From: Roseburia sp.
GTDB lineage: Bacteria > Bacillota > Clostridia > Lachnospirales > Lachnospiraceae
DNA length: 43,305 nt
Reading direction: 5' to 3'
Assembly: GCA_014804775.1 (NCBI GenBank)
Contig: JAAUZB010000008.1
Span: 2,511-45,815 of the forward strand
Position numbers and translations under genes: made by a program. Numbering within the stretch: position 1 is the stretch's first letter; every line of letters begins with the position of its first letter. The notes beneath the pieces are model-generated. The model was not told the DNA's origin. It saw only the letters and a program-made list of their open reading frames with translations, and did not search any database. Below, in pieces: positions 1 to 43,305 of the stretch.

Positions 1-506
1 AGCTTTTCTTTTAGCCCTGCTCCTTCCAGTTCTCTTATATCGGAAAACGTAATCTCATCTCCATCAATTACTCCTGGAATCGATAATACAATCTGATCAA
101 CATTGCTATACGCGGTCATAAATCCTTCTATTACATCAACAATATCTTTTACTTTTACAGCTTTACATTCAACATGATTTTTTTGGATTATGTTTCCGCT
201 TGCGGAAACTACATAGTAACCAACAATTCTACGTCCCTTTTGAGCGCCGATATTTACCAGAACGTAATACTCATGTCCGTCATCTATAGAATAAAGCGAT
301 GATCCTCTGCCCACACCCCGAAGTTCCTTCTCATCTCCTATAGAGAGTATTCCGTTTGACTCCATATCATTAAGTAAAGTATTGCATGTTGCTACACTTA
401 ATCCCGTCATGGCTGATATCTGCTGTTTTGTATATGACTCCTGATCAAGCATCAGTCTATAAATTCTTTTTTTGTTATTTTTACGGATATCAGATGAAGT
501 GGTCAT
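1..506 (-). CDS. ROK-family (NagC/XylR-like) transcriptional repressor, 5' part only
   Basis: The gene runs off the left edge; about 168 N-terminal residues are visible. The start is an ATG at 506 behind a GGAGG sequence. Residues about 5-60 form a winged helix-turn-helix (TKQQISAMTGLSVATCNTLL), and from about residue 75 a ROK-type fold begins with an alternating beta-strand pattern (YYVLVNIGAQKGRRIVGYYV), then the segment IVLSIPGVIDGDEI, which matches the conserved first half of ROK proteins. ROK repressors bind DNA as dimers and release it when a sugar or sugar phosphate binds. The sugar kinase motifs would lie outside the window, so the ligand and any kinase activity cannot be judged. A 16-bp perfect palindrome just upstream suggests autoregulation. 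Confidence 0.85.
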   Translation of the reverse strand, partial: MTTSSDIRKNNKKRIYRLMLDQESYTKQQISAMTGLSVATCNTLLNDMESNGILSIGDEKELRGVGRGSSLYSIDDGHEYYVLVNIGAQKGRRIVGYYVVSASGNIIQKNHVECKAVKVKDIVDVIEGFMTAYSNVDQIVLSIPGVIDGDEITFSDIRELEGAGLKEK

Positions 507-524
507 ATATTACCTCCATAAAAA

Positions 525-566
525 CATGCATTATTATAATTATTATAACCATTATAATAATGCATG
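525..566. promoter_or_regulatory. Large palindrome upstream of the ROK gene, likely operator
   Basis: The arms at 525-540 and 551-566 are perfect 16-nt inverted repeats (CATGCATTATTATAAT and its complement) with a 10-nt centre. It begins about 19 nt upstream of the ROK start codon, overlapping where the promoter should be. The TTATTATAAT core resembles the A/T-rich half-sites of NagC/XylR-type repressors. The hairpin is not followed by a T-run, so a DNA-binding site is more likely than a terminator. Confidence 0.6.
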
Positions 567-647
567 TCAATATATAATGTTTTTTAAGTTTCCCCATTTG
601 TAGAGGTTTTTAATTTCCCTGTTCTGCCACAATCCCACTCCTAACTG

Positions 648-663
648 CGCTTGGTGGCAAGCG
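648..663. terminator. Small hairpin between the ABC permease and the ROK gene
   Basis: CGCTTG and CAAGCG form a 6-bp stem around GTGG, directly after the stop codon of the permease gene on the minus strand. There is no good U-run after it, so it is only a possible transcript end. Confidence 0.25.
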
Positions 664-678
664 GTAGTTTATCACTCC

Positions 679-1905
679 TTACGCAACCTGATGTTTCTTA
701 AATCCTAATCTTGCTAACGGCAGCATGATTACTGTTAAAAAAAAATAAAGAATTGCCCTTACGGTGAGTGTGTCCAAAACCCAACCGCCGAACTGGTATG
801 AAATATACTTTCCAAATTCTGGCATTGTTGAACGGTAGGGCAGCAAAAACAAAATTAGATTATATGCACCTGTTGTTCCGTTTGGCGTTAGAAACATAGG
901 AATGAACAGTACTGGAACAAGAATGATCAGCACAAGATAAGGACTCTTCATTTGTGCAGACAAAAGGAGTGCCAGTCCAACCATAGCAAGGAGTACCAGA
1001 TAAATAATTCCAATATTGATAAGAACAGCTTGCAAAAATGTGAATGGGTATGGAATTGTCGTATTTGCGATCTGCAACGGCAGATTCCAGCCATCTACCC
1101 CAAACGCTGCAAGCGGCAATCCACACGCCACAACAATATGGAGTATAAATGCAACTGTTCCAAATAAAAGTGATGCTGCAATTTTTGCTATTGCCAGTTT
1201 TGTTTTTCCATATTTTGCAGATAAAATTACCGCATCCGTTCCCGCCTGATATTCGCCGGAAAAGACAGGGGCAACCACAATGCAGATAGCCAGTAATGCG
1301 AACATCAAAAGCTCAAAGCTGCTTATAATGACTTCCCATCCTTCATAATATCCATATTGCAGCGGCACATCCACCTTATCCGCCATACTGCCCCAATATT
1401 CTTTTTGTTCATTGGATAATTTTCGTGATGGATTGTTGAGCAGGGTTTGTATCTTACTTTCCATCGTCTGATAAAAGAATGCTCCGTCTTTTATATCCAG
1501 ATCGGGGAGATTATTGTAGCCCAAAATTTCATTTGGCTTACTGTATGTGTTGGCAATCAGATTAAGCAGTTTTTCCCTTGGAGCAACTCCATTCCAATAG
1601 GCATCGCCAATTAAAAACCGTTCATTTCCGTCATATCCGATATTATCAGGGTTTTCAAAAAGCCCCTGCACTTCTCGAATTGTATCGGCAACATATTCCT
1701 CAGACAAAGGAACGGAAAAACCCGCATACTGCCCCTTTTCATAAGCAATACCATCCGTCCCCTTTATGACACCATCCTGATTGTAAGTTTGGTATTGCAT
1801 AACGGGCAGCCCAAAAAGAAATCCTGTTAAAATCAGGCTGACTGCCATCACGATTAAAGTAGATTTTTTACGCAGTATTTTTAAAAACTCATATTTTACC
1901 AACAT
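679..1905 (-). CDS. ABC-2 type exporter permease (system 1)
   Basis: Membrane half of an ABC exporter, about 408 residues. The chosen start is the ATG at 1905, preceded by AGGAGGAAAGGTGAT; an upstream in-frame ATG at 1938 would lie before this ribosome binding site and overlap the ATPase gene more. A first membrane helix lies at about residues 15-36, followed by a long polar extracytoplasmic stretch (about 37-190) and then roughly five helices in the C-terminal half. This layout is known from ABC-2 permeases such as those of lantibiotic-immunity and antimicrobial-peptide exporters. The gene begins one base after the ATPase stop codon, so the two are translationally coupled. The substrate is unknown; it is most likely paired with the two-component system directly upstream. 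Confidence 0.85.
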   Translation of the reverse strand: MLVKYEFLKILRKKSTLIVMAVSLILTGFLFGLPVMQYQTYNQDGVIKGTDGIAYEKGQYAGFSVPLSEEYVADTIREVQGLFENPDNIGYDGNERFLIGDAYWNGVAPREKLLNLIANTYSKPNEILGYNNLPDLDIKDGAFFYQTMESKIQTLLNNPSRKLSNEQKEYWGSMADKVDVPLQYGYYEGWEVIISSFELLMFALLAICIVVAPVFSGEYQAGTDAVILSAKYGKTKLAIAKIAASLLFGTVAFILHIVVACGLPLAAFGVDGWNLPLQIANTTIPYPFTFLQAVLINIGIIYLVLLAMVGLALLLSAQMKSPYLVLIILVPVLFIPMFLTPNGTTGAYNLILFLLPYRSTMPEFGKYISYQFGGWVLDTLTVRAILYFFLTVIMLPLARLGFKKHQVA

Positions 1906-1906
1906 A

Positions 1907-2791
1907 TCACCTTTCCTCCTGTTTTTCAGCTTCTTCACCGAAATGATACAAAAATAAATCTTCTAAACTTGGCTCTACAATCTGTGCGTCTTTCCTTGGA
2001 GCAGTTTCCTCTATCATACGCAGCCGCACCATATTGTTTTCGTGGTGAAGGTTTACAACAGAAAATTTCCTGCTATATTCCGCAGCAGTCCTTTCATCAA
2101 CTAAGAGTTCCCACACCTTGCCTTTGATATTGTCTGTAACCATACTCATCGGCTCCTGCAAAAGAAAACGGCCTCGTTTCATCATTAAAATCGTATCTGC
2201 AATATAAGAAACATCAGAAACGATATGGGTGGATAAAATAACGATCTTTTCTTTTGCAAAATCTGAGATAAGATTGCGGAAACGCACTCTTTCTTTTGGG
2301 TCAAGCCCCGCCGTAGGTTCATCCAATATCAAGATAGATGGGCTGTTCAGTTCCGCCTGTGCGATTCCAAGACGCTGTTTCATACCTCCGGAATAGGACT
2401 TGATTTTTTTATCCGCCACATCGGACAGGTTTACCATATGGAGCAAATCCTCCGTTCGGTTTTTTGCCTGTCTTTTATCAAGCCCTTTCACTGCCGCCAT
2501 ATATAGCATAAATTCACGGGCGGTGAAATCAGGATAAAAGCCAAAATCCTGCGGCATATATCCCAAATGGCTATAATACCTCTCGCCCAATTGCTCGATG
2601 GTTTTTCCGTTTAAACTGATGCTGCCCGAAGTTGGTTTCAAAACGCCGCATATCATCCGCATCAGTGTTGTCTTGCCCGCACCGTTTGCACCAAGCAGTC
2701 CATATACCCCCGGCACTAAATTGGCACTTACACCGTCCACAGCACATTTTGTTCCGTACTGCTTTCTTAAATCTTGTAACTGTAATTCCAT
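1907..2791 (-). CDS. ABC transporter ATP-binding protein (system 1)
   Basis: Nucleotide-binding subunit of the exporter, about 294 residues. The start at 2791 is chosen because AGGAGG lies six bases before it; the in-frame ATG at 2806 contains that sequence. The Walker A motif is GANGAGKTT near residue 38, the signature is SGGMKQRLG, and Walker B with the catalytic glutamate is ILILDEPTAGLD. The H-loop is STHIVSD. It is of the CcmA/BcrA-like class that pairs with ABC-2 permeases. The C-terminal extension (about 210-294) is typical of these drug or peptide exporters. A pair of TTAAG repeats lies 100 nt upstream, the same motif as before the response regulator gene of this module, so regulation by that regulator is likely. 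Confidence 0.92.
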   Translation of the reverse strand: MELQLQDLRKQYGTKCAVDGVSANLVPGVYGLLGANGAGKTTLMRMICGVLKPTSGSISLNGKTIEQLGERYYSHLGYMPQDFGFYPDFTAREFMLYMAAVKGLDKRQAKNRTEDLLHMVNLSDVADKKIKSYSGGMKQRLGIAQAELNSPSILILDEPTAGLDPKERVRFRNLISDFAKEKIVILSTHIVSDVSYIADTILMMKRGRFLLQEPMSMVTDNIKGKVWELLVDERTAAEYSRKFSVVNLHHENNMVRLRMIEETAPRKDAQIVEPSLEDLFLYHFGEEAEKQEER

Positions 2792-2853
2792 ACAGAACCT
2801 CCTCATTCATTTTTTGGTCATTACTCGCACAAAAAATAGATGACCTGGCTTTT

Positions 2854-2908
2854 AGCATAAATCATCTATCTTAGGCAGTGCTTTTTTGTATCTTAATTTA
2901 ACCTTAAG
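2854..2908 (-). promoter_or_regulatory. Putative response-regulator site and promoter of the system 1 exporter
   Basis: Read on the minus strand, 2908-2892 is CTTAAGGTTAAATTAAG: two TTAAG half-sites 11 bp apart. A possible -10 (TATGCT) lies at 2859-2854 with no good -35, as expected for an activated promoter. The same 17-bp element, 15 of 17 identical, lies before the system 1 regulator gene (5132-5148). Confidence 0.55.
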
Positions 2909-4324
2909 TTATTGATTTTCCACAGGAAGAACGATCGTAAACTGTGTTCCTTCCCCTCGTTTGCTTTTAACAGCAATATTGCCATTGTGGATTGTTATAA
3001 TCTGTTTTGCAATTGCAAGTCCAAGACCGCTTCCCTCTGGTTTCTCTTTCGTGTTTGTCCCTCTGTAATATCGGTTAAAAAGTTCCGACTGTTCCTTGTC
3101 ACTCATACCTGTTCCGTTATCAGAAATACAAATCAATATCCCCTTTTTCGGGTCTGTGTCTATACTGATCGTTACTTTTGTTTCGGGTGGATTATGCGTT
3201 AATGCATTAATGATAAGGTTATTTACGGCACGGCGGAATAAATCTATGTCAAGGCAAACCTCACATTCCTGCAGATTGCTTTCAAACTCAATACTGCGAT
3301 CAGCAAAGACAGGATCATTTACAATATCAATGACCAGCTCTTTCAAGAAACGCACAAGACGTACCGCCTGTGGATGGTACGGTACTGCACCTGAATCCAA
3401 TTGATAGGTCAGCTTTAAATCGTTAATCATTTTTTCTGTATGATTCACATTTTTTAAGATAATTCCACCGTATTCCTGCATGGTTTCACTATCGGGGGAT
3501 GGGCTTCCCATAAGCAGCTCTGCATAACCCTTAATAGGTGAAAGCGGTGTTTTCAAATCGTGCGTAATATTTGCAATCCACTCTCTTCGCATCCGTTCCG
3601 TATCCTGCCAAACCTTATCACTGTGGCGGATTTCTGTATCCATCTGGTTAAGCGCCCCATAAATTTCACTGAATATTCCTTTTTCGGACAACGGAGTATA
3701 GCAACGCATCGTAACATCGCTGATACCTTTTGCTATTTTACCAAGATGTCCGGTAAGCCAAAAGCCATATAAAATCACAAACAGAATAATCGCACACAAA
3801 CTAAAAGATATTCCCCTGCGGAACAATGTCGAAAGCTGCCCCACATTCTCCCCATTAGAGTAAACCATATGTTTCCCTATCGCATAAGGAAATCCGATCA
3901 AATAACTCCACGTCTCCCCTGAATCTTCATAGATGTTTACAAAAACGGTATTTCCCTGTTCGTAGGCACTTGTGCGAAGTGAGATCAGTTCAGATGCAGA
4001 GTATCTCACCGGATAATTCTCAGGCTTGTTGTGGCAAAATACTTCCTGTCCTGTTTCATCAATAACCTGAAGCCACAGCCCATATTCATCCAACCGCTCA
4101 AGCCCCATTTCTTCTATTTTAACATTGCCATTATCGTTCTCCATCCATACTGAAAAATTATCTGTAAACCTGTCTGGCCATGATGCCAGGCTCAAACCTT
4201 CCGGCTCAGTTATTCCGAAAATGTAGTAAAACATTCCGATTGCAATAACAATAGCAATAAAAAGTAATGCTGACATTAAAACGAATAACCGTAAAAATGG
4301 ATTTTGTCTCTTTTTATTTCTCAT
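2909..4324 (-). CDS. Sensor histidine kinase (system 1)
   Basis: Membrane sensor kinase of 471 residues. Two membrane helices lie at about 12-36 and 172-194 and enclose an extracytoplasmic sensor loop of about 135 residues with no family I recognise. A linker follows, then the HisKA box (ANITHDLKTPLSPIKGYAEL, phosphorylated His255) and the catalytic domain with the N box (NNLIINALTHN), G1 (SDNGTGMS) and G2 (GSGLGLAIAK). It should phosphorylate the response regulator encoded just upstream; the two genes overlap by 11 bp (stop TAA inside ATGAGAAATAA). The long extracellular loop sets it apart from the loop-less BceS-type kinases. Its position next to an ABC exporter suggests that it senses an envelope-active compound, which is inference. 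Confidence 0.93.
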   Translation of the reverse strand: MRNKKRQNPFLRLFVLMSALLFIAIVIAIGMFYYIFGITEPEGLSLASWPDRFTDNFSVWMENDNGNVKIEEMGLERLDEYGLWLQVIDETGQEVFCHNKPENYPVRYSASELISLRTSAYEQGNTVFVNIYEDSGETWSYLIGFPYAIGKHMVYSNGENVGQLSTLFRRGISFSLCAIILFVILYGFWLTGHLGKIAKGISDVTMRCYTPLSEKGIFSEIYGALNQMDTEIRHSDKVWQDTERMRREWIANITHDLKTPLSPIKGYAELLMGSPSPDSETMQEYGGIILKNVNHTEKMINDLKLTYQLDSGAVPYHPQAVRLVRFLKELVIDIVNDPVFADRSIEFESNLQECEVCLDIDLFRRAVNNLIINALTHNPPETKVTISIDTDPKKGILICISDNGTGMSDKEQSELFNRYYRGTNTKEKPEGSGLGLAIAKQIITIHNGNIAVKSKRGEGTQFTIVLPVENQ

Positions 4325-5018
4325 ATGGATTTACCAGCTTATAGCCTAAGCCTTTCATCGTGATAATATATTTTGGCATTGCGGGGTTTTCCTCTAGCTT
4401 TTCACGCAAATGACGGATGTGTACCATCATCGTATTATCACACCCAAAGCTGTCCTCCCCCCAAACGTTTTCATATAGACGTTCACGGCTGATCACCCGT
4501 CCTAAATTCTCCGCCAGATACTGTAAAATTTCAAATTCCCGTGCGGTCAGTGCAATTTCCTTATCGTTCTTCATTACCCTGCAGCCGTCAGTATCTATCA
4601 TCAGTTCACCAATTTTAATAGAGAAATCCCGTGTTGGAATTTGTCTGTATTCTGCACGGCGTAACCCGGCTTTCACCCTATATGCTATTTCTTTTGGACT
4701 GAACGGTTTTGTGACATAGTCATCGCCGCCAACAGCCAAGCCAAGTATTTTATCCAATTCATCATTTTTGGAAGAAAGAAATAATATTGGACAATGAGAA
4801 AACTCTCGGATTTGTTTACACACTTCATACCCGTCTATGTCCGGCAGCATAACATCTAAAATAATAATGTCTGGCTGAATTTCCCTGCACGTGGCTACAG
4901 CGGAAATCCCATTATCAATTTTTACAATATTGTCAAATCCCTCTATGTTTAAAGCTTTTTCAAGTAATCCTAATATATCCGGCTCATCATCAACGAGCAT
5001 AATTTTATATTTATTCAC
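4314..5018 (-). CDS. OmpR/PhoB-family response regulator (system 1)
   Basis: DNA-binding response regulator, 234 residues, starting with GTG at 5018 behind AAGGATG. The receiver domain (1-120) has the acidic pair Asp10/Asp11, the phospho-acceptor Asp55 (LDVMLPDIDGYE) and Lys104 (YVTKPFSP). The C-terminal winged helix (about 130-232) carries the usual LTAREFEILQYLAENLGRV and HIRHLREKL segments. OmpR-family proteins bind direct repeats spaced by about one helical turn, and such repeats (TTAAG, 11 bp apart) occur upstream of this gene and upstream of the exporter operon. It is cotranscribed with the kinase. Confidence 0.95.
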   Translation of the reverse strand: MNKYKIMLVDDEPDILGLLEKALNIEGFDNIVKIDNGISAVATCREIQPDIIILDVMLPDIDGYEVCKQIREFSHCPILFLSSKNDELDKILGLAVGGDDYVTKPFSPKEIAYRVKAGLRRAEYRQIPTRDFSIKIGELMIDTDGCRVMKNDKEIALTAREFEILQYLAENLGRVISRERLYENVWGEDSFGCDNTMMVHIRHLREKLEENPAMPKYIITMKGLGYKLVNPYEK

Positions 5019-5091
5019 TTAACAGCATCCTTCCATTGTTTTGTAGTTTCCTTTGCCGTCATATAGTCCATGTCTCGCTGCCAACATTAAT

Positions 5092-5148
5092 ATTGTACTT
5101 TGTATATCCGAAGAATACAATCTACGGTATCCTTAATTTTAGCTTAAG
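5092..5148 (-). promoter_or_regulatory. Promoter and phased TTAAG repeats of the system 1 regulator operon
   Basis: On the minus strand, CTTAAGCTAAAATTAAG (5148-5132) contains two TTAAG half-sites 11 bp apart. Eleven bases further is TTGTAT (5120-5115), then 17 bp, then TACAAT (5097-5092), a good sigma-A promoter. The repeats overlap the end of the alpha/beta hydrolase gene. Autoregulation by the system 1 response regulator is the simplest reading. Confidence 0.6.
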
Positions 5149-6161
5149 CTTTGCTGTATGGCTTCCAATAAAAAATCGTTAAGAAATTTCATAAAATCAG
5201 TATCATGCTGACGATATAAATACTTATCAATCTCCCCTGTGAATGTATCGTTTTTTACTAGCGATTGATATTCTAATGCATCGTCTGTAAGAAAATAATC
5301 ATAATGTCCATTATGATTATTTTCTGTTTTATATTCAAAAATACAGTTTGGGTTAGTTATGCTGTTCCGTTTTCTGTAGATCGGGCTGTCACCGCCGTAA
5401 AAAATATCATTTGTTCCACTGATAACAAGAATAGGTATATCAACAGAATTGATACCGTCCACGGCTGACAGATTTCTCTCTTTTCCATATTTGAAATATA
5501 TAAACATCGTTGTATATGGATTAAGCACATAATGAAAAGCACCTGTATACCTTTCTATTGAGTATGCCCACTGTTCTTTAGGTGTATCAAACCCCGAAGC
5601 TATAATGGCAGCATTTACATTATGACCATATTGCAAAACGGCAGCACTGGCATACCCGCCTAAACTATGTCCAAACAATACAATAGGGATATTTTGATAG
5701 TCATTACTGTTTTCTATATATGTGAGAACCGCGTCCAAATCATGTACCGATTGTGTATACCCTATCATATTGCTGCCCTGACTGTTGTAGCATCCAGTGT
5801 AATCATAGCAAAGGACTTTCCAGTTATTATCAACAAAATATGTAATCTCATATAACTTAATATCGTTTGCGTCAGCATGACCGGGACTAATGATAACAAG
5901 TCCGTTAGAATTATCCGCACCATACAGATAGCCGGTTAATACATTTTCACCTGACTGAATTTGCAAAGTATCCCTTGGATATTGTGTCTTGTCTAAATCC
6001 GAATACAGTAAATTATGCTCACTATCGTATTGTCCATAATCCACACGTCCAAAAACAATACCGTGTGCAAGTGATATTCCTAAAATAGATATAACACTAA
6101 ATATGACAAAAACAGCAGCCATGATTCTCACGGCAAAAACAATCTTTTTCCGTCTATTCAT
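5139..6161 (-). CDS. Membrane-anchored alpha/beta hydrolase
   Basis: Serine hydrolase of the alpha/beta fold, about 340 residues from the ATG at 6161, which has a GGAGG ribosome binding site inside the end of the TetR gene. One N-terminal membrane helix or uncleaved signal (about 8-33) should place the enzyme outside the cell. The nucleophile elbow is GHSLGG (Ser166), the likely acid is Asp252 (SGTNDIF) and the likely base is His286 (NNHNGHYDYF). The oxyanion region is near SPGHAD (about 92-97). It resembles S33/DUF-type lysophospholipase-like hydrolases; the substrate is unknown. Its start overlaps the TetR stop by 8 bp, so the two form one operon and TetR probably controls it. Confidence 0.85.
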   Translation of the reverse strand: MNRRKKIVFAVRIMAAVFVIFSVISILGISLAHGIVFGRVDYGQYDSEHNLLYSDLDKTQYPRDTLQIQSGENVLTGYLYGADNSNGLVIISPGHADANDIKLYEITYFVDNNWKVLCYDYTGCYNSQGSNMIGYTQSVHDLDAVLTYIENSNDYQNIPIVLFGHSLGGYASAAVLQYGHNVNAAIIASGFDTPKEQWAYSIERYTGAFHYVLNPYTTMFIYFKYGKERNLSAVDGINSVDIPILVISGTNDIFYGGDSPIYRKRNSITNPNCIFEYKTENNHNGHYDYFLTDDALEYQSLVKNDTFTGEIDKYLYRQHDTDFMKFLNDFLLEAIQQSLS

Positions 6162-6744
6162 TTTGGTTATCCTCCATAAAGATATAGTCCACAAGGTCAG
6201 CAATCAATCTGCTGACTGTTTCTTCTCTGTATTCTTCAATTAACAAATCCGAACTTTTTGCTAAATTGATTACATGAATATAATTGTCTATCACTTCGGG
6301 AATAACTTTTTCTGTATTGATGTTTCCAAAATCAAGTAACTTTCTTATCCATCCTGTTTCTGTATCCGCATAATTTTCCGCTGAAAATTTTTCAGTCAAT
6401 TTGTCAATTTCTTTATGTTCCCTAAAATAAAATCCAATTTCGGGCGTATCAAAAAGATTTTCAAGAAATTTTTGAATAGTACTTTTTATGTCCTTATCCA
6501 GATTTTTAAGTACAGTTTCTTCAGCTAGACGGAAAAGATTTTGATTAATAGCGACAAGCAACTGATAAAAGAAATCTTCTTTAGATTTGAAATATAAATA
6601 AAATGTTCCTTTAGCGATTTTCGCCTCAGCAACTATATCATCAACCGTAGTTTTTTTTATGCCATATTGTAACATGAGTTTTTTCCCTATTTCCAATAAA
6701 TATTTTTTTTGCATTTGTTTTTCTTTGTCTGATTTTAATGGCAT
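6154..6744 (-). CDS. TetR/AcrR-family transcriptional regulator
   Basis: Repressor of 196 residues. The N-terminal helix-turn-helix (about 12-58) reads GIKKTTVDDIVAEAKIAKGT followed by FYLYFKSKEDFF, the hallmark of TetR proteins. The remaining alpha-helical domain binds a small ligand and dimerises; it is too variable to name the ligand. The start at 6744 has AAAGGAG at proper distance. A strong promoter and a TGACT-palindrome between promoter and start codon indicate self-repression. The alpha/beta hydrolase gene follows with an overlap and is the probable target. Confidence 0.92.
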   Translation of the reverse strand: MPLKSDKEKQMQKKYLLEIGKKLMLQYGIKKTTVDDIVAEAKIAKGTFYLYFKSKEDFFYQLLVAINQNLFRLAEETVLKNLDKDIKSTIQKFLENLFDTPEIGFYFREHKEIDKLTEKFSAENYADTETGWIRKLLDFGNINTEKVIPEVIDNYIHVINLAKSSDLLIEEYREETVSRLIADLVDYIFMEDNQNE

Positions 6745-6765
6745 TGTTGGCTCCTTTCCTTATGA

Positions 6766-6817
6766 TGACTTAATTAGTCAGTTTGGTCATTATAGCACAA
6801 AAAAGAAAGATTATCAA
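6766..6817 (-). promoter_or_regulatory. TetR gene promoter with palindromic operator
   Basis: TTGATA (6817-6812), 17 bp and TATAAT (6794-6789) form a near-perfect sigma-A promoter on the minus strand. The palindrome TGACTTAATTAGTCA (6766-6780) lies just downstream at the expected transcription start, where a bound TetR dimer would block transcription. Confidence 0.7.
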
Positions 6818-6903
6818 TCACATTCACCCAATTTCATTTTTCATAAAATTTTTAAAAACAATCTGCAACTGTTGGTTGTATATTTTTCGCTTTACACTAT
6901 ATG

Positions 6904-6925
6904 TACAAATCTAGGTATTCTTGTA
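6904..6925. promoter_or_regulatory. Possible operator before the HTH-OPRT gene
   Basis: TACAA (6904-6908) and TTGTA (6921-6925) form an inverted repeat next to a weak -10 (TATTAT at 6924). It could be bound by the HTH domain of the gene downstream. The arms are short and could arise by chance in this A/T-rich stretch. Confidence 0.25.
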
Positions 6926-6953
6926 TTATATTGTTAAGAAAGGGAGTGATACT

Positions 6954-7784
6954 ATGGAATTGATTGGAACAAAAATTCAGACATTACGAAAAAATAAGAA
7001 TATAACGCAAGCCCAACTTGCAGAAGTATTAGCGGTTTCTTCCCAATCAGTAAGCAAATGGGAAAACAATCTGTCTATACCTGATATTTCTCTATTACCA
7101 ATTATTGCGAGATTTCTTGGTATTACAATGGATGACCTCTTCAATTACCGACTGGATGCTTTAAATTACAAGGAACGATTTATTCGCTTTATGGCTGATA
7201 ATGGCGTTCTCCAATTTGGTGAATTCAGGCTTCAAAGCGGTCGCCTTTCACCATATTTTGTCAACACCGGAAAATATAAGTCTGCCAGCCAAATAACTAA
7301 GTTGGGCGAATTCTATGCAGAGTGTATGCGCGAACATAATATAAACTCTAATTTACTTGCAGGAAATACTCATCAAGAGATTCCAATAATGATTGCAACC
7401 AGCATGACCTTGTTTAATCGGTACGGAATTGACATTTCATACAGTATTGACGACAGCGTTGGAAAACAAATGGATGAACGAGACAAGATTACTTTGATCA
7501 AAGATACATTGACATCTGGTCAAACACTTCATGCAAATCTGCTGGCAATACAAAAAAATGCGGGTAAATGTGTGTCCGATGTGATTGTATCGGTTGACCG
7601 TATGGAGAAAAATACAACTTCTCATGGTTCTGCCCGGTACGAAATAGAGAAAATGCACGATGTGAAGATTCATTCTATTGTCACTTTGGATGATATCATC
7701 CATGCGGTAGAAAACGGTGTCATCGGTGGAACAGAATACCTGACAGCGATAAAGCAATACAAAGAAGAATATGGAGTAGAATGA
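6954..7784 (+). CDS. XRE-type HTH domain fused to an orotate phosphoribosyltransferase-like domain
   Basis: 276 residues from the ATG at 6954 (GGGAG before it; the ATG at 6921 has none). Residues about 8-60 are a Cro/C1 helix-turn-helix (ITQAQLAEVLAVSSQSVSKW). Residues about 72-276 align with E. coli-type PyrE: FGEFRLQSGRLSPYF, LGEFYAE, IVSVDRMEK. Several active-site elements differ. The Lys of LKSGRKSPYF is Gln94, the KDHGEGG catalytic loop is shortened and lost (about 164-178), GPAYKG is GNTHQE, and the PRPP motif VDDVITAGT reads IKDTLTSGQ. It may therefore be a regulator whose OPRT domain senses orotate, PRPP or OMP, comparable to PurR, rather than an active enzyme. This is inference. pyrF starts one base after its stop codon. 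Confidence 0.85.
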   Translation: MELIGTKIQTLRKNKNITQAQLAEVLAVSSQSVSKWENNLSIPDISLLPIIARFLGITMDDLFNYRLDALNYKERFIRFMADNGVLQFGEFRLQSGRLSPYFVNTGKYKSASQITKLGEFYAECMREHNINSNLLAGNTHQEIPIMIATSMTLFNRYGIDISYSIDDSVGKQMDERDKITLIKDTLTSGQTLHANLLAIQKNAGKCVSDVIVSVDRMEKNTTSHGSARYEIEKMHDVKIHSIVTLDDIIHAVENGVIGGTEYLTAIKQYKEEYGVE

Positions 7785-7785
7785 A

Positions 7786-8694
7786 ATGATAATCGACCAA
7801 CTGATTGAAGGAATCAAAAATAAGAAGAACCCTTGTATAGTAGGTATTGACCCCGAATGGTGCAAAATACCAGAGTGCTATAAATATGATTCAAGCACCA
7901 AAGCAAATTCAATCCTTAATTGGGCAACAGACGTGATTGATGTTGTGGCAGATATTGTACCAGCAGTAAAACCCCAAATGGCTTTTTTTGAAGTCTTTGG
8001 TGCAGATGGTGTGCGAGTACATCAGCAGGTTGTGCAGTATGCTCATGATAAGGGACTTGTTGTAATAGATGACAGCAAGCGGAATGACATTGGAAACACT
8101 GCAAAAGCCTACGCATATGCACACTTAGCAAAGGATGGACCAATCAACGCAGATTTTATGACCGTTTCACCATTCTTGGGTACAGACAGCATTCAACCCT
8201 TCATTGATATAGCAGTCAAGGATGAAAAGGGAATCTTTGTGCTGGTCAGGACCTCAAATTCCAGTTCTGTTGAAATCTCTGAAGCGACCAATGCCCAAGG
8301 TGAAAAAATTCGAAACTGGCTGGCAAACTATATTCATACAGCAGGAAGTGATTGTATCGGTAAATACAATTATTCAAATATCGGTGCCGTAGTCGGGGCA
8401 ACATTTCCCGAGGAAGCGCAATTGCTTCGCAGTATTATGAAGAACAATTTCTTCCTTGTCCCTGGATTTGTCGCACAGGGAGGCGAAGCCAAAGATGTTA
8501 TGCCCTGTTTCAATGAGGACGGTTTAGGCGCAATTGTCAGTTCATCCAGAAATGTACTTTATAAACACTTAGAAATTGCAGAATACGACGGAACCCCAAC
8601 CATGTATGTTGAAATTGTAAGGAATCAGGCAAAGACTATGCAGGAAGCTGTTTATCAAGAGCTGAGTAATCATTACCCGAATAAAGAATACTAA
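7786..8694 (+). CDS. pyrF: Orotidine 5'-phosphate decarboxylase, long (type 2) form
   Basis: Catalyses OMP to UMP, the last step of de novo UMP synthesis, in the cytoplasm. 302 residues, as usual for the type 2 family. The catalytic signature DxKxxDIGNT is present as DSKRNDIGNT (Asp96, Lys98, Asp101), and GIDPEW near residue 20 is the conserved substrate-binding start. The phosphate-binding end is represented by LVPGFVAQGG and the region SSSRNVL. Its start codon lies directly behind the HTH-OPRT stop codon, so the two are cotranscribed and probably coupled. No other pyr gene is in the window. Confidence 0.93.
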   Translation: MIIDQLIEGIKNKKNPCIVGIDPEWCKIPECYKYDSSTKANSILNWATDVIDVVADIVPAVKPQMAFFEVFGADGVRVHQQVVQYAHDKGLVVIDDSKRNDIGNTAKAYAYAHLAKDGPINADFMTVSPFLGTDSIQPFIDIAVKDEKGIFVLVRTSNSSSVEISEATNAQGEKIRNWLANYIHTAGSDCIGKYNYSNIGAVVGATFPEEAQLLRSIMKNNFFLVPGFVAQGGEAKDVMPCFNEDGLGAIVSSSRNVLYKHLEIAEYDGTPTMYVEIVRNQAKTMQEAVYQELSNHYPNKEY

Positions 8695-8723
8695 CAATTA
8701 CCCAAGAAGTGAAGAACATTATT

Positions 8724-8756
8724 AAAGCGCTTCTGGTAAATAACCTGAAGCGCTTT
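8724..8756. terminator. Hairpin between convergent pyrF and the His/Cys-rich lipoprotein gene
   Basis: AAAGCGCTTC (8724-8733) and GAAGCGCTTT (8747-8756) form a perfect 10-bp stem with a 13-nt loop. It sits 30 nt after pyrF and 30 nt after the convergent gene, so it may end both transcripts, although U-runs are weak. Confidence 0.6.
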
Positions 8757-8787
8757 GTGAGAGTGATTCTCTTATATTTAAAAGATT

Positions 8788-9300
8788 TTAATGATGGTCA
8801 CCCCCGTGGTGTTGTTCCTCATGGTGCTGCCCCGATTCATTAACATCACTCATGCCATTGTGATGGTGACTCGTTTCCATGCAGTTCAAGTCGCAGTTGT
8901 GGTAATGCTCATAATCTCCACAGTCTGGCGGACAGTCATGGTGGTGAGTTGGGTCCGTGCAGTTCGGGTCACTGCATCCCATTCCACTGACAAAAGATTC
9001 TGCTGTATCTGCCGTTGAATCGGTATTATAATCCGCTCCATTATGGTGGTGACTCGTTTCCGTGCAATTCAAGTCACAGTTGTGGTAATGCTCATAATCT
9101 CCACAGTCTGGCGGACAGTCATGGTGGTGGGTTGGGTCCGTGCAGTTCGAGTCACTGCATCCCATTCCGCTGACAAATACTGCTTTGCCAGATACATCAT
9201 CCTGAAGATGAGAAGATAAGTTCATACCCCTGTCTCTTTGACCGCATCCGGTCAGAAATATCAAACACCCAAACATGGCGGTGCAAAGAAATCTTTTCAT
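8788..9300 (-). CDS. Lipoprotein with two His/Cys-rich tandem repeats, putative metal binder
   Basis: 170 residues from the ATG at 9300 (GGAGGAGG before it). A lipoprotein signal ends in LTGC, with Cys19 as lipidation site, so the mature protein is anchored outside the membrane. Residues about 42-88 and 103-149 are two nearly identical units. Each holds GCSDxNC, THHHDCPPDC, EHYHNCDLNC and SHHHNG: six cysteines and about eight histidines per unit. The C-terminal tail is again His-rich (QHHEEQHHGGDHH). Such spacing suggests binding of Zn, Cu, Ni or similar soft metals, or storage of them. I do not recognise the family. At DNA level the units are two 140-bp direct repeats 183 bp apart, indicating recent duplication. 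Confidence 0.75.
   Translation of the reverse strand: MKRFLCTAMFGCLIFLTGCGQRDRGMNLSSHLQDDVSGKAVFVSGMGCSDSNCTDPTHHHDCPPDCGDYEHYHNCDLNCTETSHHHNGADYNTDSTADTAESFVSGMGCSDPNCTDPTHHHDCPPDCGDYEHYHNCDLNCMETSHHHNGMSDVNESGQHHEEQHHGGDHH
8855..9177. repeat. Two 140-bp direct repeats inside the lipoprotein gene
   Basis: 8855-8994 and 9038-9177 are almost identical, differing at a handful of mostly silent positions. The period is 183 bp, which is 61 codons, so expansion or loss of a unit keeps the reading frame. Confidence 0.9.
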
Positions 9301-9353
9301 GTATCTTCCTCCTCCCAAAATCAATCTTTCTTTTTTATTTCGCTTGTGTAAAA

Positions 9354-9362
9354 ATTATAACA
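9354..9362 (-). promoter_or_regulatory. Extended -10 promoter of the lipoprotein gene
   Basis: On the minus strand the sequence TGTTATAAT gives a TG-extended consensus -10 about 55 nt before the start codon. No -35 match is seen 17 bp further up. Confidence 0.45.
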
Positions 9363-9402
9363 TACTAAAAATAATCCGCCCCTTTTCTTTCTAATCTCTG
9401 CT

Positions 9403-10329
9403 TTATCCCATCTTGTCAACAAACTCTTCTAACGATGCTGCCCTTGCCGCTAGTTTATGCCATTGTTTTAATACATCCAGATTCTTTTCTGCATGTATTC
9501 TATCTCTTAATTTTTGCGGTATTTGCCCGTAATCCTCCAACAGTTCCAAAATATCCTCTGCCTTTCCAATAATCCTTCCAGCTGTCTTTCCCTCATTTAC
9601 ACCGTCAACTTTTCCCTCATCATATGCCTCTTCCCGTATGCTTTTCATGTGAGCTTCTTCGTCATATTCAAATATGCTCATCTCTATCGCCTCCGCTCGA
9701 TTTTTCATCAGAAAATCAGATAAAATTCCCTCCTGTATACATTCCGTAACAGCCCGGTTTACCGCCTCTTCTATCCCGTTTTCTGATAAATATTTTCTAA
9801 CCCGTTCCACATACTGCATATATTCTTTTAGCATCCTGCAGCTCTTCAGCAATTCCTCATTCTTGCCGGGATTGATATTCAGCACCGTTACGATCAATTC
9901 CAGCTCTGGCTGTTCTGTTTCCTTTTCAAATGCATCTGACAACCGGTATTTCCTCTTCTCCGGCTGTTCGGTCACGCCATTGTAAAATACGACAAACTTT
10001 GGTGTGGGTATTTTCACCGTCTTAGAACCGTATAAGTTTTCACTTTTTACAATGTTCTGCAACACCTTTGACACATATAACAAATCTCTCAACGGTATAT
10101 TCGGGTTTACCGTGGACTGATGCTCGTAAAGACTTAGTGTCAGGTCAAACACGAAAGAAACATCATTTTTCATGTTCATATAGATTGCATTTTCGAGTGT
10201 GCTGATCTCTAAATCCTCACTGTTGTCATAGTCTGTTCTGTTTAGCGCATTGTACAGACTCAAAAGTCTCTCCCTGTCACTGAATATCATCCGAAACAGC
10301 GTGTCCTTGTAGTTGCGTCTTACCTCCAT
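9403..10329 (-). CDS. Rpn-family recombination-promoting nuclease / PD-(D/E)XK transposase-like protein
   Basis: 308 residues; the start at 10329 has AAGGAGG. The N-terminus (NYKDTLFRMIF) and the core segment FDLTLSLYEHQST match the RpnA/YhgA-like family, in which the DxxxxxE-x-Q residues of a PD-(D/E)XK nuclease lie in the E-H-Q strand. The strand PKFVVFYNGV and the segment LELIVTVLNIN also fit. The C-terminal third is a charged helical region with Gly-rich EGKVDG-like repeats (about 230-255), common in these proteins. Rpn proteins cleave DNA and promote RecA-independent recombination in E. coli, but many copies in Clostridia have no known role. It stands alone, without inverted repeats or an insertion sequence around it. 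Confidence 0.8.
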   Translation of the reverse strand: MEVRRNYKDTLFRMIFSDRERLLSLYNALNRTDYDNSEDLEISTLENAIYMNMKNDVSFVFDLTLSLYEHQSTVNPNIPLRDLLYVSKVLQNIVKSENLYGSKTVKIPTPKFVVFYNGVTEQPEKRKYRLSDAFEKETEQPELELIVTVLNINPGKNEELLKSCRMLKEYMQYVERVRKYLSENGIEEAVNRAVTECIQEGILSDFLMKNRAEAIEMSIFEYDEEAHMKSIREEAYDEGKVDGVNEGKTAGRIIGKAEDILELLEDYGQIPQKLRDRIHAEKNLDVLKQWHKLAARAASLEEFVDKMG

Positions 10330-10639
10330 AGGCTGTCCTCCTTATGATGCAGGAGGTCTCTTTTCAGAAATCTCCTGCTTTGTAATGTGTGATGAAAAGC
10401 ATAGACTTTCTGAAAAAAGAATTTGAAACGGCTTTTGCCCAGAACGCACAGAATCCAAACGGCTTCTGCGGAAAGAAAATATGCTTTGGCTTATTTTATC
10501 ACAGTTGACGTATCGTATGCAATGATTTTGTTCCTAATCTCTGCATTCTATAATGATAGCAATAAATCTTCATATGAAATTCACACTCATGTGCTATACT
10601 AATATATCAATATAAAGTTTCAAAGAACTAGGAGGCACT
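10330..10639. other. 310-bp intergenic region between divergent Rpn and system 2 regulator genes
   Basis: The stretch holds the ribosome binding sites at each end, a GCAGGAG/CTCCTGC inverted repeat near the Rpn start and the promoter of the system 2 regulator at its right end (10568-10600). A copied AAACGGCTT occurs twice near 10430-10470. No small gene or structured RNA is convincing. Confidence 0.5.
10568..10600 (+). promoter_or_regulatory. Promoter of the system 2 regulator with phased TTCA repeats
   Basis: TTCA at 10569 and 10580 are 11 bp apart and the second lies 15 nt before the extended -10 TGCTATACT (-10 hexamer 10595-10600). There is no -35. The 33-bp block matches 12971-13003 before the exporter genes at 23 of 33 positions, with the same spacing, so the system 2 regulator probably controls both. 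Confidence 0.6.
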
Positions 10640-11329
10640 ATGAACACATCAACCTATAAAGTCCTGTTTTTGGAGGACGAACCTACGATCAGGGAAGTGC
10701 TAACGGAGTACATGTCCATTACAGGATATCAAGTGACGGAGGCAGAAAGCGGGGATCAGGCGATCAGTCTTTTGGAGCAGAATTCCTACGACATTGCGGT
10801 ACTGGATATCATGGTGCCAGGTGTGGACGGTTTTGAAGTGCTGACATATATGAAAGAGCATTGCAGTGACACGGCTGTCATTATGCTGACTGCGCTCGAG
10901 GACGAAAAGACTCAGGTAAAAGCCTTCAATCTGTATGCCGACGATTATATCATAAAACCTGTATCGCCGATCATTTTATTAAAACGCATGGAAACGATTC
11001 TGCGTCGCACTCACAAGAAGCAGACAGAAGAAGAGACGCAAGCGGGTCTGTATCTGAGAGAAGAGGCATACTGTGCCTTTTATCAAGGAGAAAAACTTCC
11101 GCTCACTTTGAGTGAATATCTGCTTTTACAGACCCTTTTCAAAGAACCGAACCGGGTATTTACAAGAGAACAGCTTATTTTGAGCATATTCAATGAGGAC
11201 TATATCGGAAATGACAGGATCATCGATGCCCATGTAAAAAATCTCCGCAAAAAGATTCCTGTGTCCTGCATCAAGACTGTGATCGGAGTGGGATATCAAT
11301 TTGACAAGGAGGCTTTGTCGGCAAAATGA
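10640..11329 (+). CDS. OmpR/PhoB-family response regulator (system 2)
   Basis: 229 residues behind AGGAGG. The receiver domain has Asp12 and Asp14 in LEDEPT, the phospho-acceptor Asp56 (VLDIMVPGVDGFE) and Lys106 (DYIIKPVSP). The winged helix (about 130-225) contains LTLSEYLLLQTLFKEPNRVFT and DAHVKNLRKKI. It is the partner of the kinase encoded next, whose start overlaps its stop by 4 bp (ATGA). It differs clearly in sequence from the regulators of systems 1 and 3, so cross-talk is unlikely. Likely targets are its own promoter and that of the exporter at 12971-13003. Confidence 0.95.
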   Translation: MNTSTYKVLFLEDEPTIREVLTEYMSITGYQVTEAESGDQAISLLEQNSYDIAVLDIMVPGVDGFEVLTYMKEHCSDTAVIMLTALEDEKTQVKAFNLYADDYIIKPVSPIILLKRMETILRRTHKKQTEEETQAGLYLREEAYCAFYQGEKLPLTLSEYLLLQTLFKEPNRVFTREQLILSIFNEDYIGNDRIIDAHVKNLRKKIPVSCIKTVIGVGYQFDKEALSAK

Positions 11330-12939
11330 AGTTAAAATTAGGAGGGAGAAATCTTTTTTACAGTATCATACTGGCGGGCATTATGCTGGCATTTTTGACC
11401 GGATATTTTGTGTATATGCTGCCGTCTCTGTATGTCGATTATATGACGGAGCAGAATCTGAAGGCGATAAAACAGCAACACAGATCTTATGTGGAAAATG
11501 GGAACTATGGGGACGTACAGGTAAAAAATCCGACTGCATGTTTCTCCATAAAAATACCGGATGAGGGGAACAGCATTTTCATCAATTCAAAACTGATTTC
11601 GGCAGAAGTTACGATAACGGATGTAAGACTTTTGGAAATTTTTTCGGAACTCCGTCAATGTTTAAAAAATTACGGCACAAAAGAAGAGTTTGATACAGAA
11701 GAACTAAGGAAATTGTTTGATGAAAAAGGCGAAAACTGGAAAGAAATTTTAAACGAGGTCTTTGTTGAAAATCTATCCCTGCCTTTTCAGGTGCAGGCAT
11801 CAGAACGGCAGAATACGCAAAGCGAATATCATGGGGAATATGAAAAAATACATCTGGTATCTGACGAATTTGTTGTTTTTGAAATGGGCATAGAGGATGC
11901 AGACAACAAATATGTAAATTATATGGCGGTGGAACGAACGGAAGGATGCCTGATCATTACCTATCTGCCGGTCATGACACCGGATATAAACGAGATCAGA
12001 CCAATCGTACTGCAGAGTCTTCCGATGTTGGGCGCTGTTATTTTCCTGTTGGTACTGCTCTTTTCTCAGATATACTCAAGAGGCATTGTAACCCCCATTG
12101 TACAGCTTGTGCAGCATACACAGCAGAGAAAAAATGCATATACTTTTGAAGCATCTCCACTCGAAAAAAAATTGGAAAACAGAGGGGATGAGATCGGCAT
12201 GCTTGCAGTGACCATCGAGGAACTGTATCAGAAGGTCCGGGCAAGCTATGAGGAATTAGAAGAAAAGAACAGAATACTCGAGAGGGAAAACAAAAGACAG
12301 GAGGTTTTGCTGAAAGCCTCTTCCCACCAGCTCAAAACACCGATCTCCGCCGCACTTTTACTGGTAGACGGAATGAAAAACAACATCGGCAAATATCAGG
12401 ACAGGGAAAAATATCTGCCCAAGGTAAAAGAACAGCTTTTATCCATGAAAAAAATGATAGAAGATATCCTGTACCTGAATCAGTGCGGGGAAACTCTTGA
12501 CTTCCAAAACATAGAACTTCGGACCATGCTGGAAACACAGCTAAGCCTCTATCGCGTCACCGTCACCGATAAACAGCTTGCCGTCAGCATTGAAGGTCTG
12601 CAGACCAAAATCCTGTACACCGACGGAACTGTTTTCGCCCATATTCTATCCAATTTACTGTCCAACGCAGTAAATTATACCCCGCCCGGAGAACAGATAC
12701 AAATCCTTTTAGCCGAAGAAAAACTGACCATACAAAATTGGGGCTCCCACATAGACGAAGACCTTCTCCCCCACATCTTCGATCCCTTCGTCAGCGGCAG
12801 CCACGGCAAAAAGGAAAGCAGCATAAACAGCCACGGTCTGGGCCTGTACATTGCCTCCTACTATGCCCAAAAGATCAACCTCCGCATTGAAATCAGCAAC
12901 GAGTCCCACAGCGTGGCAGCCACACTCTACCTGCAGTGA
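11326..12939 (+). CDS. Sensor histidine kinase (system 2)
   Basis: 537 residues. Membrane helices at about 10-32 and 232-250 bracket a large extracytoplasmic domain of about 200 residues with no recognised fold. A HAMP-like linker (about 250-300) and a coiled coil (about 300-330) lead to the HisKA box ASSHQLKTPISAALLLVDGM (His334). The catalytic domain has the N box LSNLLSNAVNYTP, a variant G1 (IQNWGSHIDEDLL in place of DNGxGI) and G2 HGLGLYIAS. The variant G1 with Asn is also known in functional Firmicutes kinases. The large sensor domain suggests direct recognition of an extracellular ligand. The stop codon lies within a perfect 16-bp hairpin that separates the gene from the exporter genes. 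Confidence 0.93.
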   Translation: MKLKLGGRNLFYSIILAGIMLAFLTGYFVYMLPSLYVDYMTEQNLKAIKQQHRSYVENGNYGDVQVKNPTACFSIKIPDEGNSIFINSKLISAEVTITDVRLLEIFSELRQCLKNYGTKEEFDTEELRKLFDEKGENWKEILNEVFVENLSLPFQVQASERQNTQSEYHGEYEKIHLVSDEFVVFEMGIEDADNKYVNYMAVERTEGCLIITYLPVMTPDINEIRPIVLQSLPMLGAVIFLLVLLFSQIYSRGIVTPIVQLVQHTQQRKNAYTFEASPLEKKLENRGDEIGMLAVTIEELYQKVRASYEELEEKNRILERENKRQEVLLKASSHQLKTPISAALLLVDGMKNNIGKYQDREKYLPKVKEQLLSMKKMIEDILYLNQCGETLDFQNIELRTMLETQLSLYRVTVTDKQLAVSIEGLQTKILYTDGTVFAHILSNLLSNAVNYTPPGEQIQILLAEEKLTIQNWGSHIDEDLLPHIFDPFVSGSHGKKESSINSHGLGLYIASYYAQKINLRIEISNESHSVAATLYLQ

Positions 12940-12968
12940 AAAGTCTGGCGTACCAGACTTTTCACTGC
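12933..12968 (+). terminator. Perfect 16-bp hairpin at the end of the system 2 kinase gene
   Basis: GCAGTGAAAAGTCTGG (12933-12948) and its exact complement (12953-12968) enclose the loop CGTA. The left arm contains the kinase stop codon. There is no U-run, so it may attenuate or protect RNA rather than fully terminate. The right arm overlaps the first TTCA of the exporter promoter region. Confidence 0.55.
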
Positions 12969-13003
12969 ATCTTCATCCAAAATTCACTTCCCTCTGCTAC
13001 AAT
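12961..13003 (+). promoter_or_regulatory. Internal promoter of the system 2 exporter with three phased TTCA repeats
   Basis: TTCA occurs at 12961, 12972 and 12983, exactly 11 bp apart. The last lies 15 nt before an extended -10, TGCTACAAT (hexamer 12998-13003), with no -35. The match to 10568-10600 in sequence and spacing indicates control by the same regulator. Confidence 0.6.
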
Positions 13004-13041
13004 CATCTAAAATCCTGTAAAAACTATGGAGGAAAACAAAT

Positions 13042-13929
13042 ATGGAACAAAAACCTTCCACTCTGCTGTCAATCGAGAACCTGACAGTACACTACGGAAA
13101 AGACACCGCCCTCGAAATAGAAACTCCCATTTCCATTGAAGAAGGCGACCGGGTCGGCATCATTGGCTCTAATGGGGCAGGAAAGACTACCCTGATCAAA
13201 AGTATTTTAGGACTTGTAAATTATCAGGGAAGTATCCGCACCAACCTTACAATGGAACAGATTGCAACACATATGCAGTTCAACGAATACACGGATGCCA
13301 TGGCAACCAGATATATTATGGAGACTATCCTGCAGACAAAAATTTCCAAAAACCCAAAACTGCGTGAGCTGATTGAATATTTTGAATTTGAGGACTGTCT
13401 GCGAAAAAAATACAGTAAGCTTTCAGGCGGTCAGAAGCAGAGATTTACCATCATAATGGTACTGATGCAGGATGCACCCTTAACCTTTTATGATGAAGTG
13501 ACTTCGGGACTTGATTTTGAAACAAGGCAGAAACTGGTGGAAAAGATGGTTTCATGGTATCGCGATAAGGATTCCAGCCTGTGTATTATATCCCACTATT
13601 ACGAAGAACTGGAATCGCTTGCAAATAAACTTTTGATTTTGGATAAAGGCCACGTCATTGATTACGGAAAAAAAGAAGAACTGTTTCAAAAATACTGTGG
13701 CAGAGCCGTGATCATACTGAACCGTTCAGAGGAAAATGAACTGCTTTTTAAAGACTATAAAAAGCTGGCGTCCCCGGCGCACCTGATCGCGTTGTCCTGC
13801 GAGACGGAAGAAAAAGAAAGAGAACTGACCAGGTTATTGCTGGAACACAATTTGGATTATACAAGAAGCAGTACAGACATCGAGATCATTTACACCAATG
13901 CAATAGCAGAATGGAGAGTTAAATTATGA
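13042..13929 (+). CDS. ABC transporter ATP-binding protein (system 2)
   Basis: 295 residues with GGAGG before the start. Walker A is GSNGAGKTT (about residue 42), the signature is LSGGQKQRFT, and Walker B is TFYDEVTSGLD with the catalytic Glu; the H-loop His is in IISHYYEE. The C-terminal extension (about 215-295) is typical for ATPases of ABC-2 exporters. It overlaps the permease gene by 4 bp. It should power export or removal of the compound sensed by the adjacent kinase; the substrate is not evident from the sequence. Confidence 0.93.
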   Translation: MEQKPSTLLSIENLTVHYGKDTALEIETPISIEEGDRVGIIGSNGAGKTTLIKSILGLVNYQGSIRTNLTMEQIATHMQFNEYTDAMATRYIMETILQTKISKNPKLRELIEYFEFEDCLRKKYSKLSGGQKQRFTIIMVLMQDAPLTFYDEVTSGLDFETRQKLVEKMVSWYRDKDSSLCIISHYYEELESLANKLLILDKGHVIDYGKKEELFQKYCGRAVIILNRSEENELLFKDYKKLASPAHLIALSCETEEKERELTRLLLEHNLDYTRSSTDIEIIYTNAIAEWRVKL

Positions 13930-14720
13930 AAACAAGAAAGACAGTAACTTTATCTATGATACTTTACGAACTCCGCAATGTTACCGGAAATCCTTTTGTG
14001 CATATTTTCGGGATTGGGATGCCGGTGTTTATGTCAGTACTGATCTCGCGGATTACGACTTTGGAAGTTTCAGATACATCAATCGTAGAGACGATCTGCA
14101 CCACTATTTTCTTAGGCATAGGTTCGCTGATCCCGATGGCGACTATTTTAATGGGATATTCGGTCAGACAGGCACAGGATCTGGAAAAAGGGATACCGGA
14201 GCGTCTGCAGCTGTTTGGGATCAAAAACCATGTGACTATCTGCAACAGGGCAATTTCCGAACTGATTTTCATGACAGCAGCATTTGTGATCTATTTCCTT
14301 GTCGGTGTCATTTTTCTGGATCTGAAAGCACCGGTTTTTTCCGGTTTTGTTTTGTATATTTTCTGCATTCTGCTTTTTAGCGTTCTTTGCTTTATGCTTG
14401 CCCATGCAATCGCTTCTCTGGCGAAAAAATTCGGTATTACTTACTGTGTGGTCATGCTGCTCTACTTTGCATTTATGATTTTTGGCGGGGGAATGGGCAT
14501 TTCGTACGATAATATGTCCGGTGCAATGCAGGCAGTTGCAAAACTGCTTCCGGTCACTTATTTTAACAAAGATTTTTATCTGATATGGACAGGTGAAAAC
14601 TATAATTTTGTGCCCATACTCCAGTCGTATTTATTTTTCGGAGCTGTCTCGGGAATCCTGTTATTTATCGCATCAAAGAAGAGTGCAAGAAAGTCCGGGG
14701 AAAAACATAAACGCTATTAG
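13926..14720 (+). CDS. ABC-2 type exporter permease (system 2)
   Basis: 264 residues with about six membrane helices, starting in the ATGA overlap with the ATPase gene. The N-terminal cytoplasmic segment, the cytoplasmic SVRQAQDLEKGIPERLQLFG region and the C-terminal helices fit the ABC-2 membrane family (as in DrrB/YhgE-type or bacteriocin exporters). One ATPase and one short permease suggest a homodimeric membrane part. The gene ends shortly before the separate promoter of the GH13 gene. Confidence 0.88.
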   Translation: MKTRKTVTLSMILYELRNVTGNPFVHIFGIGMPVFMSVLISRITTLEVSDTSIVETICTTIFLGIGSLIPMATILMGYSVRQAQDLEKGIPERLQLFGIKNHVTICNRAISELIFMTAAFVIYFLVGVIFLDLKAPVFSGFVLYIFCILLFSVLCFMLAHAIASLAKKFGITYCVVMLLYFAFMIFGGGMGISYDNMSGAMQAVAKLLPVTYFNKDFYLIWTGENYNFVPILQSYLFFGAVSGILLFIASKKSARKSGEKHKRY

Positions 14721-14724
14721 TGGC

Positions 14725-14753
14725 TTGTTTATCTTTCTCCCGCGTATTATACT
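14725..14753 (+). promoter_or_regulatory. Sigma-A promoter of the GH13 gene
   Basis: TTGTTT (14725-14730), a 17-bp spacer and TATACT (14748-14753), 42 nt before the start codon. This gives the glucosidase gene its own promoter behind the exporter genes. Confidence 0.65.
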
Positions 14754-14795
14754 ATTAAGAGAACACAGATCAACACTGGGGGAAGGAGAAGTTAT

Positions 14796-16097
14796 ATGGC
14801 AAGAAACACAGACAAAGAAATCAGGAACAAAGTCATTTATCAGATTTTTACAAGGAACTATAAGGACGGTACTTTTCGGGCGGTCGAGTCGGACCTCGAA
14901 AGAATAAAGGCCCTGGGAGTAGACATCATCTATCTGCTCCCCATTCATCCAAGCGGAGCTGTACGCCGCAAAGGTACATGCGGTTCTCCCTATGCAATCA
15001 AGGATTATCGTGCGATCGATCCTGCGCAGGGCACTATGGAAGATTTTATACACCTGACTCAGGCTGTTCATGCTGCCGGAATGAAAGTTATGCTGGACGT
15101 GGTATACAACCACACATCTCCGGATTCCTGGCTGGCCGGGAATCACCCGGAGTGGTTTTTTCACAAAGCAGACGGCAGTTTTGGCAATCGGATCGGAGAT
15201 TGGTGGGACGTGATCGATCTGGATTATTCCAACACGGATTTGTGGGATTATCAGATCGAGACTTTGAAAATGTGGGCGGAGCATGTAGACGGTTTCCGCT
15301 GTGATGTGGCTCCTCTTGTGCCTCTGGAATTTTGGAAACGGGCAAAAGATGAGGTAGAAACGGTTCGCCCCGGCTGTCTCTGGCTGGCAGAATCCGTAGA
15401 GCCAGCTTTTATCACAGGCTGCCGCAAGGATGGCATTCCGGTTTGGAGTGACAGCGAACTGTATCAGGTTTTTGATATCTGCTATGACTATGATACTTAC
15501 AGTTATTTAGAACGTACGCAACGCGGAGACTGCAGTCTCGGTGAATATCTGGAACGCGTAAACCAGCAGGAAGCCATTTATCCCGATAACTACAGCAAGC
15601 TGCGGTGTCTGGAGAACCATGACCGTCCCAGAGCTGCAACAATGGCTCCTGACCAAACAGTTTTGCGCAACTGGACAGCATGGACCTATTTTGTAAAAGG
15701 CACCACTATGATCTACGCAGGCGAGGAATATTGTGCAGAACACCACCCTACCCTGTTTGACCATGACCCCGTGTCTTTTGATTCTGACGAGGATATTTCC
15801 TCATTCATTGCAAAATTAGGAGAAATCAAAAAATCTCCTGCTTTTGCATACAGCACTTTCAGTTCAAAAGCAATAGGGCTAAACAATGAAGTGATCCTGG
15901 CTCTGCATGAAGTCAACGCAGATGCCCCCGTGAAACAGCAAACCGTGATGGGAATCTTCTCCACAACCGGGCGCAAGCAAGCACTGAAGATTGATCTGCC
16001 TGACGGATACTATACCAATGCCATCACCGGCGAGTCCATAGATGTGTTTGAAAAAACCGTCCTATATAGCGGAGAACCTATTATTCTGTTCCTATAA
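14796..16097 (+). CDS. GH13 alpha-amylase-family glycoside hydrolase, cytoplasmic
   Basis: 433 residues, no signal peptide, so it acts on oligosaccharides inside the cell. The conserved GH13 regions are all present: region I DVVYNHTS (about 101-108), region II GFRCDVAPLVP with nucleophile Asp170, region III LWLAESVEP with acid/base Glu199 and region IV ENHDRPRA with Asp276. The C-terminal beta domain is short (about 370-433). The size and lack of starch-binding modules fit an oligo-1,6-glucosidase, neopullulanase-like or sucrose phosphorylase-like subgroup; I cannot decide which. It is monocistronic with its own promoter and a structured RNA element after the stop codon. Its neighbours say nothing on substrate. 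Confidence 0.9.
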   Translation: MARNTDKEIRNKVIYQIFTRNYKDGTFRAVESDLERIKALGVDIIYLLPIHPSGAVRRKGTCGSPYAIKDYRAIDPAQGTMEDFIHLTQAVHAAGMKVMLDVVYNHTSPDSWLAGNHPEWFFHKADGSFGNRIGDWWDVIDLDYSNTDLWDYQIETLKMWAEHVDGFRCDVAPLVPLEFWKRAKDEVETVRPGCLWLAESVEPAFITGCRKDGIPVWSDSELYQVFDICYDYDTYSYLERTQRGDCSLGEYLERVNQQEAIYPDNYSKLRCLENHDRPRAATMAPDQTVLRNWTAWTYFVKGTTMIYAGEEYCAEHHPTLFDHDPVSFDSDEDISSFIAKLGEIKKSPAFAYSTFSSKAIGLNNEVILALHEVNADAPVKQQTVMGIFSTTGRKQALKIDLPDGYYTNAITGESIDVFEKTVLYSGEPIILFL

Positions 16098-16114
16098 TTT
16101 CAAAATCTAAAAAG

Positions 16115-16165
16115 GGTGGTAACTTATGCGGCTATCTCGTGATAATGACCGCGTTTGTTACCACC
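16115..16165. terminator. Nested three-stem hairpin between convergent genes
   Basis: GGTGGTAAC (16115-16123) pairs with GTTACCACC (16157-16165), GCGG (16128-16131) with CCGC (16149-16152), and TATC (16133-16136) with GATA (16141-16144) around TCGT. The element lies 18 nt after the GH13 stop and 30 nt from the convergent DUF3795 stop. TTTATGTTTT follows on the plus strand. It may be a two-way terminator or a small structured RNA. Confidence 0.55.
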
Positions 16166-16194
16166 GTTTATGTTTTACCGTTCTGTCTGCTCTG

Positions 16195-16458
16195 TCATAA
16201 CTCCCCACACCATTTCCTGCACTGCTCAATTCTGACACCGTTATCACTCTGCTCCATATCGTAAGCAAATGTATGCAGCTGGGCGCAGACAAAATCGTTA
16301 CATTCTCCACAATGCTTTTGTTCTTTTGATTCACAGCAGGATTTGACGGGACAGTTGTCAGCCCAAAAGGGTTTCTCCATGCTCACGCACCCCTTGCATC
16401 CCACCTTCTCCCGAAAACTGCATTCACTGCACAATAATCCACATCTCGACTCAACCAT
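16195..16458 (-). CDS. DUF3795-type cysteine-rich protein
   Basis: About 87 residues from the ATG at 16458, which has AGGAGG; upstream in-frame starts have none. The protein has about 13 cysteines in pairs: CGLLCSEC near the start, GCKGC, NCPVKSCC, HCGEC, VC and QCRKWC. This is the pattern of DUF3795 proteins, small cytoplasmic proteins that may bind a metal or iron-sulfur cluster. The biochemical role is unknown. It is the last gene of a minus-strand run that also contains two SHOCT proteins and a flavodoxin-family protein, though an 89-bp gap precedes it. Confidence 0.75.
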   Translation of the reverse strand: MVESRCGLLCSECSFREKVGCKGCVSMEKPFWADNCPVKSCCESKEQKHCGECNDFVCAQLHTFAYDMEQSDNGVRIEQCRKWCGEL

Positions 16459-16547
16459 ACGAATCCTCCTATCGTGTTTTATAGTTAATAGCATAACACC
16501 GAAAACACGACAACAGTGCGTCATGTATGGCAAAACAGTTTTCCGAT

Positions 16548-17264
16548 TTACAATCCAAGAATCTGTTTTTTCTTTGCATCAAATTCTTCCTGTGTGATCA
16601 CTCCTGAATCGAGCAGTTCTTTGTACGTTTTCAATTTATCAGCTCCGCCAACAGATGCAGCCTTCGCTAAATTGGAATCGACAGCATGCGGATCGAATGC
16701 TGCATATGTATTGATTTTGGGGTCATCTTTTTCTTCTGTGGCAGCATAACTCTCTTTAAACCAAAGACCCATCAGTATAAATGCTGCTATCTGAATAAGT
16801 CCTAGCACGATATAAATCCAACCCGCGCTCAGATAATATCTAAAAATAGAAATGTAATCGATCAGACAGTTTATTAACATTAACACACCGGGAACAAACC
16901 ACAATACTTTTGTGATTTTCGCCTTTTTAGTTAAGGATGGTGCACAATTCAGCAGAATCAATACAAACAGGCATACCGATGCCAAAAAATTGATGGTACT
17001 ATAAAATGAAACAAACCGAATCATATCATAAATTGAAAGAAAAACATATAACCCTGAGGCGATAACAAAACCAATATTCCTTTTACGCAAAAATAACAGA
17101 ACAGCAAACGCAATATAATATACCCATGTAAGAACATAGGCAAAAGATATGCCGTATCCTCTGACCACATCCAGTATGTCCCTCGCTATGACATAAATTG
17201 CAAGTAATACAAATCCTATTGCGCTGATAATCGCGTACTTGTCGGCTTTCTTGTTCTTTCCCAT
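16548..17264 (-). CDS. Multi-pass membrane protein with C-terminal SHOCT domain
   Basis: 238 residues. About six to seven hydrophobic helices fill residues 8-170, then a polar linker, then a SHOCT (short C-terminal) domain in the last 30 residues (LKTYKELLDSGVITQEEFDA). SHOCT domains are thought to mediate oligomerisation or localisation; the membrane part resembles no transporter I recognise. It lies 16 bp after the other SHOCT gene, in the same operon. The two SHOCT tails are similar to each other, which suggests that the proteins may interact. Confidence 0.8.
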   Translation of the reverse strand: MGKNKKADKYAIISAIGFVLLAIYVIARDILDVVRGYGISFAYVLTWVYYIAFAVLLFLRKRNIGFVIASGLYVFLSIYDMIRFVSFYSTINFLASVCLFVLILLNCAPSLTKKAKITKVLWFVPGVLMLINCLIDYISIFRYYLSAGWIYIVLGLIQIAAFILMGLWFKESYAATEEKDDPKINTYAAFDPHAVDSNLAKAASVGGADKLKTYKELLDSGVITQEEFDAKKKQILGL

Positions 17265-17280
17265 TTATTAACCTCCGCTT

Positions 17281-17631
17281 TTACATCAATTTTAACAATT
17301 GTTCCTTTTTTGCCTGAAATTCTTCTTCTGTAATAACGCCTTGATCCATCAATTCCTTGTATTTTTTCAACTCTTCAGCGGCACTTTTCCATAAATCGGA
17401 AGATGGACCATAGGAACTAGATGATGCCGTTTGACTGCCGGCACTTTGCTGTGCATTTTTATCAGGTATAATGCTGACATGAATGATAGCGACAATAAAC
17501 AACATCCAGCCGTAGAACCACCAAAGACCGAAACTATATCCTTTGTTTTTTGCAATGCTTGCAGGAATAAAACCAAGACCTGCTGCAACGACTAACGGCA
17601 CAATTAAATAAATCATAGCGTATTCTCCCAT
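17281..17631 (-). CDS. Small membrane protein with SHOCT domain
   Basis: 116 residues; AAAGG lies before the ATG at 17631. Two hydrophobic helices at about 7-24 and 33-53, a Ser/Gln-rich linker (about 58-80) and a SHOCT domain at the end (LKKYKELMDQGVITEEEFQA). The first part resembles small PLDc_N/superinfection-type two-helix proteins only loosely. Function unknown. It sits 15 bp after the flavodoxin-family gene. Confidence 0.8.
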   Translation of the reverse strand: MGEYAMIYLIVPLVVAAGLGFIPASIAKNKGYSFGLWWFYGWMLFIVAIIHVSIIPDKNAQQSAGSQTASSSSYGPSSDLWKSAAEELKKYKELMDQGVITEEEFQAKKEQLLKLM

Positions 17632-17646
17632 AATCGTTTTCCTTTA

Positions 17647-18201
17647 TCAAATAGAATCCAATAACAGTTTTGAACAGAAATCTCTGATTTCTCCTTTTCT
17701 GCTCTCCACCGCTTCTTTATATTCAATGGAGCAAAGTCCCAAACTTCCACTTGGCATTATTTCCAAATGACCGTAAAAATGCTCTATACTTTCAATGATC
17801 CTGTCACACTCCTTCATACTTGGACCCGTACGCAGTGCAATGGAATACCCCTTTTTGCCCCTGCTAATTGTCGCATGGGGTTCGTGCGTGTTGCACCACG
17901 GTGTGCACCGGTCAATAAATACTTTAAACTGTCCGGGAATATCTGCCCAGTAAGATGGAGAAACAGAAATGACACTATCTGCCCACTCATATTGCTCAAT
18001 CACTTTTATCACATCGTCATTCTGAATGCATTTCGCCGTTTTATGGCAACTTCTGCATCCTTTACAAAATTTAATATCATAATCGTCAATGCAAATACTT
18101 CTAACATCATGCTCTTCAGCTAAAAAGGCATGTACAATTTTTATTATTTCCGCAGTAGCACCGTTCCTCACCGGACTGCAATTGACCAACAGCACATTCA
18201 C
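17647..18201 (-). CDS. Flavodoxin-family NAD(P)H-dependent FMN reductase-like protein
   Basis: 184 residues with GGAGG before the start. The N-terminus NVLLVNCSPVRNGATAEI is the phosphate-binding loop for FMN. The segment FCKGCRSCHKTAKCIQNDD has the paired cysteines found in the iron-sulfur flavoprotein/MdaB-like branch (Isf-type cluster or disulfide), and SPSYWADIPGQFKVFIDR is the typical flavin ring-binding and dimer region. It most likely transfers electrons from NAD(P)H to quinones or other acceptors; the natural substrate is unknown. It is the first gene of the minus-strand run towards the SHOCT genes. Confidence 0.85.
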   Translation of the reverse strand: MNVLLVNCSPVRNGATAEIIKIVHAFLAEEHDVRSICIDDYDIKFCKGCRSCHKTAKCIQNDDVIKVIEQYEWADSVISVSPSYWADIPGQFKVFIDRCTPWCNTHEPHATISRGKKGYSIALRTGPSMKECDRIIESIEHFYGHLEIMPSGSLGLCSIEYKEAVESRKGEIRDFCSKLLLDSI

Positions 18202-18238
18202 CGTCTTATTCCTCCATCACAAGGCAGCTTTATCGTAA

Positions 18239-18280
18239 CTAAGTATGATCAAGGTCTGTCAAAATCATTTTTATACTCAT
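18239..18280 (-). pseudogene. Remnant of the 5' end of a Cof-type HAD phosphatase gene
   Basis: After a GGGAG sequence, an ATG at 18280 begins MSIKMILTDLDHT and then hits TAG. In functional Cof-type HAD phosphatases the N-terminus reads MxIKxIxxDLDGTLL or DHTLLR. Reading on gives stop-Leu-Arg-stop, as if TTG had become TAG, followed by loss of frame. No further HAD sequence is seen before the flavodoxin gene at 18201, so only this stub is left. It could also be a short leader peptide that resembles HAD by chance. Confidence 0.45.
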
Positions 18281-18343
18281 TGCATAAATTCTCCCTTAAT
18301 CGTTATAAGCCTGCCTGCTTTTGAAATTTAGATAATTTTTAAT

Positions 18344-18372
18344 AAACTATCATAATGCTATCGTAATGTCAA
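18344..18372 (-). promoter_or_regulatory. Possible promoter upstream of the HAD remnant and flavodoxin operon
   Basis: On the minus strand TTGACA (18372-18367), a 17-bp spacer and TAGTTT (18349-18344). The -35 is perfect, the -10 is poor. It would read through the HAD stub into the flavodoxin gene. Confidence 0.4.
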
Positions 18373-18386
18373 GCGATTTTTTCCAA

Positions 18387-19394
18387 TTAATATCCCTCAT
18401 TAATAACTTCCCAACTGCCATTTACTAACTGTAAAAAGATTGTTCGGTTTGGCTCTTGCACAACGCCTCCTTTGCTCACACATACAGAGAAAGTGATCTC
18501 TTCTTCCGTCTGGCTTCTCAATTCCATAGAAACCACTTCAAAAACAGTACCGGCATAATAATTCTGCGCTGCCATTTTTGCAGTATCAAGAGAACTGTCA
18601 GCAGCTTCTGCGGCAGGAATATCTTCCAGTGTCTGTTCCTTACTCTGTCCGGCATCTGTTCCCTGCTCATAAAGAATATCCCGCGGAATACTTTCACTGT
18701 CAATGCGCTCAACAAAACTATCCTCTGCGGTAATTTCATAATCATCAAACGATGCAAAGAATGTTCCATCCTCTAACAGAGAAACTGTAATAGCCTTTGT
18801 TGCTGTTTTGCCATTTGCAAAAGCGATTTCCATAACGATAATGTCCTCGCGCATTTCCGCCGGAAGTGTTGCAATCGTGGCTTCTACATTATCTGTCAAT
18901 TCACGAATTATTGTGTTGGGAACCCAATCAATCGTCAGATAATAATAATCGCTTTCGTCCTCTCCATAAATCACTGTAAAGTTTTGCGCATTTCCATACT
19001 CATCTCGCTTTTGGGTCCAATCCATAAAATTGATCTGCTGATTTTTGCACGAGTAACGAACAGTTTCAATGTCCTTGCCGGAAAGATAGAACATCAGCGG
19101 GTGCCCTGTCATTTCACCACTGTCGCTGATCGTTCCGGTGCTCATCACTGCACCGGCCGCAGTAATTTCTTCATCAGTGCCATAGGCATAAGCCGATACA
19201 ACCATACTTCCATGGAAAATTCCATGGAAAGGGGCAAGTGTGCTTACAGCGGCAAGCGCAAGAGCAAGGCAAGCCGCAATCGCTCCTAATTTGGCCCAAA
19301 CTGGCTTTTTTGCTTTCTTTTTATAATGGATAGCCTCATCAATATATTCGTCGTCAAGTTCGCTCATGGCTTCGGAAAATTTTTTTGAGTTCAT
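18387..19394 (-). CDS. DUF4179-like anti-sigma factor, single-pass membrane protein
   Basis: 335 residues. A short cytoplasmic N-terminus (1-32) that begins with SKKFSEAMSELDDEYIDEAI, one membrane helix at about 33-54, then a long extracytoplasmic domain (55-335). The N-terminal pattern is typical of the anti-sigma proteins paired with ECF sigma factors in Clostridia. Its ATG overlaps the sigma factor stop by 4 bp, so the pair would be coupled. The extracellular part should respond to an envelope signal that is unknown. The sigma gene upstream has a frameshift, so this protein may now lack a full-length partner. Confidence 0.8.
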   Translation of the reverse strand: MNSKKFSEAMSELDDEYIDEAIHYKKKAKKPVWAKLGAIAACLALALAAVSTLAPFHGIFHGSMVVSAYAYGTDEEITAAGAVMSTGTISDSGEMTGHPLMFYLSGKDIETVRYSCKNQQINFMDWTQKRDEYGNAQNFTVIYGEDESDYYYLTIDWVPNTIIRELTDNVEATIATLPAEMREDIIVMEIAFANGKTATKAITVSLLEDGTFFASFDDYEITAEDSFVERIDSESIPRDILYEQGTDAGQSKEQTLEDIPAAEAADSSLDTAKMAAQNYYAGTVFEVVSMELRSQTEEEITFSVCVSKGGVVQEPNRTIFLQLVNGSWEVINEGY

Positions 19395-19950
19395 ACGAAT
19401 ACCTCTCTTTCAGCTAAATATACTTTCATTTTTTTGCGGATACGGGTCAGCCGGACGGAGATATTTTTCTCTGTAAGCCCTACAAACTCAGCTATGTCCT
19501 TACAGCTATCAGCGAACCAATAGCGGCGCATGAAGATCACGCGGTTTTCAACGGTCAGCGTGTCCAAAAAACTCTCAATGATGCGGGCTAACTCTCTGGC
19601 TTCCACTTCGGCTTCCACTGTGTTTTGGTCTGCTATGCAGGCTTCGATTTCCTCCATAGCAATCGTGTAATTACTGTTTCGTTTTGCTGCTTCCTTTCTG
19701 TAATAGGTTTTCAATGAAATGTTCCGAACGATTTTACAGATATAAGTCAGCAGCGGGTTGGGCTTCGCAGGGGGATTGCGTTCCATGCCCCTAAGTAAGC
19801 ATCATTGACACACTCCTCCGCGTCCTGCCTGTTGCCCACAATGTTGCACGAGAGTTTGTGGCAAACCTTACCGTATTTTATATTCAGTTCCTGTATCCCC
19901 TGTTCTGAACGTGCAAAAAACATTTCAATGATTTTTTCATCTTCTATCAT
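19391..19950 (-). pseudogene. ECF sigma factor gene with a one-base frameshift
   Basis: Two overlapping frames together encode one ECF sigma factor of about 186 residues. The first (from ATG 19950, AAGGAGG before it) has region 2 (DAEECVNDAYLGAWNAIP), then runs out of frame and stops. The second continues as PAKPNPLLTYICKIVRNISL and contains region 4 (LTVENRVIFMRRYWFADSCK, then DIAEFVGLTEKNISVRLTRI). Reading one extra C in the run of five at 19770-19774 (G on the plus strand) restores the usual NAIPPAKPNPLLTY sequence. It may be a true mutation, a phase-variable tract or a sequencing error. The overlap with the anti-sigma gene is intact and both halves look well conserved, so the break is recent. 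Confidence 0.8.
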
Positions 19951-20053
19951 CAAACCGCCTCCTTTCCGGCTTCACCTATATACTACGATTTCAGCGGCAA
20001 ATACTACATCAAATCAAAAACTTTTTCAAAAAGATTATCCTGCGATACAGCAC

Positions 20054-20082
20054 AAAAAAGCCCTGCTTTCGCAGAGCTTTTT
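20054..20082 (-). terminator. Rho-independent terminator of the SDR gene
   Basis: AAAAAGC-CTGC pairs with GCAG-GCTTTTT around TTTC, with one bulged base on each side. On the minus strand it is followed by TTTTTT and lies 26 nt after the SDR stop. Confidence 0.75.
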
Positions 20083-20107
20083 GTATCTGTTTTTGTAATG
20101 TATCATC

Positions 20108-20866
20108 CTATACTATCGTTGCCCCGTCTACCGAGATGACAGTGCCCGTCACATAGCTTGCCAGCTCGCTTGCGAGGAACAGGCATACATTAGCCACTTC
20201 CTCCGGCTCTCCTATACGTCCAAGCGGGATCGGAGCTGAAATCCTCTTAACCATCTCCTCCGGAAGCGAAGCGACCATATCCGTTCTGGTCACGCCCGGC
20301 GCCACCGCATTTACACGAATCTGGCTTGAGCCGAGCTCTCTCGCAAGAGATTTCGTCAGTCCATTCACCGCAAATTTGGATGCAGGATAACCGCATCCGG
20401 CAGGCTGTCCGTATATGCTCACCATGGAGCTGGTATTGATAATGCTTCCGCCGCCCTGCTCCTTCATTATCGGAGCTACGGCCCTCACGCAATAGAACAC
20501 TGCATTGACATTGAGTTCCATGATCCGATCAAATTCTTTGGGATCATATTCAAAAATGGAATCTCTCGCAGAAATGCCGGCGTTGTTGACCAAAATATCG
20601 ATTCTGCCAAATTCATTTTTTACCTGCTGCATCGCAGCTTCCACTTCGTCATAAACGTTCAGCTTCGGACAGAGTCCCATCACGGAACCTCCCGGGCAGT
20701 CTTCCTTAATCTTCTCCAATGCGCGATCCACTGTCTCCTGTCTGGAGCCGAACAATGCAACCTTTGCTCCCGCCTGCACAAAAACACGGACGATCTCGTA
20801 ACCGATTCCCCTCGTTCCGCCTGTCACAACTGCTGTTTTTCCCTCTAACATTCCTGCTACATTCAT
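20108..20866 (-). CDS. Short-chain dehydrogenase/reductase, FabG-like
   Basis: About 252 residues from the ATG at 20866; AAAGGAGGG lies before it, and the in-frame ATG at 20887 would include this site. The NAD(P)-binding loop is TGGTRGIG (about 15-22), NNAG lies at 94-97, and the catalytic Ser147, Tyr160 and Lys164 are in NTSSMVSIYG and YPASK. The PG motif after RVNAVAPGVTRTDM and the C-terminal GTVISVDGAT are as in classical SDR enzymes. Arg/Ser after the second beta strand (FGSRQE) suggest NADPH. It could be a 3-oxoacyl-ACP reductase or a sugar or steroid alcohol dehydrogenase; as a lone gene outside a fab cluster, the substrate is open. Confidence 0.9.
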   Translation of the reverse strand: MNVAGMLEGKTAVVTGGTRGIGYEIVRVFVQAGAKVALFGSRQETVDRALEKIKEDCPGGSVMGLCPKLNVYDEVEAAMQQVKNEFGRIDILVNNAGISARDSIFEYDPKEFDRIMELNVNAVFYCVRAVAPIMKEQGGGSIINTSSMVSIYGQPAGCGYPASKFAVNGLTKSLARELGSSQIRVNAVAPGVTRTDMVASLPEEMVKRISAPIPLGRIGEPEEVANVCLFLASELASYVTGTVISVDGATIV

Positions 20867-20976
20867 GAAAATACCCTCCTTTACCAATTATGGCACATAA
20901 CTATTATAATATTCTTTGTCCCTTTCTATTCTATCGTTAAAAGATAAAATATGCAACATTTTCCCCAGTATTTTGC

Positions 20977-21005
20977 TTGCACCACCCCTTGTTTTTGTCT
21001 ATAAT
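20977..21005 (+). promoter_or_regulatory. Sigma-A promoter of the DUF4317 gene
   Basis: TTGCAC (20977-20982), 17 bp and TATAAT (21000-21005), 38 nt before the start codon. Confidence 0.7.
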
Positions 21006-21043
21006 ATTGGTTACACGACTGATAGAAATGGAGTGAATTACAT

Positions 21044-22300
21044 ATGAACAAGAAAGATATTCTCGAATTGAAACGCCGGCTCAAGAAGGATTCCTGTACC
21101 TTTACAAGGCTGTGCGGCTGCTACGTCGACGCAGACCGGAATAAAGTCACGACCTTTGGCGAGACATTTTTGAATCTGGAGGATGAAGAGTTTTACAAAT
21201 ATCTCGAAATCGCCAAAAAAATTCTGTCGGGTACAGTGAACAACAATATTCTGGAACTGGAGTTCCCGACCGCAGAGGAAGCACCCGGAGGAAGGCAGCA
21301 GTTTCTGATGGGACTGCGCGAAAGTGTCCTGAAAAGTGACGAGCTGCTGGATGCCTTTTATGATCTTGTCATTGACAGCTATGATTATGTGGGCAATTAT
21401 CTGATCCTTATTTTCCACGATGCCTACGATGTCATAAAGAAATCGTCGGACAATCTGAAACTGGACGAGTCCGAGGAAGTATACGAGTATCTTCTGTGCG
21501 CGATCTGTCCCGTGACGCTCACAAAGCCGGGACTTGGCTATCGGGAAGATGAGAACCGCATCGGTCCGCGCATCCGCGACTGGGTTGTGGGCGCACCGGA
21601 CACGGGATTCGTATTTCCCGCCTTTACTGACCGGAGTGCGGATATCCACTCTGTCATGTTCTACACCAGAGATACCAAGACGCCCCATGCGGAATTTATG
21701 GAATCCGGTCTCGGCTGTGAGCCCAGATTCACCGCCACTGAGAAAAAACTGACTTTCCAGAATATCGTAAAAGATGTGATCGGAGAAGACAACAGCGAAA
21801 GCGATGCCCTCTTTTTGGATATTCAGGAAAATCTAAACGACCTGATTCCGGTACCGGAGGACGATACCGCAGAGCCGGAGCCTGTATTGGTCACTGCCGG
21901 AACAATCTCCTCTGTGCTTACCGAAAGCGGCGTTGCCGAAGACCACGCTGCCGTCATTGAGAAGACCTATGAAGATGTGTTCGGCAACGAGGTTCCGTCG
22001 GCAGAGCAGCTGGTCGATCCGAAGCTTCTCGAAGTCAATGCCAGACGCAAAGAAAAATTAGAGTTGATCGGACAGGTCGAAAATTTAAAACAGCAGCTCG
22101 AGGAAACCCGTTCTCTTCCCGTAACTGACGGCGAAGAAGACGATGTCCCCGAGGTAAAGACTTACGATGTGATTCTCCGTGTCAAACCGGAAAAGGTCGG
22201 ACAGATCCACTCTCAGGTGATCAACGGACAAAAATGTCTTGTCATACCGATGGACGAGGACGAGCATGCTGCCGTAAACGGTGTGAATACTACGGTCTGA
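21044..22300 (+). CDS. DUF4317 family protein
   Basis: 418 residues with GGAG before the start. The N-terminus KKDILELKRRLKKDSCTFTR and the segment TRLCGCYVDADRNKV are typical of DUF4317, a family found almost only in Clostridia. It has no signal peptide or membrane helix. Residues about 270-420 are acidic and contain a short coiled coil (about 335-360) and a C-terminal basic strand-rich part. No catalytic motif is visible. It is monocistronic with a good promoter; its last 11 bases overlap the end of a convergent gene. Confidence 0.8.
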   Translation: MNKKDILELKRRLKKDSCTFTRLCGCYVDADRNKVTTFGETFLNLEDEEFYKYLEIAKKILSGTVNNNILELEFPTAEEAPGGRQQFLMGLRESVLKSDELLDAFYDLVIDSYDYVGNYLILIFHDAYDVIKKSSDNLKLDESEEVYEYLLCAICPVTLTKPGLGYREDENRIGPRIRDWVVGAPDTGFVFPAFTDRSADIHSVMFYTRDTKTPHAEFMESGLGCEPRFTATEKKLTFQNIVKDVIGEDNSESDALFLDIQENLNDLIPVPEDDTAEPEPVLVTAGTISSVLTESGVAEDHAAVIEKTYEDVFGNEVPSAEQLVDPKLLEVNARRKEKLELIGQVENLKQQLEETRSLPVTDGEEDDVPEVKTYDVILRVKPEKVGQIHSQVINGQKCLVIPMDEDEHAAVNGVNTTV

Positions 22301-22574
22301 TCTGCTGGCAAATCATCAATCCAAACACCGCAACACCAAAGACGGCGTAACTACTGTTGACAATCATGCAGACTTTCATCAAATTATTTTGCACTTTTGC
22401 CATGACATAGGATATTACTGTAAACACTCCGCCAAAAATCATAAACGCTGCATAGCAGGGAATCATAATATGCGCGTAATCCAATGCCCATTGAAAATTG
22501 ATCCGCAGCGGAAGAATTGTCCACGGTACAAAAAGCATGATGGTACTGACAACAGTTAAAACTTTATTTTTCAT
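22290..22574 (-). CDS. Small membrane protein in the system 3 exporter operon
   Basis: 94 residues from the ATG at 22574, preceded by AAAGGAG, which overlaps the stop codon of the permease gene 5 bp upstream. Three hydrophobic helices at about 5-22, 33-57 and 67-89. No family recognised. Its position as the fourth gene of the exporter operon suggests an accessory or immunity-like role, which is inference. Its end overlaps the convergent DUF4317 gene. Confidence 0.7.
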   Translation of the reverse strand: MKNKVLTVVSTIMLFVPWTILPLRINFQWALDYAHIMIPCYAAFMIFGGVFTVISYVMAKVQNNLMKVCMIVNSSYAVFGVAVFGLMICQQIRP

Positions 22575-22579
22575 AATGG

Positions 22580-23350
22580 TTATCTCCTTTCTGCCTGCCC
22601 AAACCGCAGGCAGGAAACGAACAGACAAAAGACTGTGATGCCGACCGCAACAGGCAGCCACGGGGTCAGTTTGACCTGTGATGCTGTAATATTATCGGCT
22701 AACTTCCCATATTCAGCCGTTATCACAAAGAACGGATATGACATCGGGTATGCAAACCATATTTTTGTGTTTATCATCAAGACCGAAGGGACAATGGATG
22801 CAAGCCCGATTCCAATGGAAAAAATCGGTGTCCGGATGCACACTGACAAAAGCCAGAAAAATGCAAGCATTGGAATCGACGCTGCAAATATCATTCCTGC
22901 TTCCTTAATCACAAACAACGGATGCAAAATAAAATCATAGTTTTGTGTTTGTGATGCAATCCCTGCACTTACAAAATACATTCCAACAGTCATCAGTACC
23001 TGAAACGCTGCCAGTGCAAGAAGGACAACAAATTTTGCCAGACATAATTTTGCGGTGTGAATGGGGAGAGAAAGCATTTTCAGTATGCCTTTATTGCTTC
23101 TTTCCGTCATATTCAGCAAAACCGTGCTCACAACCATACTTGCAGGAAACATAAACCACGCCATTCCCATAAATCCCTGTATGAGAAAATTGTTTTCCGG
23201 TGAAATACCCTCCGCCTGCATTTCAAAATTCATATTGGCATTCAAAATAGAAGGCAGCCAGAGAATGACAGTGGCAACTGCCAGAATCAATATGATTTTG
23301 GAGCGGCGTATTTTTTTCAACTCAATGCCAATAAGAGATAAAAAGCTCAT
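22580..23350 (-). CDS. Lantibiotic-immunity-type ABC permease, second subunit (system 3)
   Basis: 256 residues with six membrane helices. The N-terminal IELKKIRRSKIILIL, the large loop after helix 1 and the segment MTERSNKGILKMLSLPIHTA are characteristic of the LanE/LanG (MutE/EpiE) permeases and of CprB/CprC. Its start overlaps the stop of the first permease by 4 bp. With the ATPase it should form an exporter that removes lantibiotics or other cationic peptides from the membrane. Confidence 0.85.
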   Translation of the reverse strand: MSFLSLIGIELKKIRRSKIILILAVATVILWLPSILNANMNFEMQAEGISPENNFLIQGFMGMAWFMFPASMVVSTVLLNMTERSNKGILKMLSLPIHTAKLCLAKFVVLLALAAFQVLMTVGMYFVSAGIASQTQNYDFILHPLFVIKEAGMIFAASIPMLAFFWLLSVCIRTPIFSIGIGLASIVPSVLMINTKIWFAYPMSYPFFVITAEYGKLADNITASQVKLTPWLPVAVGITVFCLFVSCLRFGQAERR

Positions 23351-24069
23351 TCGAACGACCTCCTAACCTTTAAAAATAAGATCTCTGCAATCGCAATGAT
23401 CAAGAGTTCTGCCGATGCGGCAATCATAAAATTGTGAACAATGTTTTCTTCTGTGCCGGCAAGCATCTGAAACGGCAATGCAAACGGAAACAGCGATAAC
23501 ACAAAGCTTTTTGTGGGCAGCATAGTAGCTGTAAATACACATACAACACCGATGCCAAGCGATACCCACATATTTTTACATGCAGAAGAGATCAACAGGG
23601 AGCCTGATGCTGCAGGAAGCATTAACAGCAATGCATACCCGAAATTTTTCAGCAGTTCTGTCCATATATTTTCTGACAGCCCAAACCAATGATATACGCA
23701 AAAGGCGATGCCTGCAGCTTCTATCGTCAGCACTACAATGCACATGACCGCTATCACAACAAATTTGCCAAAGAACAGCCTGCTTTCCTTAAACGGAAGT
23801 GTGCACATTCTTTGTATGGCTCCGTCAGCATATTCTGTGTGATACATAAGACACGCTCCGGCTACAGCAAGCAGAATGTTGAGCATCGTCATCAGTTGCC
23901 AATTGGCACTCATCAAAATATAAACGGGCGGCGCATCAAGTGCCAAATACTGTTCCGAGCGGAATGCCATATTGAGAATGGGAACAGCCGCCGCTAAAAG
24001 TCCTCCGCCTAAAAATGCAGGGATAAAACCTGTTCGCCTCACCTTTTTACATTCCAAACCAAAGATCAT
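23347..24069 (-). CDS. Lantibiotic-immunity-type ABC permease, first subunit (system 3)
   Basis: 240 residues with six membrane helices. LECKKVRRTGFIPAFLGG at the start and HTEYADGAIQRMCTLPFKES after helix 2 match the MutE/EpiE-like permeases. It overlaps the ATPase gene (ATGA) and the second permease gene. Two different permeases per ATPase is the LanFEG or CprABC arrangement. No lantibiotic precursor or modification gene lies near. Confidence 0.85.
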   Translation of the reverse strand: MIFGLECKKVRRTGFIPAFLGGGLLAAAVPILNMAFRSEQYLALDAPPVYILMSANWQLMTMLNILLAVAGACLMYHTEYADGAIQRMCTLPFKESRLFFGKFVVIAVMCIVVLTIEAAGIAFCVYHWFGLSENIWTELLKNFGYALLLMLPAASGSLLISSACKNMWVSLGIGVVCVFTATMLPTKSFVLSLFPFALPFQMLAGTEENIVHNFMIAASAELLIIAIAEILFLKVRRSFE

Positions 24070-24821
24070 ATCGCACCGCCTCTCTGCATGTTGTCCGCAT
24101 CGATCAAAGCAAGGAAAGTGTCTTCCAGATTGTCGGTGGGATAGCCTTGTGCGGCTGCATCGTGTTTCAGTTGATCGAGCGTTCCCTCAAACAGCAGATG
24201 CCCGTGATTGAGAATACCGATGTGATCTGCCATCAGCTCAATTTCTGACAGCAAATGTGAGGATACCAATACGGTACAGTCAAATTTCTGCGGCAGGGAA
24301 CGGATCAGTGTTCTGATTTCATGAATGCCAACCGGGTCAAGTCCGTTGGTCGGCTCGTCAAGGATCAGAATGGGAGGTCTGCCGATCAAAGCGCTTGCAA
24401 GGCCTAACCGCTGCTTCATTCCGAGAGAATATTTTTTTGCAAGTCTGCCTTTATACTGCGTAAGCCCGACCAATTCTAACGCTTCGGAAACGGCGGATTT
24501 GGGTAATCCTAAAATTTTGCGGACAATATCCAGGTTCTCTTCACCGCTTAAGTTTCCGTAAAAAGCGGGGGCTTCAATAAATGCCCCTATCTCTTTCAGA
24601 ATCTGCACACGGTTTTCCGGATATCTCTTCCCGTCAATCACAAAAGAGCCGCCTGTAGGTTTTGTCAGACCGAGAAACATTTTCATCGTAGTTGATTTTC
24701 CCGCTCCGTTCGGACCTAAGAATCCGTAAACGGTTCCCTTCGGAATGTGAAGGTTCACATCGGATACAGCAGTAAAGTCTGCATATGATTTTGTAAGATT
24801 TTTTGTTTCAATGATGTTCAT
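24066..24821 (-). CDS. Lantibiotic-immunity-type ABC ATPase (system 3)
   Basis: About 251 residues from the ATG at 24821 (AAAGGAG before it; the upstream ATG at 24842 precedes that site). Walker A GPNGAGKST (about residue 36), signature SLGMKQRLGLA, Walker B ILILDEPTNGLD, H-loop SSHLLSE. The E-loop has Glu in place of Gln (IGAFIEAPAFYGNLSGEENL), a known hallmark of lantibiotic-immunity LanF ATPases and of CprA/BcrA-like proteins. It is transcribed away from the system 3 regulator genes with shared regulatory repeats between them. Confidence 0.93.
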   Translation of the reverse strand: MNIIETKNLTKSYADFTAVSDVNLHIPKGTVYGFLGPNGAGKSTTMKMFLGLTKPTGGSFVIDGKRYPENRVQILKEIGAFIEAPAFYGNLSGEENLDIVRKILGLPKSAVSEALELVGLTQYKGRLAKKYSLGMKQRLGLASALIGRPPILILDEPTNGLDPVGIHEIRTLIRSLPQKFDCTVLVSSHLLSEIELMADHIGILNHGHLLFEGTLDQLKHDAAAQGYPTDNLEDTFLALIDADNMQRGGAI

Positions 24822-24851
24822 ACTGTCTTTCTCCTTTCTCATTGCATCTTC

Positions 24852-24907
24852 ATTTTACAGGTCCAACCTTGCGGCAACATTCTCTCTACCTTACATCTAC
24901 CTTACAT
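24852..24907. promoter_or_regulatory. Phased repeats in the divergent promoter region of system 3
   Basis: CTACCTTACAT occurs twice in direct succession (24886-24896 and 24897-24907), an exact 11-bp tandem repeat; on the minus strand the half-site is GTAAG. A third degenerate copy (GCAAG) lies 22 bp on (centre about 24870). A possible exporter -10 (TAAAAT, minus strand) is at 24857-24852, 37 nt from the nearer GTAAG. This is a likely site for the system 3 regulator. Confidence 0.65.
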
Positions 24908-24939
24908 TTTCCCGGATTGTATAAAAAGAAATAAATTTA

Positions 24940-24948
24940 TGCTATACT
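24940..24948 (+). promoter_or_regulatory. Extended -10 promoter of the system 3 regulator
   Basis: TGCTATACT with the hexamer at 24943-24948 and no good -35; 26 nt before the start codon and 36 nt after the tandem repeats. The same TGCTATACT occurs in the system 2 regulator promoter. Confidence 0.55.
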
Positions 24949-24973
24949 GACAAATGGAAAGGGGAAGAATCTT

Positions 24974-25678
24974 ATGAACTCTGACTACCTGAAAAACAAA
25001 CGGATACTGCTTGTCGATGACGAACAGGCTCTTTTAGATATGGTTGTATCTATTTTGAAATCAGAAGGCTTTACGAATATATTGACTGCCAAAAATAAAA
25101 AAGAAGCTCTTTCTCTGGCTGTCACATCACAGCCGGAGCTTGCGATTCTTGATGTAATGCTGCCCGATGGCGACGGCTTTGGGCTGATGGAACAACTGAG
25201 AGAGAATGGAGAATATCCCATACTCTTTTTGACCGCCCGCGGAGAGGAAGAAGATAAATTCAAAGGTTTCGGTCTTGGCGCTGACGATTATGTCGTAAAG
25301 CCTTTTCTTCCGAAAGAACTTATTTTCCGCATTATAGCAATCCTGCGCCGAAGCTACAAAGACGAAAATCCTCTTGTAAAGCTTCATAACAGTGAGATCG
25401 ATTTTGAGCGTGCCGAGGTTATAAAAGACGGAGAACATATTCCTTTGACAGCAAAAGAACACGATATTTTATCTGCACTATACCGTAATGCGGGCCGTAT
25501 TGTCACCATTGATGCTCTGTGCGAAGCCGCGTGGGGCGATAATCCTTTTGGATATGAAAACTCACTGATGGCACACATCCGGCGCATCAGAGAAAAAATA
25601 GAAGCGAATCCCTCCCGGCCGGCATCTTTGATCACGGTCAAAGGATTGGGTTATAAATTGATTGTTGAGGGTTATTGA
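24974..25678 (+). CDS. OmpR/PhoB-family response regulator (system 3)
   Basis: 234 residues with GGGG-AAG before the start. Receiver domain with Asp15/Asp16 (VDDEQ), phospho-acceptor Asp60 (ILDVMLPDGDGFG) and Lys109 (DDYVVKPFLP). The winged helix (about 135-232) has LTAKEHDILSALYRNAGRIV and MAHIRRIREKIEANP. It is the partner of the kinase that follows one base after its stop codon, and resembles CprR/SpaR-type regulators of peptide-resistance exporters. Confidence 0.95.
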   Translation: MNSDYLKNKRILLVDDEQALLDMVVSILKSEGFTNILTAKNKKEALSLAVTSQPELAILDVMLPDGDGFGLMEQLRENGEYPILFLTARGEEEDKFKGFGLGADDYVVKPFLPKELIFRIIAILRRSYKDENPLVKLHNSEIDFERAEVIKDGEHIPLTAKEHDILSALYRNAGRIVTIDALCEAAWGDNPFGYENSLMAHIRRIREKIEANPSRPASLITVKGLGYKLIVEGY

Positions 25679-25679
25679 T

Positions 25680-27071
25680 ATGAAAAGTGTTCCTAAACTG
25701 ATCCGTCGCTATGCCGCCATCTTACTTCTGAGCGGCATCCTTCTCCTCGCTTTAAATGTTATTTTGTTAGCTGTTTTTTCTTTCACTCAAATCCCCAATG
25801 CCTATCCGTGGAAAACTGCCGAGGAAGCCGCAGATGCATTACAGCAGACAGATGACGGCGGGTACGGTCTGCCCGATGCAATCGCTCTTGAATTGAGAGA
25901 TGCTGATGCCTGGGCGATCTTTATCGATAACGAGACAAAGCAGGTAACATGGCAGACCGATAATCTGCCGGATACGGTACCTCTGTCATACACGCTTTCA
26001 GATATTGCGAGTCTCACCCGCGGTTATATAGACGGATACCCGACCTTTACCGGGGAATGTGAAAACGGACTTGTTGTACTGGGGTATCCCAAAGACAGCT
26101 TCTGGAAGCATATGTGGCCAAGCTGGGATTATGACACGATCGCCAATTTACCCAAAACAGTTCTCTCTGTTTTGGCGATCAATATTGCGTTGATTTTCTT
26201 AATCTATATTGTTGCAAATTTGAAACTGCTAAGGTCCATCAAGCCGATCGTAAACGGAATACAGAGTTTACCGTTGGGAGAGCCTGTTTATGTGAGAGAA
26301 AAAGGGGTGTTGGCTGAGCTTGCAATGAATATAAATAAGACTTCGGAATTATTGCGGGCAAAAAATGATCAACTCCGCAAAAAAGAAACGGCGAGAGCAA
26401 ACTGGATCGCGGGCGTATCTCACGATATCAGAACTCCGCTGTCAATGGTGATGGGATATGCAGGACAGTTAAAGGAAGATACCCGTTTAACCGATGAAGC
26501 ACGCCAAAAAGCGGGGGTTATCGTAAAACAAAGCGAGCGAATGCGAAATTTGATCAATGACCTCAATTTGGCCTCCAAATTAGAATACAATATGCAGCCG
26601 ATCAATCCGAAAAAAGAAAATATGATCGCGATTGTCCGGCAGGTTGCTGTGGACTTTATCAATATGGATATTGATGACAGACACCCGATTGAATGGGATA
26701 CCGATGAGGCTCTGGCTTTCTGCCCCGTAAACGTGGATAAAGATTTGATCAAGCGTGCGATCGGTAATCTGATCCAGAACAGCATCAACCATAACGAGCA
26801 GGGCTGCAACATCCATATCTGCGCCACTGCTGACAGCGGAACATGCGATGTAGCAGTTTCTGATGACGGGGTCGGAGCTACTGACGAGCAAATCGAAAAA
26901 CTCAACAATACCCCGCACTATATGGTCTGTGATGAAAATACAACGGAACAGCGTCACGGTTTAGGACTGCTTATCGTCAAGCAGATCATAGCGGCTCACG
27001 GCGGTTCAACCATGATCGGACATAGTTCATATGGCGGCTTCTCTGTAAAAATCACATTGCCGCTCTCCTAA
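25680..27071 (+). CDS. Sensor histidine kinase (system 3)
   Basis: 463 residues from the ATG at 25680 (GAGGG in the end of the regulator gene). Membrane helices at about 10-34 and 160-182 enclose a sensor loop of about 125 residues. HisKA box ANWIAGVSHDIRTPLSMVMG (His248), N box GNLIQNSINHNE, G1 SDDGVGAT, G2 RHGLGLLIVKQI. The layout matches NisK/SpaK/CprK kinases that sense lantibiotics or host peptides through a short extracellular domain. Followed by a clear terminator. Confidence 0.93.
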   Translation: MKSVPKLIRRYAAILLLSGILLLALNVILLAVFSFTQIPNAYPWKTAEEAADALQQTDDGGYGLPDAIALELRDADAWAIFIDNETKQVTWQTDNLPDTVPLSYTLSDIASLTRGYIDGYPTFTGECENGLVVLGYPKDSFWKHMWPSWDYDTIANLPKTVLSVLAINIALIFLIYIVANLKLLRSIKPIVNGIQSLPLGEPVYVREKGVLAELAMNINKTSELLRAKNDQLRKKETARANWIAGVSHDIRTPLSMVMGYAGQLKEDTRLTDEARQKAGVIVKQSERMRNLINDLNLASKLEYNMQPINPKKENMIAIVRQVAVDFINMDIDDRHPIEWDTDEALAFCPVNVDKDLIKRAIGNLIQNSINHNEQGCNIHICATADSGTCDVAVSDDGVGATDEQIEKLNNTPHYMVCDENTTEQRHGLGLLIVKQIIAAHGGSTMIGHSSYGGFSVKITLPLS

Positions 27072-27082
27072 AGCACCAAAAA

Positions 27083-27107
27083 GGACACTTCTTTATATGA
27101 AGTGTCC
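27083..27107. terminator. Two-way terminator between system 3 kinase and CarD-like genes
   Basis: GGACACTTC (27083-27091) and GAAGTGTCC (27099-27107) with loop TTTATAT. A five-base T-run follows on the minus strand (for the CarD-like gene) and a T-rich stretch on the plus strand (for the kinase gene). Confidence 0.85.
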
Positions 27108-27120
27108 CTTCGTTTCCTTT

Positions 27121-27627
27121 TTACTGTGCCTGTTTCAGCTGCGTCTTGATATAGTCTTCCAGTTCATCTCTCGGAATCCCCAGAGTGAGCGACAGTTCGC
27201 CGTACAGTTCATTCTCCGCAGCTTTCATATAGCGCTCATCCAGAGAGGTGATCTTCTTTCCCTGTGCTGTGCGCTCCTTTTTACGCATATACAGTGTCTT
27301 TACAATGCTTACCCATGCGCGGTAATCACAGGTCCGCATCACTTCTTTATACTTGGCTTCTCTTTGCTTATCATCCGTAACCCACAAAAGCTCGATCTCG
27401 GGCAGTTCATGAATCAGCCTGCCGGCTTCTTCCTTTGAAATCACTTTGCGCATTGTAATCTTCTGATTGTCAGTCGGTGCATAAATCTTGCCGTTGCTGT
27501 CTCCTATTGGCACCAGAACATAATATAACCGGTCCTTGTCCGCACCTGAAATGTCGATATGGGTAATATCCAAAATCTGACAGATCCCTTTACTGCCGTA
27601 AACCACGTGTTCTCCTACCTCAAACAT
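27121..27627 (-). CDS. CarD-like transcriptional regulator (RNA polymerase-interacting domain)
   Basis: 168 residues from the ATG at 27627 (AAAGGAGGG before it). Residues about 1-65 are a CarD/TRCF RNAP-interacting domain: MFEVGEHVVYGSKGICQILD, then YYVLVPIGDSNGKIYAPTDN. The C-terminal part is helical and contains MRTCDYRAWVSIVKTLYMRK, as in CarD proteins. CarD binds the RNA polymerase beta subunit and, in other bacteria, stabilises open promoter complexes at rRNA and stress genes. Clostridial homologues are less studied. Monocistronic with promoter and terminator. Confidence 0.88.
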   Translation of the reverse strand: MFEVGEHVVYGSKGICQILDITHIDISGADKDRLYYVLVPIGDSNGKIYAPTDNQKITMRKVISKEEAGRLIHELPEIELLWVTDDKQREAKYKEVMRTCDYRAWVSIVKTLYMRKKERTAQGKKITSLDERYMKAAENELYGELSLTLGIPRDELEDYIKTQLKQAQ

Positions 27628-27685
27628 ATGAGTGCTGCCCTCCTTTCTGTATAGAAAACTTATCTCAAACATCGACATTGATTAT

Positions 27686-27715
27686 ATTTTACCACGTTTC
27701 TTAGTATTTTGTCAG
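27686..27715 (-). promoter_or_regulatory. Promoter of the CarD-like gene
   Basis: On the minus strand CTGACA (27715-27710), 18 bp, TAAAAT (27691-27686), about 60 nt before the start codon. Confidence 0.5.
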
Positions 27716-27820
27716 TAAATTTATTGTCTTTTGTTCCTTTTTGTGAAAATCGCAAAATACTGTTCCGATCATTTTTGTCTATATTTCATACAGACAGAAG
27801 AACACAAACCGCTCACCTGC

Positions 27821-28846
27821 TTATCTCTGCACACGTCCGGAGGCATCGCCGCCCGCCAGTTTTTTCACCTCATCCACACTTACCATATTGAAATCCCCCT
27901 CGACGGAATGCTTCAGACAGCTTGCCGCCACAGCAAACTCAATCGCAGACTGCGGATCGTAACCGCTTAAGCATGCATAGATCAATCCTCCGCCAAAGGA
28001 ATCTCCGCCGCCGACACGGTCGACAATATGCATCAGATATTCCTTTGAAAAATAGCTCTCCCCGCTCTCATAAAGCATCGCCGCCCAACGGTTGTCGTTC
28101 GCAGAGATCGAAGTCCGTAATGTGATCGCCACTCTCTGAAAGCCGAAACGGTCTGTCAGCTTCTGTGCAACCTCCCGATAGCCTTCTTTGTTCAGTTCCC
28201 CTGCCGTCACTTCCGTTCCCTCCGACCGGATTCCAAACACGTCACTCGCATCCTCCTCGTTGGAAATGCAGACATCAACATATTGGCAGAGTTCGCCCAT
28301 CACCTGTCCCGCTTTCTCCTTGGACCATAATTTATTTCGGTAATTCAGATCACAGCTTACCGTAATTCCTTTTTCCTTTGCTGCCTTACATGCCGCCAGA
28401 CAAATTGCAGCCACATTGTCGCCAAGTGCCGGCGTGATTCCGGTAAAATGGAACCAGTCAGCGCCCTCTAAAATCTTATCCCAGTCAAAGTCCTCCGGCG
28501 CCGCCGTCGCGATGGCAGAGCCTGCGCGGTCATAAATCACCTTCGACGGTCTCTGACTCGCTCCCTTCTCCAGAAAATAGATTCCAACTCTGTCCCCACC
28601 GCGCACAATGTCGGACGTGTCTACACCGTACTGTCTCAATGTGTTGATACCTGCCTGTCCAATCTCATGCTTCGGAAGCTTTGTCACAAAGCTCGCATCC
28701 AATCCATAATTTGCCAGCGAAACCGCAACGTTAGCCTCCCCTCCACCGTAAGTTGCACCATAAGAAGACGCCTGTAAAAAGCGGTAATATCCCTCCGGTG
28801 CAAGGCGAAGCATAATTTCACCAAATGTAACGACTTTCTTTGCCAT
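27821..28846 (-). CDS. kdgK: 2-dehydro-3-deoxygluconokinase (PfkB family)
   Basis: Phosphorylates 2-keto-3-deoxygluconate with ATP to KDPG, linking pectin or uronate breakdown to the Entner-Doudoroff aldolase. 341 residues. VTFGEIMLRL and YGGGEANVAVSLANYG are the N-terminal sugar-binding signature, and VDRVGGGDSFGGGL holds the catalytic Asp and anion hole. The pattern fits KdgK better than fructokinase or ribokinase. No aldolase or uronate gene is adjacent, so the exact sugar is assigned by family only. Own promoter. Confidence 0.85.
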   Translation of the reverse strand: MAKKVVTFGEIMLRLAPEGYYRFLQASSYGATYGGGEANVAVSLANYGLDASFVTKLPKHEIGQAGINTLRQYGVDTSDIVRGGDRVGIYFLEKGASQRPSKVIYDRAGSAIATAAPEDFDWDKILEGADWFHFTGITPALGDNVAAICLAACKAAKEKGITVSCDLNYRNKLWSKEKAGQVMGELCQYVDVCISNEEDASDVFGIRSEGTEVTAGELNKEGYREVAQKLTDRFGFQRVAITLRTSISANDNRWAAMLYESGESYFSKEYLMHIVDRVGGGDSFGGGLIYACLSGYDPQSAIEFAVAASCLKHSVEGDFNMVSVDEVKKLAGGDASGRVQR

Positions 28847-28866
28847 TTTTTAATCCTCCCAATTGT

Positions 28867-28894
28867 AATATACCATCGCACTGAAAAATGTCAA
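28867..28894 (-). promoter_or_regulatory. Promoter of kdgK
   Basis: On the minus strand a consensus TTGACA (28894-28889), 16 bp and TATATT (28872-28867), about 20 nt before the start codon. The 5' leader is therefore very short. Confidence 0.6.
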
Positions 28895-28929
28895 ACGGGT
28901 TTTCCTATATTCTGCCCATTTTTGCACGC

Positions 28930-28971
28930 AAAAACTCTATGTGAATGATTTCTCAGTCACATAGAGTTTTT
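28930..28971. terminator. Terminator after glgP
   Basis: AAAAACTCTATGTGA (28930-28944) and its exact complement (28957-28971) with a 12-nt loop. The T-run at the end lies 23 nt after the glgP stop on the minus strand. Confidence 0.85.
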
Positions 28972-28993
28972 CTTATCCGTTTACATCAATTGT

Positions 28994-31465
28994 CTATTTT
29001 TCCTCAGGCATACGCACCGTCACACGGTCTAAATGCCAGATATCGTCCACGTACTCCTGGATCGTACGGTCTGAAGAGAACTTGCCTGAATGCGCCACAT
29101 TTAAAATAGCGCTCTTCGCCCATGCTTTCTCGTCCCTGTAATACTCCATGACACGTCTCTGCGCGTCTGCATAAGCCCGGAAATCCTGCAGGATAAAGTA
29201 AGTGTCCGCATACCGTGTGCTCTTTGTGTTGAGCAGTGAATTGTAAAGCTCGCGGAACATCTCCGGGTCATTCGGTGAATAGAAGCCGTTGATCAGCTGC
29301 ATCAACACCTTGCGGATGTCCTGATCACAGTTGAAAATATTCATCGGATCATAGTCACGGTTGCGCTCATGTGCAATAACCTCTTCCGAGCTCATACCGA
29401 AGATAAAGATATTCTCTTCTCCGACCTCCTGCACCATCTCCACGTTTGCTCCGTCCATGGTTCCGATCGTCAGCGCACCGTTCAGCATAAATTTCATGTT
29501 TCCGGTTCCGGATGCCTCCTTGCTGGCAGTTGAAATCTGCTCGCTGACATCTGCCGCCGCAAATATCCACTCTGCATTGGAAACTTTATAATCCTCGATA
29601 AATACAACCTTGATCTTATCTCCGATGCTGCTGTCATTGTTGATGACATTCGCCACACTGTTGATCAGCTTGATCGTCAGTTTTGCGATCTTATAGCCTG
29701 CTGCAGCCTTTGCACCGAAAATAAATGTCCGCGGATAGAAATCCATATCCGGATGCTCTTTTAATTCATTGTAGAGATACATCACATGCAGAATATTCAA
29801 AAGCTGGCGCTTATACTCGTGCAGACGCTTCACCTGAACATCAAAGATGGAGCGGGGATTGACTTCAATTCCGTTATGCTCTTTGATATACTCTGCAAGC
29901 CGCACTTTATTGCGGTACTTAATATTCATAAATTCCTGCCTTGCCTTCTCGTCGTCCGCATAGATGGCAAGCTTTTCAATATGGGAAAGGTTGGTGATCC
30001 AGTCATCCCCAATGTGCTCTGTCACCCATGACGCCAGCAGTGGGTTGCCGTGCAGCAGGAAGCGGCGCTGTGTGATACCGTTCGTCTTATTATTAAACTT
30101 CCGCGGGAACATCTCATAGAAGTCTTTCAACTGCTCATTTTTGAGTATCTCCGTGTGAAGTCTCGCCACACCGTTTACAGAGAATCCTGTCGCAATGGCA
30201 AGATTTGCCATCTTTACCTGACCGTCGTACACGATCGCCATTCTTGCGATCTTGCCGTTGTCGCCCGGGAAGCTCGCCTGAATCTGAAGCAGGAAGCGGC
30301 GGTTGATCTCTTCCACGATCTGATAAATTCTCGGAAGCAGTCTGGAGAAAATCTCAATCGGCCATTTCTCCAGCGCCTCTGCCATGATCGTATGGTTGGT
30401 ATATGCACAGGTCTTAGATGTGATCTCCCATGCAGCCTCCCATGACAGTCCTTCCTCGTCAAGAAGAATACGCATCAGCTCTGCAACAGCAACTGTCGGA
30501 TGTGTATCGTTCAACTGGAATGTCACTTTCTCCGGCAGTCTGTGAATATCGGTATGGTACTTCTTATATCTCGCGATCGCACGCTGTACGCTGGCGGAGA
30601 CGAAGAAATACTGCTGCTTTAAGCGCAGCTCTTTTCCTGCCACGTGGTTGTCGTTCGGGTAAAGCACCTCCACGAGATTTCTCGCAAGGTTCTCCTGCTC
30701 TACCGCCTTCTTGTAATCGCCCTTGTCGAAGGAATCCAGCTCAAAGTCTTCCTTTGCCTCCGCATCCCATATCATCAGGGTATTTACAACATGATTGCCA
30801 TATCCGACGATCGGCATATCGTAGGGAATCGCCATCACTGACTGATAATTTTCATGAACAAATTTGGTCTTTCCGTCCTCTCCGACCCGTGCCCGCACGT
30901 ATCCGCCGAATTTGACCTCATAGGAGTATTCCGGTCTGCGAAGTTCAAACGGGTAGCCGTTCTTCAGCCAGTTATCCGGCGCTTCCACCTGATATCCGTC
31001 CTTGATCTGCTGTTTGAACATACCGTAACGGTAGCGGATGCCGCAGCCATATGCCGCATATCCCAGCGTGGCAAGCGATTCCATAAAGCATGCTGCCAGA
31101 CGTCCCAGTCCGCCGTTTCCGAGTGCCGGGTCCGGCTCCTGGTCCTCGATCACATCCAGATTCAGACCAATCTCATCAAGAGCTTCCTTTACTGCCTTGT
31201 AAGCTTTTAAGTTGATCAGGTTATTTCCAAGTGCACGCCCCATCAAAAACTCCATGGACATATAGTAGACCATCTTCGGGTCTTCCTGTTCGAATGTCTT
31301 CTGAGTAGCAAGCCAGTTGTCAATGATCACGTCCTTTACCACGTAGGAAACAGCCTGAAAAATCTCCTGCTGATTTGCCTCATCCAATGTCTTGCGGTAT
31401 AAATTTTTTACGCTTTCCTTTACTTCCCGGATGAATACATCCTTCTCGAACATATTTTCACTCAT
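28994..31465 (-). CDS. glgP: Glycogen/starch/maltodextrin phosphorylase (GT35)
   Basis: Releases glucose 1-phosphate from alpha-1,4-glucans with phosphate and PLP. 823 residues, the normal length. EDQEPDPALGNGGLGRLAAC is the conserved N-terminal motif, VAVAELMRILLDEEGLSWEA the helix next to the active site, FDVQVKRLHEYKRQLLN the substrate-binding loop, and SGTGNMKFMLNGALTIGTMD has the PLP lysine. Its ATG overlaps the ileS stop codon by 4 bp and its ribosome binding site lies in the end of ileS, so it is translationally coupled to ileS and probably shares its T-box. No glg synthesis genes are near. Confidence 0.95.
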   Translation of the reverse strand: MSENMFEKDVFIREVKESVKNLYRKTLDEANQQEIFQAVSYVVKDVIIDNWLATQKTFEQEDPKMVYYMSMEFLMGRALGNNLINLKAYKAVKEALDEIGLNLDVIEDQEPDPALGNGGLGRLAACFMESLATLGYAAYGCGIRYRYGMFKQQIKDGYQVEAPDNWLKNGYPFELRRPEYSYEVKFGGYVRARVGEDGKTKFVHENYQSVMAIPYDMPIVGYGNHVVNTLMIWDAEAKEDFELDSFDKGDYKKAVEQENLARNLVEVLYPNDNHVAGKELRLKQQYFFVSASVQRAIARYKKYHTDIHRLPEKVTFQLNDTHPTVAVAELMRILLDEEGLSWEAAWEITSKTCAYTNHTIMAEALEKWPIEIFSRLLPRIYQIVEEINRRFLLQIQASFPGDNGKIARMAIVYDGQVKMANLAIATGFSVNGVARLHTEILKNEQLKDFYEMFPRKFNNKTNGITQRRFLLHGNPLLASWVTEHIGDDWITNLSHIEKLAIYADDEKARQEFMNIKYRNKVRLAEYIKEHNGIEVNPRSIFDVQVKRLHEYKRQLLNILHVMYLYNELKEHPDMDFYPRTFIFGAKAAAGYKIAKLTIKLINSVANVINNDSSIGDKIKVVFIEDYKVSNAEWIFAAADVSEQISTASKEASGTGNMKFMLNGALTIGTMDGANVEMVQEVGEENIFIFGMSSEEVIAHERNRDYDPMNIFNCDQDIRKVLMQLINGFYSPNDPEMFRELYNSLLNTKSTRYADTYFILQDFRAYADAQRRVMEYYRDEKAWAKSAILNVAHSGKFSSDRTIQEYVDDIWHLDRVTVRMPEEK

Positions 31466-34400
31466 CTAGTTTTCTCCTTTTTTACGCCTAAAAGTACTGT
31501 CTCTCCGTTGATACTCCATTCTTTCCGGTACACATCAGCCGTGCTGTCATCTGCTGCCGCATCCTCCGGTGTGATACTCAGTCCAAGCACCTCAGATTTA
31601 ATGGCATCGCCGTGTTTTTCAAAGATATCCGTGACTTTATCATCTGCAAAGTCACGATTGACTTTAAAGAAAATCTGTATCTTATCCATGACCTCAAAGC
31701 CGGCTTCTTTCCGCATCGTCTGAAGCTTGCTGATGATCTCACGCACAAATCCTTCTTCCAAAAGCTCCGGTGTCAGATTCGTGTCAAGCACGACGGTGAC
31801 TGTATTGTCGCCCTCTGTGATATATCCCTCCATCTGAGTCATGGTGATCAGCAGATCCTCCTCCGTCAATTTTACATCATCATTCACAGAAGGGAAAGCC
31901 AAAAATCCGTTTGTTTTTAATTCTGTCATCGCTGCATTGCCATCCAGCTCCGAAAGCGCTTTCTGGATCTGTCCCAGGAACTTTCCATATTTGGGTCCCA
32001 CAGTGCGCAGCTGAGGCTTAAACGTATAGCTTGTGTAGGAGCTTACATCCTCCGTAAAGCTGACTTTTTTCACATTCAGCTCATCCTCTATGATTTCCGT
32101 GAAATACCCTTCCAATGCAGACGGTGCCTTTACAAACATATTTGCAATCGGCTGACGGTTCTTGATGTTTGCTGTGTTGCGGCAGGCACGCCCCATCACG
32201 ACAATCTTTAAGACCGCATCCATATTCTTCTCCAGCTCTGCGTCAATGTAAGCCTCATTGGCAGCCGGGAAATCACACAGATGTACGCTTTCCGGTGCGG
32301 TGCTGTCAACAGAGCATACCAGATTGCGATAAATCTCCTCTGTCATGAACGGAACCATCGGAGCGGCGCATTTACTTACCGTGACAAGCGCAGTGTAGAG
32401 CGTCATATAGGCATTGATCTTATCCTGTTCCATTCCCTTTGCCCAGAAACGCTCACGGGAACGTCTGACGTACCAGTTGCTCATATCATCTACGAACTCA
32501 TCCAAAGCCCTTGCAGCCTCCGGGATGCGGTAATTGCCAAGATTTGCGTCAACATCCTTGACTAAAGTATTCAGCTTAGAGAGCAGCCATTTATCCATTA
32601 CGGATAATTTATCATATTCCAGCTGATACTTAGCTGCGTCAAATTCGTCTATATTTGCATAAAGTACAAAAAATGCGTAGGTATTCCACAGCGTGCTTAA
32701 AAACTTCCGCTGCCCCTCCTGAACTGCCTTGCCGTGGAAACGGTTCGGAAGCCACGGTGCACTGTTGATATAGAAATACCAGCGGATCGCATCTGCTCCG
32801 TAAGTCTCCAGCGCTTCAAACGGGTCTACGGCATTCCCCTTGGACTTACTCATCTTCTGACCGTTCTCATCCTGTACATGACCGAGTACGATGACATTTT
32901 CGTACGGAGCCTTGTTGAAGAGAAGCGTGGATTCCGCCATCAGTGAATAAAACCATCCTCTTGTCTGGTCTACCGCTTCCGAGATAAACTGTGCCGGGAA
33001 CTGCTGCTCAAATAAGTCCTGATTCTCAAACGGATAATGATGCTGTGCAAACGGCATTGCGCCGGAATCAAACCAGCAGTCGATGACCTCCGGCACTCTT
33101 TTCATCTGCTTGCCGCAGTCCGGACAGGTGAATGTCACCTCGTCAATGTAGGGACGGTGCAGCTCAATCTTTGCCGCATCTGCACTTCCGCTTCTCTTTG
33201 CAAGCTCTTCCCTGCTTCCAACCGACTCCTGACGTCCGCATTCCTCGCACTCCCAGATATTAAGCGGTGTGCCCCAGTAACGGTTACGTGAAATGCCCCA
33301 GTCCTGAATGTTTTCCAGCCAGTCACCGAAACGCCCTTTACCGATCGACTCCGGGATCCAGTTTACCGTATTATTGTTGCGGATGAGGTCGTCCTTTACT
33401 TCCGTCATCTTGATAAACCATGATTCTCTCGCATAGTAGATCAGCGGTGTATCACATCTCCAGCAGTGAGGATAATCATGCTCGAACTTCGGCGCGTCAA
33501 ACAGCTTTCCGTCAGCATCGAGATCCTTTAATACTTCCGGGTCTGCCTTCTTTACAAACAGACCGGCATACGGCGTCTCCTCCGTCATCTCTCCCTTGCC
33601 GTTTACAAACTGTACGAAAGGAAGATCATATTTTCTTCCGACATTCGCATCGTCCTCACCGAACGCAGGCGCGATGTGAACGATTCCTGTACCGTCCGAC
33701 ATCGTAACATAACTGTCACAGGTGACAAAATGTCCTTTTTTGTGCTGCTTTGCAGCCGCCTTTGCCGTGCACTCAAACAGCGGTTCATACTCCTTATACT
33801 CTAAGTCCTTTCCGACATAGGTCTCAAGCACTTCATATGCAGGCGCACCTTCGCCCTCTTTCTCTCCGTCGCCCTTTGTGCCAAGCTTTCCGAGCACCTG
33901 GTCGAGCAATGCTTCCGCCATATAATAGGTGTAGCCGTCTGCGGCTTTCACTTTGCAGTAGGTTTCATCCGGGTTCACACAGAGCGCCACATTGGAGGGC
34001 AGCGTCCACGGCGTTGTCGTCCACGCGAGCAGGTAAGCATCCTCACCGCTGACCTTAAAGCGTACCACTGCCGAGCGCTCTTTTACGGTCTTATAGCCCT
34101 GTGCCACCTCCTGGCTTGAGAGCGGCGTACCGCAGCGCGGGCAGTAGGGAACGATCTTAAATCCCTTGTATAAAAGCTTCTTGTCCCAGATCTGCTTGAG
34201 CGCCCACCACTCGGATTCGATAAAATTGTCATCGTAGGTGACATAAGGATCATCCATATCCGCCCAGAAACCGACTGTTGCGGAAAAATCCTCCCACATC
34301 CCCTTATACTTCCATACGGATTCCTTACACTGCTTTATAAAAGGTTCCATTCCGTATTCTTCAATCTGCTCCTTGCCGTTTAGCCCGAGCAGCTTTTCCA

Positions 34401-34686
34401 CCTCAAGCTCAACCGGCAGACCGTGTGTATCCCATCCCGCCTTGCGCGGAACATATTTACCTTTCATTGTCTGATACCGCGGGATCATGTCCTTGATGAC
34501 ACGGGTCAGCACATGCCCGATGTGCGGCTTGCCGTTGGCAGTCGGCGGACCGTCATAGAAAGTGTATGTCTCACCTTCCCTGCGGTTCTCCATAGACTTT
34601 TGGAAGATATTGTTTTCTTCCCAGAACTTTTCTGTTCTCTTTTCTCTCTCGACGAAATTCATATTCGCCTCAACCTTGTGATACAT
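31462..34686 (-). CDS. ileS: Isoleucyl-tRNA synthetase, type 2-like
   Basis: Charges tRNA-Ile with isoleucine and edits valine. 1074 residues, longer than the about 920-940 of type 1 enzymes. HIGH motif PPTANGKPHIGHVLTRVIKD (His55-His58), then GWDTHGLPVE, which is typical of type 2 (type 1 has GWDCHGLPIE), editing domain with AWTTTPWTLPSN, and KMSKS in DENGQKMSKSKGNAVDP. A Cys-rich insertion (CWRCDTPL, CEECGRQ, CPDCGKQ) probably binds zinc. The start at 34686 has GGAGG. The gene is behind an isoleucine T-box leader. Confidence 0.97.
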   Translation of the reverse strand: MYHKVEANMNFVEREKRTEKFWEENNIFQKSMENRREGETYTFYDGPPTANGKPHIGHVLTRVIKDMIPRYQTMKGKYVPRKAGWDTHGLPVELEVEKLLGLNGKEQIEEYGMEPFIKQCKESVWKYKGMWEDFSATVGFWADMDDPYVTYDDNFIESEWWALKQIWDKKLLYKGFKIVPYCPRCGTPLSSQEVAQGYKTVKERSAVVRFKVSGEDAYLLAWTTTPWTLPSNVALCVNPDETYCKVKAADGYTYYMAEALLDQVLGKLGTKGDGEKEGEGAPAYEVLETYVGKDLEYKEYEPLFECTAKAAAKQHKKGHFVTCDSYVTMSDGTGIVHIAPAFGEDDANVGRKYDLPFVQFVNGKGEMTEETPYAGLFVKKADPEVLKDLDADGKLFDAPKFEHDYPHCWRCDTPLIYYARESWFIKMTEVKDDLIRNNNTVNWIPESIGKGRFGDWLENIQDWGISRNRYWGTPLNIWECEECGRQESVGSREELAKRSGSADAAKIELHRPYIDEVTFTCPDCGKQMKRVPEVIDCWFDSGAMPFAQHHYPFENQDLFEQQFPAQFISEAVDQTRGWFYSLMAESTLLFNKAPYENVIVLGHVQDENGQKMSKSKGNAVDPFEALETYGADAIRWYFYINSAPWLPNRFHGKAVQEGQRKFLSTLWNTYAFFVLYANIDEFDAAKYQLEYDKLSVMDKWLLSKLNTLVKDVDANLGNYRIPEAARALDEFVDDMSNWYVRRSRERFWAKGMEQDKINAYMTLYTALVTVSKCAAPMVPFMTEEIYRNLVCSVDSTAPESVHLCDFPAANEAYIDAELEKNMDAVLKIVVMGRACRNTANIKNRQPIANMFVKAPSALEGYFTEIIEDELNVKKVSFTEDVSSYTSYTFKPQLRTVGPKYGKFLGQIQKALSELDGNAAMTELKTNGFLAFPSVNDDVKLTEEDLLITMTQMEGYITEGDNTVTVVLDTNLTPELLEEGFVREIISKLQTMRKEAGFEVMDKIQIFFKVNRDFADDKVTDIFEKHGDAIKSEVLGLSITPEDAAADDSTADVYRKEWSINGETVLLGVKKEKTR

Positions 34687-34720
34687 CCTCTAACCTCCGT
34701 TATGATTTCCTGTAGAGTAA

Positions 34721-34756
34721 AAAGACCCTCATCCTGTAAATAGGACGAGGGTCTTT
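34721..34756 (-). terminator. T-box terminator hairpin
   Basis: AAAGACCCTCGTCCT and AGGATGAGGGTCTTT (minus strand) form a 15-bp stem with one G-U pair, loop ATTTAC, followed by TTTTT-like sequence. It is 34 nt before the ileS start codon. Confidence 0.9.
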
Positions 34757-34996
34757 GTCTTCGTTATACCACCTAGTTACAACGTACTCATGCACAAATG
34801 CCGAATACCCGTTCCCTGTAACGTAGGAAAGACGTCAACGCCTACTCTGTCCGGACCGTGCTCTGCCGTCCGTCATTTCGGGCTGCGGCTTGAAAGTGAT
34901 CTTCGTTCTATGGTTACTCATACCGGCTCCCACCGTCCCCGGCTCTCTGTGATTTTCTTCATAGAAGTACTGTCTTCGTCATCGCCTTTTTCGCTA
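34721..34996 (-). promoter_or_regulatory. T-box leader (isoleucine) of ileS-glgP
   Basis: Read on the minus strand from about 34996. Stem I holds AGAGAGCCGGGGACGG and GGTGGGAGCCGG, with AGTA in the 5' side of the specifier loop. In the 3' side, GAAGATCACTTTC offers the specifier codon AUC (Ile) followed by A. The T-box sequence is CTAGGTGGTATAACGAAG (34775-34758), whose UGGU pairs with the ACCA end of tRNA-Ile. The terminator hairpin follows at 34756-34721. Uncharged tRNA-Ile would favour read-through. Confidence 0.9.
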
Positions 34997-35002
34997 AATG
35001 AT

Positions 35003-35031
35003 AGTATATAGTTATCTTTCCCACCTGTCAA
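35003..35031 (-). promoter_or_regulatory. Consensus promoter of the ileS T-box leader
   Basis: On the minus strand TTGACA (35031-35026), 17 bp and TATACT (35008-35003). The -35 overlaps the stop codon of the DHH gene. Confidence 0.8.
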
Positions 35032-36044
35032 GTGTTCGACTTATTTTTGAAATATTCTGTCAATTTAATCTTATCCGGATAAATCACATTGATGAACCGT
35101 TCTTTGATCTCATCCAGCAGCACCACTGCTTCACCGTCCGAGCCGGTAAACGGGACAAATCCTCCCGCCATAGCAGCATGTCCGCCGCCGTTTCCGATGC
35201 CCTCAAGCGCCGTTCCGATGATCACTCCGGCATCTAAATCTGCGCGCTCACTGCGCACGGAAAGCTTGATGCCGTCGCATCTCCTCGAATAGACGACCGA
35301 AAAAGATACCTCGACCAACGCTAACATAAAATCGGAGACACTGGCGATCAGCGCCTCCGGGCAGTTCGCCCCCGTATCCGCAAAGCTGATGTTCTCGTAC
35401 ACCTCAATACTGGATATCGCGCTGGAATAGGCTACCAGATCTTCAAAGCAGAGAATGCTGTTCTCCAACACGTGGATAGTCTGATAATCGCACAGGTCAA
35501 ACATCCGATAGAGCATCTCAAGATCCGCCTTTGCGACCCCCCGGGACAAATTGTTCGTATCAATACGAATGCCGTACGTCAGTGTCGTCGCAATCTTTTC
35601 GTCCATCGGAATATCGTTCTCAAAAAAATACTGGGCGATGATCGTGGCACAGGCTCCAAACTCCGGGCGGATATCCGTAAACCGATACTCATAAAGCTCA
35701 TTCATCGGATGATGGTCGATGCAGATAATCTCATCTCCCGTGATGTCAATGATATTGGAATTGCCCTTCTGGGCATCCACAAGAATCACTTCATCCTCAT
35801 CACTTAAGACGGATGCCAGATCTTCAATATTGTGCAGCTCTATTTCCATTTGCTCCAACAGCTTTCCGGTACTGTAGCGGTCAATTCTCCCCTTATAGCA
35901 GATCGTGGACCGAATCCCCTTTGTCTCCAACAGACGCTGCAATCCATATGCGCTTGCGATCGCATCCGGGTCAGGAAAGTTGTGCGTCTGGATATAAACA
36001 TGCTCCCGGTGGATCTCCTTTAATAATTCTTCAAATTTGGTCAT
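35028..36044 (-). CDS. DHH/DHHA1 family phosphoesterase (NrnA-like)
   Basis: About 338 residues from the ATG at 36044 within the end of the HAD gene (14-bp overlap). The DHH motifs are HNFPDPDAIASAYG (about 20-33), VILVDAQ, CIDHHPM, and the DHHA1 part ends in GNGGGHAAMAGGF. The family contains nanoRNases/pAp phosphatases and c-di-AMP-derived pApA phosphodiesterases, with two Mn ions held by the Asp and His residues seen. Which substrate it uses is not clear. It is the last gene of the M32-HAD-DHH operon. Confidence 0.88.
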   Translation of the reverse strand: MTKFEELLKEIHREHVYIQTHNFPDPDAIASAYGLQRLLETKGIRSTICYKGRIDRYSTGKLLEQMEIELHNIEDLASVLSDEDEVILVDAQKGNSNIIDITGDEIICIDHHPMNELYEYRFTDIRPEFGACATIIAQYFFENDIPMDEKIATTLTYGIRIDTNNLSRGVAKADLEMLYRMFDLCDYQTIHVLENSILCFEDLVAYSSAISSIEVYENISFADTGANCPEALIASVSDFMLALVEVSFSVVYSRRCDGIKLSVRSERADLDAGVIIGTALEGIGNGGGHAAMAGGFVPFTGSDGEAVVLLDEIKERFINVIYPDKIKLTEYFKNKSNT

Positions 36045-36714
36045 CACTGTCTTCTTTTCCTTTCGTGTTCTGACACCTCGAAAAGACTGCATCAAAATCC
36101 ATCGTCAGCAGTTCTTTAAATGTATGGATTCTCGGTACCTCTGCATCAACCGTTCCAAAACCGTATGCCGCATGGACGAAGCCAACGCCTGCCTTCCTGC
36201 TGGCGTCATAATCCGCCTGAATATCTCCCACATACACGGCTCCATCCAGCCCATTCCTCTCTGCTACCAGCCGGATATTCTCGCTCTTTTGCAGCAGATT
36301 ATTTCCGTAGCACTCTATGTCCTCGATATTGTCCCACAGCCGGTAAAAATCCAAAAATGCCTCGATATAGCCTTTCTGGCAGTTGCTGACAATATACAGG
36401 TGATACCGCTCCCGAAGCTTCTTTAAGGTATCCTTTACTCCGTCATAAAGCATTCCACCGTGTTCCCGCAGATATTCGTTTTCCTCCTCACAGCAGATAT
36501 GAAGCAGCTGCATCCGTTCCTCCGCCGGCAGATCCGAAAACAGCTCGTCCGCAATGACATCCATGGTCTTTCCCATCACGCTCTTGATGTCCGCCTCTGT
36601 CAATTTTCTCTGCACAAAGCCGCTCTTCTCTATCACTGCATTCCAGGACGCGGCCACATTCTCTGCGGAATCCCAGAGTGTTCCGTCCATATCAAAAATG
36701 ATTCCCTGTTTCAT
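36031..36714 (-). CDS. HAD-superfamily phosphatase (phosphoglycolate phosphatase-like)
   Basis: About 227 residues from the ATG at 36714 (GGGGAGA before it). Motif I is FDMDGTLWD with nucleophile and acid Asp, motif II SNCQKG, motif III lysine in QKSENI, motif IV GDIQADYDAS. The helical cap between motifs I and II (about 20-85) makes it a subclass I enzyme of the Gph/PgmB kind. The substrate is unknown. It lies 28 bp after the M32 gene and overlaps the DHH gene. Confidence 0.87.
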   Translation of the reverse strand: MKQGIIFDMDGTLWDSAENVAASWNAVIEKSGFVQRKLTEADIKSVMGKTMDVIADELFSDLPAEERMQLLHICCEEENEYLREHGGMLYDGVKDTLKKLRERYHLYIVSNCQKGYIEAFLDFYRLWDNIEDIECYGNNLLQKSENIRLVAERNGLDGAVYVGDIQADYDASRKAGVGFVHAAYGFGTVDAEVPRIHTFKELLTMDFDAVFSRCQNTKGKEDSDDQI

Positions 36715-36742
36715 ACTGTCTCCCCACGCTATCGGTCTCCTG

Positions 36743-38242
36743 TTACAGACGGTAAACCTCCGTATATTTCTTCTTGAAGTACCCAAGCAGCGGCTTAGAA
36801 GAAATCTCCTTCCCGCAAACCTTTTCAATCACTTCCTTCGGTGTTCTCGTGCTTCCGTACCGGTGGATCTTCTCGTTAAGCCACTTCGTGATCTCACCGA
36901 TCCGCCCTTCCGCAAGAATGACGTCAACGGAGCCAAGCTCCTCCTCTATTTTATCCAAAAACATGCCATCGTAGATGCTTCCCAGAAGATAAGACGGGAA
37001 ATATCCAAAGGAACCGTCTGACCAGTGCATATCCTGCAGAATGCCCTCTGCATCGTTCTCCGGTGTAACATGCAGATATTCCTGCATTTTTTGATTCCAG
37101 AGTGCGGGCAGCTCCTTCACCGGAACATTATCCCTGAAGATCGCTTTCTCCATCTCATAGCGCAGAATAATGTGGAAGCAGTATGTCACCTCATCCGCTT
37201 CTGTCCGAATCAGACTGTTGCGCACATGATTGATTTCCCGATAAAAATCCTCCTCGGAAACCTCTGCCAGCTGCGGCAGCAATCCGCACAGCTTCTCATA
37301 GACCGGCGTCCAGAAATTCCGGTTTCTGCCAAGAATATTCTCGTAAAATCTCGACTGGCTCTCATGGATTCCCATATAGCGGCAGCTTCCCGCCACAGTA
37401 CCGTTGTAATCCGGGTTGACATTCTGTTCAAAAATCGCATGACCGCCCTCGTGGATCGCGGAAAAGATAGAACTTAACACCGCATTCTCATAATAGTGGT
37501 TCGTCACACGCACATCTCTGGACGAAAAATTCAGCGTAAACGGATGCTCTGTCTCTCCCACTGCACCTGCGTCTCTTGAAAATCCGATATAGTCAAGCAG
37601 CATGCCCTGCACTTTCCGCTGCGCATCCGTGTCAAAGCATGCGCAAAATGCCGTATCATCCGGCTGCTCTGCCGCAAGGATTTTGTCTACCAGCGGGATC
37701 AGCTCTTCCTTCAGTTCGGAAAACAGTCTGTCGATCGTGGCAGAGTCCATACCCTCCTCATACTGGTTCAAAAGCGCGTCATACACTTCCACTCCCGGAT
37801 CGGTGTAGCCTGCAATCTCGCGTGTCATTGCGATCATTTTCTCAAGATGTGGAGCAAAAACGGAAAAATCGGAGGCATTTTTTGCCTCTTCCCACGCGTT
37901 GCCCGACTCTGTCTGCGCCCTGACATATGCCTCATAGACGTCTGCCGGGATCCGCTTGTCCCTGTCATAGTCCCGCTTCATCCGCGTGACAATAAATTTC
38001 CATGTATCGTCGAGTGCTTCATACTCCTGCGGCTCTGACAGCGCATCCAGCATTCTTCCCAGCTCGTCGGATGTTCCCATCTCAAAGCTTTTGGACGAAA
38101 ACTTTGTCAGCGCCTCGACATGATCCGCCTGCCCCAGTTTTGGCGCACAGGTTCTCATATCCCAGTAGAGCAGAGTGACGATATGATTGTACTGCTTCAT
38201 TTCGTTCAGATAATCCTGAAATTTTTCAAGTAATTGACTCAT
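36743..38242 (-). CDS. M32 family metallocarboxypeptidase (carboxypeptidase Taq-like)
   Basis: About 499 residues from the ATG at 38242 (AAGGA before it), the usual family length. Zinc site HEGGH (His264, Glu265, His268) in SAIHEGGHAIFEQN, with the downstream glutamate in GIHESQSRFYENILGRN. The N-terminal YWDMRTCAPK fits the family. It removes C-terminal residues from peptides in the cytoplasm. First gene of an operon with the HAD and DHH genes. Confidence 0.92.
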   Translation of the reverse strand: MSQLLEKFQDYLNEMKQYNHIVTLLYWDMRTCAPKLGQADHVEALTKFSSKSFEMGTSDELGRMLDALSEPQEYEALDDTWKFIVTRMKRDYDRDKRIPADVYEAYVRAQTESGNAWEEAKNASDFSVFAPHLEKMIAMTREIAGYTDPGVEVYDALLNQYEEGMDSATIDRLFSELKEELIPLVDKILAAEQPDDTAFCACFDTDAQRKVQGMLLDYIGFSRDAGAVGETEHPFTLNFSSRDVRVTNHYYENAVLSSIFSAIHEGGHAIFEQNVNPDYNGTVAGSCRYMGIHESQSRFYENILGRNRNFWTPVYEKLCGLLPQLAEVSEEDFYREINHVRNSLIRTEADEVTYCFHIILRYEMEKAIFRDNVPVKELPALWNQKMQEYLHVTPENDAEGILQDMHWSDGSFGYFPSYLLGSIYDGMFLDKIEEELGSVDVILAEGRIGEITKWLNEKIHRYGSTRTPKEVIEKVCGKEISSKPLLGYFKKKYTEVYRL

Positions 38243-38299
38243 ATTTCTTCTTTTCCTTATACAAAAATACCATGCAGGAAAATTCTCCCACATGGCATT

Positions 38300-38328
38300 A
38301 TCTTATCATATCTTGTCTGTTCTGTCAC
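38300..38328 (-). promoter_or_regulatory. Promoter of the M32-HAD-DHH operon
   Basis: On the minus strand GTGACA (38328-38323), 17 bp and TAAGAT (38305-38300), about 60 nt before the start codon. Confidence 0.5.
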
Positions 38329-38348
38329 TGACTGATTTTTCACACCGG

Positions 38349-39014
38349 CTATAAAGCTTCTATCTTTCCATCCTTTAAATATATTATCCTGGATGCCTGT
38401 TTTGCTATCTTTTCATCATGGGTGACGATGATGACCGTTTTGCCGGAACGGTTCAGCTGTATCAGCAGGTCTATTATCTCCTGACCGGTCTTGCTGTCAA
38501 GCGCTCCTGTCGGCTCGTCCGCCAGTATGACAGATGCCTCCGTGACCAGTGCCCTCGCGATCGCACAGCGCTGTTGCTGACCGCCCGATAACTTTGTCGG
38601 GATCTTATCCACATACTGCTCCATGCCAACCTTTTCCAGCATATCCATTACGATCTCATTTCTTTTCTTTCTCGGCATATTAACCGCTCTCAAGGGCAGT
38701 TCCACATTTTCTCTTACCGTATAATCTTTTAGCAAGGCAAACTGCTGAAAAATAAAACCGAAATTCTGTCTCCTGAACTTATCCAGCCTGTCATTCTTTA
38801 GTTTTCCTACATTTGTTCCATTAAAGATATACTCTCCCTGATCCCAGCCGTCCATACATCCTATGATGTTCAAAAGCGTGGTTTTGCCGGAACCGGATGC
38901 TCCCATAATGGCAACCATTTCGCCATCATTGATTTCGAGGGAAATATCCTGCAGGGCCGGAATATCATTGCTGTCTTTATTATAGATTTTTGTAATTTTA
39001 TTCATCGATATCAT
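38349..39014 (-). CDS. LolD/MacB-type ABC ATPase
   Basis: 221 residues with AAGGAG before the start. Walker A GASGSGKTT (about 37-45), Q-loop FIFQQFALL, signature LSGGQQQRCAIARAL, Walker B VILADEPTGALD, H-loop VTHDEKIA. Length and motifs are those of ATPases working with FtsX-like permeases. Such systems do not transport across the membrane in the usual way but drive conformational work outside, as in lipoprotein or antimicrobial peptide handling. It is the third gene of the operon after two permeases. Confidence 0.93.
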   Translation of the reverse strand: MISMNKITKIYNKDSNDIPALQDISLEINDGEMVAIMGASGSGKTTLLNIIGCMDGWDQGEYIFNGTNVGKLKNDRLDKFRRQNFGFIFQQFALLKDYTVRENVELPLRAVNMPRKKRNEIVMDMLEKVGMEQYVDKIPTKLSGGQQQRCAIARALVTEASVILADEPTGALDSKTGQEIIDLLIQLNRSGKTVIIVTHDEKIAKQASRIIYLKDGKIEAL

Positions 39015-39024
39015 ATTCTGCTCC

Positions 39025-40140
39025 TTAATCTATATTCTTTAAGATGCCTGCCGGTTTCAATTTCATTACCGGTATCATGGGAAATGCCCCCAATACAATG
39101 CCAAATAGAACAAATATCAGCATCATCTGCAAAAATCCCAAACGGATATTTTCATACCAGACAACAATATTTCCATGCAGTAACTCGTACCCGCACGTGA
39201 GCAGCAACGCCGTCCCCAGGGCAATCCCTTCATACAGGGCAAACTGAAATATGATATCCGCAAGAAGCCTCAGCTTTCCATATCCCAATGTACGTTTCAG
39301 CATATACTGATAAATGTGCATGTCTCCCCAAAAATATGCCAGAAAAGCGCAGTTGGTAAAACATAAGATCAGCATTCCCCAATACACTTTCTGATACATA
39401 GACATAAATACCGAAAACCTACGTTCGCTCGAAGAATCCCCCACATCCGTTTCCATTTCAAGCTCATAAAAATTTTCTTCTGTAAAAAATGTATGCAGCC
39501 ACTCCATAAACAGCTCCGTTTCATCGGATAGATTACTTTCATAGATAACACATGTTCCTTCTGTATCAAAGACTATCTTATCAAGTTGTTCCTGCGATAA
39601 ACTATCTTTAAAGACAAGGCATCTCTCATCCTCACCCGTGAAATTATTGGAAACATATTCTCCGATCACACAGCTCTCGATCTGGAATATTTTTATATAC
39701 CGGATACCGTTCCTCACATAGGTCTCGCCTTCCCATGCATCACCGATGATACATTTCGGGGCAGATATGGCATCGGCATTGGCGCCTAGGCAATAATTCT
39801 CATATTTCACAGTATCCCTCAGTCCTTCATCTCGTGCCCATAAAATATCTATGCTATCCGTATTGATCACGCCTTCTCCAACCGGTCCGCTACATTGAAA
39901 AACAATATTTCCGCCTGACGTCATCCCCTCTTTGATATCATTGGAATTATGTACATCTTCTGCAAAAATCCCCCTTACGCCGTGCGTATATCTGTATACC
40001 GACTCCTCCCTGACCTCGCTCACCCAGGCAAGCTGCCGGTTCAGATCCAATCCGTAATACATGATAATGAATGATACAAAGAAGGAAAGAAGAAACAGCG
40101 CGGAAAAAAATCTGTTATACTTAAAAAGTCTTTTTAACAT
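39025..40140 (-). CDS. FtsX-like ABC permease, second subunit
   Basis: 371 residues with AAAGGG before the start. One N-terminal membrane helix (about 12-32), a large extracytoplasmic domain (about 35-255) and three helices at the C-terminal end (about 256-365) ending in VMKLKPAGILKNID, which is typical for the MacB/FtsX fold. The extracellular domain has no recognised family. It follows the first permease by 12 bp. Confidence 0.85.
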   Translation of the reverse strand: MLKRLFKYNRFFSALFLLSFFVSFIIMYYGLDLNRQLAWVSEVREESVYRYTHGVRGIFAEDVHNSNDIKEGMTSGGNIVFQCSGPVGEGVINTDSIDILWARDEGLRDTVKYENYCLGANADAISAPKCIIGDAWEGETYVRNGIRYIKIFQIESCVIGEYVSNNFTGEDERCLVFKDSLSQEQLDKIVFDTEGTCVIYESNLSDETELFMEWLHTFFTEENFYELEMETDVGDSSSERRFSVFMSMYQKVYWGMLILCFTNCAFLAYFWGDMHIYQYMLKRTLGYGKLRLLADIIFQFALYEGIALGTALLLTCGYELLHGNIVVWYENIRLGFLQMMLIFVLFGIVLGAFPMIPVMKLKPAGILKNID

Positions 40141-40152
40141 GATAATCCCTTT

Positions 40153-41436
40153 CTATTCCCATGTTCCTCTGACAATATCCGGAATGCTCTTTTTCTTAAT
40201 ATATATGATTGGAACGACTGAGCACAATAACGCCATTACTCCCGCAGACACCAGTAAGAATGCCGGAGCAATTCCCCATATAATATATCTCACTCTATAT
40301 GCAGCTGCACTGGAAACATCCGGATGACTGCTTAACAATTTATAAAACAGGATCACGATACCGTAAGAAATAACCGAAGCCAGAAACATTTTTATCATAT
40401 TCTCGCCCAAAAGAATCCGAAACACTTTCTTTTGGTCTATTCCTGATATGAGCCATACTCCCAACTCATCTTTTCTGGACAGGATCGTCAACAACTGGGT
40501 AGTCAATATCATTATAAACGACGAGAACGATAACAAAACGGCCAGCTTTGCAATCGCATTGATCAGCCAGTCCTCCTCTGACAATACAGTATCTATTCTG
40601 TTCTGCAGTGTTCCCGTCTCTGCCCCGATCCCATATTCCTCAGCAATACTTTTTATTCTCCCGGCGGCTTCTTCGTAAGTACTTCCATCCGAACATTTAA
40701 AGATAAAATCTACGGAAAGATAACTAGCGCTGCTGGGAGGCATGACCAATACCATATTATCCATTGCCACAGAATAGCTAAGCTGCATTCCTCCTATATT
40801 CCATAAAAGGATCTGCGCATCAAAAATACTTGTATTTTTCTGTAGTACTCCTTCCACCACGCAGCGAGTCCCAGATATCTCATCTACAAACACCGTACCT
40901 ACCGGAATATCTCTGAAATTATATCCCAGATATATCAAACTCTCGTCATTGCTTGCTATCCTATCCGTGTTTCCTTGATATAACTCCAAATCATTGATAT
41001 GGAATGCCGGTCCTGACATATATACCCCTTGGACACAATTGGGATCTGCATCAAATTCCCTGACATGGCTGTTCTGTATTTCCAGTATCTCATTCCAATA
41101 ATCCGTCTCACCGTCAACAGTGATCAGATGAGCGAAACCTACGTAGGACCATTGTCCTACACCGTCGATTTCAGGAGCATTATAAACATCAACTATAAAA
41201 TCTGAACCCGTTTTTTGCGCTAAATCTCTGATATTGGTATTACGGGCAACTCCGTACATTGAAATATCGTCCGCAAGAGATTTATAGATCATATTTTCTC
41301 CGTGGTGCAAAATCAGCAATACGGTCACAGCCGCACACAAAAGCGACAGTGCAAATGATGAAACCGCAATATTGAATACATGCATCTGCCTTTTTCCTAA
41401 AAATCTTTTCCTAATATAAAATAAATAATTGACCAC
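40153..41436 (-). CDS. FtsX-like ABC permease, first subunit
   Basis: 427 residues when started at GTG 41436, which has AGGGGAAAAG before it. A longer reading from TTG 41481 would place the start inside the terminator of purD and has no ribosome binding site. N-terminal helix at about 22-45, extracytoplasmic domain (about 46-280), three C-terminal helices (about 285-410), end SIPDIVRGTWE. The C-terminal KVFRILLGEN-type loop is the FtsX motif. It pairs with the shorter permease to form a heterodimer. No two-component system is adjacent, unlike systems 1-3. Confidence 0.85.
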   Translation of the reverse strand: MVNYLFYIRKRFLGKRQMHVFNIAVSSFALSLLCAAVTVLLILHHGENMIYKSLADDISMYGVARNTNIRDLAQKTGSDFIVDVYNAPEIDGVGQWSYVGFAHLITVDGETDYWNEILEIQNSHVREFDADPNCVQGVYMSGPAFHINDLELYQGNTDRIASNDESLIYLGYNFRDIPVGTVFVDEISGTRCVVEGVLQKNTSIFDAQILLWNIGGMQLSYSVAMDNMVLVMPPSSASYLSVDFIFKCSDGSTYEEAAGRIKSIAEEYGIGAETGTLQNRIDTVLSEEDWLINAIAKLAVLLSFSSFIMILTTQLLTILSRKDELGVWLISGIDQKKVFRILLGENMIKMFLASVISYGIVILFYKLLSSHPDVSSAAAYRVRYIIWGIAPAFLLVSAGVMALLCSVVPIIYIKKKSIPDIVRGTWE

Positions 41437-41462
41437 AATCTTTTCCCCTGTGTAAAATTTAG

Positions 41463-41493
41463 AAAAAGGAGCTTTTCTCAAAGCCCCTTTTTT
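41463..41493 (-). terminator. Terminator of purD
   Basis: AAAAAGG-GCTTT pairs with AAAGC-CCTTTTT around TCTC with one mismatch. On the minus strand it lies 13 nt after the purD stop and ends in a T-run. Confidence 0.8.
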
Positions 41494-41505
41494 AGCATTA
41501 TAAAA

Positions 41506-42783
41506 TCATTTCGCCTTGTCAATCGAACTTCCGATATCATGACGCATATATTTGTTGGCAAAATCAACCCACTCCGTTGCCTCATAAGCCTTTGCGCGGG
41601 CTTCATGCAGATCCTTTCCGGCCGCCGTGATCCCCAGCACACGCCCTCCGTTGGTCACGATCTTTCCGTCCGCGTCAAATTTCGTTCCAGCATGGAAACA
41701 GAAGTAATCGTCTTTGCCGTCAAAGCTTTCCAGTCCTTTGATCTCAAATCCTTTTTCGTATGCTACCGGATAACCGTCGGATGCCAGCACGACACAGACT
41801 GCCGCATTGTCCTCAAACTGCAGATCCACCTCATCCAGTCTGCCTTCCACACATGCCTCCATCACATCGATGATATCGTTTTTCATCCTCGGAAGCACCA
41901 CCTGTGCCTCAGGATCGCCGAAGCGGGCATTGTACTCAAGCACCTTCGGTCCGTCCTCCGTCAGCATCAGTCCGAAGAAAATGACGCCGACAAACGGTCT
42001 GCCCTCGGCAGCCATAGCGTCTACCGTAGGCTGGTAGATATTTTTCCTGCAAAATTCATCCACTTCTTTTGTATAGAACGGGCTCGGCGAGAAATTGCCC
42101 ATACCGCCAGTATTGAGTCCCTCGTCACCGTCTTTCGCCCGTTTATGATCCTGCGCGGAAGACATGATCTTGATCGTTTTTCCGTCCACGAAAGAAAGCA
42201 CGGACACCTCACGCCCCGTCATGAATTCCTCAATGACCATGGTGTTGCCCGCAGTGCCGAACTTCTTATCCTCCATGATCTCCCGCACACCTGCCTTCGC
42301 TTCTTCGAGGTTATTACAGATCAATACCCCTTTTCCGAGCGCAAGACCGTCCGCCTTCAGCACGATCGGCATTTTGGCAGTCTCCAGATACTTTAACGCC
42401 GCCTCCGGCGAGGTGAAATTCTCATAAGCCGCCGTCGGAATATGATACTTTTTCATCAAATCCTTGGAAAATGCCTTAGAGCCCTCTAAGATCGCCGCAG
42501 CCTTCCGCGGACCGAACACCTTTAATCCCTCTGCCTCAAAGACATCCACAATACCGCCAACCAGCGGATCATCCATGCCGATAATGGTAAAATCGATCTC
42601 TTTTTCTTTTGCAAAAGCTACAAGCTTATCAAATTCCATCGCACCGATCGGTGCGCACTCCGCCAGCGCAGCAATTCCCGCATTCCCCGGAGCACAGTAT
42701 ATTTTATCGACTCTCTTACTTTTTGCGACGCTCGTCACAATGGCATGCTCGCGACCGCCGCTTCCAACTACCAATACTTTCAT
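41506..42783 (-). CDS. purD: Phosphoribosylamine-glycine ligase
   Basis: Joins glycine to phosphoribosylamine with ATP, the second step of purine synthesis. 425 residues. N-terminal GSGGREHAIV, the ATP-grasp segment ADGLALGKGVLI, and metal-binding EYNARFGDPEAQVVLPR identify it. GGMGNFSPSPFYT is the family-typical loop. AAGGAG lies before the ATG. It follows purN by 20 bp and is the last gene of the pur operon, being followed by a terminator. Confidence 0.96.
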   Translation of the reverse strand: MKVLVVGSGGREHAIVTSVAKSKRVDKIYCAPGNAGIAALAECAPIGAMEFDKLVAFAKEKEIDFTIIGMDDPLVGGIVDVFEAEGLKVFGPRKAAAILEGSKAFSKDLMKKYHIPTAAYENFTSPEAALKYLETAKMPIVLKADGLALGKGVLICNNLEEAKAGVREIMEDKKFGTAGNTMVIEEFMTGREVSVLSFVDGKTIKIMSSAQDHKRAKDGDEGLNTGGMGNFSPSPFYTKEVDEFCRKNIYQPTVDAMAAEGRPFVGVIFFGLMLTEDGPKVLEYNARFGDPEAQVVLPRMKNDIIDVMEACVEGRLDEVDLQFEDNAAVCVVLASDGYPVAYEKGFEIKGLESFDGKDDYFCFHAGTKFDADGKIVTNGGRVLGITAAGKDLHEARAKAYEATEWVDFANKYMRHDIGSSIDKAK

Positions 42784-42803
42784 TTGAATTTCTCCTTGTT
42801 CCT

Positions 42804-43305
42804 TTATTCCTCAATCCGAACATGTCCGTCCACGACAGACACCCTGCCGTTTGCAATCAGGTCAATAGCTTTTGGCAGGATCAGCCACTCCGCCTGTTCC
42901 ATCACACGGCGCTGCAATACCTCCGGTGTATCCCCCTGCTGTACCTCTACCGCCTTTTGCAGGATGATCGGTCCGGTGTCCGTTCCCTCATCAACAAAAT
43001 GTACGGTGGCTCCGGTCACTTTGACTCCGCGGGCGAGCACGCCCTCGTGTACCTTCAGCCCATAATATCCCTTGCCGCAGAATGACGGTATAAGGGACGG
43101 ATGGATATTGATGATGCGGTTGCGGTATTCTTCTATCATCATTTCTGGGATGACAACGAGAAAACCTGCCAGTACCACAAGATCCGGCTGATACGAATTC
43201 AACTGCTGCAACAACGCCCGGTTAAATTCATCCCTGCTTTCATACATTTTCGGAGAAATGCAGACTGCATCAATCCCGTTTTTCTTTGCACGCTCTAATG
43301 CGTAC
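42804..43305 (-). CDS. purN: Phosphoribosylglycinamide formyltransferase, 3' part
   Basis: Transfers the formyl group of 10-formyl-THF to GAR in purine synthesis. About 167 C-terminal residues are in the window; the first 35-40 are beyond the right edge. The frame stays open to the edge (YALERAKKNGIDAVCISPK), so the ATG at 43247 is internal. INIHPSLIPSF holds the catalytic Asn and His, and FVDEGTDTGPII the catalytic Asp. purD follows directly. Confidence 0.95.
   Translation of the reverse strand, partial: YALERAKKNGIDAVCISPKMYESRDEFNRALLQQLNSYQPDLVVLAGFLVVIPEMMIEEYRNRIINIHPSLIPSFCGKGYYGLKVHEGVLARGVKVTGATVHFVDEGTDTGPIILQKAVEVQQGDTPEVLQRRVMEQAEWLILPKAIDLIANGRVSVVDGHVRIEE

Follow-up and report, generated by a model that had tools for sequence, protein, structure and literature searches.

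What a DNA-binding domain does at the front of an OPRT domain, and whether such a protein is still an enzyme of pyrimidine synthesis, are the questions raised by a gene found in 43,305 nucleotides of Roseburia sp. DNA (the whole stretch analysed, hereafter the window). A preliminary description of this DNA had read the gene as an XRE-type HTH fused to an OPRT domain without its catalytic loop and coupled to pyrF, and this architecture is confirmed in the window (Table 1). The HTH_3-type domain scores 50.7 bits against a Pfam cut-off of 23, as an XRE/Cro-type regulator domain does, and structural alignment assigns the remainder to the OPRT fold, while the score against the PyrE equivalog model TIGR00336 (88.4 bits) falls under the cut-off of 106.8. 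The PyrF encoded 1 nt further on is intact, reaches 245.1 bits against TIGR02127 (OMP decarboxylase type 2; cut-off 110.6) and contains the catalytic DxKxxD motif of OMP decarboxylase. The two genes are best read as an operon in which the fusion and a spare OMP decarboxylase, a substrate-removing enzyme, would share one transcript. The overall interpretation favoured here, at a probability of roughly 0.6, is an autoregulated, horizontally moving module of an OMP or orotate sensor and an OMP decarboxylase, activated by its ligand.

Table 1. Positions of the sequence features discussed (in the window unless a locus is given)
Feature	Position	Strand	Remarks
Operator-like inverted repeat GCAACTGTTGGTTGT	6865..6879	+	9/12 positions of family consensus TCAACCnnnGGTTGA
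Promoter-like hexamers	TGTACA 6902-6907; TATTAT 6924-6929	+	16 nt gap; consensus match only
XRE-OPRT fusion gene	6954..7784	+	276 aa; HTH at about residues 5-64, OPRT-like domain at residues 70-275
Retained hood motif FGEFRLQSGRLSPYF	7215..7259	+	residues 88-102; orotate side of OPRT site
Former diphosphate pocket	7359..7385	+	AGNTHQEIP, residues 136-144; FGPAYKGIP in the genome's PyrE
Site of deleted catalytic loop	7452..7463	+	around residues 167-170; PyrE E102 to about L112 missing
Phosphate-loop motif IKDTLTSG	7497..7520	+	residues 182-189; first acid replaced by Lys183
pyrF, type-2 OMP decarboxylase	7786..8694	+	302 aa; D96, K98 and D101 of DxKxxD
Strong hairpin 3' of pyrF	8724..8756	+	z -5.47; terminator-like, without T run
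Type B genes	L014:1507-2304; L054:1540-2325; L055:1504-2295; L149:1498-2289		
NUDIX genes	L040:3361-3867; L043:3363-3851; L044:1752-2336 and 6757-7242; L157:3010-4866		by eye; Pfam confirms L040 only

The preliminary description had suggested looking for the same fusion in other Clostridia, and two types could be distinguished there. Fifteen loci including the window belong to type A, with a changed OPRT domain that lacks the catalytic loop, and a pyrF of the same type lies directly downstream in all fifteen; one of them (L046) is cut before the HTH by a contig end. Ten type A loci (L039-L048) derive from a species-wide search (one genome per species, 84,980 species, returning close relatives only), in which the other two of the twelve loci found were plain PyrE (L049, L050); L010 and L011 derive from a sample of 98 related genomes and L146 and L147 from a family sample of 397 genomes. 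L040 and L041 are close copies. Type B, an XRE and OPRT fusion with a shorter C-terminus, comprises four loci, from the 98 relatives (L014), the order sample (L054, L055) and the family sample (L149). No pyrF was found in the stretches of 9-12 kb around these four, and the sole OMPdecase-family gene of each type B genome sits on another contig. Downstream of L055, a gene resembling thymidylate synthase was seen by eye and, beyond it, one resembling dihydrofolate reductase (in L155).

The spread of the XRE-OPRT fusion is sparse. Counting the own genome, either type occurs in 4/98 relatives (E <= 1e-20) and 5/397 genomes of the family sample (E <= 1e-60). Matches that start in the HTH come from the own genome, G432 and G351 in the order sample (392 genomes), and from the own genome alone in the class (391 genomes; E <= 1e-45) and phylum samples (398 genomes; E <= 1e-60). 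In a tree of 95 OPRT domains types A and B form clades (support 100/99 and 100/100, respectively), and a branch with 99/81 support sets both apart from all 77 plain PyrE. This topology fits a single XRE-OPRT fusion followed by divergence, with types A and B joining on long stems in a grouping that may be false. A PyrE-like frame near the end of a phage-collection record ('Bacteriophage sp.' from human faeces, MT835471.1:88398-89057) matches residues 68-276 of the fusion at 45 % identity, with the HTH part unmatched, and is thereby closer to this OPRT part than the own genome's plain PyrE is (33 %).

The active site was compared in an alignment of the 77 plain PyrE, fourteen type A (L046 being omitted on account of its contig end) and four type B domains. 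PyrE positions are those of the genome's own PyrE, which agree with E. coli at K26 and are shifted by +1 to +4 from residue 70. Roles in OPRT are taken from excerpts of PMC10087573 for the loop Lys and K26, of PMC5430920 for the ribose acids, 5'-phosphate loop and diphosphate contacts, and of PMC4427171 for the hood, which covers orotate. All 77 plain PyrE contain K26, GPAYKG, R100, K101, E102, K104, D105, H106, G107 and an acid at position 127. The loop, present in every plain PyrE, is absent from E102 to about L112 in 14/14 type A domains, and with it the catalytic Lys103 and His105 (E. coli numbering). The pocket Lys (K74; Lys73 in E. coli), found in 77/77 plain PyrE, is lost in thirteen of the fourteen, which carry Arg (7), Gln (5) or His (1), with Lys in the remaining one. 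Position 127 (183 in the window) is Lys in nine, Thr in three and Glu in two, and the K26 position is Gln in nine, Lys in four and Arg in one.

Other parts of the site are retained in all fourteen type A domains, including the hood residues F88, G89, F91, S95, G96, R97 and P100 (window numbering), the ribose/5'-phosphate residues D184, T187 and G189, and R216 and E218; the conserved Arg presumably contacts orotate. Column entropy was calculated over thirteen type A rows (L041 being dropped), with columns assigned to the nucleotide or diphosphate side by the analyst and significance estimated by circular shifts. Against a domain mean of 1.12 bits, the nucleotide-side columns average 0.47 bits (17/28 invariant; as low in 1.3 % of shifts) and the diphosphate-side columns 1.86 bits (1/24 invariant; as high in 4.5 % of shifts). 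Taken alone, neither the conservation of the 5'-phosphate loop (20 % of shifts as low) nor the variability of pocket I (28 % as high) is significant. Type B domains keep both ribose acids, have a MAYHG or LAYHG pocket and a changed catalytic loop (RKVADSRGR type), and share the upstream box described below. Their hood motif is largely lost, so that the type B ligand may not be orotate-like.

On the basis of this degenerate active site the fusion is predicted to lack OPRT catalysis. A bifunctional enzyme, in which a regulated and still active OPRT feeds PyrF, would suit the adjacent pyrF and the intact fold, but is highly improbable given the deleted Lys/His loop and the pocket Lys lost in all type A domains but one; in the excerpt of PMC10087573, acetylation of the loop Lys is by itself enough to reduce kcat 150- to 300-fold in E. 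coli OPRTase. The cell also has another OPRT. The lack of a complete pyrE elsewhere in a prototrophic host had been named in the preliminary description as evidence that would count against a sensor, and an intact PyrE is encoded on contig C18 of the own genome (G000; 99.91 % complete, contamination 6.06 %). The same genome has a second OMPdecase-family gene on C58 (219.5 bits) with, by eye, the DLKLHDIPNT motif of type-1 PyrF. In each of the five type A genomes searched (G000, G042, G054, G842, which is 86 % complete, and G926) a single PyrE exceeds the cut-off and the OMPdecase family has exactly two genes, including that of the module; in each of the four type B genomes a single PyrE likewise exceeds the cut-off and the family has one gene. 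In all nine genomes the XRE-OPRT protein is under the TIGR00336 cut-off and one other gene is over it. The OMPdecase Pfam family also includes HUMPS enzymes, and the second gene was checked to be PyrF for G000 and G926 (L196, a type-2 PyrF). Since the five type A genomes each have a complete pyrE, and a further pyrF-family gene, outside the module, the fusion is not the cell's OPRT.

Both genes of the module are maintained. K62, D96, K98, D101, Q231 and R255 are conserved in 14/14 module PyrF, which form one clade separate from eight host type-2 PyrF (support 100/100). Among 170 columns invariant in these eight, 102 vary or differ in the module set, and some module-specific changes present in 14/14, such as N100 for G and N104 for S, adjoin the catalytic motif. 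Pairwise distances of the fusion and the module PyrF are correlated (r = 0.89; 78 non-independent pairs from 13 loci). Ratios of dN/dS (Nei-Gojobori) were calculated for the window against L039, L040, L041 and L042, the other nine window pairs being saturated at silent sites in OPRT and PyrF and left unused. They amount, respectively, to 0.185, 0.151, 0.156 and 0.107 for the OPRT part, 0.189, 0.193, 0.168 and 0.170 for PyrF, and 0.387, 0.115, 0.090 and 0.138 for the HTH; of five non-window pairs tried, two gave OPRT values (L048-L146, 0.067; L045-L043, 0.080). Purifying selection on the OPRT domain is about as strong as on pyrF, and the gene is not decaying.

DNA homology with the window begins at the operator-like box (window position 6861 for L039 and L041, 6864 for L040 and L042) and ends at 8764 (L039), 8699 (L040), 8696 (L041), 8700 (L042) and 8696 (L046, whose contig starts inside the gene). 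It thus stops just past the pyrF stop in four of the five relatives, which represent fewer than five independent boundary cases, L040 and L041 being almost copies of each other. In more distant loci the alignment is confined to the gene region, from its start inwards. The hairpin stretch downstream of pyrF is common to the window and L039 alone, and no intrinsic terminator was recorded at 8724-8756 in a promoter and terminator scan of 6700-8900. By eye the neighbourhoods differ among loci, with the exception of ABC-transporter ATPase genes a few kb off in the window, L040 and L042 (68 % over 541 and 152 nt) and of NUDIX hydrolase genes, which in four loci are found a few kb or less from the module, perhaps by chance, and were not seen near the window module. 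In the stretches read, inspection by eye showed no transposase or recombinase at either end of the module. Horizontal movement of the module as a single unit is the best reading of these boundaries.

Beside the closest copy of the module, L039 encodes a Rep_trans replication initiation factor (543-1622, minus strand; E 2.1e-51), which hints at a mobile element. In the window, positions 8788-9324 (minus strand) encode a small lipoprotein-like protein with two near-identical His/Cys-rich repeats (GMGCSDxNCTDPTHHHDCPPDCGDYEHYHNCDLNC) and no Pfam match, and positions 9403-10329 (minus strand) a 308-aa protein that by eye resembles relatives of Rpn-type transposases/nucleases, with no Pfam match at E 0.001.

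An XRE protein and an enzyme on a mobile islet could also constitute a defence or toxin-antitoxin module, with which the patchy spread, the varied neighbourhoods and the replication gene beside the L039 copy would agree. This is nonetheless quite unlikely, as 15 of the 16 PADLOC matches of the fusion fall at its HTH end, the other is a weak match to a restriction-enzyme model (E 0.0056), and PyrF has none. Among the matches listed, no record of the plasmid (10 of 28 records) or phage collection (10 of 18) covers 80 % of the fusion, and in viral contigs 40 loci match its N-terminal part only (query residues <= 125).

How the module would be controlled is suggested by the box upstream of the fusion gene. 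A match to CAACNNNNNGTTG in the window taken by itself is no rarity (one found, 0.59 expected by chance), so that the weight of the box lies in the comparison across loci, and promoter-like matches number 9 in 6700-8900, as against 7.3 in shuffled sequences. Eighteen upstream regions were scored, from fourteen type A loci (L041 included, L046 having none) and the four type B loci. Of the 12 defined positions of TCAACCnnnGGTTGA, 9 or more are matched in 16/18 regions and 10 or more in 11/18; mononucleotide shuffles reached 9 positions in 129/2000 and 10 in 10/2000 cases. In the window the -35 hexamer starts 22 nt past the box, and in 17/18 regions the best box has, at exactly this distance downstream, a T-initial hexamer sharing two to five of six letters with TTGACA. 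The best promoter-like pair downstream lies at this distance in 13/18 regions (L047 by a tie) and ties for the top score in L010 and L149, while pairs at other spots score higher in L054 and L055. L047 has a half-box only, and in L146, where the script picked another spot, a half-box was seen by eye 22 nt before TTGTAA. In a column profile of fifteen rows (the misplaced L146 included), only the promoter hexamers and single columns match the conservation of the box.

The centre of the box would lie at about -65 from the transcription start deduced from the hexamers. A position near -65 is that of a class-I activator, a repressor site more usually overlapping the promoter, and class-I activation is therefore the most likely mode for a box placed about 65 bp before the start. 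The repressor envisaged in the preliminary description is accordingly not the reading adopted, and activation instead of repression is considered somewhat the better-founded direction. Repression differs from the favoured reading in direction only: the apo protein would shut the operon and OMP or orotate would release it, as in PurR. XRE proteins are often autorepressors, and by eye L044 has a second box-like stretch nearer the promoter. Against this stand the 22-nt spacing ahead of the T-initial hexamer in all regions but one and the lack of a second block conserved like the box in the fifteen-row profile (with L146 misplaced), and repression is judged unlikely, at perhaps one chance in a few. 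The alternatives weighed here overlap with the favoured reading, and their odds need not sum to one.

The box is not confined to XRE-OPRT genes. A stricter pattern gave 19 sites in nine genomes, six of which precede XRE-OPRT genes and three other XRE genes (L163, L168 and L171, around position 1501); in the own genome a box also occurs upstream of another XRE gene (C30:50848). The spacing is again 22 nt in L171, where the XRE start was read from DNA, while L163, L168 and C30 show by eye no clear -35 at this distance. Since it also precedes other XRE genes, the box seems tied to the type of HTH and not to pyrimidine control, and a large group of clostridial XRE proteins with similar HTH domains may use the TCAAC-n5-GTTGA box as a general site of autoregulation. 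A search of the own genome for CAACYNNNRGTTG found eight places (each on both strands), as many as a reversed control; the module's own box accounts for one and a site upstream of a further XRE gene for another. The nearest open frames at the other six were by eye not pyrimidine-like, and a wider pyrimidine regulon was rejected, this search having given no evidence of pyrimidine-gene control beyond the module. Some 3 kb from the module in G054, a gene assigned by Pfam to DUF554 is preceded at 127 nt by a box TCAACCGGTGGTTGT (L157:2174-2188; G054 C10:342173); its box-to-promoter spacing is different, and the gene is no more than a lead.

The proposal of an enzyme turned sensor, made in the preliminary description, has thus gained from the loop gap, the purifying selection, the operator-like box and the constant pyrF linkage. 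The catalytically dead OPRT very probably serves as the sensor of a DNA-binding protein, and control by the fusion of its own pyrF operon is only slightly less probable. Orotate, PRPP and OMP had been put forward as ligands. As the orotate/nucleotide half of the site is better kept and the diphosphate half lost, OMP and orotate appear the better candidates and PRPP loses ground; that the ligand is one of these two is reasonably likely. Counting against OMP, Lys26 and the first ribose acid, both of which help to hold OMP, are often changed in type A, and the 5'-phosphate loop by itself lacks significant conservation. Also to be set against the favoured reading are the boxes ahead of other XRE genes, the two half-boxes, the type B box found without the hood, the module-specific PyrF changes next to the catalytic motif and the long branches on which types A and B join. 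A sensor of another nucleotide or of PRPP (UMP or ppGpp, for example), with pyrF its target for other reasons, would be in keeping with the invariant D184, T187 and G189 of the 5'-phosphate loop and with PurR, a protein of this fold that in the excerpt of PMC8789054 binds PRPP as well as (p)ppGpp, the latter in its PRT pocket. The contacts to the PRPP diphosphate are gone, however, the orotate hood is among the better conserved parts and pyrF is linked in 15/15 loci, so that such a sensor is rather improbable, a little more so than repression.

The sequence of events under the favoured reading, ligand-dependent activation of the module, may be outlined as follows. OPRTs are dimers, and the XRE domain, as a dimer, would occupy the TCAACCnnnGGTTGA-type box that precedes its own promoter. 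With the diphosphate side lost but the hood, the greater part of the 5'-phosphate loop, a single acid and the conserved Arg retained, the OPRT pocket would bind OMP (or orotate) without turnover. Bound ligand would increase operon transcription, class-I activation being the most likely mode, and PyrF would then remove OMP and close the loop. The purpose can be guessed at as a response to OMP or orotate overflow, or as relief when the main OMP decarboxylase is blocked; orotate may come from the diet, and C-nucleoside antibiotics such as pyrazofurin inhibit OMP decarboxylase. More tentatively, and with somewhat less than even confidence, the whole may represent a new class of bacterial metabolite sensor, a mobile circuit of two genes in which an OPRT with mainly the nucleotide side of its active site left senses OMP and activates its own promoter from a fixed upstream box. 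A second OMP decarboxylase, dedicated to clearing the signal, would thereby be induced, while a sister lineage without the adjacent pyrF and the orotate hood would sense something else.

Regulators built on PRT folds are known from other systems. PurR of Bacillus likewise carries an N-terminal DNA-binding domain on an inactive PRT fold that serves as effector pocket, as described in the excerpt of PMC8789054, and the pyrE-annotated gene pyrE1 of the haloarchaeon Haloarcula hispanica encodes GfcR, a transcription activator according to the excerpt of PMC11519228. PurR differs in its winged helix (PF09182) and PRT subfamily, and it binds PRPP and controls purine genes, whereas the fusion combines an XRE HTH with an OPRT domain lacking the diphosphate side and has pyrF as partner; PF09182 is absent from the thirteen Pfam matches of the fusion (E <= 1). 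GfcR differs in being archaeal and in controlling sugar-degradation genes, and the fusion scores 13.7 bits against the GfcR model NF045507 (cut-off 300). Neither PurR nor GfcR appears among the 50 structural matches listed, which is no evidence that the folds differ. GfcR consists of an HTH and a PRT (PyrE-like) domain, and we know of no coupling to pyrF. Pyrimidine control in Firmicutes is mainly by PyrR and RNA, PyrR of Bacillus being a PRT fold (uracil-PRT-like) in the form of an RNA-binding attenuator and active UPRT. No PyrR model was found among the Pfam matches of the fusion or among the best 25 of its 30 other model matches, and Rfam gave no match in the window at gathering scores and none in 6700-8900 at E <= 1, and hence no PyrR RNA site.

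In an open-licence search of PMC, no paper on the XRE-OPRT fusion or its pyrF operon was found by title or abstract start among the matches listed, subscription literature being outside its scope. If the interpretation is true, the fusion would to our knowledge be the third case, after PurR and GfcR, of a PRT recruited as the sensor of a transcription factor, and, should OMP be the ligand, the first OMP-responsive regulator known to us. Use as a biosensor for OMP or orotate is conceivable as well. PyrE has an intact pocket, a catalytic loop and no HTH, whereas in the fusion the loop is deleted, the pocket changed and the HTH added. Comparison of intact PyrE with loop-deleted type A and partly changed type B makes it possible to trace the route from enzyme to sensor and to put it to the test. 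The marks that set the fusion apart from PurR and GfcR, as read from sequence, are its coupling to pyrF, the lost diphosphate side and the upstream box.
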